Source: Phycisphaeraceae bacterium
GTDB lineage: Bacteria; Planctomycetota; Phycisphaerae; Phycisphaerales; UBA1924
NCBI GenBank assembly: GCA_019636675.1
Contig: JAHBXC010000002.1
Location: 186,001-250,000 of the forward strand
Length of the DNA stretch: 64,000 nucleotides
Reading direction: 5' to 3'
Shown here: positions 1 through 64,000 of the stretch, piece after piece
Layout: the number at the start of each line of letters is the position of its first letter
How positions within the stretch are numbered: position 1 is the first letter of the stretch
The notes under the pieces: generated by a model
Told to the model about the DNA's origin: nothing
What the model saw: the letters and a program-made list of their open reading frames with translations, nothing else
Databases searched by the model: none
Translations under genes and position numbers: made by a program

Positions 1-453
1 GGCGACCTCCGCGCCGTCGCGAAGCGGCTCAAGACCGACCACGCCCTCGCGCTCGAACTCTGGGACACGGGCAATGTCGAGGCCCAGCTGCTCGCCGCGC
101 TCCTCATGAAGCCGGCGTCGCTCTCCGCCGCCGAGGTCGACCGGCTGACGCGCTCCACCACCTGCGCCCAGGTCGCCGACTGGCTGAACTCGTATGTCGT
201 CGCCAAGCACCCCGAGAAGGACGCGCTGCGCGAGAAGTGGATGACCTCGAAGGAGCGCTGGACGGCGCGCGCCGGCTGGGCGCTCACCGCGAGCCGCGTG
301 GGCAAAGGCGCCGAGGGCCTCGACCTGCCCGGCCTGCTCGACCCCATCGAGACCGAGATGCCTAAGGCCGCGCCCGGTGAGTACTTCTTTTCACGCGCGG
401 GGCCCGCCTGGTGCGCCCGGGTCCGAACCGCGGACGAAGCACCACCATCATGA
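1..453 (+). CDS. DNA alkylation repair protein (AlkD-like), 5' partial and C-terminally truncated
   Basis: The reading frame is open from base 1, so the start lies outside the window. The visible 150 residues match the HEAT-like repeat part of the AlkD-type DNA alkylation repair family (PF08713): a helix with HALALELWDTGNVEAQLLA, a DxWLNSYVV-type segment, and SKERWTARAGWALTAS. Family members continue for roughly 70 more residues after the RIxxEI-AP segment, with a conserved CKTPDA-like stretch. Here the family resemblance stops near base 370 and is replaced by low-similarity sequence ending in a TGA that overlaps the next start (ATGA, 450-453). I infer a 3' deletion, so the gene may be non-functional. 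The family excises alkylated bases from DNA in the cytoplasm. The family call is fairly firm; activity is doubtful. Confidence 0.6.
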   Translation, partial: GDLRAVAKRLKTDHALALELWDTGNVEAQLLAALLMKPASLSAAEVDRLTRSTTCAQVADWLNSYVVAKHPEKDALREKWMTSKERWTARAGWALTASRVGKGAEGLDLPGLLDPIETEMPKAAPGEYFFSRAGPAWCARVRTADEAPPS

Positions 454-1013
454 CACGCCACGCCCTCCTCGCCGTCTCGTTGTTTGGAACCCTCCTCCTC
501 GCCGGCTGCTCGCGCGTCCCGGGGTCGTCGGACTCTGACGGTCCGAGCGCGGCGGCCGCTCCGCCGCCGGAGATGCGGGCGTGGATGGACCGCCTCACGG
601 TGGCGCACGAATACGACCCGGCGACGGGGTTCATCGTCGCGCGCGAGACGGTCTCGCTCCCGCCGCTCCTCGCCGAGGCGCCGGCGCTGGACGCCGCGAT
701 CGCGCAGGCGGGGGCTGACCTGGGGAACGCCCGCACGGTGATCGCGTTCGTCACGGCGGATCGTTGCGCGCCGTGCCAGCAGTACAAGCGCGACGCGCTC
801 AACGACGCCGCGGTGATCGCGAAACTCTCCGAGTCCCGTTTCCTGCCCACGCACCTCGAGGTCGACCGCGCGCCCGAGCTCGCGGAGGCCATCCTCGGGA
901 CGAGGGCGATCCCCATGACCTACGCGCTGCGAGGCGGCAAGGTCGTCGCGGAACTGCGAGGCCAGCGCTCGGCCGCCGAACTGATCGCGTGGCTCGAAGC
1001 GCTGACCGAATAG
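450..1013 (+). CDS. Thioredoxin-fold lipoprotein
   Basis: This 187-residue protein begins with a clear lipoprotein signal (MTRHALLAVSLFGTLLLAGC, lipobox Cys20), so it is probably anchored in the envelope. A low-complexity Ala/Pro spacer follows, then a thioredoxin-like domain with the strand VIAFVTADRC and a redox-type C106-A-P-C109 pair, and the cis-Pro region AIPMTYAL. The C-terminal helix (AAELIAWLEAL) is also typical. It probably acts as an extracytoplasmic thiol reductant or oxidant; the substrate is unknown. The ATG at 450 is chosen because it starts the signal peptide; it overlaps the preceding stop by 4 bp. Confidence 0.75.
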   Translation: MTRHALLAVSLFGTLLLAGCSRVPGSSDSDGPSAAAAPPPEMRAWMDRLTVAHEYDPATGFIVARETVSLPPLLAEAPALDAAIAQAGADLGNARTVIAFVTADRCAPCQQYKRDALNDAAVIAKLSESRFLPTHLEVDRAPELAEAILGTRAIPMTYALRGGKVVAELRGQRSAAELIAWLEALTE

Positions 1014-1032
1014 GGACGCAGTGTGCGGGCGC

Positions 1033-2295
1033 TCACCGCGCGCGGGCATCGAGCGGGAAGCCGCGGACGAGCGACGTCGGGATGGGGGGGTACGCCATCT
1101 CGAAGCGCGTCCCGGTGAACTCTTCCGGCGTGTGTCCGGTGCGCTCGGTGACGAAGGTCACGAGTCGCGAGTACCACGGGATGTGCGGCGTGATGGCGCC
1201 GCTCGCGCCGCGTCCGAGTGTCTGGACGCCTTCCGCGATCGGCAGCGCGAGCCGCACGATCTCGTCGTCGTTGGGCGCGTGTGGATGCGTCAGTTTCTCG
1301 CAGAGGTGGGCCGCGGGCTCTTCGTCCAGCGCGATGTCGCGGTGCACGAACATATCGAAGATGACGCGCTCGACCGGCGTCTCGAGGAGCACGGTGAAGT
1401 TCGCGTTTGCGTGTTCCTCGCTGGCCGCCCGAGGGTAGAGGTGGCGGAGGTACGTTCCGAAGACCACGTTGGCGGCGCCGGCGTTGCCCACAGGGCCCGG
1501 CGCGAGTTCGAAGCGCTTGAGGTCGCCGAGCGTTGACACGCGGATGTCCGGATTGGTGGGATCGCAGAAGCGCTTGATGAGTTGGAGTTGGCCTTCGGAG
1601 GCGCCCATCGGGTCGAGCGGCTCTTTGGTGAATCGCACCGGAGCCCCGCCGCGCGAACGCACCGCTTCATACGACATCGGCCAGGGGATGGCGCGGAGGC
1701 GTTTGAAGCCCAGATACCCAGTCACATGCGCGACATCGAGCATCGCCGGTTCGTCCGACGCGGGGAAGAGGAACACGGACACGAAGCGCACCGAGGCGTG
1801 CACTCCCCAGACGGCGGCGCCGCCCTCGAAAAGTTTGCGGCGCTCGCGCTCGTGCGCGGCGGCGTCGGGACGCCCGCTCTGGTTCGCCATGAGCGCCGCG
1901 AGCGTCTTGCGATTTCCCGAGATCGCTTCGATCGCGTGCTCGAAGGACTCGGCCGCCTTCAGCAGGGCCGAAACGTTCTCTTCGGGCGCGCCGAGATCGC
2001 GGCACGCGACGACGAACTTCGACATGCCCTGGGGGCCCGGGATATCGCTGAGGATCGTCTCGGGCTCGGTGGCGCAGACCACGCGGGACAGCCGCCAGGT
2101 GAGTTGGCGGCTGAGGCCGAGCAGGCGCGCGGACTCGCGGGTGCGGCTCGGGTCGGCGCCGACCGAGGAGAGCAGATCGTGGACCGCGGCCCGGACCCGG
2201 TAGAACGAGTCCATCAATACCTCGATCTGGGGAATTTGAACCGCCACCCGATCATCGGTCGCGAGGTGTTCGGTGTCTGTGGGCAAGGTAGCCAT
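1033..2295 (-). CDS. Putative HTH regulator, paralogue A
   Basis: I do not recognise this 420-residue protein as a named family. It is a clear paralogue of the protein at 9307-10566 (419 residues): shared blocks include LGLSRQLTWRLSRVV versus LNLSRNLTWKVSKVL, IFDMFVHRDIAL versus LFDLFVHRDLPF, and the C-terminal MAYPPIP versus IAYPPMN. Residues about 51-73 read like a helix-turn-helix (RTRESARLLGLSRQLTWRLS). There is no signal peptide, so it is cytoplasmic. Both paralogues are transcribed divergently from an exported-protein gene across a palindrome-containing gap, which suggests local transcriptional control; this is inference. The ATG at 2295 starts just upstream of the conserved part; no strong ribosome site is visible. 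Confidence 0.6.
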   Translation of the reverse strand: MATLPTDTEHLATDDRVAVQIPQIEVLMDSFYRVRAAVHDLLSSVGADPSRTRESARLLGLSRQLTWRLSRVVCATEPETILSDIPGPQGMSKFVVACRDLGAPEENVSALLKAAESFEHAIEAISGNRKTLAALMANQSGRPDAAAHERERRKLFEGGAAVWGVHASVRFVSVFLFPASDEPAMLDVAHVTGYLGFKRLRAIPWPMSYEAVRSRGGAPVRFTKEPLDPMGASEGQLQLIKRFCDPTNPDIRVSTLGDLKRFELAPGPVGNAGAANVVFGTYLRHLYPRAASEEHANANFTVLLETPVERVIFDMFVHRDIALDEEPAAHLCEKLTHPHAPNDDEIVRLALPIAEGVQTLGRGASGAITPHIPWYSRLVTFVTERTGHTPEEFTGTRFEMAYPPIPTSLVRGFPLDARAR

Positions 2296-2329
2296 TGCAA
2301 AGAGGATATCACGCGGTTCGGCCCGGCGC

Positions 2330-2366
2330 CAAGTGTCATCACGAAAAATGTCACATGAGACACTTG
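2330..2366. promoter_or_regulatory. Inverted repeat in divergent control region (candidate operator)
   Basis: CAAGTGTC at 2330-2337 is matched by its exact reverse complement GACACTTG at 2359-2366. A second smaller dyad, TGTC-N6-GACA, lies inside at 2349-2362. The right arm overlaps the -35 box of the plus-strand promoter at 2364, so a protein bound here would affect transcription of the gene at 2454 and possibly of the divergent gene at 2295. Confidence 0.45.
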
Positions 2367-2391
2367 ACAGGACGTCACAAAGTTGTATCTT
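2364..2391 (+). promoter_or_regulatory. Sigma-70-like promoter for the exported protein at 2454
   Basis: A perfect TTGACA (2364-2369) is followed after 16 bp by TATCTT (2386-2391). The start codon lies about 60 bp downstream and is preceded by the purine-rich ribosome site AAGAGAGG at 2441-2448. Confidence 0.55.
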
Positions 2392-2453
2392 CTCGGGCGG
2401 AGTTGAGAGTGTCTCGGCTCGCGTCTCGGTCACGAAACGGAAGAGAGGTCCAC

Positions 2454-3092
2454 ATGAACACGCAGAACACGATCGTCGCGGCGGGGCTTGCCCTCGCTCT
2501 GGGCGCCTCGGCTGGCGCCGCAATCACGATCACCCGCGGCACAAGCGCGCCCACCTATGCCAGCACGCTGACCTTCGACGAGCCGGGCGGCGCCACGGGG
2601 ACCGATCTCCCGTCGAGCTCCTTCCAGTCTTCGGGCATCGCCTCGCTGTACTCGGGCTCGGGGTCGAACTTCGTGGGACCCCTCGGCAACAACCCCGGCT
2701 TCGGCTGGCTCGGGTCGTCCAACGTCTTCTACGGCCCCTTCGGCGTGTTCATCGAGATCGGTCAGGACGTCGACGCGTTCTCCTTCCAGTTCTGGGATTC
2801 CTCCGGCAACCCGACCTTCATGGGCGGCGGCGCGCGCGTCATCGTCCTCAACGACGGTGTCGAAGTTGCCTCGACCATCGCGTTCCGCCCCGCCTTCGGC
2901 GGCACGGGCGACTCCTGGTTCAACATCGAGGCGACCGACGGGATGGTCTTTGACGAGGTCCGCGCACTCGGCTTCGGGTTCTTCCCAGAGTCGCTGGTCG
3001 ACAACCTCTCGTGGCGCGTGATCCCGACCCCCGGCGCCTGCGCTGTCCTCGCTTTCGCCGGTGTGGCCACGCTCCGTCGTCGCCGCGCCTGA
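2454..3092 (+). CDS. Exported protein with PEP-CTERM-like sorting tail
   Basis: This 212-residue protein has an N-terminal signal peptide (MNTQNTIVAAGLALALGASAGAA) and a C-terminal tail of Pro-rich turn, hydrophobic stretch and arginines (PTPGACAVLAFAGVATLRRRRA), the layout of PEP-CTERM-like sorting signals. The central part, with a predicted beta-rich pattern and a phrase resembling IEIGQDVDAFSFQFWD, suggests an extracellular carbohydrate-binding or adhesion-type beta-sandwich, but no family is recognised. It starts at ATG 2454 behind AAGAGAGG and has a strong upstream promoter. It is divergent from paralogue A of the putative regulators. Confidence 0.7.
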   Translation: MNTQNTIVAAGLALALGASAGAAITITRGTSAPTYASTLTFDEPGGATGTDLPSSSFQSSGIASLYSGSGSNFVGPLGNNPGFGWLGSSNVFYGPFGVFIEIGQDVDAFSFQFWDSSGNPTFMGGGARVIVLNDGVEVASTIAFRPAFGGTGDSWFNIEATDGMVFDEVRALGFGFFPESLVDNLSWRVIPTPGACAVLAFAGVATLRRRRA

Positions 3093-3120
3093 ACTCACTC
3101 TCTCTCTCCATTCCCCTGGC

Positions 3121-3161
3121 GGTCGCGCCGTGCATTGCCCCGCCGCACTCGCGGCGCGACC
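3121..3161 (+). terminator. Hairpin between exported-protein genes (possible attenuator)
   Basis: GGTCGCGCCG (3121-3130) pairs perfectly with CGGCGCGACC (3152-3161) around a 21-base loop. There is no T-run after it, so it could be a partial terminator or an mRNA-stabilising 3' end rather than a classical intrinsic terminator. Confidence 0.35.
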
Positions 3162-3195
3162 GCGCTTCACGCACTCCGACAGCAGAGAAATCACC

Positions 3196-4485
3196 ATGAG
3201 CAAGCACACCACGGTTGCGATCGCCTCTCTTCTCACGCTTGTCGGAGCAGCGCACGCCGCCCCGACGATCGAGTTCCTCCCCCCCGGGTTCCTGGTCACC
3301 GACCTGTCGCTCGACGGCACGATCGGCTGCGGCAATGTCCAGGGCGACGGAAGTTTCGAGACCTTCCGCTGGCAGCGGGGCGTCGGGATCACACGCCTCG
3401 GATTTGCGACCGTGCCGGTCCTCGGCATCGGGGCGGGCTCCCCAGACATCTCGTACGACGGGACGCGCATCTCCGCGACGATCCTCTCGTCCAACAACCT
3501 GCAGACGCAGGGGGTCTGGGATCACCTCGCCGGCTGGACCGAGACCATGCCGCCTCTGCCACCGAACGGCGTGATCCGCGACAACTCCTACGGCAGCGCG
3601 TGGGGGCTTTCGGGCGACGGCGAGACCGTTGTCGGGTTCTTCTGGGGCACAAACGGGCGGTCGTGGGCGAGCGCGTGGTCGTCGACGACGGGCATGGTGC
3701 ACCTGCCGCAAACGCTCGGGCGCAGCGCCCGCGTGGACGCGGCTTCGTTCGACGGCTCCGTCGTCGGCGGCTGGGAAGACGCGGGCGGCCCGCGCCTGCC
3801 CACGGTCTGGCGCAACGGCGTCAAGATCATCCTCTCGGACGGCAACGGCGGCGGCGGCGGGGGCGTCTGGGGCATCAACCACGACGGCTCCGTCCTCGTC
3901 GGGTTCGAGTTCGATGACTCGGTCATCACGCGCGTGCCGACCATCTGGACCTGGAACGGCGCGTCCTACGACATGCAGAACCTCGCCTACCTCCCGGGCA
4001 CCGCGCCGAGTTTCGGGCAGTCCTACCTCGCAACGGTCTCCGACGACGGACAACTCGCGGGAGGATCCAACATCTTCACCCAGAGCCCCGGTGGGGCGCG
4101 AGTCGGGATCATCTGGACCCCATCCACCGGCGTCATCGACGCCATGGACTACTTCGCGATGATCGGCGTCGCCGATCAGATCCCCGCGAACGTCGAGATC
4201 CGAGAGATCACGACCATCTCTCCCGACGGCGGCACGATCTCGGGCATCGCCCTCCTCAACGACACATTCGAGTTCCAATCGTTCGTGATCTCGCTCAACG
4301 CCACGACACCGTGTCCGGGCGATACGAACGGCGACGGCGTCGTCAACTTCGCAGACCTCAACACCGTGCTCGGCTCGTTCGGCCTCGCCGGCGACGCCAT
4401 CCCCGGCGATGTCAACGACGACGGCGTGGTGAACTTCAGCGACCTCAACATCGTCCTCGCCAACTTCGGCGCTGTCTGCCGCTAA
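3196..4485 (+). CDS. Exported HAF-repeat protein with C-terminal dockerin-like domain (copy 1)
   Basis: This 429-residue protein has a signal peptide (MSKHTTVAIASLLTLVGAAHAA) and then repeats of the HAF type, in which a phrase like SGDGETVVGFFWG or NHDGSVLVGFEF recurs about every 50 residues, consistent with a beta-propeller. The last 60 residues carry two calcium-loop repeats (CPGDTNGDGVVNFADLN and GDVNDDGVVNFSDLN) ending in an LxxFG motif, as in planctomycete dockerin-like anchors. It is probably surface-exposed or in the periplasm. The next gene, 14 bp downstream, encodes a close homologue of the same length, so this is a tandem duplication. Function unknown. Confidence 0.75.
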   Translation: MSKHTTVAIASLLTLVGAAHAAPTIEFLPPGFLVTDLSLDGTIGCGNVQGDGSFETFRWQRGVGITRLGFATVPVLGIGAGSPDISYDGTRISATILSSNNLQTQGVWDHLAGWTETMPPLPPNGVIRDNSYGSAWGLSGDGETVVGFFWGTNGRSWASAWSSTTGMVHLPQTLGRSARVDAASFDGSVVGGWEDAGGPRLPTVWRNGVKIILSDGNGGGGGGVWGINHDGSVLVGFEFDDSVITRVPTIWTWNGASYDMQNLAYLPGTAPSFGQSYLATVSDDGQLAGGSNIFTQSPGGARVGIIWTPSTGVIDAMDYFAMIGVADQIPANVEIREITTISPDGGTISGIALLNDTFEFQSFVISLNATTPCPGDTNGDGVVNFADLNTVLGSFGLAGDAIPGDVNDDGVVNFSDLNIVLANFGAVCR

Positions 4486-4499
4486 CCCGGAGCTAACCC

Positions 4500-5789
4500 G
4501 TGAAAGCATCGCTCATCCTCGCGTCGGCCGTCCTCACGACCGCCGCGTCCGCGCTGGCGCAGCCGACCATCGAGTTCCTGCCAGCCGGCTTCCTCATCAC
4601 AGACCTCTCCGAAGACGGATCGATCGCCTGCGGCAATGTTCAGGGCGACTTCTCGTTCGAGACCTTCCGGTGGGAGCGGGGCGGCGCGCCTGTCCGGCTT
4701 GGTCTTGCCACGGCTCCGGTGATCGGCACCGGGGGCGGGACACCCGACATCTCCTACGACGGCTCGCGCATCTCGGCGAGCATCCTCAGCACCGATGATC
4801 TCATGACATGGGGACTGTGGGACAGCAGCGCCGGCTGGACGCAGGCGTGGCCCCCAGCGACCGGGACCGTGCAGCCGCTCGACAACTCGTACGGCTCCGC
4901 GTGGACGCTCTCGGGCGACGGGCAGACCGTCGGCGGCTTCCACTGGGGAATCGTTGGTACGGCAATCCGCGCCCGCGCCAGCACCTGGACGGTGGCGAAC
5001 GGCGTCGCCGATCTGCCGCAGGACGACAACCGCAGCGCACGCGTCAACATGCTCAGTTATGACGCGTCGGTCGCTGTCGGCTGGGAGGAGCGACCGGACG
5101 GCGTCTGGAGGCCGACCGCGTGGCGCAACGGCGCGAAGATCACGCTGCAGGACTCGCTCGCGTTCTGCGAGGCTGGCGGCGTCAACCACGACGGCTCGGT
5201 CATCGTCGGCAGCGCGTACGATCCTGCGCTGGGTCGTGTCGCCGCACGATGGGACTGGAACGGTTCGTCGTACGACACGACGATCCTCGGCTCACTCCCG
5301 GACACTTCACCGATTTTCGGCGAGGCGTTTCTCTCGAGCGTGAGCGACGACGGGTCGATCGCTGTGGGCTTCAACCGCTACCTCCAGGGGCCCGGCTCCC
5401 CGCGCGACGGGCTCGTCTGGACTCCCGACACCGGGCTCGTGACCGCCGCCGCCTACATCGCCTCGCTCGGGCTGTCCTCCGCGTTCCCGGCCGACACGGA
5501 AGTAGGAAACGTGGTTTCCGTCTCGCCCGACGGGACCGCCGTCACCGGCATCGCGACGAACACCGTCACCGGCCAACTGACATCGTTCGTCATCTACCTC
5601 GGCGCCCCTGCGCCCTGCCCCGGCGACACCAACGGCGACGGCGTGGTCAACTTCACAGATCTCAACACCTTGCTCGGTTCGTTCGGCCTCAGCGGCGACG
5701 CGATCCCCGGCGATGTCAACCACGACGGGGCGGTGAACTTCGCCGACCTCAACGAAGTGCTGTCGAACTTCGGTGGGCAGTGCGACTGA
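4500..5789 (+). CDS. Exported HAF-repeat protein with C-terminal dockerin-like domain (copy 2)
   Basis: This protein has the same length (429 residues) and architecture as its upstream neighbour: signal peptide MKASLILASAVLTTAASALA, mature start PTIEFLPAGF (PTIEFLPPGF in copy 1), HAF-type repeats such as LSGDGQTVGGFHWG and NHDGSVIVGSAY, and two dockerin-like calcium loops (GDTNGDGVVNFTDLN, GDVNHDGAVNFADLN). The start is GTG at 4500 with GGAG 7 bases upstream, 14 bp after the preceding stop, so the two are probably co-transcribed. Function unknown; a secreted propeller with a calcium-dependent cohesin-like or cell-wall attachment is the best inference. Confidence 0.75.
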   Translation: MKASLILASAVLTTAASALAQPTIEFLPAGFLITDLSEDGSIACGNVQGDFSFETFRWERGGAPVRLGLATAPVIGTGGGTPDISYDGSRISASILSTDDLMTWGLWDSSAGWTQAWPPATGTVQPLDNSYGSAWTLSGDGQTVGGFHWGIVGTAIRARASTWTVANGVADLPQDDNRSARVNMLSYDASVAVGWEERPDGVWRPTAWRNGAKITLQDSLAFCEAGGVNHDGSVIVGSAYDPALGRVAARWDWNGSSYDTTILGSLPDTSPIFGEAFLSSVSDDGSIAVGFNRYLQGPGSPRDGLVWTPDTGLVTAAAYIASLGLSSAFPADTEVGNVVSVSPDGTAVTGIATNTVTGQLTSFVIYLGAPAPCPGDTNGDGVVNFTDLNTLLGSFGLSGDAIPGDVNHDGAVNFADLNEVLSNFGGQCD

Positions 5790-5791
5790 GG

Positions 5792-5809
5792 CGATCAGAC
5801 CGCTGATCG
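5792..5809 (+). terminator. Short hairpin after the HAF gene pair
   Basis: CGATCAG and CTGATCG form a 7-bp stem around ACCG directly after the stop at 5789. No T-run follows, so the terminator call is weak. The rest of 5810-5950 shows nothing recognisable. Confidence 0.3.
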
Positions 5810-5950
5810 AGCCGCACCACACTCAGCGCCTTGGCCACACGCGGTCAGGGCGCTGTTGTCATTCGAGCCGGACTGCACGCATCTCGCCCACCCGAGGCGA
5901 CGGACCGGATGCGGACGCAGGGAAAACGCTGACGAACGCTACGATCCCAG

Positions 5951-6535
5951 TCACCCGCGCATCCCCATCCCGATCACCGCCCACTCGCGCCCGTCGTCGG
6001 AGCGGTACTCGTCCAGGACCTCGAAGCCCGCGCGGGCGTGCGCGCGCATCGAGCGAGTGTTGGCGATGTCGATCTCGGTCACCGTGAGGTCGAACGACGA
6101 CGCCATCTGCGCGCGGTGGCCCTCGTAGAGGCGCTCGACGAGGCCGCGTCCGCGATGGGCCTTGGCGACGCAGATCTGGCCCATCATGTACCAGCGCCAG
6201 TCGTGCAGCGGGCGCCCCCGGAACGCGATCGTGTCGAAGCGTTCGAACATCGGGTCAAGCAGCGGCAGTCTCCCCCGGAACCGCTCGAGCATGACGAGCG
6301 CGTAGGCGACGACCTCCTCGCCGCGATCGCCGGTCGTCGTTGCGATGACGTGCGGCCACGGTTCGTTCATCTCGCGCAACAACCCCAGGTCGTGCCGCAA
6401 CGACACGAAGCCCTGCGACGCGCGCTCATTTTCGTCGAGCGTCTCGCGGATGTTCGCGCCCTGCAGGTCGAGGATCTGGCGCAGGTCGTCGTCCGTTCTC
6501 GCACCACGGATCACATACAGGGGCGCTGTGTCCAT
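5951..6535 (-). CDS. GNAT-family N-acetyltransferase
   Basis: This 194-residue cytoplasmic protein has the GNAT fold signature: a central strand YMMGQICVAKAHRGRGLVERLY, containing the acetyl-CoA pyrophosphate loop of Q/RxxGxG/A type (AHRGRGL, about residues 139-145), and a later VTEIDIANTRSMRAHARAGFEVL, the usual N-x-x-S-x-x-x-x-x-x-x-GF element. It would transfer an acetyl group from acetyl-CoA to an amine; the substrate cannot be told. It runs convergent to the HAF pair and is transcribed towards 5950, with the permease gene 27 bp upstream of it on the same strand. Confidence 0.8.
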   Translation of the reverse strand: MDTAPLYVIRGARTDDDLRQILDLQGANIRETLDENERASQGFVSLRHDLGLLREMNEPWPHVIATTTGDRGEEVVAYALVMLERFRGRLPLLDPMFERFDTIAFRGRPLHDWRWYMMGQICVAKAHRGRGLVERLYEGHRAQMASSFDLTVTEIDIANTRSMRAHARAGFEVLDEYRSDDGREWAVIGMGMRG

Positions 6536-6562
6536 CGGGCGATGGTACCCGGTGAACCATTG

Positions 6563-7870
6563 TCACACGCCGTCGCGGCGGGCTCTCCATCCCGCCACAG
6601 CGAAAAGCAGCGTGCCCGCCGCGATCAGCCACGCCGTTGCCGCCACCGACGCCGCGCTCACGCGCGTCAGCAGCGCGACGCACACCAGCATCGCCAGCAG
6701 CGGGACCGCCGGACCGCCCGGGATTCTGATACGGTCGGGCGTGTCGGGCGTCAGGCGAGCGACCCGCGGCATGGCGGCGATGCAGGCGATGTAGATCAGC
6801 AGACGCGTGAACACGCTCATCACCGCGAGCCAGGCGAAGCTGCCCGTCGCGGCGAGGGCGAACGACGCACCGCCGTAGACAAGAACGGACACCCAGGGCG
6901 TGTTGTGCGTCGCGTGCACAGCGCCGAACGCGCGGGGGAGCTGCCCGTCGAGCGCGAGCCGGTAGGTCACACGCGGCGTCGAGAACATCGAGCCCATCAG
7001 GTTCCCGCCCACCGACGCGATGACCGCGAGCACCACCAGCAGCGCGCCGGTCGGGCCCAGCAGCGCGCCGCCGGCGTCGACGATCGGACGCTCCGACGAC
7101 GCGAGGTCGGGCAGCAGGCGCTGCGTCGCGACCTGCACGAGCACATACACCCCGGTCGCGACCGCGAGGGCAAGCAGCAGCGCGCGCGGCATGTCGCGCC
7201 GGGGGTTCTTCGCTTCGCCGCCCGGAACCACGCCCGACTCGAACCCCACGAACGCGTAGATCGCCAGCAGCGCCGCGGCGCCAAGGTCCGAGGTGCTCGG
7301 GGGAGAGGCGACCGATGCAAAGACTTCGCGGTCGAGCGAGAAAAGCCCGACGCCCGCCAGCGCGATGAGCGGGAAGAGCTTCAGCACCGTCAGCGCGCCG
7401 AGGGAGCGCATCGCCGCCTTCGCGCCGACGATGTTCACCCAGGTCATCGACGCGCAGATGGCGAAGAGCATGCCGAGTCGCGTCGCCGGGCCGAGCCCGT
7501 CGGGCCAGAAATGGCCGATCGTGACGACGAGCAGGTTCAGGTTCGCCGCGAACGCCGTGAGGCGCGCGATGTAGAAGGCCCACCCGATCTGGAACCCTGC
7601 GAAGGGCCCGAAGGCCGTCGACACATACAGCACCGGCCCGCCCGTCCCGCTGAAACGGCTCGAGAGCTGCGCGAAGCACAGCATGATCGGCGCGATGAGC
7701 AGCGCGCACAGCGCGAAGATCCACGGGCTGAACGCGCCCGCGAGGCGCTCCGCCTCCGCCGGGATCCCGAAGATGCCCGCGCCGATCATCCCGTTGATGA
7801 CGAGCAGCCACAGCGCCCAGAGGCCCAGGCGTCGGACGAGGGGTTCTGGCGTCGTGGCGGGGGAGTGCAT
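6563..7870 (-). CDS. APC-superfamily amino acid permease
   Basis: This 435-residue membrane protein has about 12 hydrophobic segments. The first contains the APC signature GMIGAGIFGIP (TM1 unwound Gly-rich motif), and later segments include AIYAFVGFESGVVPGGEAKNPRRDMPRAL, the conserved TM6 and loop with E(A)KNPRR. It should import amino acids or related amines by proton or sodium symport; the substrate is not predictable. ATG at 7870 is chosen because it places TM1 near residue 15; longer upstream open frame sequence lacks family similarity. Confidence 0.85.
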   Translation of the reverse strand: MHSPATTPEPLVRRLGLWALWLLVINGMIGAGIFGIPAEAERLAGAFSPWIFALCALLIAPIMLCFAQLSSRFSGTGGPVLYVSTAFGPFAGFQIGWAFYIARLTAFAANLNLLVVTIGHFWPDGLGPATRLGMLFAICASMTWVNIVGAKAAMRSLGALTVLKLFPLIALAGVGLFSLDREVFASVASPPSTSDLGAAALLAIYAFVGFESGVVPGGEAKNPRRDMPRALLLALAVATGVYVLVQVATQRLLPDLASSERPIVDAGGALLGPTGALLVVLAVIASVGGNLMGSMFSTPRVTYRLALDGQLPRAFGAVHATHNTPWVSVLVYGGASFALAATGSFAWLAVMSVFTRLLIYIACIAAMPRVARLTPDTPDRIRIPGGPAVPLLAMLVCVALLTRVSAASVAATAWLIAAGTLLFAVAGWRARRDGV

Positions 7871-7931
7871 CGGGGACACACTACCGACATGCGCCCGTCG
7901 CCGCCCGCGTTTGCACCGCACGCGGGAACGC

Positions 7932-7973
7932 GATCGGGCGTTCGCGCGCGGGAAGCGACGCGAACGCCCGATC
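7932..7973 (-). terminator. Strong 15-bp hairpin downstream of the HAF/PEP-CTERM gene
   Basis: GATCGGGCGTTCGCG (7932-7946) pairs perfectly with CGCGAACGCCCGATC (7959-7973) across a 12-base loop. It lies 34 bp after the stop of the gene at 8008-9129 and before the permease start, so it probably ends the former transcript. No T-run is present. Confidence 0.45.
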
Positions 7974-8007
7974 ATTGGAGAAAGCGAGAGAGAGAGTTCG
8001 TCGCGTA

Positions 8008-9129
8008 TTAGCGACGCCGGCGGCGCATCGCGATCATGCCGAGCGCAAGGACGCTCCCCGACGCGGGCGTGGGAACATAGACCACGAAGCTCGTCAGCTC
8101 GAAGTTCGCGGTCAGGCCCCAGCCGGTGAACCACAGGCCGTCGGAGGACATGTCGGTCACGAACGAGAAGCTGTACCCGTCTTCGTACGAGACGCCGCGG
8201 CTGCTGATGTAGTCGGAGAACCGCTGCACACCGACGCCATCTTCCCAGATGATGGCGGTGCCGAAGAACGCCGGGCCGAAGCCCCAGGTCCCGCCGGCGA
8301 TGAGGGAGCCGTCGGCGTTCATCGCGCTGCCGGCGGTGGTGCCGGCCGCCCCGCCGTCGGTCAGGTTGCCGAGCCCTTCGTAGGTGTTGGTGCTGGTGTT
8401 GTACCGCCATAGCTCGGAGGGCTCGAAGAAGCCGCCGAACTGGAAGCCGGACGCCCACTCGCCGCTGGCGCTGACGGTCACGGCCTCGCTCGATGCGAAA
8501 CCGTCGTTGTCGAAGATCAGCGACTGCGTGCCGTTGACCCAGACCGCGCCCTGGCGCCCGTTGTCGTTGTCCTGCCAGCCGACGACGACCGAGCCATCGA
8601 AATTGGTGTTGTTGGCGCGGGTGCTGCGGTCCGAAGTGGTCGTGCCGAGGTCCACCATGCCCGTGCCGGCGCGCCACCGGACGGCGTGTGCCGAACCGGG
8701 CGTCACCCACCCCAGACCCACGATCGTCGAGCCGTCGCCCGAAATCCCCCAGCCGGAGCTGGTCTCGGCGTCGGACACTGCGCCGATGCCGCCCAGCGGC
8801 GTCCACGTTCCGGCGCCGACGTTGTACCGGCCCATCTCCTGGGTGCCGCTGACGCTGTTGAAGACCGTGCCGGCCACGACGCTGCCGTCGTGCGAGATCG
8901 TCGACTGACCGCCCACGCCGTCGCCCGCGATCTGGCCGCCGATGTTCGCGAATCCCGCCCCGGCGGTCCAGAGGAAGTACTCGCCCCGGACGAGGTTGTC
9001 GCCCACGACGACCCCGTTGTTGCTGATGCTCGTCGACAGGCGGCTCTCGCCCAGATTCCAGAACTGCTGTGCGTTCGCGGCAGAAGCCGTGAGGCCGGCG
9101 GCCAGCGCGATCAATGCGGTCAGTTTCAT
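8008..9129 (-). CDS. Exported HAF-repeat protein with PEP-CTERM-like tail
   Basis: This 373-residue protein has a signal peptide (MKLTALIALAAGLTASAANA), repeats of HAF type (SISNNGVVVGDNL, SHDGSVVAGTVF, SGDGSTIVGLGW, NFDGSVVVGWQDN, NADGSLIAGGTWG), and a C-terminal tail PTPASGSVLALGMIAMRRRRR. It therefore carries the same repeat type as the proteins at 3196 and 4500 but a different attachment end. ATG 9129 is preferred to ATG 9138 because a GGAG lies 9 bases upstream of it. It is divergent from regulator paralogue B (9307) and has a good promoter at 9207-9235. Confidence 0.75.
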   Translation of the reverse strand: MKLTALIALAAGLTASAANAQQFWNLGESRLSTSISNNGVVVGDNLVRGEYFLWTAGAGFANIGGQIAGDGVGGQSTISHDGSVVAGTVFNSVSGTQEMGRYNVGAGTWTPLGGIGAVSDAETSSGWGISGDGSTIVGLGWVTPGSAHAVRWRAGTGMVDLGTTTSDRSTRANNTNFDGSVVVGWQDNDNGRQGAVWVNGTQSLIFDNDGFASSEAVTVSASGEWASGFQFGGFFEPSELWRYNTSTNTYEGLGNLTDGGAAGTTAGSAMNADGSLIAGGTWGFGPAFFGTAIIWEDGVGVQRFSDYISSRGVSYEDGYSFSFVTDMSSDGLWFTGWGLTANFELTSFVVYVPTPASGSVLALGMIAMRRRRR

Positions 9130-9206
9130 CTCTGTCATCTCCGCCGACCGCTGGTGGGCCCGGCCGATACGCATCGGTCCGGGTCGAGAGGTGGTCGGTC
9201 GAGAGC

Positions 9207-9235
9207 AGCATAGAGGAAGTGGAAAGTCTCCGCAA
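9207..9235 (-). promoter_or_regulatory. Sigma-70-like promoter for the HAF/PEP-CTERM gene
   Basis: On the minus strand TTGCGG (9235-9230) and TATGCT (9212-9207) are separated by exactly 17 bp, pointing towards the start at 9129. A palindrome begins 2 bp upstream of the -35 box. Confidence 0.5.
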
Positions 9236-9236
9236 G

Positions 9237-9267
9237 TGTTTGTGCAAACATTTCTACAAGTACTTGT
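9237..9267. promoter_or_regulatory. Two adjacent palindromes in divergent control region (candidate operators)
   Basis: TGTTTG-TG-CAAACA occupies 9237-9250 and the perfect 12-bp palindrome ACAAGTACTTGT occupies 9256-9267, with dyad centres about 18 bp apart. They lie between the divergent genes at 9129 and 9307, next to the -35 box of the minus-strand promoter. This spacing, nearly two helical turns, is what a cooperative dimeric repressor would use; the regulator encoded at 9307 is the obvious candidate (inference). Confidence 0.5.
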
Positions 9268-9286
9268 GGACTCCCTCGCGTCGCCG

Positions 9287-9299
9287 TGGTACATTCCGT
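9287..9299 (+). promoter_or_regulatory. Extended -10-like 13-mer shared with the sigma-factor gene
   Basis: TGGTACATTCCGT contains TGnTACATT, a good extended -10 element, 8 bp before the ATG at 9307. The identical 13-mer occurs at 35435-35447 upstream of the ECF sigma gene. The very short distance to the ATG would give a near-leaderless transcript. Confidence 0.35.
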
Positions 9300-9306
9300 T
9301 CGTACG

Positions 9307-10566
9307 ATGGACGGATCTCTCCACCTGACCAATTCGGACCCAAGCGAGCCGCATTCGCCCTCGGTGCGCCCCGTTCCCTTTGAAGAGCACCTCACGAGCG
9401 CCTTCGCGTCGCTCAGGGACTCGCTCCAATCGCTCCTCTCGACCCTCGATGTCGATAAAGCGAGTTCGCCCGAGGTCGCCCGGCGCCTGAATCTCAGCCG
9501 CAATCTCACATGGAAGGTCTCGAAGGTCCTCGCCAGCCAGGACCTGCACGAGGGCCTCCAGCACCTCCCGGGGGACGCGGCCATCGACCTGCTCCTCACC
9601 GCGGCGGCGCAGCGGGGCGCGCCGGATCGCACCATCCGATCGGTGCGCGAGTCCTGCCGCGAACTCGAGCGCGTCGTCAAGGTGCACGTGGGCGACCGCG
9701 CCACGCTGGACCTCTATCTCGACGGGATGGCGGGCGGCGCGAGCGAGCGCCTGGAGCAGTCGCGCAAACTCGCGTTCCGCGGCAACTCGGGCGTCTGGGG
9801 GCTGCAGGCGAGGGCGCGGATCACCGCCGCCTTCGTCGCGCCGTCTGGCTCGAGCGCCGACCTGCTCGACACGGCGATCGTGGGGGGCATCGTGGGCCTG
9901 CGCCGGCTGCGCCCCGTCGTGCGCTGGCCTCTCTTCCGTTCGCACCGCTATCGCGCCGACGGATCGCCCGAAGCGAATCAGCCCGAGGGCGAAGCGATCG
10001 ACCCGCGGTTCGATTCGCCCGATGTGCCGCGCCTCATCGGCGAGTTCTGCTCCACCACGGACCTGCCCATCAGAGCCGTGCGCGACTCGCGCGGCTTGAT
10101 GTACGAGCTCATGGAAGGCCGCGTCGGCAACACCGGCGCGTTCACCTGCTTCTTCGGCTCCGTCTACCGCGCCCACGCGCCGCGATACGCGACCGACGAC
10201 GACAAGACCGGCGAGTTCGGCACGCACGCGATGCTGCCCTTCGAGCACCTGCTGTTCGACCTGTTCGTCCACCGCGATCTCCCCTTCGCCGACACCATCG
10301 ATGTGCGCACCGTCGGCCACTTCGACGGCGCGCCGCCTCGCGACGAGACGATGCTCGCGCCGATCGCTGAATCGGCGCGCGAGCTCTCCGGTCGCCCGCC
10401 GCTGGTCGCGACCCCGCTCGTGGAGCAATACGACCGCCTCATCACGACGGTCTTCGAGCGCGCCGGTTGGCGCCAGAGCGATTTCCGCGCGGTCCGCCTT
10501 TCCATCGCCTACCCGCCCATGAACTCGACGACGATCATGCGCTTCGCCCTCCCCGAGCGCCCCTGA
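9307..10566 (+). CDS. Putative HTH regulator, paralogue B
   Basis: This 419-residue protein is the paralogue of the one at 1033-2295, with matching length, matching candidate helix-turn-helix (about residues 53-75, SSPEVARRLNLSRNLTWKVSKVL region) and the same later blocks (RKLAFRGNSGVWGLQA, LFDLFVHRDLPF, LSIAYPPMN). No membrane segment or signal peptide is seen. It is divergent from the HAF/PEP-CTERM gene across two palindromes. A role as a transcription regulator is inferred from the HTH-like region and the position only; the large C-terminal part (about 340 residues) has no recognised fold and might sense a ligand. ATG 9307 is used; a GTG at 9286 in frame is possible. Confidence 0.6.
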   Translation: MDGSLHLTNSDPSEPHSPSVRPVPFEEHLTSAFASLRDSLQSLLSTLDVDKASSPEVARRLNLSRNLTWKVSKVLASQDLHEGLQHLPGDAAIDLLLTAAAQRGAPDRTIRSVRESCRELERVVKVHVGDRATLDLYLDGMAGGASERLEQSRKLAFRGNSGVWGLQARARITAAFVAPSGSSADLLDTAIVGGIVGLRRLRPVVRWPLFRSHRYRADGSPEANQPEGEAIDPRFDSPDVPRLIGEFCSTTDLPIRAVRDSRGLMYELMEGRVGNTGAFTCFFGSVYRAHAPRYATDDDKTGEFGTHAMLPFEHLLFDLFVHRDLPFADTIDVRTVGHFDGAPPRDETMLAPIAESARELSGRPPLVATPLVEQYDRLITTVFERAGWRQSDFRAVRLSIAYPPMNSTTIMRFALPERP

Positions 10567-10589
10567 CCCGGCTGCGCACTGTTGTGACG

Positions 10590-10603
10590 GGGCGTCGACG
10601 CCC
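10590..10603. other. 14-bp perfect palindrome between genes
   Basis: GGGCGTCGACGCCC reads the same on both strands and lies between the stop at 10566 and the GTG at 10619. It may be a weak terminator stem or an operator for the following sugar operon. Confidence 0.25.
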
Positions 10604-10618
10604 GGGTAAGGTGGTGGC

Positions 10619-11461
10619 GTGAACGATTCACACTCACTCGGCGTCTGCAGCTGGTCGTTGCGCCCGCGGTCCGCCCGCGACCTCGCGTCGCTCGTGCGAG
10701 CGTGCGGCCTCTTGCGCGTGCAGCTCGCGCTGGACCCGATCCGTCTCGGCCTCGACGGCTGGTCCGAGCGCGAGACGCGATCGGCCCTTGAGGGCGAAGG
10801 AATCGCCGTGGTTTCGGGCATGATGGCCCCGGCGCGCGAGGACTACTCAACCCTCGAGACAATCCGCGCAACCGGCGGGCTGCGACCCGACCACACGTGG
10901 GCCGAGAACCTCGACGCGGCGCGCGAGAACGCCGCGATCGCGAAGCGCCTCGGCCTCTCACTCGTCACCCTGCACGCCGGCTGCGTCCCGGAGGACGCGA
11001 GCGACCCGCAGCGAGCGACGATGCTCTCACGTCTGCGAGCGGTCTGCGAGGCCTTCGCGCGAGAAGGCGTCCGTGTCGCCTTCGAGACAGGGCAGGATTC
11101 TCCCCGCACGATGCTCGGGATCGTTGAGGCGCTCGAGGACTTCGGCGCGGGCGTCAACTTCGACCCGGCGAACGGAATCCTGTACGCGAGCGCCGAGCCC
11201 ATCAGCGCGATCCGCGATCTCGCGCCGTTCGTGCGCCAGATCCATCTCAAGGACGCCATCGCGTCGCCAACCCCGGGCGAGTGGGGGACCGAGGTCCGCG
11301 CCGGCAGCGGCGAGGTCCCCTGGGAGAACTTCTTCGCGTTCGTGCGCGAGCGACTGCCCGGCGTCCCCGTCGTGATCGAGCGAGAAGCGGGGGAGCAGCG
11401 CGTCGACGATGTCCGCGCCGGCGCGGAGCTCGCCCGCCGCATGCTGGAGGTCGCGCCGTGA
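10619..11461 (+). CDS. Sugar phosphate isomerase/epimerase-like TIM barrel (cytoplasmic)
   Basis: This 280-residue protein has the AP-endonuclease-2 / sugar phosphate isomerase fold (PF01261): GVCSWSLRPRS at the first strand, SLVTLHAGCVPED, RVAFETGQDSP with the metal-binding Glu, GVNFDPANGILY, FVRQIHLKDA (His-x-Lys-Asp motif) and the final VVIEREAG Glu. These are the usual divalent-metal ligands. No signal peptide, so cytoplasmic. It overlaps the next dehydrogenase gene by 4 bp (GTGA at 11458). Members of this fold in such clusters isomerise sugars or cleave 3-keto-glycosides; which applies here is not known. The start is GTG at 10619. Confidence 0.75.
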   Translation: MNDSHSLGVCSWSLRPRSARDLASLVRACGLLRVQLALDPIRLGLDGWSERETRSALEGEGIAVVSGMMAPAREDYSTLETIRATGGLRPDHTWAENLDAARENAAIAKRLGLSLVTLHAGCVPEDASDPQRATMLSRLRAVCEAFAREGVRVAFETGQDSPRTMLGIVEALEDFGAGVNFDPANGILYASAEPISAIRDLAPFVRQIHLKDAIASPTPGEWGTEVRAGSGEVPWENFFAFVRERLPGVPVVIEREAGEQRVDDVRAGAELARRMLEVAP

Positions 11462-12483
11462 GCGAGCATCGCACGATCGGCGTGGGCGTCGTCGGCATGG
11501 GCTTTATGGGCTGGCGCCACGTCGAGGCCTACGACGCGGCGGCGCGACACGGATTCGCCTGCGCCGTCGTCGCGGTGTGCGATCCATCCGAAGAGAAACG
11601 CCGCGCTCCGTCGACCGGCGGCAACATCTCGTCGACGATAGCCGCCGCGCCGCCGACGCGCGATTTCGCGGGCCACGCGTGCCTCGACGACATGCTCGCC
11701 GATGAACGCGTCGACCTCGTGAGCGTCTGCACCCACACCGAGAGCCACGTCGATATCGCGCTGCAGGCCCTGCGCGCCGGCAAGCACGTTCTTGTCGAGA
11801 AGCCCGTCGCGCTCCGCGCCGAGGCGGTTCGGCCACTCGCCGACGCCGCCCGCGGCGCAAAGACCCTCTGCATGCCGGCGCACTGCATGCGGTTCTGGCC
11901 CGGGTGGGACTGGCTGCGCGACGCGATCGCGTCGGGCGAGCACGGGCGCGTCCTGTCGGCGACGTTCCTGCGAGAGGGCGCGGCGCCCGGCTGGGCGAGC
12001 CACTTCTACAGCGACACGACCCGCAGCGGCGGCGCGCTCGGTGACTTTCACATCCACGACGCGGACTTCATCCGCTGGGCTCTGGGCAAGCCCGACGAAG
12101 TCTGCTGCGCGGGCGACGACCGGCATGTCACCACGCTCTACCGGTTCGGCAGCGGCGGCCCGGCGCATGTCAGCGCCGAAGCCGGCTGGACCCGGGCGCA
12201 CGGCGCGGGCTTCCGAATGCGATACACCGTTGATTTCGAGCGCGCCACCGCCGAGTTCGAGATGGGGCGCGAGCCCGTGCTCACCCTCTCCGACGAGCAT
12301 GGCGCCCGAGAGATCGAGATCCCGGACGGGACCGGCTACGACCACGAGATCCGCCACATCGTCGGCGCGATCGCCCAGGGCCGGCGCGACCTGCGCGTCA
12401 CCATGGACGACGCGCTGGCGACCGCGGAGCTCCTCGACGCCGAGCGGGAAAGCCGCGACTCCGGTCGCTGGGTGTCGCTCTGA
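11458..12483 (+). CDS. Gfo/Idh/MocA-family oxidoreductase (cytoplasmic)
   Basis: This 341-residue protein opens with a Rossmann NAD(P) fingerprint (IGVGVVGMGFMGWRH) and has the family motif VLVEKPVAL (EKP lysine present) at about residues 109-117, then GGALGDFHIHDADFIRW, which contains the D-x-x-x-H-type catalytic element. It should oxidise or reduce a sugar or cyclitol with a nicotinamide cofactor. There is no export signal. It is translationally coupled by GTGA to the preceding TIM-barrel gene, so the two probably act in sequence. It converges on the DUF1080 gene, leaving only 3 bp between them. Confidence 0.8.
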   Translation: MSEHRTIGVGVVGMGFMGWRHVEAYDAAARHGFACAVVAVCDPSEEKRRAPSTGGNISSTIAAAPPTRDFAGHACLDDMLADERVDLVSVCTHTESHVDIALQALRAGKHVLVEKPVALRAEAVRPLADAARGAKTLCMPAHCMRFWPGWDWLRDAIASGEHGRVLSATFLREGAAPGWASHFYSDTTRSGGALGDFHIHDADFIRWALGKPDEVCCAGDDRHVTTLYRFGSGGPAHVSAEAGWTRAHGAGFRMRYTVDFERATAEFEMGREPVLTLSDEHGAREIEIPDGTGYDHEIRHIVGAIAQGRRDLRVTMDDALATAELLDAERESRDSGRWVSL

Positions 12484-12486
12484 CGA

Positions 12487-13191
12487 TCAGCGCAGCTCGC
12501 GCACGCGGATGTTGCGGAACCACACCTCGTCGCCGTGGTCCTGGAGCACGATGTGGCCCTTCGGACGCTTGCCGAAGTCCGCCATGCCCGGCCACTTGCT
12601 CGTCGCGTGCGCGGCGCGGTACTCGTCGCTGTCGAGGCGGATGTCGACGATCAGCACGCCGTTGAGATAGTGGCGAAGGTGGTCGCCCCGCGCCACGATC
12701 CTCGCCTCGTTCCACTCGCCCGCCGGGCGGACGACATCCCGCGAGGGCGCGACGAGGTCGTAGAGCGACCCCGCGCGAGTCTTCGGCGTTGACCCGTCGC
12801 GATGGGCCCCGTCGTCGAGGATCTGGAACTCGAAGCCCGTCTCCCACGAGCTGCCCTTGTCCTCGGTCGAGCGGTAGATGATCCCGCTGTTGGCGCCGGG
12901 CGTGACGAGCCATTCGCAGACGAACTCGAAGTCCCCGTACTGCCCGCGCGTCGCGATGTCGCCCCCAGAAGGCCCGGCGACGCGCCGGAGCGTGCCGTCC
13001 ACGACCGCCCAGCCCTGCGTGGGGAACTCCGGCCTGCGATAGCCGCGGAAATGCTCCGTCGACTCGCCGTCGAACAGGAGCACCCAGCCAGCCGACTCCT
13101 CGGCTCGCGTCAGTGAGTTCGGCTGTCTCGCGCACGCGGCGAGCGAGGCGGAGGCGACGATCCCGGCGACGGCAAGGGCGAAGCGTGTCAT
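12487..13191 (-). CDS. DUF1080 / 3-keto-disaccharide hydrolase lipoprotein
   Basis: This 234-residue protein has a lipoprotein signal (MTRFALAVAGIVASASLAAC, Cys20) and a concanavalin-like DUF1080 domain (PF06439, named 3-keto-disaccharide hydrolase): GWVLLFDGESTEHFRGY at the N-terminus, RGQYGDFEFVCEWLVTPGANSG, FEFQILDD, WNEARIVARGDHLRHYLNG, and KGHIVLQDHGDEVWFRNIRV at the end. The family hydrolyses glycosides already oxidised at C3. Its location would be the outer or inner envelope. Its start overlaps the stop of the upstream TIM-barrel gene by 4 bp, so it is the last gene of a minus-strand operon. Confidence 0.85.
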   Translation of the reverse strand: MTRFALAVAGIVASASLAACARQPNSLTRAEESAGWVLLFDGESTEHFRGYRRPEFPTQGWAVVDGTLRRVAGPSGGDIATRGQYGDFEFVCEWLVTPGANSGIIYRSTEDKGSSWETGFEFQILDDGAHRDGSTPKTRAGSLYDLVAPSRDVVRPAGEWNEARIVARGDHLRHYLNGVLIVDIRLDSDEYRAAHATSKWPGMADFGKRPKGHIVLQDHGDEVWFRNIRVRELR

Positions 13192-14120
13192 GCGTAGGTG
13201 TTCTCTCGCTGGAGTGTGTCTCGGACCCGCTCGAGCAGGCGTTTCGTGGCGTCGATCCCGTCTCGCTCGGCGAGGCGCGACCCTTCGTACTCGATCCCGA
13301 CGCGACCGCGATACCCGGAGTCGGCGACGATCCGAAGCATGTGCAGATAGTCGGTGGTCGACTCGTTTCCCTGCGGGTCGAAGTCGTTGGATTTCGCGCT
13401 CACCGCGCGGGCGAGGGGCATCATCGCGCGGACCGCGTCGTAGCGGTCCTGCACCTTCGGGTCGAAGTTGCCGAAGTCGGGCAGCGTGCCGACGCGCGGG
13501 TGATCGACCCGGCGCATCACGGCCATGAGCCACGGCGCCGTCGACGACAGCCCCCAGTGGTTCTCGACGACGACATCCAGACCGAACGGCTCGGCGCGCT
13601 CGCACAGCGCGCGCAGCCCGTCGGCGGCGAGGCGCTCCTGCTCGTCGGGCGTCCCCCGGCTCTCGGCGTTCACGCGGATCGAGTGACAACCCAGGGCCGA
13701 CGCGGCCTCGAGCCACTTCCGGTGGTTCTCCACGGCGCGGGCTCTCGCGTCGCGGTCCGGATCACCCAGCGCGCCCTCGGCGTCGACCATGATCAGCAGC
13801 GAGCGCACGCGAAGATCGTCGCAGCGTGCGCGGAGTTCTTTCGCCTCCGCCGCGAGATCCTTCCGAGGGAAGAGCGTGCTGACATACTCGACCGCGTCGA
13901 TGCCGTGCTCGCGGAGCGCGATTCCTGGAAAGTCCATCGTGGTCATCGTGCCCGAATGCACGGCGCGATGATACGACCACTGCGCCAGCGAGATCGTGTA
14001 CAGCGGCTCGCGCGAACCGGTGCGAGCCGCGCGCGACGCGCACGCGCCCAGCGCGATCGCCGCGCCCGCGCTCAGGCACGCCCCGATCGCCTCGCGTCGT
14101 GTCAGCGATCGCTCCGTCAC
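13188..14120 (-). CDS. Tat-exported sugar phosphate isomerase/epimerase-like TIM barrel
   Basis: This 310-residue protein begins at GTG 14120 with a twin-arginine signal (SLTRREAIGACLSAG) and a lipobox-like LGAC. The mature part is a PF01261 barrel: TISLAQWSYHRAV, GIDAVEYVSTLF, LLIMVDAEGAL, CHSIRVNAESRG, DVVVENHWGLS (Glu and His), GTLPDFGNFD, SAKSNDFD and VGIEYEGSRL (terminal Glu). The metal ligands appear intact. It is flanked by 4-bp overlaps on both sides (GTGA with the CxxCH membrane protein, ATGA with DUF1080), so it belongs to an envelope-located sugar pathway. It may eliminate or isomerise 3-keto-glycosides (inference). Confidence 0.8.
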   Translation of the reverse strand: MTERSLTRREAIGACLSAGAAIALGACASRAARTGSREPLYTISLAQWSYHRAVHSGTMTTMDFPGIALREHGIDAVEYVSTLFPRKDLAAEAKELRARCDDLRVRSLLIMVDAEGALGDPDRDARARAVENHRKWLEAASALGCHSIRVNAESRGTPDEQERLAADGLRALCERAEPFGLDVVVENHWGLSSTAPWLMAVMRRVDHPRVGTLPDFGNFDPKVQDRYDAVRAMMPLARAVSAKSNDFDPQGNESTTDYLHMLRIVADSGYRGRVGIEYEGSRLAERDGIDATKRLLERVRDTLQRENTYA

Positions 14121-14899
14121 GCCGCAGCCCCTTCGCGCTCGGCGCGGGTTCGTGGCCTCCAGAGCTCGAGAACGACTACCACGAGCAGCAGACCCGTCGC
14201 GAGGTTGTAGAGCGCGCCGGCGCCGACAATGACGTACACGAACTCCACCATCTCGCGCGCCAGCAGCCACGACGCCAGGTCCGCGATGAGCGACAGCCCC
14301 ATCAGCCCGACCAGCCCGCCCGTCATCCACCGGGGGAAGACCGACGCGACGCCCAGCAGCGCGACCGCGATGCTCATCGTCGCCATCGCCGGCGCGTGGG
14401 CGTGCATCGACATCAGCACGATCTCGCGCGGCGTCGCCGGGACGCTCCTCGCGAACGCGTGCTTGCGCACATCGTCCCAGTACTCCAGCGGGAGATCCCT
14501 CGCCGCGAGCTGTGACGACGCGGGCGACGCGTTGCGTGCGTGGCACGACAAGCACGAGTTCGCGATGATCTCCGCCGGCGCGTCGTCGCCAAGATCGAGG
14601 GAGTCGAAGTCCTCCGACACACGGTCCGAGCCCAGCCACGCGAGCAGCGCCGCCCGGTCCTCCTGGGTCAGCTCTTCGGGGTGCCCCCGCTCGAGCGAGA
14701 GCACGAGCGCCGACGGCGAGTCGATGCCGTGGTACGCCGCCCGGATGTCGTCGAGCGTCAGCCCCGGCACGCCGTCGCGTTTCTCGTAGTGATTCACGAG
14801 GTGCAGCGCCGACGAGATCAGCCCGAGTCCGAGCGCGAGCACGAGCCCGGTCAGGCCAACACGCGCGAGGAAATGAAGCTGTCGCAGGCGGAATCGCAC
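14117..14899 (-). CDS. Membrane protein with single c-type haem motif
   Basis: This 260-residue protein starts at GTG 14899 and has one N-terminal membrane segment (about residues 11-33), a soluble region of about 120 residues with a single haem c site CLSCH (Cys116, Cys119, His120), and three further hydrophobic segments at about 160-185, 190-213 and 220-245. No named family is recognised. A covalent haem on the outer face would let it take electrons from a periplasmic dehydrogenase. It sits in overlapping genes between a Tat-exported Gfo/Idh/MocA dehydrogenase and a Tat-exported TIM barrel, so a redox link between sugar oxidation and the respiratory chain is a reasonable inference. Confidence 0.65.
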   Translation of the reverse strand: MRFRLRQLHFLARVGLTGLVLALGLGLISSALHLVNHYEKRDGVPGLTLDDIRAAYHGIDSPSALVLSLERGHPEELTQEDRAALLAWLGSDRVSEDFDSLDLGDDAPAEIIANSCLSCHARNASPASSQLAARDLPLEYWDDVRKHAFARSVPATPREIVLMSMHAHAPAMATMSIAVALLGVASVFPRWMTGGLVGLMGLSLIADLASWLLAREMVEFVYVIVGAGALYNLATGLLLVVVVLELWRPRTRAEREGAAA

Positions 14900-14914
14900 G
14901 CGAGTCGTCTCCGT

Positions 14915-16177
14915 TCAGATCTGGTAGTGGGCCGGGTCAATGGTCTGCTCGACGCCGTTCGCGGCGGCCCTTGCAGCGTGGATAGCCACGACCGTCGCGC
15001 GCAGCCCGTCGGCGGCGTTGCAGACCGCGGGCTTGCCCTCGCGCACGCTCGCGACGAAGTCCGACAGCGAGTAGTACAGGGGCGGGTTCGGGAGGCCGAC
15101 GCCCTCCTTGAGTTTGCCCTGGGAGGCGAGTTTCGTCGCGTCGGCGATCAGCGTGATGCCCTCCTCGTTGTGGAACTGCTGGCGGTTCGCGTAGACCTCC
15201 CAGCCCTGCGTGGGCGCGTCGGCCTCCTTGAACATCCACGCGGCGGTCCACGCGAGCTTGATCGCCGCGTTGCTGCCTCGCAGGATCTCATGCCGCCCCT
15301 CGAAGGAGTTCGCGAGCGACGCCTGGTGGTGCATGTACAGCCCGCGGTCGAATCGAAGCGTGTTGAAGGTGGTGTCGAGCACGCTGCGCCCGTCGTCGTG
15401 GAGCATCACCCCGCCGCCGCCGACCACCGAGGTCGGGAAGCGGTCCGTGTACCACAGCGCCACATCGAACTGGTGCACGCCGAACTCGCCGGGCAGGCCG
15501 AGCGAGACCTCGGGGTCGAGCCGCCAGTTCACGGCGCGCTCGCGCGCCGGGTTGGGAGAGGGGAACCGCCACGAGGTCTTCTGGAAGTGCTGCGCCTCGA
15601 TCGCGACCGCGTCGCGCACCGAGTCCGAGCGATAGAACGACCTCGCGAGCTGGTAGATCGGGTTCGAGCGCGCCTCGAGCCCCGACGCGAAGACGAGCGC
15701 CGGCGCGTTCTTTGACGCCAGCGCGATCGCGCGGGCGTCCTCGAGCGTGTGCGCCAGGGGCGCCTCGCAGTAGACATGCCTGCCGGCGCTGAGCGCGTCG
15801 GTCGCGATCTGGCGGTGCAGGTGCGTGGGCGTCGCGACGATGACCGCCTTCGCGTCGGGCGAGCCGTCGAGCATCGCGCGGTGATCGGTGTAGCCCTTCG
15901 CGCCCTGCACCCGCCGCACGCCGGCGTTCATGCGCGACTCGTCGTCGTCGCAGACCGCGACGACGCGCACGCCCTCGATCTTCGCGAGTTCGCCGAGGAT
16001 GGCCCTGCCCTGTCGCCCGGCGCCCACGAGCGCGACGCCGAGCGGGGCGCCGCCCCCGCCCCCGCCCCCGGCCGCGGCCTGCTGCGCCGCGAGGGCGTCG
16101 AGGTTCGGAACGATCGCGAACGCCGCGAGGGCGCCGGCGCTCTGGATGAGGAATTCGCGTCTGCTCTGCTCGGTCAT
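14915..16177 (-). CDS. Tat-exported Gfo/Idh/MocA oxidoreductase with CEAP variant motif
   Basis: This 420-residue protein has a twin-arginine signal (SRREFLIQSAGALAAFA), a Gly-rich linker, a Rossmann start (LGVALVGAGRQGRAI) and the strand with VIVATPTHLH. The usual EKP motif reads CEAPLA, so the lysine normally involved in catalysis is Ala. The C-terminal half contains LPGEFGVHQFDVALWY, the region of the catalytic Asp/His pair. It may therefore be catalytically altered or have a structural partner role. The adjacent ApbE-like gene lies upstream on the same strand and overlaps it by ATGA (16174-16177). Confidence 0.8.
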   Translation of the reverse strand: MTEQSRREFLIQSAGALAAFAIVPNLDALAAQQAAAGGGGGGGAPLGVALVGAGRQGRAILGELAKIEGVRVVAVCDDDESRMNAGVRRVQGAKGYTDHRAMLDGSPDAKAVIVATPTHLHRQIATDALSAGRHVYCEAPLAHTLEDARAIALASKNAPALVFASGLEARSNPIYQLARSFYRSDSVRDAVAIEAQHFQKTSWRFPSPNPARERAVNWRLDPEVSLGLPGEFGVHQFDVALWYTDRFPTSVVGGGGVMLHDDGRSVLDTTFNTLRFDRGLYMHHQASLANSFEGRHEILRGSNAAIKLAWTAAWMFKEADAPTQGWEVYANRQQFHNEEGITLIADATKLASQGKLKEGVGLPNPPLYYSLSDFVASVREGKPAVCNAADGLRATVVAIHAARAAANGVEQTIDPAHYQI

Positions 16178-16995
16178 GCCGCCTCCGAAGCGGGTGAGAA
16201 GTGGATGCCGTGGGTTGTCCAGCCCTGCCCGTCGTGCACGCCGGTGCGCACACGCGCCGGCGCGGTCTCGGGCCTGCCCCCGAGCACGACGAGCGCCGTC
16301 GCCCAGGCGTCTGCCTCGGCGCACTCCGGGCCGATCGCCAGCGCGGTGTCCGCGCCACGCGAGGATGTCGAGTCCGTGGGATCGAGGATGTGCGACCACT
16401 CGCCCTCGGCCCGCCCGCGCGGGGCGGACACGCACAGCGACTCGTTCGCGAGACTCACCGCCTCGACGCCGCGCGCGCTGCGCACCCCGATCGTGCGCGG
16501 CGAATCGCCGATCACGATCACGCCGCTCGTCCCGGCGTGCAGCAACGCAGAGCCGACGCCGTGGTCGCGCAGCCGGCCCGCCGCGCGGTCGAGCGCGAAC
16601 CCCTTGGCCACGCCCCCCAGGTCGAGCCGGACGCCCGTGCGCGCGAACCGGACCGAGCGTGAGGCGTCGTCCAGCGCGACCAGCGAGGCCCAGCCGGCCG
16701 CCTCCCCGTTGGTCTCGACCGTCGGGTCGAACGCGCCGGCCGACTCACGGTGGACGCGGTCGCACAGGGCGAGCAGCGAGAACAGGTCGTCGTCGAGCGC
16801 GACGGCGCGCGACGACGCCTCGCGGTTGAGGTGCGAGAGGAACGAGTGGGCCTGATACAGCGAGAGCCGCTCGTGCCAGTGCAGGATCTCGTCGATGGCC
16901 TCTTCGCCCACGGCGCGCAGCGCGGGCGTTTCCGGCCCGTCGAGGGCCAGCTCGACCCGTGTCCCGAGCGCGTTGGTGGCGAGCAGCAGCGTCAT
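16174..16995 (-). CDS. apbE: ApbE-like FAD:protein FMN transferase
   Basis: This 273-residue protein has the ApbE fold: LSLYQAHSFLSHLNREA near the N-terminus, SAGAFDPTVE, the conserved LDLGGVAKGFALDRAA, and AEADAWATALVVLG carrying the metal-binding Asp. The usual GG-D-x-x-x-x-G loop is degenerate (HAGTSGVIVIG). No signal peptide is evident, whereas ApbE is often an exported lipoprotein, so its site of action is uncertain. ApbE moves FMN from FAD onto a Thr of a target flavoprotein; no classical target (RnfG/NqrC-like) is visible in the window. It is bounded by a 4-bp overlap downstream and a 7-bp gap to the upstream dehydrogenase gene. Confidence 0.75.
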   Translation of the reverse strand: MTLLLATNALGTRVELALDGPETPALRAVGEEAIDEILHWHERLSLYQAHSFLSHLNREASSRAVALDDDLFSLLALCDRVHRESAGAFDPTVETNGEAAGWASLVALDDASRSVRFARTGVRLDLGGVAKGFALDRAAGRLRDHGVGSALLHAGTSGVIVIGDSPRTIGVRSARGVEAVSLANESLCVSAPRGRAEGEWSHILDPTDSTSSRGADTALAIGPECAEADAWATALVVLGGRPETAPARVRTGVHDGQGWTTHGIHFSPASEAA

Positions 16996-17002
16996 TCGTC
17001 GT

Positions 17003-18352
17003 TCACAGCCGCCGAGCCGTCATGGTGCGCGGGTCGAACGCGAACGCGCCGCCCTCCCACATAGAACGCGTCGCGAGGTCGACCATGACCATGACCTTGG
17101 TTCCCTGCTCGATGTCGCTGTCGGGCTGGGCACGGGTTCGCACGCACTCGATGAACTTCATGCGGTGCAGGTCCTGGTCGTTGCCGATGTCGGGGCAGAT
17201 CACGGTCTCCTCGTCGAGGTCGTCGGCGTAGATGCGCTCGGGGCGCATCACGCAGTTTCGCCCGCCCAGATAGATGTTGCCCTTGTGGCCCCGGATCATC
17301 GTCTCGAGGCCGACCTCGTTGCAGGTCGAGCCGGCGAGCACCATGGTCTGGCCGTCCTCGAACTCGATGGTGATGTTGACCTGGTCGTGGTTCTCCATCG
17401 CCTTGTCGACGAGGTGGCCCCCGGTCGCGACGACGCGCGTGGGCCAGCCCGGCTCGATCGCGACGAGCATCGGCGTCATCACGTGCACGAGCAGGTCTCC
17501 CAGGATGCCGGTGGAATACTTCTTGTAGCGGCGCCAGCGCGCGAACACGAGCGGGTCCCATTTCGCCGGGCCCAGCGGGCCGCACCACTCGTCCCAGTCC
17601 AGGTTCACGCCGGGCTGCCAGTTCGGGTCGAGCCCGTAGTAGTTCCACTCCCCGTCCTTCGAGTTGCGACAGTACGAGGTCTGGCTCGAGACGACGGTCC
17701 CGATCGTGCCGTCCTCGATCATCTTCCTCGCCGCGTGGTACTTGGGCAGGTTGGTCATCTGGGTGCCGACCTGCAGGCGCAGGTCGGGGTTGGCCTGCAC
17801 GACGCGCCGGAGGCGCAGCGCCTCGTTCAGGTGCAGGGTCATGGGCTTTTCGAGGTAGACATCCTTGCCGGCGAGCAGCGCGTCGGTGGCGTGCTTCTCG
17901 TGCCAGTGCTCGGGCGACGCGATGAGGACGGCGTGGACATCGGGTCGAGTCAGCAGCTCGCGGTAGTCGCGCGTCGCCTGCACCTCGACGCCCGGCTGCC
18001 CATCGCGGCAGCGCTTCGCGGCGCGGTCGAGGTGCGACTGGCACACATCCGCGACGCCCACGATGCGCACATTCATCTTGTTCTGCTTCGTCAGTGAGAT
18101 GAACGCGTCGCAGTGGCCCGTGCCCATGCCGCCGGTCCCGATGACGACCATGCGCACCGGCTCGCTGTCCTTCAGGGGCGTCCGCGCCTTCGCGCGCGGC
18201 GCCGGGCCGGAGAGGGACGCGCCCGCAGAGTCCGACGACGCGCACGCCGAGAGCAGCGCCCCGGTGCTCGCGAGCCCGGCGGCGGCGGCCAGCACGAAGC
18301 CGCGACGGGAAGGATCGATCGGTGAGTTCTGGTGGTCGTGACGGTCGGGCAT
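17003..18352 (-). CDS. Tat-exported Gfo/Idh/MocA oxidoreductase
   Basis: This 449-residue protein has a twin-arginine signal ([20 protein letters not shown]) ending in a lipobox-like LSAC, a Rossmann fingerprint ([19 protein letters not shown]), the cofactor strand [14 protein letters not shown], and the canonical motif VYLEKPMTL. The C-terminal half contains [12 protein letters not shown] and the long loop typical of the planctomycete/Bacteroidetes secreted branch. It should oxidise a sugar or glycoside in the periplasm with tightly bound NAD. ATG 18352 has GGAGGAG 7 bases upstream. Spacing to ApbE is 7 bp. Confidence 0.85.
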
Positions 18353-18385
18353 GGTCGCTCCTCCGAAGGGACGGGCGTGGAATGG

Positions 18386-19765
18386 TCAGGACGCTGCGGC
18401 GTGGGTGGGGGAAGGGACTGGCGTTTCCGGGATCGGCGTGGGCATGCCGCGACGAGGGCTGCGCCGCGGATAGAACGCGACCAAGACCGCGAAGCACGCG
18501 AGTGCGCCCCACATGGGATACGAGAACAGTCTCGTGTAGTCGAGGGCGCCGCTCTCGGTTGTCGCGAGGTCCGCGACATACCCTGCGACCTTGCTCCCCA
18601 CGATGATCCCGATCCCGAAGAGGATGAGACTGAACAGCGACTGCGCGCTGGCGCGCACATCGGGCGTGGTTTCCTCGTCGACCACCATGAAGGCGATGAA
18701 CACGAAGCAGCCGAAGCACAACCCGTGCATCGCGATGCCCAGCACGAGGATCGCGACGGGCGCGATCCCGGTCGAGGCGGCGATGGGGTCGACGTACGCG
18801 AAGAGCGCCATGCGCGCCGCGTAGGCGAGGATGCCGATCCCGAGGAGCGACTTGCGCGAGAGTTTCAGGGCGACGACGGGCATCGCGGCGAGAACCATGA
18901 TCTCGGCGATCTGGCCGATGGTCATCAGCCCGCCGCCCCCGACGCCGAAGACGCTGTTGATGGTCGAGGCGGCGCGGACCTGGAACTGTCCGAGGAAGCT
19001 CGCGGTGTGCACGAAGTAGAACTGATGGATGCACGAGATCGGGATCGCGAGCAGGAACAGCATCAGCAGGGGGTTGAAACGGATCTGCGAGAGGGCCTTC
19101 ACCGTGGCGTTCTTCTTCTCGGCGCGCACGGGCGGGGTCTTCGGCAGCGTGAAGCAGTACACGCCCATCGCGATCCCGAGGATCGCGCTGAGACGGAACG
19201 CGTCGGCCATGCCGGCGGCCTGCGTCGCGAGCACCGTCGCGGCGTCGACATCCACCGGCGTGTGCCTGCGCAGCAGCCACTGCCCGATGCCGATGCCCAC
19301 GAGCACCCAGCCCACCGTGCCCCACAGACGCACCTTGCCGAAGTCGCGATCGCGGTTGGCCAGGTTGTGGAACGACAGCGAGTTGGCGAGGGAGAGGGTC
19401 GGGGAATAGATGAGCGAGTAGGCGAGCGAGAAGGCGAGGAAAGCGTAATAGGTCTCGAGCCGGGCGAGTTGCCAGACGAGCACGCCCCCGAGGATGTGGC
19501 TGATCCCCAGGAGCTTCTCGGTCGAGAACCAGCGGTCGGCGATCTGCCCGGCGATGAAGGGCGCGAAGATCGCGCCCAGCGCGCCGACGGCGAACATGTC
19601 CCCGATCTGCCCCGGCGTGAACCCTCGGTGCGTGCTGAGGAAGGGCCACAGCAGCGGCAGCCACGCGCCCCAGATCGCGTACTGCAGCAGCATCATCACG
19701 CTGAGGCGCGTGCGCACGAAGGGCGGCGCAACCGTGGGGCCGGGCGAGGGTTGGGGCTGGGACAT
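18386..19765 (-). CDS. MFS permease, nucleoside:H+ symporter-like
   Basis: This 459-residue membrane protein has about 12 hydrophobic segments. The N-terminal [20 protein letters not shown] and [33 protein letters not shown] match the NupG/XapB-like symporter branch (PF03825) of the major facilitator superfamily. It probably imports a nucleoside, sugar or the product of the neighbouring periplasmic enzymes. ATG 19765 has AGGAG with a 5-base spacer. It lies 33 bp upstream of the dehydrogenase gene on the same strand and is divergent from the TIM-barrel gene at 19871. Confidence 0.8.
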
Positions 19766-19870
19766 ACCGCTCCTGCTCGAAGGCGTGGTGAGCGGGCCAG
19801 TGTACAGTACCTTCCGAGGATTGCAGCCCCCTTTCCCGTCGCTCGGCCAGAACCGAGGAGCCCCGCGAAT

Positions 19871-20866
19871 ATGCAGCGACCTGTGACCCTGTTCACCGGC
19901 CAGTGGGCCGACCTCCCCCTCGAACAGATCGCCCGACTGACCGGCGGGTGGGGGTACGACGGGCTCGAGCTCGCGTGCTGGGGTGACCACTTCGATGTCC
20001 GTCGCGCCCTCGCCGAGAAGTCCTACTGCGACGAGCGCAAACAGCTCCTCGCGAGGCACGGCCAGAAGGTCTGGGCGATCAGCAACCACCTCGTGGGCCA
20101 GTGCGTCTGCGACGCGATCGACGAGCGACACCGCTCCATCGTCCCCGACCATGTCTGGGGCGACGGCCAGCCCGAGGGCGTCAAACGGCGCGCCGCCGAG
20201 GAGATGATGAACACCGCCCGGGCCGCGGCCCGGCTGGGCGTGAGCGTCGTCAACGGGTTCACCGGCTCATCGATCTGGCCCATGCTCTACTTCTTCCCGC
20301 CCACGCCGGCCTCGATGATCGACCGGGGCTACCAGGACTTCGCCGACCGGTGGGGGCCCATCCTCGATGTGTATAAGACGGAAGGCGTCCGGTTCGCGCT
20401 CGAGGTCCACCCGTCCGAGATCGCGTACGACTTCGTCACCGCCCGGCGCACGCTCGACGCCGTCGACAACCGCCCGGAATTCGGCTTCAACTTCGACCCC
20501 TCGCACTTCCACTGGCAGGGCATGGACCCGGCGGCGTTCGTCGACGCCTTCCCCGATCGCATCTACCACTGCCACATGAAGGACGCGAGCGTGCATCAGG
20601 ACGGGCGCTCGTCGATCCTCGGGGGGCACCTCCAGTTCGGACACCCGGCGCGCGCGTGGGACTTCCGCTCGCCCGGGCGGGGACAGGTCGATTTCGAGCG
20701 CGTGATCCGCGCGCTCAACCGCGCGAGCTACGCCGGACCGCTCTCGGTGGAGTGGGAAGACCCGGACATGTCGCGCGAGCACGGCGCCGCCGAGGCGGTC
20801 GGGTTCGTGCGCGACCTGCAGTTCCCCTCGGCGTCGTCGGCGTTCGACAGCGCCTTCGCCGAATGA
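19871..20866 (+). CDS. Sugar phosphate isomerase/epimerase-like TIM barrel (cytoplasmic)
   Basis: This 331-residue protein is a PF01261 barrel without signal peptide: [71 protein letters not shown] (Glu, His), [24 protein letters not shown] (His-x-Lys-Asp) and [10 protein letters not shown] (terminal Glu). All expected metal ligands are seen. It is followed by a Gfo/Idh/MocA gene, as in the pair at 10619-12483, and is divergent from the permease. GAGGAG lies about 11 bases upstream of ATG 19871. Confidence 0.8.
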
Positions 20867-20886
20867 GCCGGAGAAAGGAGTCTCGC

Positions 20887-22038
20887 GTGCGCGACCGTGT
20901 TCGGCTCGGGATGGTGGGGGGTGGTCAGGGCGCCTTCATCGGCGCGGTGCACCGCGCCGCCGCCACTCTCGACGGGGTGTACGACTTCTGCGCCGGCGCG
21001 CTGTCGGGAGAGCCGGAGCGATCGCGCGCCTCAGGCCTCGCGCTCGGCCTCTCGGCGCAGCGGAGTTACGGGAGTTGGCGCGAGATGCTCGACGCCGAGA
21101 CGCGCCGCCCGGCGCACGAACGGGTCGAGGTCGTCTCCGTCGTGACGCCCAACTTCACGCACCACGAGATCGCCCGCGCGTTCATCGACGCCGGGTTCCA
21201 TGTCATCATCGATAAGCCGATGACGACGACGGTCGATCAGGCGCGCGACCTGGTCGAGGCGGTCGAGCGCGCGGGCGTGGTCGGCGCCGTGACCTACACC
21301 TATTCGGGATACCCGATGGTGCGTCACGCGAGGGAGCTGGTGCGCTCGCACGCGATCGGCGTCGTGCGCCGGGTCTGCGTCGAGTACCACCAGGGCTGGC
21401 TCTCGACCGACCTCGAATCGACGGGGCAGAAGCAGGCGTCGTGGCGCACCGACCCCGCGCTCGCCGGGGCCGGCGGCGCGATCGGCGACATCGGCACCCA
21501 CGCGGCCCACCTGCTCGAGTTCGTCACCGGGCTGCGCATCGAGGCGGTCTGCGCCGATCTCTCGGCGTTCGTGCCCGGGCGGCGCGTCGACGACGACGCC
21601 GCGGCGATCCTCAAGCTGTCGGGGGGCGCCCGCGCCACGCTGAGCGCGTCGCAGATCTGCGTGGGCGAAGAGAACAACCTGTCCATCCGCGTCTATGGCG
21701 AGACTGGCTCGCTCGCGTGGCGCCAGGAGGCGCCCGACCTGCTCGAGGTGCGCACGCTGGACGGCGACCGGCGCACCCTCACGCGAGGCATGGCTTCGCT
21801 CAGCCCCGCCGCGACCCGCGCGACGCGCCTGCCCACCGGGCACCCGGAGGGGTTCATCGAGGCGCTTGCGAACATCTATAAGGATGTCGGGGAGGCGATC
21901 CTCTCCCGTCGCGAGGGGGCCAGCGAGCCGGCGCCGCCGCTCATTCCGCTCGTCAGAGACGGACTCCGGGGCGTCGAATTCGTCGAATGCATGCTGTCCA
22001 GCGCCCGCGCGGGCTGCTGGACAACCTGGCCCCGCTGA
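20887..22038 (+). CDS. Gfo/Idh/MocA-family oxidoreductase (cytoplasmic)
   Basis: This 383-residue protein has the fingerprint RLGMVGGGQGAFIGAVH, a cofactor strand VVSVVTPNFTHHEIA, the motif VIIDKPMTTT (DKP, lysine present) and GGAIGDIGTHAAHL near the catalytic His. The GTG at 20887 is chosen because AAAGGAG ends 6 bases before it; an in-frame ATG at 20863 would overlap the preceding stop as ATGA but has no ribosome site. It probably works with the preceding TIM barrel on an imported sugar. Its TG-rich C-terminus extends to 22038, where a short gap of 31 bp leads to the secreted hydrolase. Confidence 0.8.
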   Translation: MRDRVRLGMVGGGQGAFIGAVHRAAATLDGVYDFCAGALSGEPERSRASGLALGLSAQRSYGSWREMLDAETRRPAHERVEVVSVVTPNFTHHEIARAFIDAGFHVIIDKPMTTTVDQARDLVEAVERAGVVGAVTYTYSGYPMVRHARELVRSHAIGVVRRVCVEYHQGWLSTDLESTGQKQASWRTDPALAGAGGAIGDIGTHAAHLLEFVTGLRIEAVCADLSAFVPGRRVDDDAAAILKLSGGARATLSASQICVGEENNLSIRVYGETGSLAWRQEAPDLLEVRTLDGDRRTLTRGMASLSPAATRATRLPTGHPEGFIEALANIYKDVGEAILSRREGASEPAPPLIPLVRDGLRGVEFVECMLSSARAGCWTTWPR

Positions 22039-22069
22039 CACCCACGCCCCCGGGCGGGAGAGACCCAAC

Positions 22070-23479
22070 ATGCGCTTCCTGCCTCAGCCCGTGATCCTCG
22101 CGTTCCTCCTCGCGTCGGCGTGCGCGGCGGACCTGTCAGATCCCGGCGCGTTCTTCGCCGGGCGATCCACCGTGACGGTGACACGCGCCAACGGCTCCAC
22201 TTTCAGCGCGGTGCTGTTCTACCCGGCGACCGCGCAGGGCCAGGGCGCATCGTTCGATCCCGCGGGCGCGCCCTACCCGGCGATCTCCTTCGGCCACGGG
22301 TTCCTTCAGGGGGTGGGGCAGTACCAGTCAACGCTGGAGCACCTCGCGACGCACGGCTATCTGGTCATCGCCAGCGAGTCGGAGTCGGGGCTCTCCCCGA
22401 ACCACGCGAACTTCGCCCTCGACCTCAGCCGCTGCCTGACCTGGCTCGAGCAGCAGCACGCCGACCCGGAGTCATTCCTCTTCGGCGCCGTGAACACCGG
22501 CGCGTTCGGCATGTCCGGCCACTCGATGGGCGGCGGCGCGAGCATCCTCGCGACCGCGCAGGACGCGCGCGTTCGAGCGCTCGCGAACCTCGCGGCGGCG
22601 AACACCAACCCCTCGGCGGTGAACGCCATGGCGTCCGTCACGGTCCCGTCGCGACTCATCGCGGGAGACCGCGACACCATCACCCCGGTCAAGCAGCACG
22701 GGCAGTTGATGTACAACAACGCGACCGCGCCGAAGCAGCTCCCGCTGATCCTGGGCGGGTTTCACTGCGGCTTCACCGACGCCTCGTTCCTGTTCTGTGA
22801 TTCCGGGACGATCAGCCGCGCGCAGCAGCTCGCGGTCACGCGCCGACTGCTCACCGAGTTCTTCGATCTGCATTTGAAGGGAGACCAGTCGAGGTGGGCA
22901 TCGGTCTGGGGACCCGGCTCGGGCGAGCAATCCGACATCTCGATGACGCTCGACCCGCGCGCGTCGATCTCGCCTTGTGAGCAGATGATCGAGGTCGGCC
23001 CGGGCGGGGTCGCGACCGTCGCGTTCGCGATGGGCGCGTCCGTAGGCGGCGCAGGCGCCTACACCCTGCTGCTGGAGAACGCCCCGGGGTTCGAGAACAC
23101 GGGATGGGACACCGCCACTTTCTCGAGCAATGTCTCCGTCGGCGCCGGCCAGGCCGTGGAGTTTCACGCGACCATCGGCGCGCCCCAGTCCGCGTCGGAC
23201 GGGCAGGCGGGCGCGTGGATCATCAGCGCCCGTCGCGAGGACGACGGCGCCACGAGGGCGTGGGCGCGGATCGGCGCGACCGTGTCCTCCGACGCGCCGT
23301 GCCCGGGCGACGCGACCGGCGACGGAGTCGTGAACTTCGCCGATCTCAACGAGGTGCTCGCCTCCTTCGGGCAGAGCGGCGAGCCCGGAACGGTTCCCGG
23401 CGATCTCAACGCCGACGGCGTGGTGAACTTCAGCGATCTGAACGAGGTGCTGGCGAACTTCGGCGCTGCCTGTCGCTGA
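22070..23479 (+). CDS. Exported PETase/cutinase-like alpha/beta hydrolase with dockerin-like domain
   Basis: This 469-residue protein has a signal peptide (MRFLPQPVILAFLLASACAA) and an alpha/beta hydrolase domain of the dienelactone-hydrolase/PETase type. Visible elements are ISFGHGFLQG (oxyanion region), the nucleophile elbow GHSMGGGAS with Ser152, the acid in AGDRDTITP (Asp200 or Asp202), and the base in LGGFHCGF (His232). After an immunoglobulin-like region of about 130 residues come two dockerin-like calcium loops (GDATGDGVVNFADLN, GDLNADGVVNFSDLN). It should hydrolyse an ester outside the cytoplasm; the polyester link is a family resemblance only. GGGCGGGAG lies before the ATG. Confidence 0.75.
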   Translation: MRFLPQPVILAFLLASACAADLSDPGAFFAGRSTVTVTRANGSTFSAVLFYPATAQGQGASFDPAGAPYPAISFGHGFLQGVGQYQSTLEHLATHGYLVIASESESGLSPNHANFALDLSRCLTWLEQQHADPESFLFGAVNTGAFGMSGHSMGGGASILATAQDARVRALANLAAANTNPSAVNAMASVTVPSRLIAGDRDTITPVKQHGQLMYNNATAPKQLPLILGGFHCGFTDASFLFCDSGTISRAQQLAVTRRLLTEFFDLHLKGDQSRWASVWGPGSGEQSDISMTLDPRASISPCEQMIEVGPGGVATVAFAMGASVGGAGAYTLLLENAPGFENTGWDTATFSSNVSVGAGQAVEFHATIGAPQSASDGQAGAWIISARREDDGATRAWARIGATVSSDAPCPGDATGDGVVNFADLNEVLASFGQSGEPGTVPGDLNADGVVNFSDLNEVLANFGAACR

Positions 23480-23487
23480 CGGCGCGA

Positions 23488-23940
23488 TCACGGCAGCGAG
23501 TAGAACCCGCCTCCCGTATGTTTCAGGTCGCCGCGTTCCGCAAGCGCGATCCAGACCGCCGGGGGGAAGTCGGTGGGGGGCATGATCGCGTCGATCTCGG
23601 ACTCGCGCCCGCCTGTGAGCTGTCTGCCCCCGAGCTTCGATTCGTCGGCGAGGCGCATGACCTTCAGGCGTTTCTTGAACGCGCGCATCGCGCGCTCGAG
23701 TTCGCCTTCGGGGATGGAGGCGCCTGCGCTCGCGGGTTTCTCGGGGTTCTCGAGGCGCGCGACGATGGCGTCGAGCGACTCGGCGTTCCGCTCGGCGCAG
23801 GCGTCCGCCGCGGCGCGTTGATCGACGGGCAGGCGCGCGAGCAGGCGCTCGGCGAGCGCCCACGCTTCGTTTGATTTGGCTGGAGATCCCGGGGCGCGGA
23901 CCTCGTTCACGATCTGGCGGAGTTTCTGGACGACATTCAT
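23488..23940 (-). CDS. Conserved-looking hypothetical protein
   Basis: No family is recognised for this 150-residue soluble protein. It is helical and charged through most of its length (MNVVQKLRQIVNEVRAPG, LERAMRAFKKRLKVMRLADESKLG), and the last 40 residues (EIDAIMPPTDFPPAVWIALAERGDLKHTGGGFYSLP) look like a small winged-helix end with a final beta hairpin. It converges on the hydrolase gene, 8 bp apart. ATG 23940 is chosen over an upstream ATG at 23973 because that one lies inside the terminator stem of the next gene. Confidence 0.5.
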   Translation of the reverse strand: MNVVQKLRQIVNEVRAPGSPAKSNEAWALAERLLARLPVDQRAAADACAERNAESLDAIVARLENPEKPASAGASIPEGELERAMRAFKKRLKVMRLADESKLGGRQLTGGRESEIDAIMPPTDFPPAVWIALAERGDLKHTGGGFYSLP

Positions 23941-23962
23941 GCCGCCGCATGGTAGCACGCAC

Positions 23963-23999
23963 GAGAAAAACAACGACGGGCCCCTGAGGAGCCCGTCGT
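23963..23999 (-). terminator. Rho-independent terminator
   Basis: On the minus strand ACGACGGGC pairs with GCCCGTCGT (stem 23999-23991 with 23981-23973) and is followed by TGTTTTTCTCG. It ends the transcript of the gene at 24032-24820. Confidence 0.75.
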
Positions 24000-24031
24000 G
24001 CGCGTTCTCGTGCTGAATGAACCGGGGATGA

Positions 24032-24820
24032 TCAGTTGCGACGGCGACGAGCGCCGGCGAGCGCGCCGAGCCCGAGCAGGGCGGCGGCGCCCGGCGAGGG
24101 GATCCAGACCAGGCCGAGGTAGTTGCCAGAGCCCATGAAGCCGATGATGGTGGCTTCGCCGGTCTGCAGGTTGATGGTGTAGAGGTTGTCGGTCGAGTTG
24201 TCGACCATGTACATCAGCCCGTTGGCGGCGTTGTACGCGAGCCCGTTGGGGTTCGTCGAGGTGAGCAGGGGCCCGATGAGCGAAGCGGCGCCTGTCGCGC
24301 GATCGACCGAGTAGAAGCTGTCGGTGCCGCTGTTGGTCGCGTACATCGTGTTGGTGGTCGAGTTGTAGCCGAGGTTGGTGAACGAGGTGAGCCCGTTGTT
24401 GCCGACGAGGTTGGCGAAGCCGGTGCTCGTGTCGATGGTGTAGAAGTTGCCGGCCGTGGTGCCGCCGCCGGACGCGCCGTAGAGCGTGCCGGTGCTGGAG
24501 TCCCACTCGATGCCGTGCATGACGATGCCGGGGTCGCCGTAGCCGCCGATGAGCGTGGCGATGCCGGTGTCGATGTCCAGCGTGTAGACCGCGTCGTTGC
24601 TCGTCGAGGTCAGGTAGATCGTGCCGGTCGCGCCGTCGTAGGCGAGCCCGCCCGTCGTGCCGGCGTTGGCGCTGACCTGACCGATGAGCGTGCGCTCCGC
24701 GGTCATCATGTTGATGTCGTACAGCGAACGGTTGCTGTCGAGCGCGAACAGGCGACCCTGAGCGCTCGCGGCGCTCCCGATGGTCAGCGCGGCGACAGCG
24801 AGCATTGCGATCTTGTTCAT
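24032..24820 (-). CDS. Exported propeller-like protein with PEP-CTERM-like tail
   Basis: This 262-residue protein has a signal peptide (MNKIAMLAVAALTIGSAASA), about five repeats of a 40-residue unit of the form GLAYDGATGTIYLTS / LYTINLQTGEATIIG (a six-bladed propeller pattern resembling DUF4394/LVIVD-type proteins), and a C-terminal tail IPSPGAAALLGLGALAGARRRRN. GGAGGAGGGACG precedes ATG 24820. It is probably sorted to the surface. Enzymatic function is not expected. It is a single-gene unit with its own terminator. Confidence 0.7.
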   Translation of the reverse strand: MNKIAMLAVAALTIGSAASAQGRLFALDSNRSLYDINMMTAERTLIGQVSANAGTTGGLAYDGATGTIYLTSTSNDAVYTLDIDTGIATLIGGYGDPGIVMHGIEWDSSTGTLYGASGGGTTAGNFYTIDTSTGFANLVGNNGLTSFTNLGYNSTTNTMYATNSGTDSFYSVDRATGAASLIGPLLTSTNPNGLAYNAANGLMYMVDNSTDNLYTINLQTGEATIIGFMGSGNYLGLVWIPSPGAAALLGLGALAGARRRRN

Positions 24821-24976
24821 CGTCCCTCCTCCATTCTGATGGCGACGGCGCTCACGCCGGCGCGACGTGTTCCTTCTCACGCGGCCTTCCTACGGACCTC
24901 GCGACCCGACCAGTGTACCAGATCGGGGGGGCGGCACAACCCCTTTTTTTGGGCGACGCCCCGCGCGACCAACGAC

Positions 24977-25004
24977 AGGACCGGGCCCGCTCGGGCCCGG
25001 TCCT
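24977..25004 (-). terminator. 12-bp GC-rich hairpin after the S41 protease gene
   Basis: AGGACCGGGCCC and GGGCCCGGTCCT form a perfect stem with a GCTC loop, 26 bp beyond the stop of the gene at 25031. There is no T-run on the minus strand; a T7 run at 24944-24950 faces the other strand. Confidence 0.45.
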
Positions 25005-25030
25005 GGGGTGCGACTCGGGATGTCTCGCGA

Positions 25031-28000
25031 TCAGCGGCCGGCAGGCGCGTCGAGCTGCTTCAGCAGGACCTCGACGGCCTTGGCGATCTGGGGGTCTTCG
25101 CCCGCCGCGGCCTGCTCAGGGGTAATCGCGATCTTGTGGGTGGGCTCCAGCTGGCTGTTCTCGAGGTACTGGCCGTCGGCGCCCTTCGTGCCGACCTGGG
25201 GGATGCCGAAGATCAGGTCGCCGGTGTGGAGGCGCTCCCACCACACCGCAGACGCGGTGCCAGGCACGGGCATGCCGACCGTGTCGCCGATCTTGAGCTC
25301 CTTGTAGACCCAGGGGAAGAAGTGGGCGTCGGAGTAGTTGCCCTCGCCCATGACGACGATGGACGGCTTGGTCCAGCGCTTCTGGGGATCGCCCGGGAAG
25401 CCCTTGTCAGGGGCGGCGTCGTTGCGCGGGTAGAGGTCGACGTACGCCTTGCCGGTGAGGAAGGTCGCGAGGTCATCGTGCAGCCAGCCGCCGCCGTTGA
25501 AGCGGGTGTCGACGACGAGAGCCTCCTTCAGGAAGTGGCGTCCGAGGACCTCGGAGTAGAAGTCGCGGAAGCTCCCGTCGTTCATGCCGCGGATGTGCAT
25601 GTAGCCAAGGCGACCGTTCGAGAGCTTGTCGACCAGGTCGCGCTTCGCGAGCACCCATCGCTCATAGAGCAGGTTGCTCTCCTCGCCGATCGAAAACGGG
25701 CGGACAACGACGTCGCGCGGATCCTCGTCGCCGGTGCGAAGGGTGAGGCGCACGCGCTGGCCGGCTTTGCGGTTGAGCTGCTCGTAGATGTTGCGGTTGC
25801 GATCGAGCGCAACCCCGTCGATGTGGGTGATGACGTCGCCGACCTTGGCGCCGACGCCGGCGCGATCGAGCGGGCCTCGCGTCAGGATCTCGGCGATGCG
25901 CTGGCCCTCGCCGGTGTAGGACTTGTCGAAGAACACGCCCAGCGACGCGGTGCTGGCGGCGCCGTCGGCCGGGGCCGGGCGGTAGCGCCCGCCGGTGTGC
26001 GACGCGTTCAGCTCGCCCAGGATCTCGGAGAGCAGCGTCGCGAAGTCGCGGTTGTTGGTGATGCCGGCGAGCTTCGGGCGGTACTGGTCGCGGTAGAAGG
26101 CCCAGTCCACGCCGTGCATATCGGGGCGGTAGAACTTCTGGAGCGTCTGGCGCCAGACGTGGTCGAAGAGGTGCTCGCGCTCCGCGTCGCCGTTGATGTC
26201 CTGGCTGGCGGAAAACGCGATGGGCTTCCGCTCGCCCGACGACGCGTTGACCTGGGAGAGGGCGCCGTTCGCGAGGACGAAGATGGTCTTGCCGTCCTTG
26301 GACATCTGCATCGACGCGGAGTTGGCGCCGAGCTTGGCGAGGATCTTGGTGGACTGCTCGCGGAAGTCGTGGACCCAGAGGTCGTAGCCGCGCTCGAAGC
26401 GGGAGAGATAGAAGAGCTTGTCGCCGTCGGGCGCGAGCTGGAAGTCGGCCAGATCCGACGAGTGGATCGTGAGCCGGACGGTCCGGAACTCGATGTTGTC
26501 GAAGTCGATCTCGACGGGCTTGGCCTTCGCCTCGTCCTTCTTGTCGTCGGCGTCCTTCTTGTCGTCGCCCTTGGCTTCGTCGTCCTTCTTCTCGTCGGCG
26601 GCGTCGTCGGGCTTGGGCTCGTCCTTCTTCTCGTCGTCCTTGGGCTTCTTCTTCTCGCGCTCCTTGATCTTCTCCTCGAGCTCCTTCTTGAGCTGGTACT
26701 CCTCCTTCGAGAGGCGGAAGCGGTCGAAGGCGTCCTGCGTCAGGAACGCGCCCATGACATCGAACTGCGAGCCCCACGAGCCGTGCGCGCGCGTGCCGTA
26801 GCGGTCGCTCGCCCACACCAGCGCCTCGCCCTTCATCGCGAAATGGGGCATCTGGTCGACGTACCCGGAGTTCGCCACGTCGATCGGCCCCTTCGAGCCG
26901 TCGGCGGCGACGAGGCCGACATCGCCGAAGAACACGCGCCCGCGGCTGTAGAACTGCACCGCCAGCCAGTGGTTGTCGGGCGACCATTCGAACCAGTGGT
27001 CTCCGTCGCTGTACGAGTAGTACTGGTCGCCAGGGAGCGCGACCGTGCTCTCCTTCGACTCGAGGTCGAACACGCGGACCTCGGTGCGGTTGTGCAGGTA
27101 CGCGACCTTCTTCCCATCCGGAGAGAAGCTCGGCTGGAACTCCTCGGCGTCGGTCGCGATGAGCGCGGATTCTTCGATGCTCGTGGCGCTGAAGAAGTAC
27201 AGCTCGTTGTCGTCGGTCAGTTTCGACTGATAGATGTTCCACGACCCGTCGCGCTCGCCTGCGTAGATCAGCGAGCGCCCGTCCGGGGCGAAATCGACCG
27301 ACCGCTCCTGCTCGGGCGTGTTCGTGATGCGCCGGGTGGTGGCGAACTCGGTCGAGGTGACGAACACGTCGCCGCGAAGGACGAACGCGACCTCTTTGCC
27401 GCTGGGCGAGACCGCGAACTCGCTCGCGCCCGTTGACCGGGTCTGCGTGCGACGGTCGGCCGGGATATCGAGCGCGACCTCGATGTTGACCTTGCGTGGC
27501 TCGCGCCCGCGCTGCATGAAGTAGATGTCCCCGTGCCAGCTGAAGGCCGCGTCGCCGTTGCGCGCGACGGTCAGGTCGCGCACCGGGTGCTTCTGGAACC
27601 GGGTGAGCTGCTCGACGCGCCCGCCCGGCGTGAGGGGCTGGCGGAACACGTTCATGTCGCCGGCGCGCTCCGAGAGATAGATCACCGCCTGATCGTTGCG
27701 ATCGAAGTGGGGCACGCGGTCCTCGCCCTCGAAGTCCGTGAGTTTCGTGTGGGCGCCGGTGCGCAGGTCGTGCAGCCAGATGTCGCGGGTGACCGAGGAG
27801 CGGTGGTGCTTGCGCAGGTCGTCCTCGTAGCCCTTGCGGTCTTCGTAGATGAGGCGCGAGCCGGCGGCGTCGTAGCGGGCGTTGACGGCCGGGGTGGTCA
27901 GGAGCATCGTCGGCGTGCCCCCTGCGACCGGGACGCTGTAGAGCTCGCTGAGGATGGGCGTGGGGAACAGCGACGACTTCACATCGTCCATGCGCGAGCT

Positions 28001-28390
28001 GGTGAAGATCACCGCCGAGCCGTCGGGCGTGAAGTCGGTCGGCATGTCGTCGGCCGAGTGGAAGGTCAGGCGCGTCGCGGGCCCGCCGGTCGAGGGCATG
28101 ACGAAGACGTCGTAGTTGCCCTCGCGATCCGACGCGAAGGCGATGTGCTTGCCGTCGCGCGACCAGACGGGGCTCGTCTCGTGCGCCGGGCTCACCGTGA
28201 GCGGGACGGCGCGCCCGCCGCTGGCCGGCACGGTGTAGAGGTCGCCGGCGTGGGAGAAGACGATCGTCTTCCCATCGGGCGAGAGCGCCGGGGCGCGGAA
28301 CCAGTTGGGCGAGACCTGCTGGGCCGACGCGGCGGCGCCTAGGCAGGCCAGCAGCGAGAACACGGACACACGGGCACGAAGCGTTGGCAT
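25031..28390 (-). CDS. Exported tricorn-like S41 serine protease
   Basis: This protein of about 1119 residues has a signal peptide (MPTLRARVSVFSLLACLGAAASA), two beta-propeller regions made of WD40/TolB-like repeats (FRAPALSPDGKTIVFSHAGD, SPVWSRDGKHIAFASDREG and similar), a long lysine/aspartate/glutamate-rich linker (about residues 585-650, repeated DDKKD/DEKKD units), a PDZ domain (GVGAKVGDVITHIDG) and a C-terminal S41 domain with the nucleophile in GNYSDA (Ser1020) and the strand ALVVDTRFNGGG. This is the tricorn core-protease layout. It degrades peptides, here probably in the periplasm. An in-frame ATG at 28405 would add five residues; 28390 gives the better signal peptide. Confidence 0.85.
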   Translation of the reverse strand: MPTLRARVSVFSLLACLGAAASAQQVSPNWFRAPALSPDGKTIVFSHAGDLYTVPASGGRAVPLTVSPAHETSPVWSRDGKHIAFASDREGNYDVFVMPSTGGPATRLTFHSADDMPTDFTPDGSAVIFTSSRMDDVKSSLFPTPILSELYSVPVAGGTPTMLLTTPAVNARYDAAGSRLIYEDRKGYEDDLRKHHRSSVTRDIWLHDLRTGAHTKLTDFEGEDRVPHFDRNDQAVIYLSERAGDMNVFRQPLTPGGRVEQLTRFQKHPVRDLTVARNGDAAFSWHGDIYFMQRGREPRKVNIEVALDIPADRRTQTRSTGASEFAVSPSGKEVAFVLRGDVFVTSTEFATTRRITNTPEQERSVDFAPDGRSLIYAGERDGSWNIYQSKLTDDNELYFFSATSIEESALIATDAEEFQPSFSPDGKKVAYLHNRTEVRVFDLESKESTVALPGDQYYSYSDGDHWFEWSPDNHWLAVQFYSRGRVFFGDVGLVAADGSKGPIDVANSGYVDQMPHFAMKGEALVWASDRYGTRAHGSWGSQFDVMGAFLTQDAFDRFRLSKEEYQLKKELEEKIKEREKKKPKDDEKKDEPKPDDAADEKKDDEAKGDDKKDADDKKDEAKAKPVEIDFDNIEFRTVRLTIHSSDLADFQLAPDGDKLFYLSRFERGYDLWVHDFREQSTKILAKLGANSASMQMSKDGKTIFVLANGALSQVNASSGERKPIAFSASQDINGDAEREHLFDHVWRQTLQKFYRPDMHGVDWAFYRDQYRPKLAGITNNRDFATLLSEILGELNASHTGGRYRPAPADGAASTASLGVFFDKSYTGEGQRIAEILTRGPLDRAGVGAKVGDVITHIDGVALDRNRNIYEQLNRKAGQRVRLTLRTGDEDPRDVVVRPFSIGEESNLLYERWVLAKRDLVDKLSNGRLGYMHIRGMNDGSFRDFYSEVLGRHFLKEALVVDTRFNGGGWLHDDLATFLTGKAYVDLYPRNDAAPDKGFPGDPQKRWTKPSIVVMGEGNYSDAHFFPWVYKELKIGDTVGMPVPGTASAVWWERLHTGDLIFGIPQVGTKGADGQYLENSQLEPTHKIAITPEQAAAGEDPQIAKAVEVLLKQLDAPAGR

Positions 28391-28625
28391 GACGGATCCG
28401 ATCATGGGCGGGAAGGGATGAGCAGTGGCGGCACAGGGTCGCTCCCCGCGGAGCGTGCGAGGAAAGGGGGCGTGATTGTCCCCTCAACCCGGATGCAACG
28501 CAACCGGTTCGCCCGCCCCGGGTTGCCGTCGAGGGGGCGTGGCCCGGGGGCCGGATGATCGAATGCCCCCACATCGCCCGGCGGGCGACGAGGGAGCGAG
28601 CGGAGGCAATGGAAGCGCCGGGGCG

Positions 28626-29597
28626 TCAGCGTCGGCGTCGTGACGCGAGCATCGCCGCGGGGAGCACCGCTGCGACGACCGGGGGCGAGGGGATCGCCGG
28701 GATGATCGTGATGAAGACCGGCCCGCGGAGCCCGGCCTCGGGGCCGGAGAGGAAGATGTCGAGGAACTCGCCGGTTTTCCCGTCGAAGCGGTAGACGCGT
28801 TCGTTGAACGAAGTGACGTACAGGAAGCCGTCCGGGCCGAAGGCCATGCCGACCGGGGTGGTCATGCCGGCGACGCCCGGCGTGGTGAAGTTCCCGAGGA
28901 ACTCGCCAGTCGTCGCGTCGTAACGGCGCACCGCGTTGCTGCCCTCGCTGGTGACGAAGAGGTTGTTGTCGTCGTCGAAGTGGAGCACGCGCGGGCGCGT
29001 GATGAGCGCGTTGGGGATGAAGGTGTCGATGAAGGCGCCGGTTTCGCCGTCGTAGCGGTTGATGCGCCCGTTGTTGTACGAGGGGACGTACAGGTTGCCG
29101 TCGGGCCCGAAGATCAGGCCGTTGTCGGCGCCGCTGAGCCCGCCGGAGTTGGGCGCGACGAAGTTGCCGATCAGCTCTCCGGTTGTGCCGTTGAACTTCA
29201 CGACGGAGTTGCGTGTGAAGGACGAGACGTAGGCGTCGCCGTTGGCGTCCCAGGCGATGCCGGTGGGCGCGTCGAGGATCGACGCCGGCGCGGTGATGAA
29301 GGTGTCGATGAACTCACCGGTCTGCGCGCTGTAGCGCAGCACGCGGTCGTTGGCCTCGGAGACGACATACAGCAGCCCGTCGGGCCCGACCCTCGTGGCG
29401 AGCGGGCGCACGATCGGGGGCGACGCGCCCAGGTTCCCGATGCGCTGTCCCGTCGCGAGATCGTAGCGGATGACCGAGTTGTTGAAGAACGAGGTGACGA
29501 GCATCTCGTAGCGCTGCGCGAGGGCGTCGCCGGTGAGCGAGCCGATAGCCACGACCGCGGCGCACGCGGCGCCGGGCCTTCCGAACCAATGTTTCAT
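28626..29597 (-). CDS. Exported NHL/SBBP-type propeller protein with arginine-tail sorting signal
   Basis: This 323-residue protein has a signal peptide (MKHWFGRPGAACAAVVAIGSLTGDALA) and six to seven repeats of about 44 residues in the form GPDGLLYVVSEANDRVLRYSAQTGEF, typical of NHL-type beta-propellers. The C-terminus (IPSPPVVAAVLPAAMLASRRRR) is a divergent version of the Pro-turn, hydrophobic segment and arginine tail. It is probably surface-located, and a binding rather than a catalytic role is likely. AAGGAC lies directly before ATG 29597. The 28391-28625 gap upstream of the S41 gene shows nothing recognisable. Confidence 0.7.
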   Translation of the reverse strand: MKHWFGRPGAACAAVVAIGSLTGDALAQRYEMLVTSFFNNSVIRYDLATGQRIGNLGASPPIVRPLATRVGPDGLLYVVSEANDRVLRYSAQTGEFIDTFITAPASILDAPTGIAWDANGDAYVSSFTRNSVVKFNGTTGELIGNFVAPNSGGLSGADNGLIFGPDGNLYVPSYNNGRINRYDGETGAFIDTFIPNALITRPRVLHFDDDNNLFVTSEGSNAVRRYDATTGEFLGNFTTPGVAGMTTPVGMAFGPDGFLYVTSFNERVYRFDGKTGEFLDIFLSGPEAGLRGPVFITIIPAIPSPPVVAAVLPAAMLASRRRR

Positions 29598-29655
29598 GTC
29601 CTTGCTCTCTTTCCTGAGGAGTGCGCCGCCAGCGCGGCGCGTGCGAAACGGGTCG

Positions 29656-30549
29656 TCAGGCGCCCGAACTTCGTGGCCTGCCCCGCGATGACTGACTCGG
29701 CGATCGGTAGCGACGGATAAGGAGGTCTTTGCCCGCAGAGGTCGGGCTCTCGAAGCGCGAGAGCATGCGGAGTGTTTCGGTGAGTTCCTGCGACGTCGCG
29801 CCCCGCGCGAGGGCTTGTCGCACCGCCGCGAGCACGATGTCCGACGCGAATCCCGTGTAGTAGCCCCAGTTCAGCAGCGGGTTGGAGGTGGTGTGCGCGG
29901 TCCGCAGCCCGTCGGCGCGCTCGTCGAAGAGCGCGTTGAGGAGGCAGCGACCGTCGGCGACGACGCCCAGATACTCGCCGGGCGCGTGCGCGACGGCGTC
30001 CTCGCCCCGGGGGTCCACGACGACCTCGACCCCGGGAAGGTCCACCGGCGCGAACACTTTCACGGCGACGCGGACCCGCTCCGCGGCGCGGACGAAATCG
30101 CCGGCGAGTTCGCCCACGAGCCGCGGCGTCACGATCGCGATCGCGAAGGAACCCGCGCCGTGCAGCATCGACCTCGCGCGCTGCATCGCGCCTTCACGGT
30201 CAGAAACGCGGTAGAGAAGGTCGTCGGGCTCGGCTTCGTCGTCCTCGGCGAGCGCTTCGAGCGCCGGCGCGATCTGGTCGAGCCGGCGACGCGCCGCGTC
30301 GAGCAGGTCGCCCGGGGGGACGGCGCGCGCGAGCCGGTTGCCCTCGTCCTCGCTGGTGACGACGGCGCCGCGTGATTCGAGCGACTCGATCGCTTTATAG
30401 ATGTTGCCCACCGGTTTCCCGAGCGCCTGCGCGACGCGGTACCCGGTGGCGGGTGAGTGGCGCGCCAGGAACGCGTACACCTCGGCCTCCAGAGGGGTGA
30501 GCCCGAGGGCAGCGAGCGCGTCGGCGAGGGATGATGCGGGGGGCGTCAT
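29656..30549 (-). CDS. TrmB-family transcriptional regulator
   Basis: This 297-residue protein begins with a TrmB-type winged helix (LGLTPLEAEVYAFLARHSPATGYRVAQALGKPVGNIYKAIESLESRGAVV region, about residues 15-65), followed by a short coiled linker and a C-terminal effector domain resembling the PLD-like TrmB sensor (FDERADGLRTAHTTSNPLLNWGYY). Such proteins usually sense a sugar or other small molecule. It lies downstream of lysK on the same strand with a 62-bp gap that holds a palindrome touching its start codon, suggesting autoregulation. Its true targets are unknown; the lys operon and the propeller gene downstream are candidates. Confidence 0.75.
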   Translation of the reverse strand: MTPPASSLADALAALGLTPLEAEVYAFLARHSPATGYRVAQALGKPVGNIYKAIESLESRGAVVTSEDEGNRLARAVPPGDLLDAARRRLDQIAPALEALAEDDEAEPDDLLYRVSDREGAMQRARSMLHGAGSFAIAIVTPRLVGELAGDFVRAAERVRVAVKVFAPVDLPGVEVVVDPRGEDAVAHAPGEYLGVVADGRCLLNALFDERADGLRTAHTTSNPLLNWGYYTGFASDIVLAAVRQALARGATSQELTETLRMLSRFESPTSAGKDLLIRRYRSPSQSSRGRPRSSGA

Positions 30550-30550
30550 G

Positions 30551-30574
30551 TATTCTTCTTACGAAGGAAGAATA
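30551..30574 (-). promoter_or_regulatory. Palindrome at the TrmB-family gene start (candidate operator)
   Basis: TATTCTTC (30551-30558) and its reverse complement GAAGAATA (30567-30574) flank an 8-base centre. It ends one base before ATG 30549 and includes the likely ribosome site, so binding would block transcription or translation of the regulator. Confidence 0.45.
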
Positions 30575-30611
30575 CGCCCGGTTGCTCCCTCGACGAGCAC
30601 AAAATGGAGCC

Positions 30612-31745
30612 TTAATGCGATGCTTTGTGAGCGCTTTGTTCGGGCGCGATCCGGCCCGTGACGTCCTCACGCTCGCTGGCGAGCGTGCCGAGGGCTGCCG
30701 CAAGCACCCGCGTCGCGCGCAGATACTCGTCGAGCGGGAGGCGCTCGTCGGGCGCATGGTCGAGCGCGCTGTCGCCGGGCCCGTAAGCGACGATGGGGCA
30801 GCCCCACGCGCCGGCGACCGTGTTCATGTCGCTCGTGCCGGTCTTTACGACCGGTCGGGCGCGCACGCCCTGATCGGCGATCGCGCCAGCGAGGGCGTTG
30901 GCGACGGGGTTGGAGCGTTCGGCGCGCACGGCGGGCGTGTGGCCGTCGAACCGCAACGAGACGCCCTCGGCGCGCTGCGCGATCATCCGCTCCAGTTCGC
31001 GTGGCGCGAGGCGTGTGGGCAAGCGGAAGCCGACCGTCAGCGTGGCGCGGTCGGTGAGGCCGTCGGAGTCGGTGACGAAGCGCTGCAGGGCGATCTGGAG
31101 TTGATCGAAGAGCGCGCCCTGCGCGTCGTTCTGCGCGTTGGTCCATGCGCGCAGATCGTTGAACCAGTCGACGGCGCGCTCGGCCGCTGTGCCCTGGGGC
31201 CCGGCGGAGTGCGCGCCGGACTGCTCGAACACCGCCTCGACGAGGAGGCGCCCCTTGTAGCCCAGCGTGAAACGGTCCCACTGGCTCGGCTCGCCGATGA
31301 TGCAGGCGTGGGGGCGTCGTCGATCACGGATGTAGGTTGCGCCGGGCGAAGTGGGGGTCTCTTCGCCGACGGCGCCGACGACGACCACGCGCACATCGTC
31401 GGGGATCGCGGCGTTCGTGGCTCCGATCACGAACGCCGCGAGGGGCCCCTTCGCGTCGACGCTGCCCCGCCCCCAGAGAACATTGTCGTCGTCGATGCGC
31501 ACCGGGATATGCCCCGGCACGGTGTCGATGTGCCCGAGCAGGACGATCTCGCGCGCGTCGGGGCTTGTCGATCCGAGTTCGCCGACCGCGTTGCCGGCCT
31601 CGTCGATCGAGGCGCGGAAGCCCATCGCCGCCATGCGCGTCGCGAGCAGCGCGACCGCGGGGCGCTCGCTGCCCGAGACGCTGGGCGTCGCGACGAGGTC
31701 GCGCACCAGGTCGATGGCTTCCTGATCGCCGATCACGCGACGCAT
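30612..31745 (-). CDS. lysK: [LysW]-lysine/ornithine hydrolase (M20-family deacetylase)
   Basis: This 377-residue zinc peptidase of the M20 family should release lysine (or ornithine) from the LysW carrier, the last step of the carrier pathway. Visible motifs are [11 protein letters not shown] (metal His/Asp), [15 protein letters not shown] (bridging Asp), [15 protein letters not shown] (catalytic Glu pair), [17 protein letters not shown] (Glu) and the late [32 protein letters not shown] with the last His. The length fits LysK. It overlaps lysZ by 13 bp, so it is in the lys operon. An ATG at 31745 is used. Confidence 0.85.
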
Positions 31746-32536
31746 GTGCCCATGCCTTCCAGCGCGCGGCTGATCGGTGACTCGACGCGCGCGTCGGCCA
31801 GGATCACACGTGACACGCCCCCGTCGATCGCTTCCTGCGCCGCGAGCACCTTCTTCTTCATGCGCCCGCCCGCGAGTTCGATCGCGCCGTCGATCTCGGC
31901 GCGCGGGATATTCGGGATGAGCGACGATTCGTCGGGGAACTCCCGCAGAAGCCCGGGGACATTCGAGAGGATGACCAGCGTGTCGGCGCCGAGGGCCGAC
32001 GCGGTGCGGGCCGCGGCGCGGTCGGCGTCGACATTGATCGCCTCGTGCTCCTCGCTCAGCCCGGGGGGCGAGAGGACGGGGGTGTAGCCCGCGTCGAGGA
32101 GTTGGTTGAGGAGTTCGGCGTTCACGCGGTCGACGGTTCCGGTGTAGTCGTCGCGCAGCACTCGCACGGCGCCGTCTTCGACGACGCGGATCGCGCTCTT
32201 GCGCTTGCCGACCCACAGCCCCCCGTCCAGCCCCGAGAGGCCGAGTGCGCGGACCTCCCGGGACTGGAGCGCGAGGACCAGTTGCTTGTTGATGCGCCCG
32301 ATGCAGGCCATCTGGAAGATCTCGAGCGTGCGCTTGTCGGTGCGCCGGCTCGTGTGCCCGGAGGGCGAGGTGACGAACTGCGCCGGGTGGCCGAGCTGCT
32401 CGGCGAGGATGTTCGTCTCGTTGGAGCCGCCGTGGACGAGCACGACGCGCTGCCCGCTCTTGATGAGACGGGCGGCGTCGTCGCAGACGGTCTCGTAGCC
32501 GACGCCCTCGGCGCCGCCGATCTTCACCACGATCAT
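31733..32536 (-). CDS. lysZ: [LysW]-aminoadipate/glutamate kinase
   Basis: This 267-residue protein is an amino-acid-kinase-family enzyme of the ArgB/LysZ type: [17 protein letters not shown] (phosphate loop), [45 protein letters not shown] (shared with LysZ), [22 protein letters not shown] and [20 protein letters not shown]. It phosphorylates the side-chain carboxylate of the amino acid bound to LysW. It starts 11 bp after the lysY stop and overlaps lysK. ArgB-like use in ornithine synthesis cannot be excluded. Confidence 0.85.
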
Positions 32537-32547
32537 GGGTTGTTCTC

Positions 32548-33576
32548 TCAGCACGGGTGGACCGCCGGGAAACGGAGGCCGGCGGTCTCGTCGAGGCCGC
32601 ACATCAGGTTCATGCACTGGATCGCGGAGCCGGCGGCGCCCTTGCCCAGGTTGTCAATCGCGCACAGCGCGACGACGCGGTTCGTGCCCTCCTGCGCGAC
32701 GAAGGAGACATCGGCGAAGTTGGTGCCTGCGACCAGGCGCGGCTCGGGGAAGCGGTAGAGCCCGCGCCGCTCCTTCACGATGCGCACGAAGGGCTCGTTC
32801 TCGTAGGCGTTGCGGTAGATCGGCCAGAGGTCGCGATCGGTGAGGGGGCGATTCGTGAAGACATGACAGGTCGCGAGTATGCCTCGCACCAGTTCGACGG
32901 CGGTGGCGGTGAAGCACAGGTCGAGCGGGCCGAGGAGTTGCTGGATCTCCGCCTCGTGGCGGTGGCTGGTGGGCGCGAAGGTGCGCATCGCGCGGGAGCG
33001 CTCGGGGTGGTGGCTCGACTGGCTGGGCTCTGCGCCTGCTTCGGACGAGCCGACCTTGACATCGGCGACGACACGCTCGATGAACCCGGCGCGCGCCAGT
33101 GGCAGCAGCGCCAGGTTCACCGAGGTCGCGTTGCACCCCACGCCGCTGACATACCTCGCGGCACGGATCGCGTCGCGATGGGCTTCTGGCAGCCCGTACA
33201 CGAAGCGGTCCAGCCAGCCGGCGGCGGGGTGCGGCTCGCCGTAGGTGCGCTCGTACAGATCGGGGTCGCGGAGTCGGAAATCCGCGGAGAGGTCGACGAT
33301 GCGCGGCGCCAGCGCCGTGTAGCGATCGATCTGGGCCGCGGTCTCGTTGTGCGGCAGGCAGAGAAAGATCACATCGACCGGCGTTGCGTCGTCCGGGCTG
33401 ATGAACGACAGGTCCGTGAACCCGCGCAGGTTCGCGTGAACTCCGTGGATGGGCCACCCCGCCTTGCCGCGCGAGGTGGCCCAGGCGACCTCTGCGCCCG
33501 GGTGGAGCGTGAGCAGGCGGAGGAGTTCTCCGCCGGTGTAGCCGGTGGCGCCGACGATTCCGACTCGAACGCTCAC
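32548..33576 (-). CDS. lysY: [LysW]-aminoadipate/glutamate semialdehyde reductase
   Basis: This 342-residue protein belongs to the ArgC/LysY branch: Rossmann start [45 protein letters not shown], and the active-site Cys in [35 protein letters not shown] and [18 protein letters not shown] fit LysY. It reduces the phosphorylated carrier-bound intermediate with NADPH. The start codon is GTG, overlapping the lysX stop as GTGA (33573-33576). Confidence 0.88.
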
Positions 33577-34496
33577 GCGCGGGCTCCCGTGGTGGTGGTT
33601 TCGCGGATCGTCGCGCCAGCGCCCCGGAACGGAAGGGCGGCCTGGGCGCGCTCGATCGCGAAATCAACGACGCGGGCTGGGATGTCGACGCCGGTGGGCG
33701 CGACGGAGTTGCGGAACTCCATGGTGGAGTTCACCTCATTCACGAGCAGCCCGCGCTCGGGGTGCTCGAGCAGATCGATCGCGACGAGCGCAGGGCGTCC
33801 GTCGCTGACGGCGTGCGCGGCGCGCACGCACAGGTCGTTCATTTCCGGTGTTACCTGGAACGCCGCGGTGGTGGCGCCGCGCGCGGTGTTGGTGATCCAG
33901 TGCGGGCTGTTGCGCACGATCGCGCAGATGGTCGCGTCGCCCACGACGAAGGCGCGGATGTCGCGCCCGGGCTTGTCGACGAACTCCTGGAGGTAGAGCA
34001 CGCCGTGCTGCACGCCCCCGAGGGTGGTCTTGTGCTCGATGACCGCCTCGAGGGCGTCGCGATCGTTCAGACGCGCGATGAGGCGCCCCCACGAGCCGAC
34101 GGTCGGCTTGAGCACGACCGGGTATCCCAGTTCCTCGGCGGCGGCGATCGCGCCCTCGGGGCTGAACGCTGCGACGGCGCGTGGCTGGGGCACGCCGGCG
34201 CTGCGCAGCGCGAGGGTGGTGCGCAGCTTGTCGCCGCAGACCTCGACGACATGGGGCGTGTTCACGCAGATCGCGCCCTGGGATTCGAGCGCGTGGAGGA
34301 TCGCGAGCGCCTTGGTGTGGCTGAGGCAGCGATCGAGGACGACCTCGCCCGGCTCGACGAGCGTGCGCCCGTTGGTGAGGTCGACGATCGCCTCGTCGGC
34401 GTGGATCAGGTTGACCGCGACGCTGCGGCGTTCGAGCTCGTCGAGGAGCATGCGCTCTTCGACTCGGATCCGGGAATGGAGGACGCTGACGCGCAT
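33573..34496 (-). CDS. lysX: Aminoadipate/glutamate-LysW ligase
   Basis: This 307-residue ATP-grasp protein of the RimK/LysX group should join the alpha-amino group of aminoadipate (or glutamate) to the C-terminal Glu of LysW. Motifs include VSVLHSRIRVEERMLLDEL at the start, DKLRTTLALRSAGVPQPRA, YPVVLKPTVGSWGRLIARL (ATP-grasp lysine), LYLQEFVDKPGRDIRAFVVG, and the metal site LLVNEVNSTMEFRNSVAPTGVDI. It follows lysW after 49 bp and overlaps lysY by 4 bp. Confidence 0.87.
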   Translation of the reverse strand: MRVSVLHSRIRVEERMLLDELERRSVAVNLIHADEAIVDLTNGRTLVEPGEVVLDRCLSHTKALAILHALESQGAICVNTPHVVEVCGDKLRTTLALRSAGVPQPRAVAAFSPEGAIAAAEELGYPVVLKPTVGSWGRLIARLNDRDALEAVIEHKTTLGGVQHGVLYLQEFVDKPGRDIRAFVVGDATICAIVRNSPHWITNTARGATTAAFQVTPEMNDLCVRAAHAVSDGRPALVAIDLLEHPERGLLVNEVNSTMEFRNSVAPTGVDIPARVVDFAIERAQAALPFRGAGATIRETTTTGARA

Positions 34497-34545
34497 CTGG
34501 TGAGTTCCGTGGGAGTGCGTGAGGGAGTGCTGGACGCGGCGATGC

Positions 34546-34737
34546 TTACTCGCCCCAGTCTTCCTCGACCTCGGGGGCCAGCTCGACGGTGATGGGGTCG
34601 AGCCCCGTGACCTCGAGGTCGGCGGAGCAGGACGAGCAGCGGACGACCTCGTGGCGCCGGGGCTCGCGCTGGAAGCGAACCTCGGCGGCGCACTCGGGGC
34701 ACGCGCAGGTCAGGGCGATCGTGGTGGTCTGTGACAT
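34546..34737 (-). CDS. lysW: LysW amino-group carrier protein
   Basis: This 63-residue acidic protein has the zinc-ribbon cysteines Cys13-Pro-Glu-Cys16 and Cys34-Ser-Ser-Cys37 and the diagnostic C-terminus EDWGE, whose terminal Glu is the attachment site for the intermediates. It begins with a weak AAGGAT ribosome site and is the first gene of lysW-lysX-lysY-lysZ-lysK. The carrier pathway is known from Thermus, Deinococcus and archaea. No lysJ aminotransferase or homocitrate genes are seen in the window. Confidence 0.92.
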   Translation of the reverse strand: MSQTTTIALTCACPECAAEVRFQREPRRHEVVRCSSCSADLEVTGLDPITVELAPEVEEDWGE

Positions 34738-34780
34738 GGGTCGGATCCTTTCAGAAACGGTGGGGATTTGTGTGGGTGCG

Positions 34781-34819
34781 GAAAAACAACAAGGCCCGCT
34801 GGAAGGACTCCGGCGGGCC
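34781..34819 (-). terminator. Rho-independent terminator upstream of lysW
   Basis: On the minus strand GGCCCGCCGG pairs with CCAGCGGGCC (one G-T pair) and is followed by TTGTTGTTTTT. It ends the short transcript coming from 35000 before the lys operon. Confidence 0.7.
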
Positions 34820-34853
34820 AGACGGTTGCTGGTCTGGGGGGGTTGATCGCTGC

Positions 34854-34976
34854 TTACGCGCGATCGGCGCCGGGTGCCTTCAAGGGGGCTTTTTTGCCTT
34901 TGCCGAGTTTCTGCGCAGCGTTCACGGCCGCGTTGGCGGCGTTCGCGAGGGTCGTGCTGAGCGAAAGGGTGGTCAT
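34854..34976 (-). CDS. Small Ala/Lys-rich peptide, or a small RNA unit
   Basis: An open frame of 40 residues starts at ATG 34976 (MTTLSLSTTLANAANAAVNA, then a Lys-rich tail) and ends with TAA. It has no recognisable homologue in my knowledge and lacks a clear ribosome site. The unit has its own promoter (35002-35029) and intrinsic terminator (34781-34819), so a transcript of about 210 nt is expected. The Ala-rich helix with a basic end could bind nucleic acid or membrane. It might equally be a small regulatory RNA. An in-frame ATG further upstream lies inside the promoter and is unlikely. Confidence 0.4.
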   Translation of the reverse strand: MTTLSLSTTLANAANAAVNAAQKLGKGKKAPLKAPGADRA

Positions 34977-35001
34977 GGCAAAGCGTTTCCGGCTGCTGAC
35001 G

Positions 35002-35029
35002 ATGATTCTCATCGGACCGGGAGAGTCAA
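35002..35029 (-). promoter_or_regulatory. Sigma-70-like promoter of the small unit
   Basis: On the minus strand TTGACT (35029-35024) and AATCAT (35007-35002) are separated by 16 bp, placing the transcript start just upstream of ATG 34976. Confidence 0.45.
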
Positions 35030-35066
35030 GTTCTGAAGCCAAACAATCACAAACACCGCGGGCGGA

Positions 35067-35390
35067 TCAGTCCCGGTCGACGCGGACATACTTCATGTTG
35101 AGCCCGCCCTGAATGGCGTCGCCCTCCCTGGTGAGTACCTGCGATCCTCCGGGGCCTTTCAGGATGACCCGCTTGCCGTCGACTTCGTACTCGGCGGCGA
35201 ACACGGTGCCCACGACGGTGGTGACGTAGACGCGCCGGCCCTTGAACTCGAGGGCGCCCAGCCCGCTGACCTCTCGGTACTCGCCCGAAAGGCCGCCGCC
35301 GCGACCGGCGAAGGTCCACCCTGCGATGAGCAGCGAAGCCACGGTCGCGAGGAGGCCCCACCCGGCGCGGCGGCGGTTGGGAATGGGCAT
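35067..35390 (-). CDS. Hypothetical membrane-anchored or exported protein
   Basis: This 107-residue protein has a hydrophobic N-terminal segment (GWGLLATVASLLIAGWTFA, about residues 10-28) after a basic start, so it is anchored or exported. The remainder is a small beta-rich region (GEYREVSGLGALEFKGRRVY and GKRVILKGPGGSQVLT) ending in NMKYVRVDRD. No named family is recognised. It is divergent from the sigma-factor gene, 110 bp away, and may be co-regulated with it. The gap 34977-35066 on its other side holds the small unit's promoter. Confidence 0.5.
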   Translation of the reverse strand: MPIPNRRRAGWGLLATVASLLIAGWTFAGRGGGLSGEYREVSGLGALEFKGRRVYVTTVVGTVFAAEYEVDGKRVILKGPGGSQVLTREGDAIQGGLNMKYVRVDRD

Positions 35391-35434
35391 TCTGGTGGTT
35401 TCCTTGGGGCGTCTTGGCCGGGAAGGCGGTCAAC

Positions 35435-35447
35435 TGGTACATTCCGT
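35435..35447 (+). promoter_or_regulatory. Extended -10-like 13-mer upstream of the sigma-factor gene
   Basis: TGGTACATTCCGT is identical to 9287-9299. It offers TGnTACATT, an extended -10 box, 54 bp before ATG 35501. A loose TTGGCC lies 19 bp upstream as a possible -35. Confidence 0.4.
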
Positions 35448-35500
35448 CCGGACCTATGCGGATTCCCTGCGCCGGTCCGCAGCCCGTACGCCCCCACACG

Positions 35501-36076
35501 ATGAAATCACCTTCGAGCAGCCCAAACGACGACGCCGGGGTGATCACGGACACGATGTACTCCGAGCTGCGCCGGATCGCGCACCGGGTCTTCGCGTCCG
35601 AGCGGAGAGACCACACCCTTCAGCCCACGGCGGTCGTGAACGAGGCCTGTATCCGCCTGCTGTCGGGCGGCCTGCCGGAGCTGCCTCGCGCGCAGCAGCT
35701 CGCGATCGGCGCGAGGGTTCTCAGGCAGGTGCTCATCGACCACGCGCGAGCGCGCAACGCGGATAAGCGCGGCGGGGGGGGCGCCGGGGGCGCCGGGGGC
35801 GCAGGCGCGATCCGTCTCGATCTCGATCGTGACATCCTCGCGCACGACGCAGAGCAGATCGAGTTCGGCGCGATCACCGAGGCGATGGACCGGCTCCGCG
35901 CGCTGAGCGAGCGCCAGGCGGAAGTCGTCACGCTCCGGCTTTTCGCCGGGATGACCATGGAGCAGATCGCGTCGGTGCTCGATGTCTCGAAGCGAACCGT
36001 CGAGTCTGACTGGGCGGTGGCCCGCGCGTGGCTGCGGCGTGAGCTGTCCGCTTCGCTGGGGGAGTCCTCGGAGTGA
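35501..36076 (+). CDS. ECF-type RNA polymerase sigma factor (planctomycete-expanded group)
   Basis: This 191-residue protein has a sigma region 2-like start (YSELRRIAHRVFASERRDHTLQPTAVVNEACIRLL, the typical phrase of the TIGR02999 group with the TLQPTA motif), a Gly/Ala-rich linker (about residues 85-105), and a sigma region 4 helix-turn-helix (RQAEVVTLRLFAGMTMEQIASVLDVSKRTVESDWAVARAWLRREL). It should recruit RNA polymerase to particular promoters. It overlaps the following kinase gene by GTGA, so the kinase may control its activity, as reported for other planctomycete ECF/kinase pairs. No anti-sigma gene is visible. ATG 35501 has no good ribosome site. Confidence 0.85.
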   Translation: MKSPSSSPNDDAGVITDTMYSELRRIAHRVFASERRDHTLQPTAVVNEACIRLLSGGLPELPRAQQLAIGARVLRQVLIDHARARNADKRGGGGAGGAGGAGAIRLDLDRDILAHDAEQIEFGAITEAMDRLRALSERQAEVVTLRLFAGMTMEQIASVLDVSKRTVESDWAVARAWLRRELSASLGESSE

Positions 36077-38499
36077 GCGAGCGAGACCTGCACGAGCGCG
36101 CTTCGGAGGTCTTTCTCGCGCTGCGCGGGCTCGACGGGCCCGAGCGCGAGCGCCGTCTCGACGAGCTGACATCCGGCGATGCCGCGCTGCGCGCCGAGGC
36201 GGCGTCGCTGCTGGCGCACGATGTCGGAGGCGCAGACGACGCCGACGAGACCGGGACGCCTTCGATGATCGGCCCGTACCGGGTGATCGGGCGCCTGGGT
36301 CGCGGCGGGGGCGGGTATGTGCTGCTCGCGGAGCAGGACGAGCCGGTGCGCCGGCGCGTCGCGATCAAGGTCGCGCCCTACGCGGCGGTCGACCCGGACG
36401 CGGCAGCTCGTTTCGAGTTCGAGCGCCGCGCGCTCGAGCAGACCGAGCACCCCAACATCGCGAGGATCCTCGACGCCGGTCGCACGCCGGAGGGGCTGCC
36501 CTTCATCGTGATGGAGTATGTCGAGGGCGAGCCGATCACCGCCTATTGCGAGCGCATGGCTCTCGGCGTGCGCGAGCGGATCGGCCTGATGCTCGATGTC
36601 GCCGGCGCGGCCCAGCACGCGCACCAGCGCGGCGTGATCCACCGCGACCTCAAGCCCGGCAACATCCTCGTCAGCGGCGCGAGCGGGAAACCCTCGGTGC
36701 GCGTGCTCGATTTCGGGATCGCGAAGGCGATCGCCAGCACAGAGTTGTCCGAGGGTGCGCCGACGTCGGGGCTCCCGATCGGGACGCCGGCCTACATGGC
36801 GCCCGAGCAGACCGGCGGGCGCCCCGTCGACATCCGCGCCGATGTCTACGCGCTGGGCGCGGTGTTGTACGAACTGGTCGCAGGGCGAGCGCCTGTCGAC
36901 ACGGGCGCCGACCCGTGGGAGGCGATGCGTCGCGTTCGCGAGGACACGCCGCCCCCGGCGTCGAGCGAGCGGCGTCACGGCGCGCCGAGGGCGCTGCTCG
37001 CCGACCTCGACTGCGTGCTCGCGAAAGCGCTCGAGAAGAACCCCGATCGGCGCTACCCGACCGCGGCGTCGCTGGCGGAGGACCTGGGGCGCGTGCTGCG
37101 CGGCGAGGCGATCGTCGCGCGAAGGCCGACGCCGGGGTACCGCGCGGCGCGCTTCGTGGGGCGAAACCGTGCGCTGGTCGCGTCGGGCGTTGTCGTCGCT
37201 CTGGCCGCGTCGGTGGGGGTCGCCGGGCTGGCGATCGGCCTGCGCGAAGCGGACGCGCAGCGGCGCGAGGCCACCCTGCAGCGCGACGCCCAGCGCGAGA
37301 TCAACCGCTTTCTGACCGAGGACCTTCTCGCCGCCGCGTCCGCGGACCGCGAGGGGCAGCACGCGACGGCTCTGGACCTGCTGCGCAGCGCGAGCCGCAG
37401 GGTGGAGTCCCGGTTGTCGCAGCGACCCGAGATCGCGGCCGCGATCCATCACACCCTGGGCGGCGCCTACATGGAGCTCGGCGAGTACGACGATGCGCAG
37501 GCGCATTTCGCGCGTGCGCTCGAACTCCGTCGCGCCGCGTCCGGCCCCGACTCGCCGGACACCGTTCGCTCAGAGGTCGCGGTCGCCGGGCTCCTCGGCG
37601 CGCGCCAGATGTACGCCGAGGCCGAGCCGGCGCTCCTGGCGGCGATCGAGCGGGCGCGACTGATCCTCGGGGCCGGCGACCCGGCCCTCTACGCGGCGCT
37701 GAACGATCTGGGCGTCGTGTACGAGTCCCTCGATCGCGCGTCCGCGGCGGTGGGGCTGCTGCGCGAGGCGCTCGAGGGCCGGGCGCGCCTTCTGGGCGCG
37801 CAGGACCCGCTCGTGCTGGTGACGACCAGCAATCTCGCGCAGGCCTACGACCGGGCGGGCGACCCGGAGCGATCGCTGGCGCTCATGCTCGACGCGTTGC
37901 GGATCGCCGAGTCGATGCCCGACGCGCCGAGGATGACGCTGCTCGGGCTCCACAACAACATCGGCGCAACGATGCAGGATCTGCGACGAGAACACGACGC
38001 GGCGCCGCATCTGCGCGTGGCGGCGGATCTCGCGTACGAGTCGCTCGGCGCGGAGCACCCGGCGACGCTCACGATCCGGGGGAACCTGGCCGGGCTGGAG
38101 GCCAAGATCGGCAACCCGCTCCGGGCGGCGGAGCTGTACGAAGAGGTCGTGAAGGTTCAGGCGTCACTGTTCGGGGCCGACGCGCTGAGCACCCTGACCG
38201 CGAGGTACGGGCGATGGAACGCGATGCGTCTCGCAGGTCGCCCGTCCGAGGCCGCCGCCGGCTTTGGGACGCTGCTGGAAGACATGACCCGCGCGCTCGG
38301 CGATCCGCACTGGCTGACCAACCAGACCCGTGTGACGCTGGCGCGTGTGCTGCTCGATTCGGGTCGGGCCGGGGAAGCGATGGTCCACGCCGAGCGCGGG
38401 CTTGAGCACTTTCTTGCGCTCTACGGCCCAGAGCATTCCCGGGCGCAGACCGCGTCGCAGCTCGTCGACGAGATCCGTGTGTCCCTTTCACGACAGTGA
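36073..38499 (+). CDS. Ser/Thr protein kinase with C-terminal TPR repeats
   Basis: This 808-residue protein starts at GTG 36073 and has an N-terminal region of about 60 residues, a kinase domain (IGRLGRGGGGYVLLAE glycine loop, VAIKVAP lysine, HRDLKPGNIL with Asp192, DFGIAK, GTPAYMAPEQ), a transmembrane segment at about residues 370-390 (ALVASGVVVALAASVGVAGLAIGL), and then TPR-like repeats (HHTLGGAYMELGEYDDAQAHFARALEL and several more). The kinase is cytoplasmic and the TPR part probably outside. It overlaps the sigma-factor gene by 4 bp and the next kinase region follows closely, so this is a signalling operon. Confidence 0.88.
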   Translation: MSERDLHERASEVFLALRGLDGPERERRLDELTSGDAALRAEAASLLAHDVGGADDADETGTPSMIGPYRVIGRLGRGGGGYVLLAEQDEPVRRRVAIKVAPYAAVDPDAAARFEFERRALEQTEHPNIARILDAGRTPEGLPFIVMEYVEGEPITAYCERMALGVRERIGLMLDVAGAAQHAHQRGVIHRDLKPGNILVSGASGKPSVRVLDFGIAKAIASTELSEGAPTSGLPIGTPAYMAPEQTGGRPVDIRADVYALGAVLYELVAGRAPVDTGADPWEAMRRVREDTPPPASSERRHGAPRALLADLDCVLAKALEKNPDRRYPTAASLAEDLGRVLRGEAIVARRPTPGYRAARFVGRNRALVASGVVVALAASVGVAGLAIGLREADAQRREATLQRDAQREINRFLTEDLLAAASADREGQHATALDLLRSASRRVESRLSQRPEIAAAIHHTLGGAYMELGEYDDAQAHFARALELRRAASGPDSPDTVRSEVAVAGLLGARQMYAEAEPALLAAIERARLILGAGDPALYAALNDLGVVYESLDRASAAVGLLREALEGRARLLGAQDPLVLVTTSNLAQAYDRAGDPERSLALMLDALRIAESMPDAPRMTLLGLHNNIGATMQDLRREHDAAPHLRVAADLAYESLGAEHPATLTIRGNLAGLEAKIGNPLRAAELYEEVVKVQASLFGADALSTLTARYGRWNAMRLAGRPSEAAAGFGTLLEDMTRALGDPHWLTNQTRVTLARVLLDSGRAGEAMVHAERGLEHFLALYGPEHSRAQTASQLVDEIRVSLSRQ

Positions 38500-38515
38500 T
38501 TGCGCGTTGTATACT
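38487..38515 (+). promoter_or_regulatory. Promoter-like sequence at the start of the CHASE2-kinase gene
   Basis: TTCACG (38487-38492) and TATACT (38510-38515) are 17 bp apart, the second box being a near-consensus -10. It overlaps the end of the preceding kinase gene and argues against the in-frame GTG at 38496 as the only start of the next gene. Confidence 0.4.
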
Positions 38516-38585
38516 GAGCGTGGAGCGCGCGGGCCACCGGAGGCGCCGCGCCCGGCGTGTGCAGCACGGAAAGGCGGTCGAGCGG

Positions 38586-40943
38586 ATGGCTGGCCCCGAC
38601 GAGCGGCGTGAAGGGCGTGATCCGTTGTGGGGGCCGACCAGGTCCCTGCCCGGCGAGTTCGCGCACGAGCAAGACGCCAAGTCAGCGCGTGACGGCGAAA
38701 CGCTCCGCGTCGGCAGCGTGGTCGGGGGGTGCGTGATCCAGTCGCTGATCGCCGAGGGTGGCCAGGGCGTCGTCTATCGCGCTCGCCAGGCCCAGCCCGA
38801 CCGGACGGTGGCGATCAAGACGCTGCGCCCCAGCCGGCTCGACCCGCGTCGCGTCGAGCGGTTCCTCGCCGAGTGCGACCTGCTCTCGAAGAACGCGCAC
38901 CCCAACATCGTCACGCTCCATGTCGTGGGCAGCTACGAGTGCTCTCCCGGTGTCAGCGCCCCATACCTCGTGATGGGGTACGTCGCTTCGGCCCGTTCGA
39001 TCACCGAAGCGGCCCGGGCGTTCGGCTGGACCGAAGAGCAGAAGATCGCGAAGTTCCAGGACGCGTGCCGCGCCGTCGCGTTCCTGCACAAGCGCGGGGT
39101 GCGTCATTTCGATCTGAAGCCGGCGAACATCCTCGTCGACGACGACGGGCTGGTTCGCGTGTCGGACCTCGGGCTCGCGCGGTCGTACTCCGAGCGGCTC
39201 GTCGTGTCGCCCGGTGGCACGCTCTCACACATGAGCCCCGAGCAGTGCCGCGGCGACCCAGAGTCTCTCGACGCGCGCAGCGACATCTATTCGCTGGGCG
39301 TGGTCCTGTACGAACTGCTCAGCGGGCGCCTGCCGATCGACATCCGGTCCGAAGAGGGCGTGCCGCTGAAAACCGAGGACGTGTTCGAGCGGATCTGCAC
39401 GCAGCCCCCGACGCCGCTCGCGCAGCGCGCGCGGGCCATCGATCCTGCGTTGGCGGCGATCGTGATGCGCGCGCTGCAGAAACGCCCCCAGGACCGGTAT
39501 CAGAGCGTCGACGAGATGCTCCAGGCGCTCGAGAACTACCTGGAGGAGAATCGGCGTCGGCGCATCGCGCGCGTGTTCACCGAGAGCCGGCGGCGTGTGC
39601 AGCGCGGCGCGGCGCTCCTCGTGCTCGCCATCCTCGCGACCTTCGCGGCGCTCGGGGTCGGCTGGGTGGCGACCGAACGCACCGGGTATGTGGCGAGGTG
39701 GGAGGCCTTCGTCGCGAGCAACCTCGGCCCGGCGACCCCGGCCGGAGCGCCGTTCTACGCGTCCGTGATCGAGTACGCCGAGACGACCGATCCTGTCGCG
39801 CTCGCCGAAGCGACGGGGGTCGCCGGGGTCACCGCCGAGGTGCGCACCCATCGCGCACTCCACGGCCAGCTCGCGCGCACCCTCGCCAGATCCGGCGCCA
39901 GAGCCGTGGTGTTCGACATCGTCTTCCGCGCGGAATCGGAGTACGACGACGCGCTCGTGTCGGGCATCCAGGCGCTCCGTGACGCCGGCATCGGCGTGGT
40001 CGTCGCGTCGTCCTCGTGGACGATCGATGAAGCGAAGGGAAAGCCGCAGATCAGCGAGAGCATCTGGAAGCACGCCGACTGGGGCTGCTTCGAGGTCCAG
40101 CTGACGATGGACGGGCGTCTGTGGATCCCGCTCGCGGTGGCCCGCGCCGGGCACGAACCGATGCCATCGCTCGCCTTGGCCGCGTACGCGGCGTCCCGGG
40201 CCGAGGGCGCCCGGTTCAGTTTCGGGCTCGATCGCGACCGCCGGGCGCTCGACATCGTGTACTGGCAGCCCGTGTCCGATCGCCCGGGGGGCCGACGCCT
40301 GCTGGCTCGCTCCGACCGGCTCGCGGCAACGGATATCGACTCGTTCGAATCGTGGTCGGGCATTGAGAACCGTGGCATGCTCGAGGGCGACCTCATCGCG
40401 TGGTACAAGCCGGCGATGCTCGAGATGGCGCAGCTGCGCAGCGCGACCCGCCTGTATGACGACGTCATTCGCGCGAGCGAGCAGGACCTGCGGGCCTGGT
40501 TCGCCGACAAGGTCGTGTTCATCGGGAACTTCACGGCTCGCGCCGGCGATATCCACGATGTGAACGGCGAGGACTGGCCGGGCGTCTATTTCCACGCGAT
40601 CACGCTCGAATCCCTGGCGCGCGACATCCGCCCGCGCGTCGCAGACTGGGCCGCCCACGCGATGCTCGGGCTCCCGGTCGCGATCACGGGCGCCGGCGTC
40701 CCGGTTCTCATGCTGCGCCGCCGGTCGGGGCGTGCGGCCCGCGCCGCCGCGATGGGCGTGTTCGTCGCGCTCACGCTGCTGGCGCCGGCGGCGCTCGCGG
40801 CGCTGCTCTACAAGCAGGGCCTTGTTCTGCTGAATCCGCTGACGCTCTGTCTGGGCGTCGCGTTCACCGGGCTCTTCTGGTGGATCGCCTTCCGCTTGTT
40901 CACGCGTTCGCAACCGCACGGCCGCTCAGGAGTGGTGTCATGA
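38586..40943 (+). CDS. Ser/Thr protein kinase with CHASE2 sensor domain
   Basis: This protein of about 785 residues has an N-terminal kinase domain, a transmembrane helix (about 342-362, AALLVLAILATFAALGVGW), a large extracytoplasmic CHASE2 domain (ARTLARSGARAVVFDIVFR, ALRDAGIGVVVASSSW, FADKVVFIGNFTARAGDIHDV), and three C-terminal helices, the usual CHASE2 topology. The kinase loop is HFDLKPANIL (Asp176; HFD instead of HRD) and the metal loop is SDLGLA instead of DFG, so it is a non-RD kinase. ATG 38586 is preferred; a GTG at 38496 overlapping the preceding stop would add 30 basic residues. It overlaps the next gene by ATGA. Confidence 0.85.
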   Translation: MAGPDERREGRDPLWGPTRSLPGEFAHEQDAKSARDGETLRVGSVVGGCVIQSLIAEGGQGVVYRARQAQPDRTVAIKTLRPSRLDPRRVERFLAECDLLSKNAHPNIVTLHVVGSYECSPGVSAPYLVMGYVASARSITEAARAFGWTEEQKIAKFQDACRAVAFLHKRGVRHFDLKPANILVDDDGLVRVSDLGLARSYSERLVVSPGGTLSHMSPEQCRGDPESLDARSDIYSLGVVLYELLSGRLPIDIRSEEGVPLKTEDVFERICTQPPTPLAQRARAIDPALAAIVMRALQKRPQDRYQSVDEMLQALENYLEENRRRRIARVFTESRRRVQRGAALLVLAILATFAALGVGWVATERTGYVARWEAFVASNLGPATPAGAPFYASVIEYAETTDPVALAEATGVAGVTAEVRTHRALHGQLARTLARSGARAVVFDIVFRAESEYDDALVSGIQALRDAGIGVVVASSSWTIDEAKGKPQISESIWKHADWGCFEVQLTMDGRLWIPLAVARAGHEPMPSLALAAYAASRAEGARFSFGLDRDRRALDIVYWQPVSDRPGGRRLLARSDRLAATDIDSFESWSGIENRGMLEGDLIAWYKPAMLEMAQLRSATRLYDDVIRASEQDLRAWFADKVVFIGNFTARAGDIHDVNGEDWPGVYFHAITLESLARDIRPRVADWAAHAMLGLPVAITGAGVPVLMLRRRSGRAARAAAMGVFVALTLLAPAALAALLYKQGLVLLNPLTLCLGVAFTGLFWWIAFRLFTRSQPHGRSGVVS

Positions 40944-41764
40944 ACAGTCCCGTTCAGCGAATTTCCGGCATCGTTCTCGCGATCGGGATCTGCGCCGGGG
41001 TCGGGGCCGATCCCGTCGTCCTCCAGCCCTTCAAGCCGCTCAAGGTCGTTGTGGCCGACTCCAAGCCCGTGACAGCAGATCACGGCTCCGTGGTGATCAC
41101 CGACGCGAGCACGACCAGCGACCAGAGCTCGACCCAGGAGTTCAAGGCCGCGGTCTTCCCGCAGCGTTACCTGGTCACGGGCGACCACGTGCAGTCGAAC
41201 GCGTCCGTCGAGGTGTCGGGCCCGGGAGGTCTCGGGAACCACATCGTGCTCGATCGGGGCATCGTGGTCGCCGAGTTGGGGTATCTGCCCCTCGACATCC
41301 CCGAGCAGGCAGGAAACGCGGGCGACATCGAGCCCGCGAACATCATGATGCTCCGGCGCCCGTACCCCGTGACGACGATTCGCTCGATCGGCGCCGGCGC
41401 CGAGGGATCGATCATCCTCTTCGCGACGACGGTCGGGATCATCACCGCCGTCGATCCCGCGTCGACTTCCAGCGTCGTCGACGTGGTGATGCTGTGCCTC
41501 GACGTCGATGACGTCGCGACCTCCGAGCTTCACGCGATGGAGATCGACGGGTCGGGCCCGACGGTGACGATGACGCTCTCCGGCTCCGAGACCACGACGC
41601 ATTTCATCAGCGTCAGCATCACGACCAGCGCAGCCGGCGTCGTGACGGTGGCGTCGCCCGTGAAGCGGCTCTTCACCGACCACGCCAGGATCGGTGCGCT
41701 GCGTGATTCGCTGAACAAGACCCGCACCGCGAACGGCGCCGACTTCTGGCTGCCGGGGCTCTGA
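40940..41764 (+). CDS. Secreted protein of unknown family, copy 1 (downstream of CHASE2 kinase)
   Basis: This 274-residue protein has an N-terminal signal (MNSPVQRISGIVLAIGICAGVGA) and no recognised domain. It is related to the protein at 41848-42681: both contain GNHIVLDRGIVV / HNHLVLDRGVAV, a block LRRPYPVTTIRSIGAGAEGS / LRRPYPLTTIRSIGAGAEGS, a VVDVVM/DVVMMY strand, and a C-terminal DSLxxxxxxxGxxFWxPGL. It starts at ATG 40940, overlapping the kinase stop, with AGGAG 7 bases upstream. Its place directly behind a CHASE2 kinase suggests an extracytoplasmic partner or ligand of that sensor (inference). Confidence 0.6.
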   Translation: MNSPVQRISGIVLAIGICAGVGADPVVLQPFKPLKVVVADSKPVTADHGSVVITDASTTSDQSSTQEFKAAVFPQRYLVTGDHVQSNASVEVSGPGGLGNHIVLDRGIVVAELGYLPLDIPEQAGNAGDIEPANIMMLRRPYPVTTIRSIGAGAEGSIILFATTVGIITAVDPASTSSVVDVVMLCLDVDDVATSELHAMEIDGSGPTVTMTLSGSETTTHFISVSITTSAAGVVTVASPVKRLFTDHARIGALRDSLNKTRTANGADFWLPGL

Positions 41765-41847
41765 CGCAAAGAACCGAGTGCACGCGAGGTTCTGCCTCGC
41801 CGGCCTCCGGTGCGCGGACCACAACGACACGAATGCAGGAACCGACC

Positions 41848-42681
41848 ATGGGCACGAGCAGATTGAGCAAAGCAACGACCATCCTCTGCGCGATCGGCCT
41901 GACGACCACCGCCGGGGTGAGCAACCCGGTGATGGAGGAGATCTCGCAAACCAGGCGGACGCCGCTGCCTGGTCCGATCCTGCAGCCCATCACGACACCG
42001 CTCGGCTCCGTCGTCGTCAGGGATGCGCGAACACAACCCGGAGCGAGCGGGGAGCGGTTCGATGTCGCGGTCTTTGCGCAGATGGCCAAGCACACCAATG
42101 ATCAGTGCGCCACGAGGGCGGAGTACAGGAGCGAAGACGCCCTTCGGGGTCTGCACAATCACCTCGTGCTCGATCGGGGCGTCGCGGTCTTCAATGCAGA
42201 GGGCGTTGAGTCGGCCGGCGCGCACGCTGCGGGAGTCCAGGCGGATGCTGCCCAGATCCTGCGGCGTCCCTATCCCCTGACGACAATCCGATCGATAGGC
42301 GCCGGGGCGGAGGGCTCGATCATCGTCGTCGCGGTCACGACAGGCGTCCTGAGTCCCGCGCCTCAGAATCCGGTCCACACCAGCATCGATGTCGTGATGA
42401 TGTATCTCTCGGGCACGGATTCGTCGGTCCTCTACGCGTCGCAGCACTTCGCCGACGGAAGGGGCTTCGTCGAGACGGGGCAACTCCCCGGCACCCGGCG
42501 CGATCGAGACTTTCTGTCCGTCAACCTGATCCTCGATGAGAACGGGGCCGTCGTCAGGGCCGGGGGGCCGGCAACCCTCTCGCTCGCCGAGCAGAAGCAC
42601 ACGAGGATTCGGGATCTGCGTGACTCACTCCAGGCCCAGCTGAAGGTCCACGGCGAACGCTTCTGGGAGCCCGGCCTCTAG
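41848..42681 (+). CDS. Secreted protein of unknown family, copy 2
   Basis: This 277-residue protein has a signal segment (MGTSRLSKATTILCAIGLTTTAG) and the same core and end motifs as its upstream neighbour (LRRPYPLTTIRSIGAGAEGS, EGSIIVVAVTTGVL, FWEPGL at the C-terminus). ATG 41848 with AGGA 7 bases upstream is preferred over ATG 41833. The two differ a good deal outside these blocks, so the duplication is not recent. The gene is 83 bp behind copy 1, with no terminator in between, and is followed by the broken antiporter gene. Function unknown. Confidence 0.6.
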   Translation: MGTSRLSKATTILCAIGLTTTAGVSNPVMEEISQTRRTPLPGPILQPITTPLGSVVVRDARTQPGASGERFDVAVFAQMAKHTNDQCATRAEYRSEDALRGLHNHLVLDRGVAVFNAEGVESAGAHAAGVQADAAQILRRPYPLTTIRSIGAGAEGSIIVVAVTTGVLSPAPQNPVHTSIDVVMMYLSGTDSSVLYASQHFADGRGFVETGQLPGTRRDRDFLSVNLILDENGAVVRAGGPATLSLAEQKHTRIRDLRDSLQAQLKVHGERFWEPGL

Positions 42682-42747
42682 GGGGTTGTCGCTGGTATCG
42701 TGAGGGGCTGACCGACCACCCGTGACCGCGCACGGAGGCGCCCCTCG

Positions 42748-43843
42748 ATGCACATCGAATCGCTGAATCACTTCGAGCTGATCGCCGCCGTGCTGCTCCT
42801 GGCGACGGCGGCGGGCGCGATCGTGACGCTGCTGCGCCAGCCGCTGATCGTCGCGTTCATCGCGGTGGGCATCCTCGCCGGCCCGGTCGGTCTCGGCCTG
42901 TGCGCGAGGGAGACTTCTTCCCGGCGCTCGCGGAGATGGGCATCGCGTTGCTGCTGTTCCTTGTGGGTTTGCGTCTGGACCTGCAGGTGATCCGGACGAT
43001 GGGCCCGGTCGCGCTCGCGACGGGGCTGGGGCAGGTCGCGTTCACCTCGATCATCGGGTTCGGGCTCTGCCTGGCGCTGGGGCTGAGCGTGGTCGCCTCG
43101 ATCTATGTCGCGGTCGCGCTGACCTTCTCGAGCACCATCATCATCGTCAAGCTGCTGAGCGACAAGCGCGAGATCGATTCGTCTGCGAGACGCTCGGGCA
43201 CATCGACTCGGGCGTCATGGGCCTGATCACGCTCGTGGGTCTGATCACGATCGGGCTGTCGACGTACATGATCCTTTACTCGCACCCGCTGTACGAGTTC
43301 CTTGCGCCGGCGCTGCGCGTGTTCGAGCGCCGGTCTCCTCATCGCGAGACCAACGACGAGAGCGATGCGCCGGAGGGCGCCGACGCGATCGTGGTCGGCA
43401 TGGGGCGCTACGGGCTGAACATCGCGAAGGAGCTGAGGTCGCGAGGGTGGTCGGTGCTGGGCGTCGACTTCGACCCGCACGCGGTCAGAAACGCGACGGC
43501 GCAGGGCATCAATGCGCACTACGCCGACGCGGAAGACCCGGAGGAGCTCGGCGAACTTCCCATCGCGTCGGCGCGGTGGGTCGTCTGCACGACGCCGCTG
43601 CACGCGACGGAGCGGAGCATCCTCGAGTCGCTGCGAGCGAACGGCTACAAGGGGATGGTGGCGGCGACGGCGCACCGCGCCGAGGAGGCGTCGGCGCTGG
43701 AGCGAGCGGGCGTGACGATGACGCTGTTCCCCTACGCCGACGGCGCGGTTCGCGCCGCCGAGCGGATCGACTCGCACGAGCCGGGGCGCCGTTCGGCGCC
43801 GGTGGTCACTCGGCCCGACGCTGCGCCGCGAGCAGACGCGTGA
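42748..43843 (+). pseudogene. Broken KefB-type cation:proton antiporter (CPA2) with TrkA-N domain
   Basis: Three plus-strand frames together encode parts of one CPA2 antiporter. 42748 to about 42900 gives the first helices (HFELIAAVLLLATAAGAI, LILRQPLIVAF-type, GILAGPVGLGL). About 42900-43170, shifted by one base, continues exactly with REGDFFPALAEMGIALLLFLVGLRLDL to KLLSDKREIDS. From about 43178, in the third frame, GHIDSGVMGLITLVGLITIG and a complete TrkA-N domain (DAIVVGMGRYGLNIAKELRSRG) follow. The middle membrane helices (roughly 200 residues) are absent. The gene therefore carries one frameshift and an internal deletion, and cannot make a working antiporter; an assembly error is the alternative. 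It overlaps the convergent kinase gene by 38 bp. Confidence 0.75.
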
Positions 43844-46127
43844 TCACCGCGTGGATGCTGGGTTCGTAGGTGACGAGGTCGGGGCCGGTCGCCGTGCCTT
43901 CGGCGATGCGCCGGCGGAGTCGTTCGAGTGACCACTCGGCCCACTCCACGGCTTCTGGCAGGGCGCTGAGGAGCTCGGGCGAGGCGAGCGGAGACTCGGA
44001 CGCGATCGCGAGGGCGTTCGAGAGGTACATCCCGGTGACCATAGCGGTCCTGCCGATGGTCCCGTCCTCGGAGTGAATGTGGTCGATCTCGCGGCTGCGG
44101 CGCACGATCTCACGCATGGGCTCGAGACGGTCGTTGATCTGGAGACCGGCGTCGGCGCGCGTGAGGATGTAGTCGGCGTGGAGGCTGAGAATCCGCATCT
44201 CCAGAACCGGACGCAGGCCTTCGTGCGTCGATGTCGGCTGCGAGCCGAGGAGTGAGAGGGCGTCGTCGAAGAGCGTGACCCCATCGAGCGGGCGCCCCGA
44301 CTCCCTCGACACGATCCCTGCCGGCAGCGCGGCGCGGATCAGCAGGTCGACGCGTTCGTTCGCGTCATCGATGCGAGGGAGGATCTCGCGCACACGGGGG
44401 AAGAGTTCGAGGAACCGGTCGAGCGAGCCGCCCGGGTTTGCCTGGTGGTTGCGCATGGCGTGCGCGGCGCGGATGTCGAATCGCAGGAGCGAGAGGTCGT
44501 CCTCGACGCGCCCCGGATCGAGTCGCGACGCGGCGAGGGTGAGCTCGCTCGCGCGCTCGAGGCGCGCGCTGCTGCCGGCGGGTCCGTAAGGGGGGAACTC
44601 CCAGTGGTGCGCGTTCTGGTGCGCGAACGCCGTGGCTCGCGCGAGGGGCGCGTTCATCCCGAAGCGCTCGAGGGCGCGTTCTCCCAGGGCGGCGGCGTGG
44701 TCGAGCGGCTCTTTGGCGCTGGGGAGTCCGAGCGAGGCGAAGTCCGGATGGCCCAGGGCGGCGCCCAGTTTCGTGTACGCATCGACGAGTTCGCGCGCAA
44801 ACTCGGGATCCTTCAAGGCGTGGTGCTCGAGGGCCCGGTAGCTGTCCAGCGTGCGCCGGAGCACCTCGGCCCGGATTTCGACGGCCCCCGGCACGCGCTC
44901 GAGCTGATCGATGAAATCCACGACGAGCGATGTGCTGAGCGCGCGCAGGTCCACCAGCCGGCCCTCGGCGTCGGCCTGGGCACGCCTTGCGTCGACGGCC
45001 TGCACCACAGCGACCGTCGCGACCGAGAGCACGGTGACGACGCCGAGCGTCAGCAGCCCCGCTTCGCGCCGATTGCGCTTCGCGAGGCGCCAGAGTCTGC
45101 CCATCGCCCCGGTGGGCTTGGCGTGGATCGGCTCGCCCCCGAGCCAGCGGCGAAGGTCGTCGCGCATGGCGGCGGCGGAGATGTAGCGGTCCATGGGGGA
45201 CTTCTCGAGCGCCGTGAGGACGATGGTCTCGAGGTCCGCCGGGATGTCGCGCCGGAACTCACGCGGGCTGCGCGGCGTGTCGTTGATCACGCGCTGCGCG
45301 GCGCGGGTGAAGGGGACGCCGTCGAGGTCGACCGGGTGCACGCCGGTCAGGGCGCGATAGAGCATCGCGCCCAGCGCGTAGACATCCGAGCACGCGCCCC
45401 CGGCGCGTCCCTCGAACTGTTCGGGCGCCATCGCGGTCAGAGTGCCGAAGCCGTGGGTGAGCAGGGTGAGCGTTGATTCACCCACCTTGTCGTCGAGGAG
45501 CCTGGCGATGCCGAAATCGAGGACCTTGGGGACCAGGTCGGCGCGCACGAGGATGTTGCCGGGTTTGAGGTCCAAGTGCAGGACGCCGTGCTCGTGCGCA
45601 CACGCGATGGCGTCCGCGATGTGCATGATCACGGTCGCGCGCTGGCGCAGGTCGAGGCCGTGCGCGTCGATCGCCTCGAGCAGGGGGAGGCCCTCGACAT
45701 ACTCCATAAGGATCCAGGGAGTCCCGCGGAGCTGCCCGCGGCACTGGCCGGCGGCGTAGAGGCGCGCGATGTTCGGGTGGTCGAGCCGGCCGAGCGCGAC
45801 GGCTTCCCGTTCGAGGCGCCGAATGAATCTCGGGTCGCGCAGATCGGGGTTCAGGATCTTGAGCGCCGCGCGGCGCTCGGTGGACCGCTGGATGACCTCG
45901 AGCACCACGCCCATCCCGCCGCGACCGATCTCGCGGACCGCGTGGAGCCCGGGGACCGCGCCGCGCAGCCACTCCAGCTCGTCGGGAGGCGGCTGCGGCG
46001 CGCTGCGCGCCGGGTTCGCCAGTGTGAGGAAATCGCCCGCTTCGCGCGCGACGAACTCGTCGAGATCTTCACGACCCTCGAGGTCGCGAAGGAACGATTC
46101 CCAGATCTCGTCGGGGCGGGCGGTCAT
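43806..46127 (-). CDS. Ser/Thr protein kinase with C-terminal helical region
   Basis: This 773-residue protein has an N-terminal region of about 70 residues, a kinase domain (IGRGGMGVVLEVIQ glycine loop, AALKILNPDLRD lysine, HLDLKPGNILV with Asp, DFGIARLLDD, FGTLTAMAPEQFEG), a transmembrane segment (about residues 360-380, GLLTLGVVTVLSVATVAVVQ), and about 400 helical residues of TPR-like character. The catalytic loop reads HLD rather than HRD. It is a single gene, divergent from the exported protein at 46406. ATG 46127 is chosen because it is the first start close to the kinase region. Confidence 0.82.
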   Translation of the reverse strand: MTARPDEIWESFLRDLEGREDLDEFVAREAGDFLTLANPARSAPQPPPDELEWLRGAVPGLHAVREIGRGGMGVVLEVIQRSTERRAALKILNPDLRDPRFIRRLEREAVALGRLDHPNIARLYAAGQCRGQLRGTPWILMEYVEGLPLLEAIDAHGLDLRQRATVIMHIADAIACAHEHGVLHLDLKPGNILVRADLVPKVLDFGIARLLDDKVGESTLTLLTHGFGTLTAMAPEQFEGRAGGACSDVYALGAMLYRALTGVHPVDLDGVPFTRAAQRVINDTPRSPREFRRDIPADLETIVLTALEKSPMDRYISAAAMRDDLRRWLGGEPIHAKPTGAMGRLWRLAKRNRREAGLLTLGVVTVLSVATVAVVQAVDARRAQADAEGRLVDLRALSTSLVVDFIDQLERVPGAVEIRAEVLRRTLDSYRALEHHALKDPEFARELVDAYTKLGAALGHPDFASLGLPSAKEPLDHAAALGERALERFGMNAPLARATAFAHQNAHHWEFPPYGPAGSSARLERASELTLAASRLDPGRVEDDLSLLRFDIRAAHAMRNHQANPGGSLDRFLELFPRVREILPRIDDANERVDLLIRAALPAGIVSRESGRPLDGVTLFDDALSLLGSQPTSTHEGLRPVLEMRILSLHADYILTRADAGLQINDRLEPMREIVRRSREIDHIHSEDGTIGRTAMVTGMYLSNALAIASESPLASPELLSALPEAVEWAEWSLERLRRRIAEGTATGPDLVTYEPSIHAVITRLLAAQRRAE

Positions 46128-46405
46128 GCGCGGATCCGTGCCAGGGATGCGTGGCCGGAGCCGACTCACTGTACACGATCCCTGGCGTTTCGAAAGACGT
46201 ATCTCCCCCGGAATTCGTGGCATGCGCCCCAAAAGCGGATTCCGGTTGTCCGTGACCGCGTGCGTGCGCGGGTGCATCCCGGCGCCCGGTCGGGACGAAC
46301 GACCACCCAATGGGGTGCGCCCGCGTCGCGGGCGTGCGCTTCGGTGCGCCCGCGCGAGCGGGCGTGTCAAAGGTCAGTGTCACAGTTCTGAATAGGAGAG
46401 AGACA

Positions 46406-47170
46406 ATGCATGTTCTTTCGACTCGAACGGCCTGCGCGTCCGCGCTTGCGGCCTTGTTCGCGTGCGCCGGCGGCGCGCAGGCGCAGACGGCCAGCGCCGT
46501 GGGCCTCGACGACTTCAGCATCCACGTGGTGGGCGAGGGCCTGTTCGGTCCGACGCGCATCAACACCCTGAACTCGCGCTTCCAGGTCAACGGGCGCAAC
46601 CCCAGCTCGGCGATGCGCAACTTCGGGCTGTGGACCGCGTTCAACCTCGACGGCGGCGCGCTGTTCGATTCGCCGATCTCGACGCTCGACTCGGTGCGCA
46701 TCGACCTCTTCGGCGCCGTGCCCATCACCGGCCAGGACGTTCCCAGCGTGATCCGCGACGGGAACCTGCAGGTCTATTTCACCACCGACAGCCGCGATGT
46801 GCTGGCCGCGGCCAACGGCTTCGTCTGGGACATCAACTCGCCCAACGGGCTCGGCTCGCAGTTCTCCGACCTCACGCTCGTCGGCGAGGTCGGGCTGGTG
46901 CGCGGCACGCAGGATGTGTCGTTCGATGTCGATCTGACCTCGATCCGCGAGACGCTCGTCGGGCGCATCAACGCCGGCGAGCAGGTCCGGTTCCTGTTCA
47001 CCTCGGACACGATGGACTTCGCGAGCAGCTGGGGCGTGGGCGTGCCGGGCACGAGCACGGTGCTCGCCTTTGACGGGCCTGCGCCGGTCGTGACCTTCGT
47101 GGTCCCGGCCCCGGGCGCCGCGGCGCTGCTGGGGTGCGCCGGGATCGCGGCGATGCGCCGGCGTCGGTGA
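46406..47170 (+). CDS. Exported protein with PEP-CTERM-like tail
   Basis: This 254-residue protein has a signal peptide (MHVLSTRTACASALAALFACAGGAQA) and a clear C-terminal tail PAPGAAALLGCAGIAAMRRRR. The middle (about 200 residues) is beta-rich with no recognised family (VRIDLFGAVPITGQDVPSVI, QVRFLFTSDTMDFASSWG). AGGAGAG precedes ATG 46406. It is probably a surface or extracellular-matrix component. A terminator follows. The 278-bp gap upstream (46128-46405) contains GC-rich dyads and the string GTGTCAAAGGTCAGTGTCAC, but no promoter that I can defend. Confidence 0.7.
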   Translation: MHVLSTRTACASALAALFACAGGAQAQTASAVGLDDFSIHVVGEGLFGPTRINTLNSRFQVNGRNPSSAMRNFGLWTAFNLDGGALFDSPISTLDSVRIDLFGAVPITGQDVPSVIRDGNLQVYFTTDSRDVLAAANGFVWDINSPNGLGSQFSDLTLVGEVGLVRGTQDVSFDVDLTSIRETLVGRINAGEQVRFLFTSDTMDFASSWGVGVPGTSTVLAFDGPAPVVTFVVPAPGAAALLGCAGIAAMRRRR

Positions 47171-47217
47171 TCGTTGCGTCGTGTCGCAAGCCCCCGTCCA
47201 GGGTTGACCCACCTGAG

Positions 47218-47242
47218 CCCCGCGATCGCGGGGTTCTTTTTT
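47218..47242 (+). terminator. Rho-independent terminator
   Basis: CCCCGCGATCGCGGGG (47218-47233) forms a perfect stem-loop followed by TTCTTTTTT, 48 bp after the stop at 47170. Confidence 0.8.
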
Positions 47243-47367
47243 GCGCGACCTGAGCGGCGTCGCAACGGTCGGGTCCGGGAACGAGCGTCCGCGCCGGGCG
47301 TTTCATGTCGCTTGGCGTCGTGAACGCATCCGCGGCGCGAATGTGATCGATACAGTCCTCTATCCCC

Positions 47368-48651
47368 ATGGCCCACACGAGCAGGCAACACAGAGCCCGG
47401 TCTTCCACGCGTGCGTGCGTGCGAGTGTGTCTGTGCGCGATGCTGCTCGGTGCATCGGGGGCGTTCCCGGGCTGCGGGCCCGGTGGCGACGCCGGCGCGC
47501 AGCGACCCCCGGTGTCCGCGCCGAGCCTGCGGGTTCGGTATATCGAGGCGTGGGAGTCGCCTGTCGAGCTCCGGTTGCGCGCCGTGGGCACGACCCGCGC
47601 CGTGGATTCGGTGACCGTCACGAGCGAGGTCTCCGGTCGCGTGCTTCGGCTCGGGTTCACGGACGAGTCCATCGTCGACCGGGGGCAGGTGCTGGCGGAG
47701 CTCGACGCTGGGCTGGCTCGCGCCGAGCGCGACGCCGCCGCGGCGCGCAAGGAGCGGCTTCGCATCCTCTACGAGCGCACGCTCGAGGCGTTTCGCGCCG
47801 GGGCCAGCAACCAGACCGAGGTCGACAACGCGCGCACGCAGTTCGCGGAGGTCGAGGCCGAACTCGAACGGGCGTCGCGGGTGGTGGAGGACCACACGAT
47901 CGTCGCGCCGTTCCAGGGTCGCGTCGGGCGGCGTCTCGTGAGCGTGGGCGCGCTGGTCAGCCCGGGCGACCCGATCGCCGAGCTGCGCACTGTGAGCCCG
48001 ATCCAGCTCGTGTTCTCGGCGCCCGAGATGTACCTGTCGTCGCTGCGGGTCGGCCAGCGGGTCGACGCCCGCTCCCCGGCGTTCCCGGGGCGCGTGTTCA
48101 GCGGCGAGCTGGCGGTCTCCGGCTCGCAGGTCGATCGCGCCACGCGCACCATCGAGGTGTACGCGCTCGTTGAGAACCCCGAGGACGCGCTCAAGCCGGG
48201 CATGTTCCTGAGCGTCGAGCAGGTCGTCGGCGTGCGCGACAACGCGGTCCTCGTCCCTGAGTCCGCGGTCATCCGCGAGGGCGCCAGGGCCGATGTGTTC
48301 GTCATCGTCGAGGGCAAGGCGCGGCGACGCGAGGTCGAGATCGGCGAGCGCCAGCCCGGCGTCGTCGAGATCGTCCGCGGCGTGCGCGCGGGGGAGCGCG
48401 TCATCACCCAGGGCATCCAGCGCGTTCGCGACGGCATCGTGGTCGACGCGAGCCCCGACACCGATCTGGAGGGCCTGGGCGTCCGGATCGGGGCCGCGTT
48501 CCACGAGCAGCCCGCGTTCGGTGCGCAGAGCGCCAGTCGCTCCCGACAGAGCGCGCTGCGCGCCGTGGGCGCCCCGGCAGTACGAGAAGAGGTCGTGACC
48601 GTCGAGCCCATGAGCGACGAGCTCGCCCCGTTCGATGAGCGGGCGCCCTGA
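47368..48651 (+). CDS. RND efflux periplasmic adaptor (lipoprotein)
   Basis: This 427-residue membrane-fusion protein has a hydrophobic signal ending in a likely lipobox (ASGAFPGC), then the paired lipoyl half-motifs (VSGRVLRLGFTDESIVDRGQVLAELD and IVAPFQGRVGRRLVSVGALVSPGDPIAEL), a coiled-coil hairpin between them (about residues 115-165), and a beta-barrel domain (RVFSGELAVSGSQVDRATRTIEVYALVEN). It connects an inner-membrane RND pump with an outer-membrane channel. Its stop overlaps the start of the pump gene by one base (TGATG at 48649-48653). No outer-membrane TolC-type gene is in the window. Confidence 0.85.
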   Translation: MAHTSRQHRARSSTRACVRVCLCAMLLGASGAFPGCGPGGDAGAQRPPVSAPSLRVRYIEAWESPVELRLRAVGTTRAVDSVTVTSEVSGRVLRLGFTDESIVDRGQVLAELDAGLARAERDAAAARKERLRILYERTLEAFRAGASNQTEVDNARTQFAEVEAELERASRVVEDHTIVAPFQGRVGRRLVSVGALVSPGDPIAELRTVSPIQLVFSAPEMYLSSLRVGQRVDARSPAFPGRVFSGELAVSGSQVDRATRTIEVYALVENPEDALKPGMFLSVEQVVGVRDNAVLVPESAVIREGARADVFVIVEGKARRREVEIGERQPGVVEIVRGVRAGERVITQGIQRVRDGIVVDASPDTDLEGLGVRIGAAFHEQPAFGAQSASRSRQSALRAVGAPAVREEVVTVEPMSDELAPFDERAP

Positions 48652-51600
48652 TGTTCCTCTCGACCCTCTCGGTGCGCAGGCCGGTTCTCGCGAGCGTCGC
48701 GAGCGTTGTGATTCTGGTGCTGGGCGTCGCGTCGCTCTCGCGGCTCGAGGTGCGTCAGTATCCCGACGTCGACCCGCCTGTGGTGTCGATCAGCACGAAC
48801 TACCGGGGGGCGTCGGCCGACGTCGTCGACGCGGAGATCACCAAGCGCCTGCTCGACCGGCTCAGCGGGATCGAGGGGATCCGCACGATCGAGTCGCGCA
48901 GCAGCGACGGGTCGTCGAGCATCGACATCGAGTTCAGTCTGAGCCGCGATCTCGACCTCGCCGCGGCCGACGTGCGCGACCAGATCAGCCAGGCGCGCGA
49001 CGATCTGCCCGATGACGTCGACGAGCCCGAGGTCAGGAAGTCCAGCAGCGATTCGTCGCCCATCATGTGGATCAGTCTGTCGAGCGACCGGCTGAACGCG
49101 ATGGAGCTGACCGACTACGTCGACCGGCAGCTCTCCGAACGGATCTCGCTGCTCGACGGCGTTTCGCGGGTTCGGATCGGCGGCGAGCGGCGGTACGCGA
49201 TCCGCGTCTGGCTCGACCGCCAGGCGATGGCGGCGCGCGGCGTGACGGTCGACGACATCGCGCAGCGGCTCGAAGCAGAGAACCTCGAGCTGCCGGCGGG
49301 CCGCATCGAGAGCAAGCTGCGTGAGTTCTCGGTGCGTTCGCTCTCGCGCCTCACCGAGCCGGAGCAGTTCGAGTCGCTGGTGATCCGAGGCGAGGGCGTG
49401 CAGCGGGTCCGCCTGGCGGACGTCGCGAGGATCGAGGTCGCCGCCGAGGACGAGCGGACCGGCTTCAGCGTCAACGGGCGGACGTCGGTCTCGGTGGGCG
49501 TGGTGCGCCAGAGCAACGCGAACACGGTGGACGTGGCGAACCTTGTCCGGGCCGAGGTCGATCGCATCCGCGAGACGCTGCCGGAGGGGATATCGATCCA
49601 GATCGCTTCCGACGACTCGATCTTCATCAAAGAGTCGATCCGCGAGGTCGTGACGACGCTGTTCGTCGCGATCGGGCTGGTCGTGCTCGTGATCCTGGCG
49701 TTCATCGGCTCGCTGCGCGCGACGATCATCCCGGCGATCGCTATCCCGGTCTCGGTGCTCGGCTCGCTGGTGGTGCTCTACGCGCTGGGCTTCTCGATCA
49801 ACGTGCTGACGCTGCTCGCGGCGGTCCTCGCGATCGGGCTCGTCGTCGACGACGCGATCGTGGTGCTCGAGAACATCGACCGGCGCATCCGCGCCGGCGA
49901 GAAGCGGCTCGTGGCGGCGGCGAACGGGGCCCGCGAGGTCGGCTTCGCGGTGATCGCGACGACCGTCGTGCTCGTATCGGTCTTCGTCCCGCTGTCGTTC
50001 CTGACGGGCAAGGTCGGGAGACTCTTTACCGAGTTCGGCATCGCGATGGCGTCGGCCGTCGTCTTATCGAGCTTCGTCGCGCTCACGCTGAGCGTCACGC
50101 TGTGCGCGCAGGTTCTTCGGGCGAAGAAGCCGGGAGCACCGGGCAGGAAGCCGGGCCTGGCGCGGCGCGCGATCGCGCGAACGACCGGCGCGATCGGCGC
50201 AGGGTACGGCGCGCTGGTGGGGCTGACGGTGCGCCTGCGATGGGTCGCGGCGGTCGTCGCGGTGTCGGTGGGGGGCGCGGCGTGGTGGTTCTTCACGAAC
50301 CTCCCGAGCGAACTGACCCCGGTCGAGGATCAGGGTCGGTTCTTCATCGTCGTCGAGGCGCCGCAGGGCGCGTCGCTGGAATACACCGCGGCGCAGGTGG
50401 CGAAGATCGAGGAGATGCTCCTGCCGTACTTCGGCGAGGACGGCGACGGCCCGCTCGATCGCGTGATCTCGATCCTCTCCCCGGGTTGGGGCGGCGCGAG
50501 CGGGGTCAACACGGCGCGCCTCATCGTGCGGTTCAAGCCGTGGGACCAGCGCACGATGTCGCAGCAGCGCGTCGTGTCCGAGCTCACGCCGAAGCTCGCG
50601 GCGATGCCCGGGGTGCGTGCGTTCGCGACGAACCCGGCCGGGCTGGGCATCCGGGGGGGCGGGCAGCCGATCCAGTACGGCATCGGCGCGCCGGACTACG
50701 CGACGGCGCGGATCTGGGCCGAAACGGTGCTCGAAGCGGTCGAGGGCGATCCGGCCTTCGTGAACCTTCGCAGCGAGTTCGAGCCGACCACGCCGCAGAT
50801 CACCGTGCAGATCGACCGGGAGCGCGCGATCGACATCGGGCTCGATGTAGCCGCGATCGGGCGCGCGCTGCAGACCTTCCTGGGCGGGCGCGAGGTCACG
50901 GAGTTCTTCGACCGTGGCGAGCTCTACAAGGTGATCCTCCAGGCCGACCCGGTGTTCCGCGCAAGCCCGGGCGACCTGCGCGACATCTATGTGCGAAGCT
51001 CGACGACCGGGACACTCATCCCCATCGAGAGCGTCGTTTCGCTCGAGGAGCGCGGCACGGTGCGGGACCTGCGACGCATCAACCGTGTTCCCTCGGTGCT
51101 TATCTCCGGCGGCGTGGGCGAGGGCAGCTCGCTTGGCGAGGCGCTGGAGCGCCTCGACGAGGTGGTCGCGCAGCAGCTTCCTGCGGGGGCGATCGTGAAC
51201 TACCTGGGCGAATCGCTCGAGTTCCGCGACTCGTCCATGCAGCTCTACTTCACCTTCGCGATGGCGCTGATCATGGTGTACCTCGCGCTCGCGGCGCAGT
51301 TCGAGAGCGTCATCCACCCGATCACCATCATGGTGAGCGTGCCCCTCGCGGTGACCGGCGGGCTCGCGGCGCTGTGGGTCACGGGCGAATCGCTGAACAT
51401 CTACAGCCAGATCGGGCTGATCCTGCTCATCGGCCTCATGGCCAAGAACGGCATCCTGCTCGTCGAGTTCGCGAACCAGCTCAGGCGGCGCGGCCGGTCC
51501 CCGATCGAGGCGGCGCGCGAGGCGGCGCAGGTCCGCCTGAGACCGATCCTGATGACCGCGATCAGCACGGTGCTGGGCGCGATCCCTCTCGTCATCGCGA

Positions 51601-51851
51601 GCGGGGCCGGCGCCGAGGGGCGTCGAGCGATCGGCGTCGTGATCGTGGGCGGGATGGGCTTCGCGACCGTCCTCACGCTGTTCATCATCCCCGCGATCTA
51701 TGTCCTGCTCTCGCCCCTGACCAACACCGGCGATCCGGTCGAGGCGCGCTTCGAGCGAGAGATGCTTGAGCACGAGTCGCTCGCGAGCGCGCCGTCCGGG
51801 CGGGCGAGCGGGTCGTCGAGGCCCGGTCGCGAGCCGGTCAGCGTGGGCTGA
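48651..51851 (+). CDS. RND-family efflux transporter (AcrB/MexF-like)
   Basis: This 1066-residue pump starts with MFLSTLSVRRPVLASVASVV and has twelve hydrophobic segments and two large periplasmic loops. The proton-relay motif GLVVDDAIVVLENIDRRI (TM4 region) and the second-half VYLALAAQFESVIHPI and GLILLIGLMAKNGILLVEFANQ are diagnostic of drug/solvent efflux RND proteins. It should export hydrophobic compounds using the proton gradient, together with the adaptor encoded immediately upstream. The ionisable Asp pair in VVDDA is intact. Substrate not predictable. Confidence 0.9.
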   Translation: MFLSTLSVRRPVLASVASVVILVLGVASLSRLEVRQYPDVDPPVVSISTNYRGASADVVDAEITKRLLDRLSGIEGIRTIESRSSDGSSSIDIEFSLSRDLDLAAADVRDQISQARDDLPDDVDEPEVRKSSSDSSPIMWISLSSDRLNAMELTDYVDRQLSERISLLDGVSRVRIGGERRYAIRVWLDRQAMAARGVTVDDIAQRLEAENLELPAGRIESKLREFSVRSLSRLTEPEQFESLVIRGEGVQRVRLADVARIEVAAEDERTGFSVNGRTSVSVGVVRQSNANTVDVANLVRAEVDRIRETLPEGISIQIASDDSIFIKESIREVVTTLFVAIGLVVLVILAFIGSLRATIIPAIAIPVSVLGSLVVLYALGFSINVLTLLAAVLAIGLVVDDAIVVLENIDRRIRAGEKRLVAAANGAREVGFAVIATTVVLVSVFVPLSFLTGKVGRLFTEFGIAMASAVVLSSFVALTLSVTLCAQVLRAKKPGAPGRKPGLARRAIARTTGAIGAGYGALVGLTVRLRWVAAVVAVSVGGAAWWFFTNLPSELTPVEDQGRFFIVVEAPQGASLEYTAAQVAKIEEMLLPYFGEDGDGPLDRVISILSPGWGGASGVNTARLIVRFKPWDQRTMSQQRVVSELTPKLAAMPGVRAFATNPAGLGIRGGGQPIQYGIGAPDYATARIWAETVLEAVEGDPAFVNLRSEFEPTTPQITVQIDRERAIDIGLDVAAIGRALQTFLGGREVTEFFDRGELYKVILQADPVFRASPGDLRDIYVRSSTTGTLIPIESVVSLEERGTVRDLRRINRVPSVLISGGVGEGSSLGEALERLDEVVAQQLPAGAIVNYLGESLEFRDSSMQLYFTFAMALIMVYLALAAQFESVIHPITIMVSVPLAVTGGLAALWVTGESLNIYSQIGLILLIGLMAKNGILLVEFANQLRRRGRSPIEAAREAAQVRLRPILMTAISTVLGAIPLVIASGAGAEGRRAIGVVIVGGMGFATVLTLFIIPAIYVLLSPLTNTGDPVEARFEREMLEHESLASAPSGRASGSSRPGREPVSVG

Positions 51852-51891
51852 GCGGCGCGCGGCGTGCCTTGGCCGGCGGTATTCTCCCGGC

Positions 51892-53043
51892 ATGGCTCGT
51901 CGATCCTCCGTCGTGGCGCCGCTCACCGCCCTCGCTTTCGCGCTCGGCGCGTGCGCCGGGCCCGTTTCCATCGTGCGGATCGTGCAGCCGACGGTGCAGA
52001 CCGTGCCGGTGCAGACCGAGGGCGACGCCGCCGACGACCCGGCGGTCTGGGTGCACCCATCGAGCCCCGAGCGGAGCACGATCATCGGCACGGACAAGAC
52101 GCGAGGACTGCTCGTGTACGACCTCGCCGGTCGCCTGCTGCAGGACATCCCCGACGGGCGCATGAACAACGTGGACGTCGTCTACGGCTTCACGCTGGGC
52201 GACCGGACCGTCGACCTGGCCGGGGCGACGAACCGCACCGATGACTCGATCGCCCTGTACGAGATCGATCAGACCGACGGCACGCTGCGCTCCATCGCGG
52301 CGCGCCCGATTCTCACCGGGATTGAAAGCGTGTATGGCTTCTGCTTCCTGCGCAGCGCCGTCACCGGGCGGTTCTATGCGTTCCTCAACAACAAGGAGGG
52401 CGTCGTCCAGCAGTGGCGTTTGTTCGAGCGCGACGGGAAGGTCGACGCGGAACTCGTGCGAGCCTTCCCGGTGGGGGGGCTGACCGAGGGCATCGTCGCG
52501 TCGGCGTCGACGAACGCGTTGTTCGTCGGCGAGGAGCGCGTCGGTGTGTGGAAGTACGAGGCCGAGCCCGCATGGTTGGTGCGAGGCGTCGCGAAGGACT
52601 CGCCCGGCGTGCCGTTCGAGCGCCCGCGCCGGCTCGTGGCGGCGGTCGGGCGCGACCCGCTCGTCGCCGATGTCGAGGGTCTGGCGGTCTACCCGATGGA
52701 CGGCGAGGACGGGGGCTACCTGCTCGTTTCCAGCCAGGGCGACAGCACCTTCGCGGTCTTCGGGCTGCGAAGCTCTCACACGCACCTGTTCTCGTTCCGC
52801 CTAGGCGGAACGGGCTCCATCGACGAGGTGAGCGGCACGGACGGGATCGAGGTCGTCGCGGCGGCACTCGGGCCGGCGTTCCCTCGCGGCGTGTTCGTGG
52901 CCCAGGACGACGAGCGTCCGGGCTCCACCCAGAACTTCAAACTGGTTCCGTGGGAGCGGGTCGAGGACGCGTCCGAGGGGTTGATCCGGGGCGTGCGTGG
53001 GTGGGACCCGCGTGCGCGACCCCTCGTAGTTCGCGACGACTGA
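51892..53043 (+). CDS. Beta-propeller phytase-like lipoprotein
   Basis: This 383-residue protein has a lipoprotein signal ending LGAC (Cys21 region) and the 3-phytase beta-propeller pattern: GDAADDPAVWVHPSSPERSTIIGTDKTRGLLVYD (the DDPAxWxxP and TdKxxGLxVYdL motifs), MNNVDVVYGFTLGDR, YGFCFLRSAVTGRFYAFLNNKEGVVQQW, and VADVEGLAVYPMDGEDGGYLLVSSQGDSTFAVF (VEGxxIY). The acidic calcium and phosphate ligands of these motifs are mostly present. It should release phosphate from phytate or related phosphate esters in the periplasm or outside. The ATG lies 41 bp after the pump stop. Confidence 0.82.
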   Translation: MARRSSVVAPLTALAFALGACAGPVSIVRIVQPTVQTVPVQTEGDAADDPAVWVHPSSPERSTIIGTDKTRGLLVYDLAGRLLQDIPDGRMNNVDVVYGFTLGDRTVDLAGATNRTDDSIALYEIDQTDGTLRSIAARPILTGIESVYGFCFLRSAVTGRFYAFLNNKEGVVQQWRLFERDGKVDAELVRAFPVGGLTEGIVASASTNALFVGEERVGVWKYEAEPAWLVRGVAKDSPGVPFERPRRLVAAVGRDPLVADVEGLAVYPMDGEDGGYLLVSSQGDSTFAVFGLRSSHTHLFSFRLGGTGSIDEVSGTDGIEVVAAALGPAFPRGVFVAQDDERPGSTQNFKLVPWERVEDASEGLIRGVRGWDPRARPLVVRDD

Positions 53044-53463
53044 GTCCGGCGAGCGGTGGAGGGGGGCGACTCCTCCCCTGCGACGATGGGCGGGGCGGGT
53101 CGTCGCTGGAGACGAGGCGGGTGGGCTTTTTTTTCGGCTTTTCTGCCCTGAATGAGAGGCCGCGGGTGGTTCTCGGAGGAAGGGGAGGAACCGGCCCCGA
53201 GGGGTGGCGTATCGGGTGGTGCGCACGCTGGCAGGATCGGCGAAACGCCGAGGGAGCGCGGGCGAGACAGGAGCGGGTCTGCTATGCTCTGTCGAGGGCA
53301 AATTCCTGTGAATGGCCCTGAGTTTGAAAGGGCGCGTGAGCGCCCGACGCATGAGGTGTCCGCACCCCCGGGCCGGGCCCGGTCTGAAGCCATACTTTGT
53401 CGCGGCCGCGCCGGGGCCGTGGGTCCGAATGTTCCAGCCCCAGACACGAGGGGATGATTGGTC
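53044..53463. other. 420-bp gap: phytase 3' region and long leader of the next gene
   Basis: No gene is seen. A T8 run at 53127-53134 preceded by a weak TCGTC/GACGA stem may end the phytase transcript. A TATGCT at 53283-53288 could be a -10 box, giving a leader of about 170 nt before ATG 53464; no convincing -35 is present. The leader has GC-rich self-complementary runs near 53365-53420 but nothing I can assign. Confidence 0.35.
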
Positions 53464-56046
53464 ATGAGAAGAACTGACATCGGAAGGTCGAGCGTCTCCA
53501 CGCGGTCCGCGGCATACGCCCTGACGGCGGTTGTTGGCGCGGCCATCGGCTTGTCGGCCCCAGCGGTCGCGGTCGGCGAAGGCACGGCGTACATCTGCGC
53601 GACCGGCGGTTCGGTCAACCCGTTCTGCCCCTGGTTCACCGGTCAGGGCCCCATCCTGAGCGCCGTACTCGGGCAGAACGCGCCCACCTCCGGCCGCAAC
53701 GCGGTGATCGGCATGATCTCGGGCTTCCTGCCCCCGGTCCGGTTCGAGGGCGAGGGCCTTTCGCAGGTCGATCACGTGGTCTTCCAGGAGGGCAACTCCG
53801 GGCGTTCACGCGTGCTGGTGGGCATCATCGCCGGCGCGTACTCGAACGGCCGCTCCAGCGGCGATCCGACGCAGCTCAACGGCGAGAACCGTCTCCAGGT
53901 CCAGGCGGGCGGCGTGCTCGCCACCGCGATGGGCGACGGCGACTTCAACCCGTTCAACCCGTTCGTTGACACCACCCAGGGCGTCGCCGGCGAGGCACGC
54001 GCCATCGTCGCCTCGGTCGCCGCTTCGCTGTCCGGCGCCGACAACAACCCGCAGTTCGAGACCGACCTCAACGGCTTCGCGCGGTCGATGCTCATCATGG
54101 CCGACCGGACCACGGCGCTGCGCTTCGCTTCGGCGTACCCCGACATCAACGGCGATGGCAGCCCCGACGTCGTGACGGCGGATGTCATCGTGCTCGACAT
54201 CGCGGAAGGCGGCGACCTCGCGGGCGAGGGCTTCCTCCCTCGCGTCGCTGACGGCATCGTCTTCGACTACGACGTCACGGTCATCGCCCCCACGGGCGAC
54301 GGCGCCGACGCGGTCGGCGTCCCCCAGCAGCAGCGCCAGACCTTCATCTTCAACCGCACGCTCTTTGCGCCCGCGTCGGGGTACAACGTCCTGGCCGTCG
54401 GTGCGCAGGATTTCCCCGCTGGCACGATGTCCATGGGCGGCAGCTGCCCCAAGGAATACCGCGCTCAGTGGTTCAAGTCCGGTCGCGGCACGCTGCGTGC
54501 GCGCAACTACGCGCAGTTCGACCCCAACGAGCCGACCGGGTTCCAGGAGATCCCGCAGGCGCGCTCCGGCGTCGGCGTCGTCGCTCCCGGCACCAAGCTG
54601 CGCATCCCCGACATCACCGCGTTTAACGCGTTCGTCCGCGACGAGAACATCTGCGACCTGCTGCCCGAGGGCGGCGGCGGCGGCGGTCCGGGCGGCGAAA
54701 CCCCCGACGACCTCGCCGAGAGCACCCGTTTCGCAACCGGCTATGTCGCCGGCGCGATCGCGCTCGTCCAGGACGCGTACAAGAAGCTCAACGCCGCCCA
54801 GCCGACCATGTTCCGCCTGCCGCGCATTCCGGCGGTCACCATGAGGGCGATGGTCATCAACTCCGCGTCCCGAGCGCGTGCCGACATCGCATGCTGGACG
54901 AACACGGGCGAGTTCTACGAGGGCAACCCCGACCGCGGCGCCCAGCCCTTCGGCACCTGCGACCCCTTCACCGCCGACTCGACGCAGCGCTCGCTCGACG
55001 CGTCGGTGGGCGGCGGGCTCCTCGACCTCGTCGCGCTCCACGAGAACTTCCAGGGCCGCGCCGCGGCCGAGGGCGTCCTCCAGCAGTTCGCCACGATGGA
55101 TGTGCCCACCACGGATCGGCGCATCCCCTACGTGCGCATCCCGCCCGGCCTCGGCCTCAATCGCGGCGGCGCCGGGTTCGGCGGCGGGCCCAGCGGCGGG
55201 CTCGGCGATAACGACAACAGCCTGCGCCCGCCTTTCCCGCCCCCGAACATCGGGCCCGGCGGCGAGATCCCGGCCGACTGGCCGATCCGTCAGATCATCC
55301 CTCGCGGGTTCCGTGACTTCGAGAACCCCAACACGGTGTTCATCCGCTCCGCGCTGCCCGTCGACTCGATCGGCTGGGACATCGCCCGACTCGGTCGCGG
55401 CTACGTCGACTATGTGATCACCACGCTCATCAACGCCGGCGACACCTTCTCGGCCACCCTCACCTGGAACCGCACGCAGCAGATCGACTGGCCGTTCGTC
55501 GCGCCGGGCTCGACCGAGGTCCTGCCCCCGAACATCCGCGACGCCGAGCTCCAGCTCGAGTACGAGGACATCAACCTCCTCCTGTTCTTCGCCGACTCGT
55601 CGGGCAACCCGTCGTTCCAGATCGGGCGCTCCGCGACCGAGTGGGACAACACCGAACTGATCTACTTCGATCAGTCCGTCGATCAGGGCCCCGGCGGCAT
55701 GCCCGTCACCGGTCGCTACCTGATGCGCGTGGAGTGGAACCAGCGCCGCTATGACCGCTTCCTCCGCCTCCCCGTCGCCGACACCGAGTTCGGTCTCGCC
55801 TGGCGAGCGATCACCATCGAGCAGCTGGCTCCCGGCGGCGGCCTCGCCTTCCAGAGCATCCCCGGCGATGTCAACCGCGACGGCGCCGTCGACCTCGCTG
55901 ACCTCAGCGCCGTCATCCAGAGCTTCGGCCAGATGGACTTCAACGCCGACGCCAACAGCGACGGCATCGTGAACATGGCCGACATCAACCTCGTGCTCGC
56001 CAACTTCGGGCGACGCGCCCCCGAGTCGCTCGCCTCCGCCGAGTAA
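53464..56046 (+). CDS. Exported subtilase-like protein lacking catalytic residues, with dockerin-like end
   Basis: This 860-residue protein has a long signal peptide (through AAIGLSAPAVA). Residues about 70-500 follow the order of an S8 subtilisin: VIGMISGFL at the catalytic-Asp strand, an AGGVLATAMGDG helix where the catalytic His would be, and STRFATGYVAGAIALVQDAY in place of GTSxAxPxVAGxxAL, where the Ser position is Arg422; then MRAMVINSASRA and GGGLLDLVAL. A Gly/Pro-rich linker, a beta-rich domain and two calcium loops (GDVNRDGAVDLADLS, ADANSDGIVNMADIN) follow. It is probably an inactive binding version. ATG 53464 is preferred to TTG 53458. Confidence 0.6.
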   Translation: MRRTDIGRSSVSTRSAAYALTAVVGAAIGLSAPAVAVGEGTAYICATGGSVNPFCPWFTGQGPILSAVLGQNAPTSGRNAVIGMISGFLPPVRFEGEGLSQVDHVVFQEGNSGRSRVLVGIIAGAYSNGRSSGDPTQLNGENRLQVQAGGVLATAMGDGDFNPFNPFVDTTQGVAGEARAIVASVAASLSGADNNPQFETDLNGFARSMLIMADRTTALRFASAYPDINGDGSPDVVTADVIVLDIAEGGDLAGEGFLPRVADGIVFDYDVTVIAPTGDGADAVGVPQQQRQTFIFNRTLFAPASGYNVLAVGAQDFPAGTMSMGGSCPKEYRAQWFKSGRGTLRARNYAQFDPNEPTGFQEIPQARSGVGVVAPGTKLRIPDITAFNAFVRDENICDLLPEGGGGGGPGGETPDDLAESTRFATGYVAGAIALVQDAYKKLNAAQPTMFRLPRIPAVTMRAMVINSASRARADIACWTNTGEFYEGNPDRGAQPFGTCDPFTADSTQRSLDASVGGGLLDLVALHENFQGRAAAEGVLQQFATMDVPTTDRRIPYVRIPPGLGLNRGGAGFGGGPSGGLGDNDNSLRPPFPPPNIGPGGEIPADWPIRQIIPRGFRDFENPNTVFIRSALPVDSIGWDIARLGRGYVDYVITTLINAGDTFSATLTWNRTQQIDWPFVAPGSTEVLPPNIRDAELQLEYEDINLLLFFADSSGNPSFQIGRSATEWDNTELIYFDQSVDQGPGGMPVTGRYLMRVEWNQRRYDRFLRLPVADTEFGLAWRAITIEQLAPGGGLAFQSIPGDVNRDGAVDLADLSAVIQSFGQMDFNADANSDGIVNMADINLVLANFGRRAPESLASAE

Positions 56047-56078
56047 TCGAGCGAACAGCGCCCCACGCACCAACCACC

Positions 56079-56115
56079 AGCGCCCGCGAGCACCACTCGC
56101 GGGCGCTTTCTTTTA
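56079..56115 (+). terminator. Rho-independent terminator
   Basis: AGCGCCCGCGAG (56079-56090) pairs with CTCGCGGGCGCT (56096-56107) around CACCA and is followed by TTCTTTTA, 33 bp after the stop at 56046. Confidence 0.8.
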
Positions 56116-56216
56116 GAAGCAGGCACGAGGCACAAGGGGCCGGGAGGTTTGACTGCGCCGCCTCGGTTTCCTTCTTCCCCTTTGCCTCCTCGTGCCTCTT
56201 GCCCCGTGCCTTCTTC
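56116..56216. repeat. Imperfect inverted repeat of GAGGCAC-type units
   Basis: The left arm (56116-56139) reads GAAGCAGGCACGAGGCACAA then GGGG, and the right arm (56177-56216) is close to its reverse complement, with extra GAGGCACGAGG-type units. Both arms are built from the short words AGGCACGAGG and GGCACAAGG. It fills the gap between two convergent genes and ends 3 bp before the serS stop. It might be a palindromic repeat element or a two-way terminator. Confidence 0.5.
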
Positions 56217-56219
56217 AAC

Positions 56220-57632
56220 TCAGCCGATGCGATCGACGCCGCCGAGGTAGGGGCGCAGCGGCTCGGGGATGAGGATGGATCCGTCGGCCTGCTGGTGGTT
56301 CTCCACCAGCGGGATCAGGATGCGCGGGCTGGCGAGCACGGTGTTGTTGAGCGAGTGCGCGATCACGGGCTTGCCGTCGGCGGTGCGGATGCGCATGTTG
56401 AGCCGGCGGCACTGGTAGTCGTACAGGCGTGATGCGCTGTGCGTCTCGGCATAGGCGCCGGGGTTCTTCTCGTCGCCCCCGGACTCCACGCGCGCCGGCA
56501 TCCAGGACTCGATGTCGATCATGTCGGCGTTCTTCACGCCCAGGTCGCCCGTGCAGCACTGGAGGAGGCGGTAGGGCAGGTGCAGCGACTGCAGGATCTC
56601 CTCCACGAACCCGATCATCTTCGCGTGCCACGCGCGGCTCTCGGCCTCGTCGGGGCGACAGATCACCACCTGCTCGCACTTGTCGAACTGGTGGACGCGG
56701 TACAGGCCCGCGGTGTCGCGACCGGCGGCGCCGGCCTCGCGCCGGAAACACGTCGAGACCGTGGTGTACTTCAGCGGCAGCATCGACTCATCGAGGATCT
56801 CGTCCTGATGGATCGCCATAAGCGAGACCTCGCCGGTGCCGGTGAGGAAGAGGTCCTGCCCACCGCGCTCCTTCTCGTCGAGCCGGTAGACCTGTTCGCG
56901 TCCGGCCGGGAAGAAGCCGGTGCCGATGAGGGCCTCTTCGCGCGCCAGGACGGGGACGTTGATCGGCGTGAAGCCGTGGTTCATGGACATGAAGTCCATC
57001 GCGTAGCGCAGCGCCGCGAAGTGGAGACGCGCGCCCCAGCCCTTGAGCAGATACGAGCGCGAGCCGGCGATCTTGACGCCGCGCTCGAAGTCGACCATGT
57101 CGTGCATGGTCATGAGATCGATGTGGTTTCGCGGCATGAACCCGCGCTGGCGCTCGAAGGGTTTGGAGGTGTCGAACGCGGGGAGCCCGCCCTTCGCTGG
57201 CGGGTTCCAGCGCCGGATCTCCTTGTTGTCCTCTGCGCCCTTGCCGACGGGCACGTCGTCGTCGGGGGGCTGGGGCACCTCGAGCAGCAGCCGGTCCAGC
57301 TCGGGCCCGATCGCCTGGAGGACGAGTTCGAGGTCCTGGATCTTGCCTTTGAGACGGGCCGGGCGCTCCCGGAGCTGCGCGACTTCCTGCGCGATCTCGG
57401 CTTGCCTGGCGCCGTCGGCTTTCTTTCCCTCCGCCATGAGCTGGCCCATTCTCGGCCCGGCTTCCTTGGCGAGCTTGTTCTGCTCAGCGCGCAGGGTTTC
57501 CTGCTCGGAAAGCGCTTCGCGATGGCGCTTGTCGAGGTCGAGAATCCGATCGATATCGACCGGGACGCCCTTCTTTCGAGCGCCGTCCTTGAAGCGTTGC
57601 GGATCCTCGCGGAGCAGTTTGAGATCGATCAT
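56220..57632 (-). CDS. serS: Seryl-tRNA synthetase
   Basis: This 470-residue class II synthetase has the N-terminal tRNA-binding coiled coil (MIDLKLLREDPQRFKDGARK start; helical arms at about 30-105) and the catalytic domain: motif 1 GFTPINVPVLAREEALIGTGFFP, TGTGEVSLMAIHQDEIL, motif 2 FRREAGAAGRDTAGLYRVHQFDKCEQV, and motif 3-like AHSLNNTVLASPRILIPLVEN. It charges tRNA-Ser with serine. The length is slightly above the usual 420-430 residues because of an insertion near residues 120-160. Upstream lies a structured non-coding region with a terminator. Confidence 0.95.
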   Translation of the reverse strand: MIDLKLLREDPQRFKDGARKKGVPVDIDRILDLDKRHREALSEQETLRAEQNKLAKEAGPRMGQLMAEGKKADGARQAEIAQEVAQLRERPARLKGKIQDLELVLQAIGPELDRLLLEVPQPPDDDVPVGKGAEDNKEIRRWNPPAKGGLPAFDTSKPFERQRGFMPRNHIDLMTMHDMVDFERGVKIAGSRSYLLKGWGARLHFAALRYAMDFMSMNHGFTPINVPVLAREEALIGTGFFPAGREQVYRLDEKERGGQDLFLTGTGEVSLMAIHQDEILDESMLPLKYTTVSTCFRREAGAAGRDTAGLYRVHQFDKCEQVVICRPDEAESRAWHAKMIGFVEEILQSLHLPYRLLQCCTGDLGVKNADMIDIESWMPARVESGGDEKNPGAYAETHSASRLYDYQCRRLNMRIRTADGKPVIAHSLNNTVLASPRILIPLVENHQQADGSILIPEPLRPYLGGVDRIG

Positions 57633-57699
57633 GGGTCGGGATGGTAGGGGAACGCGGCACGAGTGTGCGACGCGCCGGGGCGTTGTGCGAGGGTGTGGA

Positions 57700-57740
57700 C
57701 AAAGAAAAAGACCGTGGTCGCCTGTGAGCGGCCACGGTCT
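57700..57740 (-). terminator. Rho-independent terminator upstream of serS
   Basis: On the minus strand AGACCGTGG (57740-57732) pairs with CCACGGTCT (57717-57709) and is followed by TTTTTCTTTG. It lies 68 bp before the serS start and directly behind the structured region, so it may end an RNA gene or act as an attenuator for serS. Confidence 0.75.
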
Positions 57741-58060
57741 CTGCCACACTCCGCCTTACGGCGTCGTGCGTTTTTCGGTGCGACCCTTTCACCGGGTGTC
57801 GGAAGCATTCCCCAACGCTGCCGACTGCGACATGTTTCTCTCGAACAGCGGGTCCTGCTGTCCGTTCCCTCAACTCCGGACAGTTGTCCGGGGTGTCCAG
57901 ACTCGGACGAATCCGAGAATGAACGCTGACGTGTCTCTCCCTCGCGTTTCCGCGAGGGCCTTCCTTGAGGACCGCACGCCGAGGCGGGCGGTTGCTTCCC
58001 TCTTGACCAACAAGGTAGCGTGTCCTCCCCCGCTCTGCAAGCCAAATCGTGGGGGAACCG
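57741..58060 (-). ncRNA. Candidate structured non-coding RNA or leader upstream of serS
   Basis: The region has no convincing protein gene and an unusual density of perfect stems. On the minus strand the order is: CCCTCGCG-GAAA-CGCGAGGG (57939-57958), CTCGGA-TTCG-TCCGAG (57902-57917), CCGGAC-AACT-GTCCGG (57876-57891), CGGACAGC-N7-GCTGTTCG (57842-57864), CGCC-GTAA-GGCG (57752-57763), then the terminator. Stable GNRA (GAAA, GTAA) and UUCG loops appear only when the minus strand is read, which fixes the orientation. I could not match it to RNase P, tmRNA, SRP, 6S RNA, T-box or a known riboswitch consensus. The 5' end is uncertain; 58061-58164 shows nothing clear. Confidence 0.5.
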
Positions 58061-58164
58061 ATGAACTTTCTGTATCTTTTCCCGCTCGGAGAGGGGGGGA
58101 GGCGCGATTTCTGCGTTTTTGCCCGGAGGCAAGATTGCCTATCTTCACGCCCGGGGCCGTCTGG

Positions 58165-59040
58165 CTATCGCTCGCCCGGGGCGACCGCCCAGTGCATCTT
58201 GCGGATCAGGGTCTGCCAGTAGTTGGCCCGGCGGTTGGTCACGACGCGTAAGGGCTTGGGGTGTATCTGGATGCGCACCCGGTCCCCTTCGCGCAGGGGG
58301 GCCATCCGCTGCCCGTCGAGGACGAGGGTCGTCCCGGCGCCGTGGTTGAATTCGTGGTGGTTGGCTCTGCGGACCGTGATGCGGATCTCGGCGTCCTGGG
58401 GCACGACGATCGAGCGGAACGAGAGCGAGTGGGCCGCGACAGGGGTCACCACCAGGCAGGGGGTCGTCGGGGCGAGGATCGGACCCCCGGCGGCGATGTT
58501 GTACGCCGTCGACCCGGTGGGGGTGGCCACGATCACGCCGTCGCCCTGGAGGAGCGGGCCGGGCTGGCCGTCGATCGAGAGGTCGAGGGCGATCATGCGA
58601 AAGGGCGGGCCGGCGGCGATGCTGCACTCGTTGAGCGCCAGGCCGAGGTCTTCGGGCGGTCCTCCGGCGCGCTCGATGGTTGCGCCGAGAAGGACCGCGT
58701 CGCGCGTCGGGAGCGGCGCGCCGGGATTGAACAGCGTGGGCGCCTGCTGCACGAGCGCCGCGGGCTCGAACTCCGCGAGGAAGCCGACTTTCCCGAAGTT
58801 CACGCCCAAAAGGGGAACGGCACGCTCGGCGAGAGAGCGGGCGGCGGCGAGGATCGTCCCGTCACCCCCGAGCACGACCGCGAGGTCGGCCTTGAGCGAC
58901 TCGTCGGGGCAGGCGTTGGCCTCGCACTCGCCCACGAGATCGGCGTGCGACGCGAGGAGCGCGCGGATCGTGGGGAGGGCCTCCCGCGCGTCGGGCTTGT
59001 CGGTGTTGACCAGGAGGACGACGCGTCGACGATCGCTCAT
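58165..59040 (-). CDS. nadK: NAD kinase
   Basis: This 291-residue cytoplasmic enzyme phosphorylates NAD to NADP. Motifs are VVLGGDGTILAAARSL (GGDG catalytic loop, Asp general base), LGVNFGKVGFLAEF, LALNECSIAAGPP (NE/D motif), GDGVIVATPTGSTAYNIAAGGPILAPTTPCLVVTPV (the Gly/Thr-rich signature) and TLVLDGQRMAPL. ATG 59040 gives a start like other family members; ATG 59061 in frame would add seven residues. It follows dxs after 33 bp on the same strand and is probably in one operon with dxs and ispA. Confidence 0.93.
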   Translation of the reverse strand: MSDRRRVVLLVNTDKPDAREALPTIRALLASHADLVGECEANACPDESLKADLAVVLGGDGTILAAARSLAERAVPLLGVNFGKVGFLAEFEPAALVQQAPTLFNPGAPLPTRDAVLLGATIERAGGPPEDLGLALNECSIAAGPPFRMIALDLSIDGQPGPLLQGDGVIVATPTGSTAYNIAAGGPILAPTTPCLVVTPVAAHSLSFRSIVVPQDAEIRITVRRANHHEFNHGAGTTLVLDGQRMAPLREGDRVRIQIHPKPLRVVTNRRANYWQTLIRKMHWAVAPGER

Positions 59041-59073
59041 GCGCGCATGGTAGTCGATCATCGCGACGCGGCG

Positions 59074-61140
59074 TCAGCCGGCGGCGGGGCTGCGCCTGGG
59101 CGTCGGAGACGCCGGGGACTCTTCCCGCTTCGGGCGATCGAGCAGCAGCCCTCGCACGCGCTGCGCGATGCCGGCGGCGTCGAGCCCCGTCTCCGCCAGT
59201 TGCGAGGAGCGGCTGTTCTGGTAGATCCAGTGGTCGGGGATGCCCAGCGTGCGCACGCGCGACGCGTTGAGGCCCATCTCGGACGCGGCCTCGAGGACCG
59301 CCGTCCCGAACCCGCCCACGACGCTGTGGTCCTCGACCGTCAGGATCGGGATGTCGCGCGTCAGCAGGTCGCGGATCAGCTCACGGTCGACCGGCTTGGC
59401 GAAGCGCGCGTCGTAGACGCTCACGCGGATGTCGGGGGCCAGCTGCGTCGCGGCCTCGACCGACGCGATCGCCGGCGAGCCGAACGCGAGGATCGCGGCG
59501 TCGGGGCGCTCGACCTCTCGCAGCGCGCGGGCCTTGCCCACGACGAACGCCGGGCAGGGCTCGCTTGCGAACAGCGCCGACACGTTGTCGCGCGGGTAAC
59601 GCACGGCGCTCAGACCGGTCTCCCAGGTGCGCATGAACTCGAGGGCCGCCAGGAGCGAGGGCTCGTCGATCGCGGCGGTGACGACCGCGCCTGGCAGGGT
59701 GCGCAGGATCGCGACATCGCAGAAGCCGTGGTGGACCGCGCCGTCGCCGCCAACCAGCCCGGCGCGATCGAGGCACAGACGCACGGGAAGCCCCTGCAGC
59801 GCGACTTCCTGGAAGGCCTGGTCGAACGCGCGCTGGAGGAACGTGCAGTACACGGCGAAGAAGGGCTTGAGCCCGGTCTTCGCCAGCCCCGCCATCATGT
59901 CCATCGCGTGGCTCTCGCAGATGCCCGTGTCCCAGGTGCGATCCGGGAACGCCTTGAGCACCTTGGAAACACCCGTCCCGTCGGGCATCGCGGCGGTGGC
60001 GGCGACGACCTTCGCGTCGCGCTCCATCATCCCCAGCAGCGCGTCGCCGAACGCGCTCGTGAACGAACGCCCGGACTTCTTCAGCTCGACGCGGCAACCG
60101 GTGTTGACCAGCTCGCGCGTCGCGGCGGCGCTGGCGGCGTCGCTCGAGGTGACGTCCGGGTCGGTTTTCACGCTGAAGGCGCTGGGCGAGTGGAACGTGG
60201 TCGCGTCCTGCTCGGCGTAGTGGATGCCCTTGCCCTTGACGGTCTTGACGTGGAGCACCATCGGGCGATCGAAGTCGCGCGCCTCGGCGAGGAACTCGAT
60301 GAGCGAGGGCAGGTCGTGCCCGTCGACCGGGCCGATGTGCATCAGCCCGAAGTGCTCGAACCAGTTCACCTCGCGCCCGGACGCCGGGCCGTCGTGCTGC
60401 TCGCGCGCGACCAGCCACGCCTTGGTGGCCTCGCCGAAGCGGTGGTACGCGTCTTCGACCAGCTTGCCGCCGGGCACGCGGTTGAGCACCTTGCGCGCCT
60501 GGCGCTTGAAATCAGAGTACAGCGGGTTGATGCGCAGCCGGTCGAAGTACTGCGCCATCGCGCCCTGCGGGTGGCTGATGGACATCCCGTTGTCGTTGAG
60601 GACGACGAGGAACTGTCGCGCCAGCGTTCCGGCGTTGTTCAGGCCTTCGAGCGCGACGCCGTTGACGATCGACGCGTCGCCCACGAAGCAGACCACGCGA
60701 CGACCCTTCGGGTTGTGCTGGGGGTCAAACGCTTCGCTGTTGAGCGAGTCGCCCCGGGCCATGCCCACGCCCGTGCTGATCGCGGTGCCGGCGTGCCCGA
60801 CCGAGAAGAGGTCGTACGACGACTCGCGCGGGTCGGGGAAGCCCGACATGCCGGCGCTGGTGCGCAGGCCCCCGAGCAGGTCGGCGCGCCCGGTCAGCAG
60901 CTTGTGCGGATAGCACTGGTGCCCGACATCGAAGAGCAGGCGGTCGTGCGCGAAGTCGAAGACATAGTGCAGCGCGATCGTCAGCTCGACGACGCCGAGG
61001 TTCGGGGCGAGGTGCCCGCCCGTCTTCGAGACCTGATCCACGATGCGCGCGCGGATCTCGGCCGCGAGGGTCGGGAGCTGGTCGATCGGCAGGCGCTTCA
61101 GGTCGGCAGGCGAGCGGATCGTGTCGAGCAGGTTGGTCAT
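59074..61140 (-). CDS. dxs: 1-deoxy-D-xylulose-5-phosphate synthase
   Basis: This 688-residue thiamine diphosphate enzyme makes the first intermediate of the MEP isoprenoid pathway from pyruvate and glyceraldehyde 3-phosphate. Seen are GGHLAPNLGVVELTIALHYVF, LFDVGHQCYPHKLLTG, SVGHAGTAIS, the ThDP-binding VVCFVGDASIVNGVALEGLNN (GDAS variant of GDGA) with LNDNGMSIS, HVKTVKGKGIHYAE, and the transketolase C-terminal domain (VRLCLDRAGLVGGDGAVHHG). ATG 61140 is used; ATG 61161 would add seven residues. The next gene upstream, a polyprenyl synthase, fits the same pathway. Confidence 0.94.
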   Translation of the reverse strand: MTNLLDTIRSPADLKRLPIDQLPTLAAEIRARIVDQVSKTGGHLAPNLGVVELTIALHYVFDFAHDRLLFDVGHQCYPHKLLTGRADLLGGLRTSAGMSGFPDPRESSYDLFSVGHAGTAISTGVGMARGDSLNSEAFDPQHNPKGRRVVCFVGDASIVNGVALEGLNNAGTLARQFLVVLNDNGMSISHPQGAMAQYFDRLRINPLYSDFKRQARKVLNRVPGGKLVEDAYHRFGEATKAWLVAREQHDGPASGREVNWFEHFGLMHIGPVDGHDLPSLIEFLAEARDFDRPMVLHVKTVKGKGIHYAEQDATTFHSPSAFSVKTDPDVTSSDAASAAATRELVNTGCRVELKKSGRSFTSAFGDALLGMMERDAKVVAATAAMPDGTGVSKVLKAFPDRTWDTGICESHAMDMMAGLAKTGLKPFFAVYCTFLQRAFDQAFQEVALQGLPVRLCLDRAGLVGGDGAVHHGFCDVAILRTLPGAVVTAAIDEPSLLAALEFMRTWETGLSAVRYPRDNVSALFASEPCPAFVVGKARALREVERPDAAILAFGSPAIASVEAATQLAPDIRVSVYDARFAKPVDRELIRDLLTRDIPILTVEDHSVVGGFGTAVLEAASEMGLNASRVRTLGIPDHWIYQNSRSSQLAETGLDAAGIAQRVRGLLLDRPKREESPASPTPRRSPAAG

Positions 61141-61201
61141 CGCGTCGGCCTGGCCTTCCATCGGGGGGGCGATACCTCACAGGAGTGTAGGGAATCGGCC
61201 C

Positions 61202-62125
61202 TCACGATGTTCGCACGGCAAGGAAATCGCAGATTCGCCCCAGCTCCGTCGCACGCTCCCCGAAAGGCGCCAGCGCCGAGGTCGCCAGGGCGTGCAGGCG
61301 CTCGACCTCGGCCCGGGAACCCTCGATCCCCAGCACCCCGGGAAAGGTGGTCTTGCCCGCCGCCGCGTCCTTGCCCGTCCGCTTGCCCGTATTCTCGGGC
61401 GTCTGCTCGACGTCGAGCAGGTCGTCGACGATCTGGAACATCAGCCCGACAGCCGAGCCATAGGTCGTCAGCGCTTCGAGAGCGTCCTCTGGCGAGCCAG
61501 ACCGTCGGCCCGTCTCTGCAGGAGAAACCGCCCGGAGCCCCATCATGGCGCCCATGCGGCAGGACGCGAGGATCAGTGCCCCGGTTTTGCAGCGGTGGAT
61601 CAGCGAGACCCGCTCCTGTGCGCTCAAGCCCTCGGGCAAGCCGCCCAGCGTGTCGTACACCTGCCCGACGATCATCGCGCCCGACGCGTCGGCGAGCTCG
61701 CGAGTCAGAAGGCCCGCCAGCGCCGGGTCGATCCCCTCGGTCGTCAGGGCCCGGAACGCGAGCACCGTCATCGCGTCGCCCGCGAGGATCGCCATCGCCT
61801 CGCTGGTCGCCTTGTGCAGGGTTGGGCGCCCCCGGCGCAGGTCGTCGTCGTCCATCGCCGGCAGGTCGTCGTGCACGAGCGAGAACGCGTGGATCAGCTC
61901 GACCGCCGCCGCCGCTGGCAGTGCGGCCTCGCGAGGGGCACCGACGGCGGCGCAGCACTCCAGCGCCAGGCAGGGGCGCAGGCGCTTGCCGCCACCGAGC
62001 AGCGCGTAGCGGATCGCCTCGCGCAGGGATTCCGCGAGTTCGATCGACGAAAGGAAGCGGTCGAGGCGCCCGTCCACGAGCGCGGCGGCGCGCGAGAGCG
62101 ACTCGGGCGTGGTCGGCTGGGTCAT
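61202..62125 (-). CDS. ispA: Polyprenyl (farnesyl/geranylgeranyl) diphosphate synthase
   Basis: This 307-residue enzyme condenses isopentenyl diphosphate units. It has GGGKRLRPCLALECC, the first aspartate-rich motif HDDLPAMDDDDLRRGRPTLHK (with the two extra residues of the short-chain bacterial type), and the second motif VGLMFQIVDDLLDVE, plus TTFPGVLG (KxTYPxLxG element). The form of the first motif suggests a C15-C20 product. It lies 61 bp from dxs on the same strand and shares the pathway, so it is probably cotranscribed. Confidence 0.9.
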   Translation of the reverse strand: MTQPTTPESLSRAAALVDGRLDRFLSSIELAESLREAIRYALLGGGKRLRPCLALECCAAVGAPREAALPAAAAVELIHAFSLVHDDLPAMDDDDLRRGRPTLHKATSEAMAILAGDAMTVLAFRALTTEGIDPALAGLLTRELADASGAMIVGQVYDTLGGLPEGLSAQERVSLIHRCKTGALILASCRMGAMMGLRAVSPAETGRRSGSPEDALEALTTYGSAVGLMFQIVDDLLDVEQTPENTGKRTGKDAAAGKTTFPGVLGIEGSRAEVERLHALATSALAPFGERATELGRICDFLAVRTS

Positions 62126-62187
62126 CGCGGGGGTCGTGGTGGAGGGCGGGTTCACGACGGGAGTGTACCTGTGCGCGCCGGGCGCCC

Positions 62188-62652
62188 TCAGGACGCGACG
62201 TGCTCGCGCGACGCCAGCATCGAGTACATCTCGTCGGCGCTCATCGCGTTGTAGAGCTGTTCGCGGAACTCGGCGTCGGCCATGAGGCGACTGATCTTGG
62301 CCAGCGCCTGGATGTGGTCGCTGGTCTTGTCCGGGGGGCTCGCGAGCAGGACGATGAGGCGGACCGGCTTCTGGTCGATCGCGGCGAACTCGAGAGGGTT
62401 CGCCGGCTTGCCGATCGCCATCGCGAGCCCGGCGACCGAGGCGCACTTGCCGTGGGGGATCGCCAGCCCGTGCCCGATCCCGGTGGTGCGAGTCTGCTCG
62501 CGGGTCCAGACCGCCTGCTTGAGCGACTCGGCGTCCAGCACGCGACCGGACTGGGCGAGCGCGTCGACCAGCTCGAAGATCGCGCCCTTCTTATCGAGGG
62601 CGACGAGCGGGACTTTGACGCAGGTCGGCTTGAGGATCTCGGTCAGATTCAT
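62188..62652 (-). CDS. PTS EIIA (fructose/nitrogen type) domain protein
   Basis: This 154-residue single-domain protein has the EIIA fold of the fructose/mannitol and PtsN type: MNLTEILKPTCVKVPL, REQTRTTGIGHGLAIPHGKC with the phosphorylated His in IPHGK, and VRLIVLLASPPDKTSDHIQALAKISRLM. No EIIB/EIIC partners are in the window, so a regulatory (PtsN-like) role is likelier than sugar transport. It sits between ispA and rsmB on the same strand. An upstream in-frame ATG at 62682 is possible but less like family starts. Confidence 0.88.
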   Translation of the reverse strand: MNLTEILKPTCVKVPLVALDKKGAIFELVDALAQSGRVLDAESLKQAVWTREQTRTTGIGHGLAIPHGKCASVAGLAMAIGKPANPLEFAAIDQKPVRLIVLLASPPDKTSDHIQALAKISRLMADAEFREQLYNAMSADEMYSMLASREHVAS

Positions 62653-62742
62653 CGCGGAAACCACACGAGTTTGGTGAAGCACGGGCTCTGGAGACGAAGC
62701 CGACCGGGTGACTCAAGAGTGTAGCCGTCGCGTGGGGCCCGG

Positions 62743-64000
62743 TCAGGACAGCAGGGCCGCGAAGGAGCCGTCGGAGTACTTCTCGGGGGGGTCGCCGGGC
62801 CCGCCCTGGGGGGCGCGCCGGTTGATGCGAGAGGGCTTCATCGCGTGCCAGCGCTCCATCCACGCCAGCTGCTCCTCATTCTCCTCTTTCTCGAGCGAGC
62901 AGGTGGAATAGAGGATCTGCCCCCGGCGCGCTCCCGAGTCGGTCGTCGCGACCAGGCGCATCGAGTCGGCGAGGATCTGGCGCTGGATGTTCGTCAGCTC
63001 GGTCTGCTTCTCGTCGTTGAAGCGGTACCTCGCCTCGACGCGGCGCGCGAGCACGCCGGTGTTCGAGCAGGGCACGTCGAGGAACACCAGATCGGCCTTG
63101 CCGGCGTACTCGATCAGGCGCTTGTACACGACGACCTCGACGCGCGGGTTGTTCGCGAAGACCTTCTTGAGGGTCTCGCGGCGCTGGTCGTGCGTGTCCG
63201 TCGCGATGATCTTCGCGTTGGGGAACGCCGCCGCGAGCTGGCGCGTCTTGGTGCCCTGCCCGGCGCAGGCGTCGATGATCAGCGAGGGGCTGAGGTCGAG
63301 CACGCTCTGCACCGCGAGCGACGACGCCGGGTCCTGCACCCACAGGTCCGACCGGCTGGCGAGCAGCGCGAGGAGCTGGTCGCGCGAGCCGAGGAACGCG
63401 TGGTGCCCTGGCGCGGCGTGGGGGCGGGTGAGGTCGGGGGGCAGCGGCTCGCGCGCGTGCTGCGTGTTCAGGATGATCGGGGGCTGGGTCATCCCGTGCA
63501 TCGCGAGGGCGCGGACCTCGCGCATCGGCATGTGCTTGAGCCACGAGCGCAGCAGCGAGAGCGGGTGGCTCGTCGCGATCGCCAGACGCGACGCGGCGTC
63601 CTCGGGCAGTGGGGTGTTGATCAGCACGAGCGCACGCCCGTCGGCGAGCGGGATCTCGTCGAGACGGTCCGTCCAGGTGTCGCGGAAGCGCGCGGTCTCG
63701 TCCTGGTGCACGTCTTCCGAGATGCGGCGCAGCACCGCGTTCACCATCGCGCCGGCGCCGGGCCGGATGCGACGCTTCGCCCACTCCACCGTCGAGTGCA
63801 CCGCGGCGCGAGGGGGCACCTTGTCGAGGAAGAGGATCTGGGCCGCGCCGCCCAGCAGCGCCGCGCGGACCTTCGTCTCGAGCTTGTCCCACTCGGCGCG
63901 GATGTGGCGCGTGATCAGGAACTCGAGCGTCAGCCAGCGACGGATCGTCGCGTCGTAGACGGCGTGCGCGAAGGCGGCGTCGAGGGGCTCGAGCGCCTCG
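62743..64000 (-). CDS. rsmB: 16S rRNA (cytosine-967) methyltransferase RsmB-like, 5' partial
   Basis: The frame stays open from the stop at 62743 to the window end, so the start is missing; 419 residues are visible. The N-terminal part (for example RRWLTLEFLITRHIRAEWD, VRAALLGGAAQILFLDKVPP, VHSTVEWAKRRIRPGAGAMVNAVLRRI) is NusB-like, and the C-terminal part is a methyltransferase: DPASSLAVQSVL, IIDACAGQGTKTRQLAA (SAM site), ADLVFLDVPCSNTGVLARR (first Cys) and ILYSTCSLEKEENEEQ (catalytic Cys in STCS). It methylates C5 of a cytosine in 16S rRNA. It is the upstream gene of the minus-strand housekeeping run. Confidence 0.88.
   Translation of the reverse strand, partial: EALEPLDAAFAHAVYDATIRRWLTLEFLITRHIRAEWDKLETKVRAALLGGAAQILFLDKVPPRAAVHSTVEWAKRRIRPGAGAMVNAVLRRISEDVHQDETARFRDTWTDRLDEIPLADGRALVLINTPLPEDAASRLAIATSHPLSLLRSWLKHMPMREVRALAMHGMTQPPIILNTQHAREPLPPDLTRPHAAPGHHAFLGSRDQLLALLASRSDLWVQDPASSLAVQSVLDLSPSLIIDACAGQGTKTRQLAAAFPNAKIIATDTHDQRRETLKKVFANNPRVEVVVYKRLIEYAGKADLVFLDVPCSNTGVLARRVEARYRFNDEKQTELTNIQRQILADSMRLVATTDSGARRGQILYSTCSLEKEENEEQLAWMERWHAMKPSRINRRAPQGGPGDPPEKYSDGSFAALLS

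Follow-up and report, generated by a model that had tools for sequence, protein, structure and literature searches.

CHASE2 adenylate cyclases of Campylobacterota have been reported as paired with FecR-domain proteins (PMC9239204), and in Burkholderia a LysM-FecR protein has been described with a CHASE2 histidine kinase (PMC5192318). ECF43 sigma factors with a cognate Hanks kinase (EcfP-PknT, EcfK-PknS) are likewise known, and the locus studied here resembles them in that the sigma factor gene overlaps a Ser/Thr kinase gene (PMC8999054, PMC13147305, PMC8103513) and in that the DAED motif is replaced by an uncharged motif containing Thr (PMC8999054, PMC13147305). The planctomycetal Ser/Thr kinases with TPR arrays (PMC11032199) share with one kinase of the locus the order of kinase domain, transmembrane (TM) segment and C-terminal TPR region, and no mention of CHASE2 was found in the main text of that paper.

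We analysed a window of 64,000 nucleotides from a Phycisphaeraceae bacterium, in which positions 35501-42681 hold five closely spaced open reading frames (ORFs) on one strand. The features of the locus are as follows.

35067-35390, minus strand: small membrane or exported protein (GGGLSGEY...), divergent to the sigma factor gene, with no Pfam match
35501-36076, plus strand: ECF sigma factor (PF07638; TIGR02999), with DAED changed to QPTA and Thr43 as putative phospho-acceptor
36073-38499, plus strand: Hanks Ser/Thr kinase with one TM segment and a C-terminal TPR region, overlapping the sigma factor gene by 4 bp
38487-38515, plus strand: promoter-like site TTCACG-17-TATACT, a consensus match only and possibly Module B's own promoter
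38586-40943, plus strand: CHASE2 Ser/Thr kinase, with predicted cytoplasmic kinase, TM segment, periplasmic CHASE2 and C-terminal TM segments; longest ORF from GTG 38496
40940-41764, plus strand: exported protein S1, the first twin, with AGGAG ahead of its ATG and the motif RRPYPVTTIRSIGAGAEGS; family member
41848-42681, plus strand: exported protein S2, the second twin; longest ORF from ATG 41833; family member

The gene positions and both 4-bp overlaps (GTGA at 36073, ATGA at 40940) given in the preliminary description were confirmed in the ORFs. The five genes are two modules side by side, not one run: Module A (35501-38499) comprises the ECF sigma factor and the TPR Hanks kinase, and Module B (38586-42681) comprises the CHASE2 Ser/Thr kinase and the twin exported proteins. 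The earlier picture of linked, very close genes thus held for strand and spacing but not for unity, as the promoter-like site lies between the two modules; "one run" means here the same strand and closeness, and a single transcript is putative only. This site was the only one on the plus strand in 35000-43000, and both strands together gave 2 sites against 0.2 expected. The probable start of the CHASE2 kinase is ATG 38586 rather than GTG 38496, a choice based on the promoter-like site and on our reading of the sequence, which leaves a gap of about 86 bp behind the TPR kinase gene. For S2 the probable start is ATG 41848, preceded by AGGA. Both modules adjoin in this genome, so crosstalk between them is possible.

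The CHASE2 kinase matched Pkinase with 137 bits and CHASE2 (PF05226) with 56.9 bits, above the curated cut-off of 26.3, with TM peaks on either side of the CHASE2 domain; in the long form of the protein, the hydropathy peaks fell near residues 373-391, 722-740, 745-763 and 776-794. Directly behind it, as previously noted, are two related secreted proteins without a known family: S1 and S2 are 35% identical, both contain the shared blocks quoted earlier, and neither had a Pfam match beyond one chance-level hit. Their N-termini are basic and then hydrophobic, the hydropathy signal being clear for S1 and below threshold for S2.

S1 alone as query gave a match in 0 of 60 relatives, and S2 alone found no outside relative in the genome contigs. 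The family was detected after alignment of the proteins encoded behind relatives of the kinase, followed by a motif profile, and comprised 60 members in 41 genomes. Of these, 58 are outside the window, and for every one (36/36 and 22/22 in two sets) the gene upstream encodes a CHASE2 kinase, either directly adjacent or with only the first twin between; 10 of the 58 were profile seeds taken from behind CHASE2 kinases, and 48 were found by sequence alone. Thirty loci were fetched for a family match alone (17 + 13), two of them also being in the CHASE2 list. Members located mostly away from CHASE2 kinases, the outcome named beforehand as refuting, were therefore absent. Conversely, a family gene follows the kinase at all 10 loci in other genomes that matched the window kinase through its CHASE2 part. 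A 4-bp overlap with the kinase stop codon is common among first copies, and the genes flanking the family loci differ between clades. By simple patterns, a hydrophobic run was present in the first 40 residues of 57/60 members and a lipobox-like motif in 29/60. Tandem twins occurred in 18 of 42 loci, and the mates were each other's closest relatives in 9, a best-hit result that does not separate independent duplication from gene conversion.

Of 163 genomes from the bacterial family, 40 contained the exported proteins, and a phylum-wide sample had them in 9 of 392 genomes, all from two related families. Across 15 chosen locus pairs, mean identity was highest for the kinase (68%), lower for CHASE2 plus TM (51%) and lowest for the exported protein (45%). 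The S1/S2 family is very divergent and fast-changing and appears not to have been described before; in the open-access literature searched, no paper on an exported protein that partners CHASE2 Ser/Thr kinases turned up. PDB sequence searches returned chance-level rows only. Once the kinase domain was accounted for, distances of the exported proteins and of the CHASE2 domains showed only a weak correlation (partial r 0.18, 820 locus pairs), which counts against a partner role. A mirror-tree argument was set aside, the partial correlations (0.18 and 0.10) being too weak, the identities too saturated and the alignments too divergent.

In every relative examined, the family stands behind the same type of kinase and so probably forms the external half of the CHASE2 sensor. 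The reading we favour, with a probability of about 0.62, is that S1 and S2 are a dedicated periplasmic partner that binds CHASE2 and controls the kinase, and that Modules A and B are independent. The CHASE2 kinase would be a transmembrane sensor with its N-terminal Ser/Thr kinase in the cytoplasm and CHASE2 in the periplasm, and the exported partner or partners would bind CHASE2 and hold or switch the kinase on an envelope or chemical cue. At about four in ten loci, two diverged tandem copies make up the partner; they may act jointly, probably as two subunits or as two alternative inputs. By analogy, the best reading is that the partner may set the CHASE2 kinase as FecR proteins would beside CHASE2 cyclases. 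Synteny points to a common history and probably to joint expression, but does not show contact. A bolder version, which we put forward tentatively and hold to be somewhat doubtful, is that this is a new, rapidly diverging periplasmic partner family of two related bacterial families, matched one-to-one with CHASE2 Ser/Thr kinases and repeatedly and independently doubled, the sensing half being a two-protein complex whose specificity shifts with the twins.

The exported proteins could also be true FecR-domain proteins diverged beyond recognition, which would make Module B a Ser/Thr-kinase version of the CHASE2/FecR pairing; we give this even odds. Other CHASE2 proteins of the taxonomic order to which the window's bacterium belongs have FecR genes in the equivalent position, and a FecR gene also lies beside this bacterium's own second CHASE2 protein, a cyclase. 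FecR was the only Pfam family with more than one hit among 43 members scanned (E 0.0081 and 0.097), and in both of these members the family's near-invariant Gly of Gly-Thr fell at profile positions 74 and 76, compared to 73-75 in six FecR proteins. The hhalign score for FecR also exceeded all 60 column shuffles, but the profile-to-profile comparison was not significant, with E values of 0.2 and 0.12 and a probability of 0.5% or less. None of the 56 members scanned, out of 60, reached the FecR (PF04773) cut-off of 24 bits; 54, S1 and S2 included, had no FecR hit at all and 2 were sub-threshold, the E limit being 1 in one scan and 10 in the others. When all 60 members were scored against a local FecR profile, their median was -3.4 compared to -4.4 for shuffled copies, the two distributions overlapping; they also ranked higher than 256 other ORFs, an unfair control because most of those ORFs had no score. 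Both AlphaFold models were poor, with pLDDT 49.6 for S2 (37 sequences) and pLDDT 59.9 with pTM 0.37 for a family member from genome G012 (43 sequences). Fold searches with the G012 model yielded no match that could be used, with a best Foldseek E of 0.38 and a best VIA Z of 4.3 (rmsd 2.2 over 47 residues), and the lack of a FecR entry among the matches listed for it carries no weight either way, given the quality of the model. FecR homology is hinted at, not proven: 2 of the 56 members scanned had weak hits, with the Gly in register. The FecR question concerns the identity of the proteins and is compatible with a partner role.

Alternatively, the exported proteins may be products that go with the signal rather than sensors, either envelope or surface proteins co-expressed with the kinase or proteins on which the pathway acts. 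Fast evolution, as seen in this family, is usual in surface-exposed proteins, and contact of S1 and S2 with CHASE2 is something we infer. However, co-expressed products would be expected beside other regulators too, and at 41 other loci the family's place is invariant, directly behind a single type of receptor, with flanks differing between clades, so that we consider this explanation unlikely.

In Module A, the sigma factor scored 133 bits against PF07638 (cut-off 21) and 152.3 bits against TIGR02999 (cut-off 126.15). The usual acidic DAED of region 2.2 is replaced by QPTA, which is uncharged and contains Thr43, and the Thr at this position is kept in all 23 TPR-kinase-linked sigma factors compared. 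The TPR kinase matched Pkinase (131 bits) and TPR_12 (117 bits), with a TM segment at residues 372-390 by hydropathy; a sigma factor gene lies near 23 of 30 TPR-kinase loci, the window's own counted. A genome-contig scan with this kinase returned mostly general kinases, the best named match being 'Phycisphaerae bacterium SAT56' (34%). The TPR kinase would activate the neighbouring sigma factor, probably by phosphorylating Thr43. Module A appears to be an already known kind of switch that matches the published phospho-activated ECF43 type, with Thr43 phosphorylation putative, a likeness drawn from the motif and the adjacent kinase, the model matched here being TIGR02999. The small divergent protein has a clear relative in genome G015 (L228:7605-8027), likewise divergent beside the sigma factor, and is therefore assigned to Module A and not to Module B.

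G015 and G029 carry the relatives closest to the sigma/TPR-kinase pair, and in both the pair is followed by other genes and not by a CHASE2 kinase; the CHASE2-kinase unit of G015 is on a different contig, and neither this kinase nor the exported family was detected in G029. In the stretches fetched for the 41 CHASE2-kinase loci of other genomes, tblastn at E limits of 0.01 and 1e-3 found nothing related to the sigma factor or to the TPR part of the Module A kinase. These results, together with the promoter-like site, separate Module A from Module B. The preliminary description had proposed an envelope-sensing system with the sigma factor as output, of which the association of the secreted proteins with the CHASE2 kinase is supported and the sigma factor as output is not. 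A single pathway that senses the envelope, with both kinases phosphorylating the sigma factor beside them and the secreted proteins acting as ligands for the CHASE2 kinase, would agree with the same strand, the close spacing, the 4-bp overlaps inside each module and a sigma factor with features of the kinase-activated type, but is very improbable in view of the G015 and G029 pairs, the 41 loci and the intervening site.

The locus is a caution against assigning kinases and sigma factors to one pathway because they are adjacent. Compared to the ECF43 systems, the Module A kinase has a TPR sensor region, and the module has a small divergent neighbour in common with G015. A fixed exported partner raises a testable two-protein question, namely what CHASE2 and the twin partners bind, and suggests that CHASE2 receptors may generally have an exported protein as partner, FecR for cyclases and histidine kinases and the S1/S2 family for Ser/Thr kinases. 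Module B resembles the CHASE2/FecR systems, as reported in PMC9239204 and PMC5192318, in that a CHASE2 receptor and an exported partner are encoded adjacently, but its output is an N-terminal Ser/Thr kinase, and its partner, which follows the receptor and is often a tandem twin, is not identified by Pfam as FecR.

Open reading frame and domain searches delineated five genes on the forward strand:

35501-36076, +, ECF sigma factor
36073-38499, +, Hanks kinase with a TPR region
38496-40943 (longest ORF), +, CHASE2 Ser/Thr kinase
40940-41764, +, S1, without Pfam family
41833-42681 (longest ORF), +, S2, without Pfam family

Reading of the DNA confirmed the 4-bp overlaps claimed at 36073 and 40940, and S1 and S2, described as related, shared 35% identity and the quoted sequence blocks. 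AGGAG preceded the ATG of S1, and AGGA preceded ATG 41848, taken as the start of S2. Within 35000-43000, promoter-like sites numbered 2 on both strands vs 0.2 expected in shuffles, and the sole + strand site was TTCACG-17-TATACT at 38487-38515 (consensus match only). Because of the position of this site, ATG 38586 is a more likely start of the CHASE2 kinase than GTG 38496. Directly behind S2 lies a broken Kef-type cation/proton antiporter gene (42748-43843, +), whose two Na_H_Exchanger fragments and one TrkA_N fragment are split over separate, overlapping ORFs. Convergent with it is a third Hanks kinase (43809-46370, -; Pkinase 128 bits), and thus three Ser/Thr kinase genes occur within 11 kb. 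The large product of 53464-56043 (+) has a dockerin type I domain along with a below-threshold subtilase match.

A search of 61 genomes with the window's CHASE2 kinase gave ten loci of other genomes at which the match ran through the CHASE2 part (E <= 1e-50). Exported proteins or lipoproteins were encoded behind the kinase in the regions of these loci, most of them carrying WPIIxTRxIxAGAEGT, which corresponds to RRPYPxTTIRSIGAGAEGS of S1/S2; at two loci (G002 and G030) the family gene was recognised only by later profile searches. Scanning 301 genomes of the order with a profile of 12 motif segments (S1, S2 and ten seeds) detected the family in 27. With a second profile of 38 segments, 40 of the 163 genomes scanned from the bacterial family had it. 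In a phylum-wide sample of 392 genomes it occurred in 9, and all nine belong either to the window's bacterial family or to one further family within that order. In total, the family comprised 60 members, spread over 42 loci in 41 genomes, window included.

For the 58 members lying outside the window, the upstream region was then searched with a profile that represents the CHASE2 part in eleven of these kinases. The results showed a same-strand CHASE2-kinase gene upstream of every member (36/36 and 22/22), either adjoining it or separated from it by the first twin alone, so that the search of the shared blocks and their neighbourhood in other genomes bore out the preliminary description's link between the twin proteins and this kinase. 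The kinase domain could be identified for 56 of the 58 members; the other two share one 4.5-kb contig and lack it, probably because the contig end cuts it off. Ten members were seeds chosen for lying behind CHASE2 kinases and are therefore not independent evidence, while the other 48 are independent. Thirty loci (17 + 13) were fetched on the family match alone, two of them (G065 and G093) being present in the CHASE2 match list too. First copies started from 58 bases inside the kinase gene to 171 bases past its end (start codons chosen by a simple rule), and a 4-bp overlap was very frequent. Genes flanking the unit varied between clades: purE/purK-like and ubiA-like genes lay beside it in one clade (L041, L110, L113) and a purE-like gene alone at locus L117, as read from N-termini. 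At the level of gene order, these results indicate that the CHASE2 kinase, S1 and S2 form a fixed unit; the pairing is a solid, surprising genomic rule from which a clear experiment follows.

A simple pattern found a hydrophobic run within the first 40 residues of 57/60 members, with starts selected in part to include one, and another found a lipobox-like motif in 29/60. Two copies were present at 18 of the 42 loci. Mates were mutual best matches at nine of these (18/36 copies); the other nine loci belong to three clades, and there copy 1 pairs with copy 1 and copy 2 with copy 2 of other genomes, or with a single copy elsewhere. This pattern suggests about a dozen independent doublings, though gene conversion between copies at one locus would produce an identical signature. 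Over 15 chosen locus pairs, mean identity fell from 68% in the kinase to 51% in CHASE2 plus TM segments and 45% in the exported protein.

The sigma factor and TPR kinase constitute an already known kind of system. In ordinary ECF factors, the DAED motif contacts RNA polymerase. The window's sigma factor (152.3 bits against TIGR02999, cut-off 126.15) has QPTA in its place, with Thr43 at what appears to be the position phosphorylated in ECF43 factors. ECF43 factors usually have an uncharged motif such as STTA or QTTA at the DAED position, and the kinase encoded next to them phosphorylates the Thr of that motif (PMC8999054, PMC13147305, PMC8103513); the window's factor is similar in its uncharged, Thr-containing QPTA and its adjoining kinase gene. 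Among the matches listed, 30 TPR-kinase loci, the window's own included, were compared with flanks of ~1.5 kb: such a sigma factor lay within this distance at 23, the motif Thr was kept in 23/23 of these factors, and a CHASE2 kinase of the window's type occurred at the window's own locus only. The closest TPR-kinase relatives among the matches listed (G015, 59%; G029, 55%) also have the sigma factor, and the genes behind their TPR kinases are unrelated to the window's. In G015 the CHASE2-kinase unit sits on a different contig from the sigma/TPR-kinase pair; in G029, searches for each found no match to the CHASE2 kinase and no family member. Divergent to the sigma gene, 35067-35390 (-) encodes a small protein without Pfam family. 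Its clear relative at the same place in G015 (L228:7605-8027) suggests that it belongs with the sigma/kinase pair, possibly as a third component.

The sigma factor had been proposed as the output of a single envelope-sensing run, for which the conserved neighbourhood gives no support: at the 41 other CHASE2-kinase loci (fetched stretches of 4.5 to 19 kb), neither the window's sigma factor nor the TPR region of the kinase next to it had a relative. Inspection by eye revealed sigma-like genes of different kinds near L045 and L123. Crosstalk is possible as a peculiarity of the window's genome.

The CHASE2 kinase consists of a kinase domain, a TM segment, the CHASE2 domain and further TM segments at the C-terminal end. 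This order would place the CHASE2 domain on the periplasmic side, the expected location of S1 and S2 as well. The fixed pairing would be explained most simply by an exported protein that binds CHASE2 and sets the kinase. Searches of open-access papers yielded no description of an exported partner for CHASE2 Ser/Thr kinases.

Elsewhere in the same order, FecR proteins adjoin other CHASE2 proteins: six such neighbours all matched FecR in Pfam (four above cut-off), and nine further ORFs from such regions have the FecR signature as judged by eye. The second CHASE2 protein of the window's genome is a cyclase (L127, G000:C1:1345928-1361000) with a FecR-like gene immediately upstream (local profile, E 2e-46), and both partner types are present in this genome. 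Among 56 scanned family members, two matched FecR weakly (E 0.0081 and 0.097), with the near-invariant Gly of Gly-Thr at interpolated profile positions 74 and 76; the corresponding Gly in the six FecR proteins lies at 73-75. None of the 56 reached the FecR cut-off, family-vs-FecR profile comparisons were not significant, a local FecR profile hardly separated members from shuffled copies, and two structure models were too poor to use. The family was therefore not assigned to FecR. By position, the family occupies FecR's place beside CHASE2 proteins, and it may be a distant FecR relative. In published examples, a FecR protein is encoded in a cluster with the CHASE2 cyclases of Campylobacterota (PMC9239204), and a LysM-FecR protein with a Burkholderia CHASE2 histidine kinase (PMC5192318). 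The CHASE2 kinase with S1 and S2 has the same arrangement of clustered receptor and exported-partner genes, and is best called a variation on this known pairing.

Follow-up and report, generated by a model that had tools for sequence, protein, structure and literature searches.

What, if anything, is encoded in the gap that separates nadK from serS on the minus strand of a 64,000-nt stretch of a Phycisphaeraceae contig (hereafter, the window)? Gene order on this strand is nadK (59061-58165), the gap, and serS (57632-56220). A first-pass annotation of the letters placed an orphan structured RNA at 57700-58060, described as five stem-loops followed by an intrinsic terminator. All these elements were recovered at that place, but the hairpins amount to at least eight rather than five, and the RNA proper extends from ∼58011 to 57701 (minus strand, ∼310 nt), with the remaining segment at 58040-58012 corresponding to a promoter-like region. 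The 5′ end of this RNA was deduced from the alignment and the promoter position, and the 3′ end is that of the terminator; lengths among relatives range roughly from 240 to 325 nt. No dinucleotide shuffle matched the minus-strand fold in stability (z = −5.65 for 57690-58070; z = −5.11 for 57701-58011), in agreement with the claim of a hairpin density beyond chance. The GAAA, UUCG, and GUAA loops reported for this strand are indeed those of hairpins P2, P3, and P8, respectively, and the tetraloop argument in favor of the minus strand was correct; the same loop positions hold GAAA, UUCG, GCAA, or CUUG in relatives. In terms of fold energy, however, the proposed strand asymmetry is modest, since the plus strand also scored above chance (z = −3.91 and z = −4.03 for the same two intervals). 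The claim of an RNA gene relies on comparative evidence. Scanning the window with ARAGORN identified neither tRNA nor tmRNA, and Rfam 15 returned nothing above the gathering threshold and solely chance-level matches at a permissive threshold. The best subthreshold Rfam matches in four homologous loci were equally at chance level, as expected from the initial impression that the RNA belongs to no known family.

A search with NadK led to relatives at ∼50% protein identity, four of which (L005, L006, L007, and L009) have sequences downstream of nadK that align with the window RNA. A covariance model of the 3′ domain built from five sequences (R1) detected one copy each in 20 of the 163 genomes of a Phycisphaerales family (the window genome and 19 others), representing 19 genera, with E values from 3e-19 to 3e-6. 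When the rebuilt model (R2) was run on 400 genomes of the order, the same 20 came back, and 397 genomes of the class contributed no further credible copy, with only the top candidates per genome being scored in these large searches. Two class-level matches (G206 and G554; E values of 0.005 to 0.007) were discarded because they lack the motifs, one being a coding-like sequence and the other a bare terminator. A third model (R3), restricted to the 5′ domain and built without the window sequence, recognized the RNA as its sole match in the window's genome (22.3 bits; E = 0.007). It also recovered relatives that had been held out, the two highest scores being 50 and 36 bits, and added no credible genome to the 20. 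Weak R3 matches in G156 (at a second place), G126, and G051 were attributed to coding-like sequence or chance. A BLAST hit in G013 (L003), identical over 24 nt, was likewise ascribed to chance, as it sits within a protein gene in a different context. Phage and plasmid collections yielded no match to the RNA. Rows with the RNA group together on the NadK tree (3 changes versus 14.4 upon shuffling), a pattern that would fit a single gain and two losses but does not prove them. By these searches, the RNA family appears so far confined to a single Phycisphaerales family.

The alignments and folds delineate a chain of hairpins joined by conserved linkers, all on the minus strand and described here from 5′ to 3′. 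The RNA starts with a conserved element, GUUGGUCAAGAGGGAAGC (58011-57994; family consensus GUUGGUARGAGUGGAAGC), supported by alignments A2 and A6 and by the independent 5′ model, and continues with hairpin P1 (57991-57972). P2 (57958-57939) carries the GAAA loop and is preceded on its 5′ side by AAGGAAGG (GGAGGGAAG in the family) and followed by a first ACACGUC element (GACACGUCAGC; 57935-57925). P3 (57917-57902), with its UUCG loop, was assigned from the fold, and P4 (57891-57876) is missing or fused in some relatives. Next come P5 (57864-57842), with GAGGGAA on its 5′ side, and a second ACACGUC element, which reads GAAACAUGUCGC in the window (57838-57827). P6 (57825-57798) is variable and missing in some relatives, and P7 (57794-57776) precedes P8 (57770-57745), a CGCAC...GUGUG stem closed by the GUAA loop, which covaries in alignment A5. 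The motif GUGUGGCAGA (57749-57740), located 5′ of the terminator, is identical in all 20 loci. The terminator hairpin and its U tract (57739-57701) complete the molecule; this hairpin, followed by UUUUUCUUU, corresponds to helix 3 of A5, which is 97.3% paired and in which 9 of 11 pairs show two-sided changes.

Covariation of the stems among relatives, set beforehand as the test of the first-pass proposal, was strong. In the 20 sequences of the 3′ domain, which comprises P7, P8, and the terminator, standard pairs account for 94.9% of the alignment cells, and 16 of the 24 pairs exhibit changes on both sides. The covariation score of this domain was 0.463. Shuffled alignments gave 0.171, none of 500 reaching the observed score, and sliding the pairing partners gave no more than 0.117. 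The exact level of the score leans upward because the alignment was fitted to the structure. RNAalifold reported only two pairs in the 5′ alignment, and the 5′ stems were therefore assessed by arm permutation. When the 3′ arms were swapped between genomes, P1, P2, P5, and P6 paired far better with their own arms (0 of 5,000 permutations in each case), in a test that is free of the 3′-domain alignment but in which the choice of hairpins by best pairing per segment somewhat favors own arms. There is also, as judged from sequence comparison, a covarying kissing interaction between the loops of P5 and P7, which had been missed in the first reading. In the window, the P5 loop GACCC faces GGGUC in P7, and the two loops are complementary over 5 to 7 bases in all 20 genomes through 15 distinct pairings, e.g., GGGUCG/CGACCC (L048), GGGGCC/GGCCCC (L047), UGGUC/GACCA (L061), and CGGGCGA/UCGCCCG (L066). 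The mean Watson-Crick run is 5.37 nt, versus 3.62 nt with permuted partners (0 of 20,000 permutations); loop boundaries came from a best-hairpin search blind to loop-loop pairing, except in L049, where one was set by hand. Two other long-range pairings were abandoned. An H-type pseudoknot (GGGGG...CCCCC) around P7 was dropped because the full set of 20 sequences, window included, shows the P7 loop pairing with that of P5. A closing helix between the 5′ GUUGG and a CAAC before P8, which folding of individual sequences had suggested for some relatives, lacks conservation. As a separate observation, two species of one genus (L055 and L057, from G125 and G007) have a rearranged 5′ half in the P1-P2 region while keeping P5, P7, the kissing loops, and the 3′ domain.

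These patterns bear directly on whether there is an RNA gene at all. Long open frames do cross the region on both strands, which could be taken to favor protein-coding sequence or chance hairpins in a GC-rich spacer. Yet the compensatory changes refute such an explanation, whose probability is practically negligible: both the covariation and the kissing tests contradict it, and the length of the locus varies freely, with insertions and deletions falling in the hairpins. We are thus highly confident that this is a real structured RNA gene, and near-certain that the minus-strand locus is a single-copy gene of an independent structured RNA that encodes no protein. A divergent housekeeping RNA (RNase P RNA, tmRNA, SRP RNA, or 6S RNA) is a very improbable identity for it. 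The length is near that of tmRNA and RNase P RNA, and the 6S model RF00013 had no match in the whole genome, RNA locus included, although it also misses many control genomes. However, RNase P RNA (197 bits), tmRNA (147 bits), and SRP RNA (52 bits) were located elsewhere in the genome, the RNA is not found in most of the family, and its multihairpin architecture differs from the single long rod of 6S RNA.

Is this RNA a transcript of its own or the leader of serS? Directly upstream of the 5′ end lies the promoter-like region TTGCAG-N17-TACCTT (58040-58012, minus strand), and a comparable weak sigma-70-like box (a T[T/G]G-type −35 element, a 16- to 18-nt spacer, and TANNNT) occurs a few bases 5′ of the conserved 5′ end in nearly all 20 copies. 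A strict terminator/promoter scanner called neither signal at the RNA locus, presumably owing to a mismatch in the terminator stem and to the weak −35 box. We infer that the RNA is transcribed, probably from its own promoter just 3′ of nadK and down to its own terminator. The arrangement of promoter, RNA, terminator, and gene would also suit a long 5′ leader of serS, in which a structured sensor of tRNA-Ser or another signal would control a conditional terminator in a T-box-like manner. nadK lies upstream of 17 of the 20 copies, and serS is the next gene downstream, on the same strand, in 15. The conserved UGGCA 5′ of the terminator may also be counted for this option, as we take it to resemble the UGGN of T-boxes and to be suited to the tRNA-Ser 3′ end. 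In L049, L053, L056, L062, and L065, however, the RNA is intact and the next gene is not serS; by inspection of their sequences, the genes found instead include Sir2-like, ArsR-type/methyltransferase, and protein kinase genes, and in L062 and L065 the gene after the RNA is convergent. The RNA is therefore not an obligatory serS leader. Moreover, whereas T-box leaders share with these loci the order of promoter, structured RNA, terminator, and aminoacyl-tRNA synthetase gene (in the 15 genomes) as well as a UGGC before the terminator, neither the window nor the four homologous loci gave an Rfam T-box match, and inspection disclosed no stem I, specifier, or conserved antiterminator, the terminator stem being among the best-conserved helices. 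Altogether, a dedicated serS leader is quite unlikely. The first-pass annotation had offered both choices, and the comparison favors the independent noncoding RNA, given the conserved promoter-like box and terminator and the five genomes without serS downstream, so that any leader function would be no more than an additional role in genomes with serS downstream. The RNA probably acts in trans. Downstream of nadK in 30 genomes of the family that lack the RNA (L073 to L102), we found other, varied genes and neither serS nor the motif set. Most genomes that carry the RNA maintain the order nadK-RNA-serS, whereas many different genes adjoin nadK downstream in RNA-less ones. One of the latter, L101 (G020:C1:74980-75936), has its nadK-like match broken into two segments with a single in-frame TAA, which may reflect a frameshift or an error of assembly.

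What an RNA of this design might do in trans is best approached through its conserved single-stranded parts. Both P2 and P5 have GGGA immediately 5′ of the hairpin and ACACGUC 3′ of it, so that the same module is present twice; its single-stranded parts are nearly constant, while the hairpins that they enclose vary freely. Exact matches to ACACGUC number 29 across 19 RNAs, where shuffles predict 0.3, and AGGGA is present 34 times versus 11 expected (z = 7). GGA alone is mildly enriched (181 versus 148 expected; z = 3.9), with 7 to 13 occurrences per RNA. The conserved GGA sites fall in the linkers between hairpins, the loops being of the GNRA, UNCG, or CUUG type or engaged in kissing. We infer, with moderate confidence, a stand-alone trans-acting RNA whose kissing-loop fold displays the twin GGGA/ACACGUC modules to a protein partner. 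The P5-P7 contact closes the molecule into a compact fold, and a trans-acting partner, most probably one protein occupying both modules, would recognize the conserved single-stranded parts. The RNA may thereby serve as a scaffold or as a titrating sponge, comparable to CsrB and RsmZ for CsrA. CsrA itself is a candidate partner, as it is encoded in nearly all genomes tested and ARGGA-type sites are enriched in the RNA.

CsrA titration is accordingly possible on the present analysis, but a strict sponge of the CsrB/RsmZ type, i.e., a special case of the scaffold or sponge function, is unlikely. The host has CsrA, AGGGA is enriched with the z score of 7 given above, and GGA sites do lie in the interhairpin linkers. 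However, a site is found in three to four linkers only, and the conserved GGA lies outside the hairpin loops; CsrA, detected in 39 of the 40 genomes tested, is equally common in relatives without the RNA, and many relatives have the protein but not its presumed sponge; and neither a kissing loop nor ACACGUC defines CsrB-type RNAs. The proteobacterial CsrB, CsrC, and RsmZ are likewise stand-alone sRNAs of similar size, in which hairpins follow one another, single-stranded GGA-type sites recur, and a dedicated promoter and terminator delimit the gene. In contrast to them, the strongest element here is ACACGUC, the sites are in linkers rather than in loops, and a covarying kissing loop is present, CsrA binding being putative; the corresponding Rfam models matched at chance level only (CsrC, 16.1 bits in L005 versus a gathering score of 279). 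The window genome has three CsrA-family matches (G000:C1:813286-813441, G000:C2:685252-685422, and G000:C1:981437-981589), and most relatives tested have two.

CsrA does not explain the near-invariant ACACGUC, which may act as a seed for base pairing or contribute to a tertiary motif within the RNA. As the most enriched single-stranded element, present in two copies between hairpins, it invites the idea of a base-pairing sRNA that would recognize GACGUGU in target mRNAs in trans. This reading is doubtful, since every ACACGUC has a GGGA as its counterpart across the hairpin, as would be expected of a structural module. A further, tentative proposal is a new class of stand-alone bacterial RNA, in which an intra- or intermolecular kissing loop and the twin GGGA-hairpin-ACACGUC modules would assemble a ribonucleoprotein or RNA oligomer with a new protein partner and a function specific to one Phycisphaerales lineage. 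The ornate large bacterial RNAs GOLLD, ROOL, and OLE form homo-oligomeric complexes, according to PMC12286853. They resemble the present family as orphan structured bacterial RNAs found by comparison, but the RNA has no Rfam match to them, and here the kissing partners lie within one molecule, although intermolecular pairing is possible.

Whichever partner it has, the RNA appears to define a new family. It is absent from the catalogued Rfam families, and our literature search, with the 2017 list of 224 candidate RNAs standing outside the comparison, found no description of such an RNA; queries combining Phycisphaerae or Phycisphaerales with RNA motifs likewise retrieved nothing. A further comparison concerns the Rhodopirellula-1 motif, tabulated as a likely cis-regulatory candidate of Proteobacteria and Planctomycetes with no Rfam accession in that table (Weinberg 2010, PMC2864571), so that the negative Rfam result does not cover it. 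As far as that entry goes, the present RNA is set apart by description only, i.e., by its occurrence in one Phycisphaerales family and by a genomic context of the trans type rather than cis-regulatory. The broad kind, a stand-alone structured bacterial RNA, is familiar, and the newness lies at the family level. Structured RNAs of planctomycetes are scarcely charted, and the comparative proof is unusually complete in that it includes a tertiary kissing contact, with its 15 distinct loop-loop pairings, which makes the fold directly testable by mutation and chemical probing.

Two further features of the window lie on the plus strand. A 1,487-codon open reading frame (58261-62724) runs antisense to nadK and to a dxs-like gene and is probably a by-product of the high GC content. 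On the far side of serS, 53458-56046 encodes a large protein with a signal-like N terminus and a C-terminal GDVNRDGAVDLADLSAVIQSFG...NADANSDGIVNMADINLVLANFG repeat that, from the translation alone, resembles a dockerin-type calcium-binding domain.
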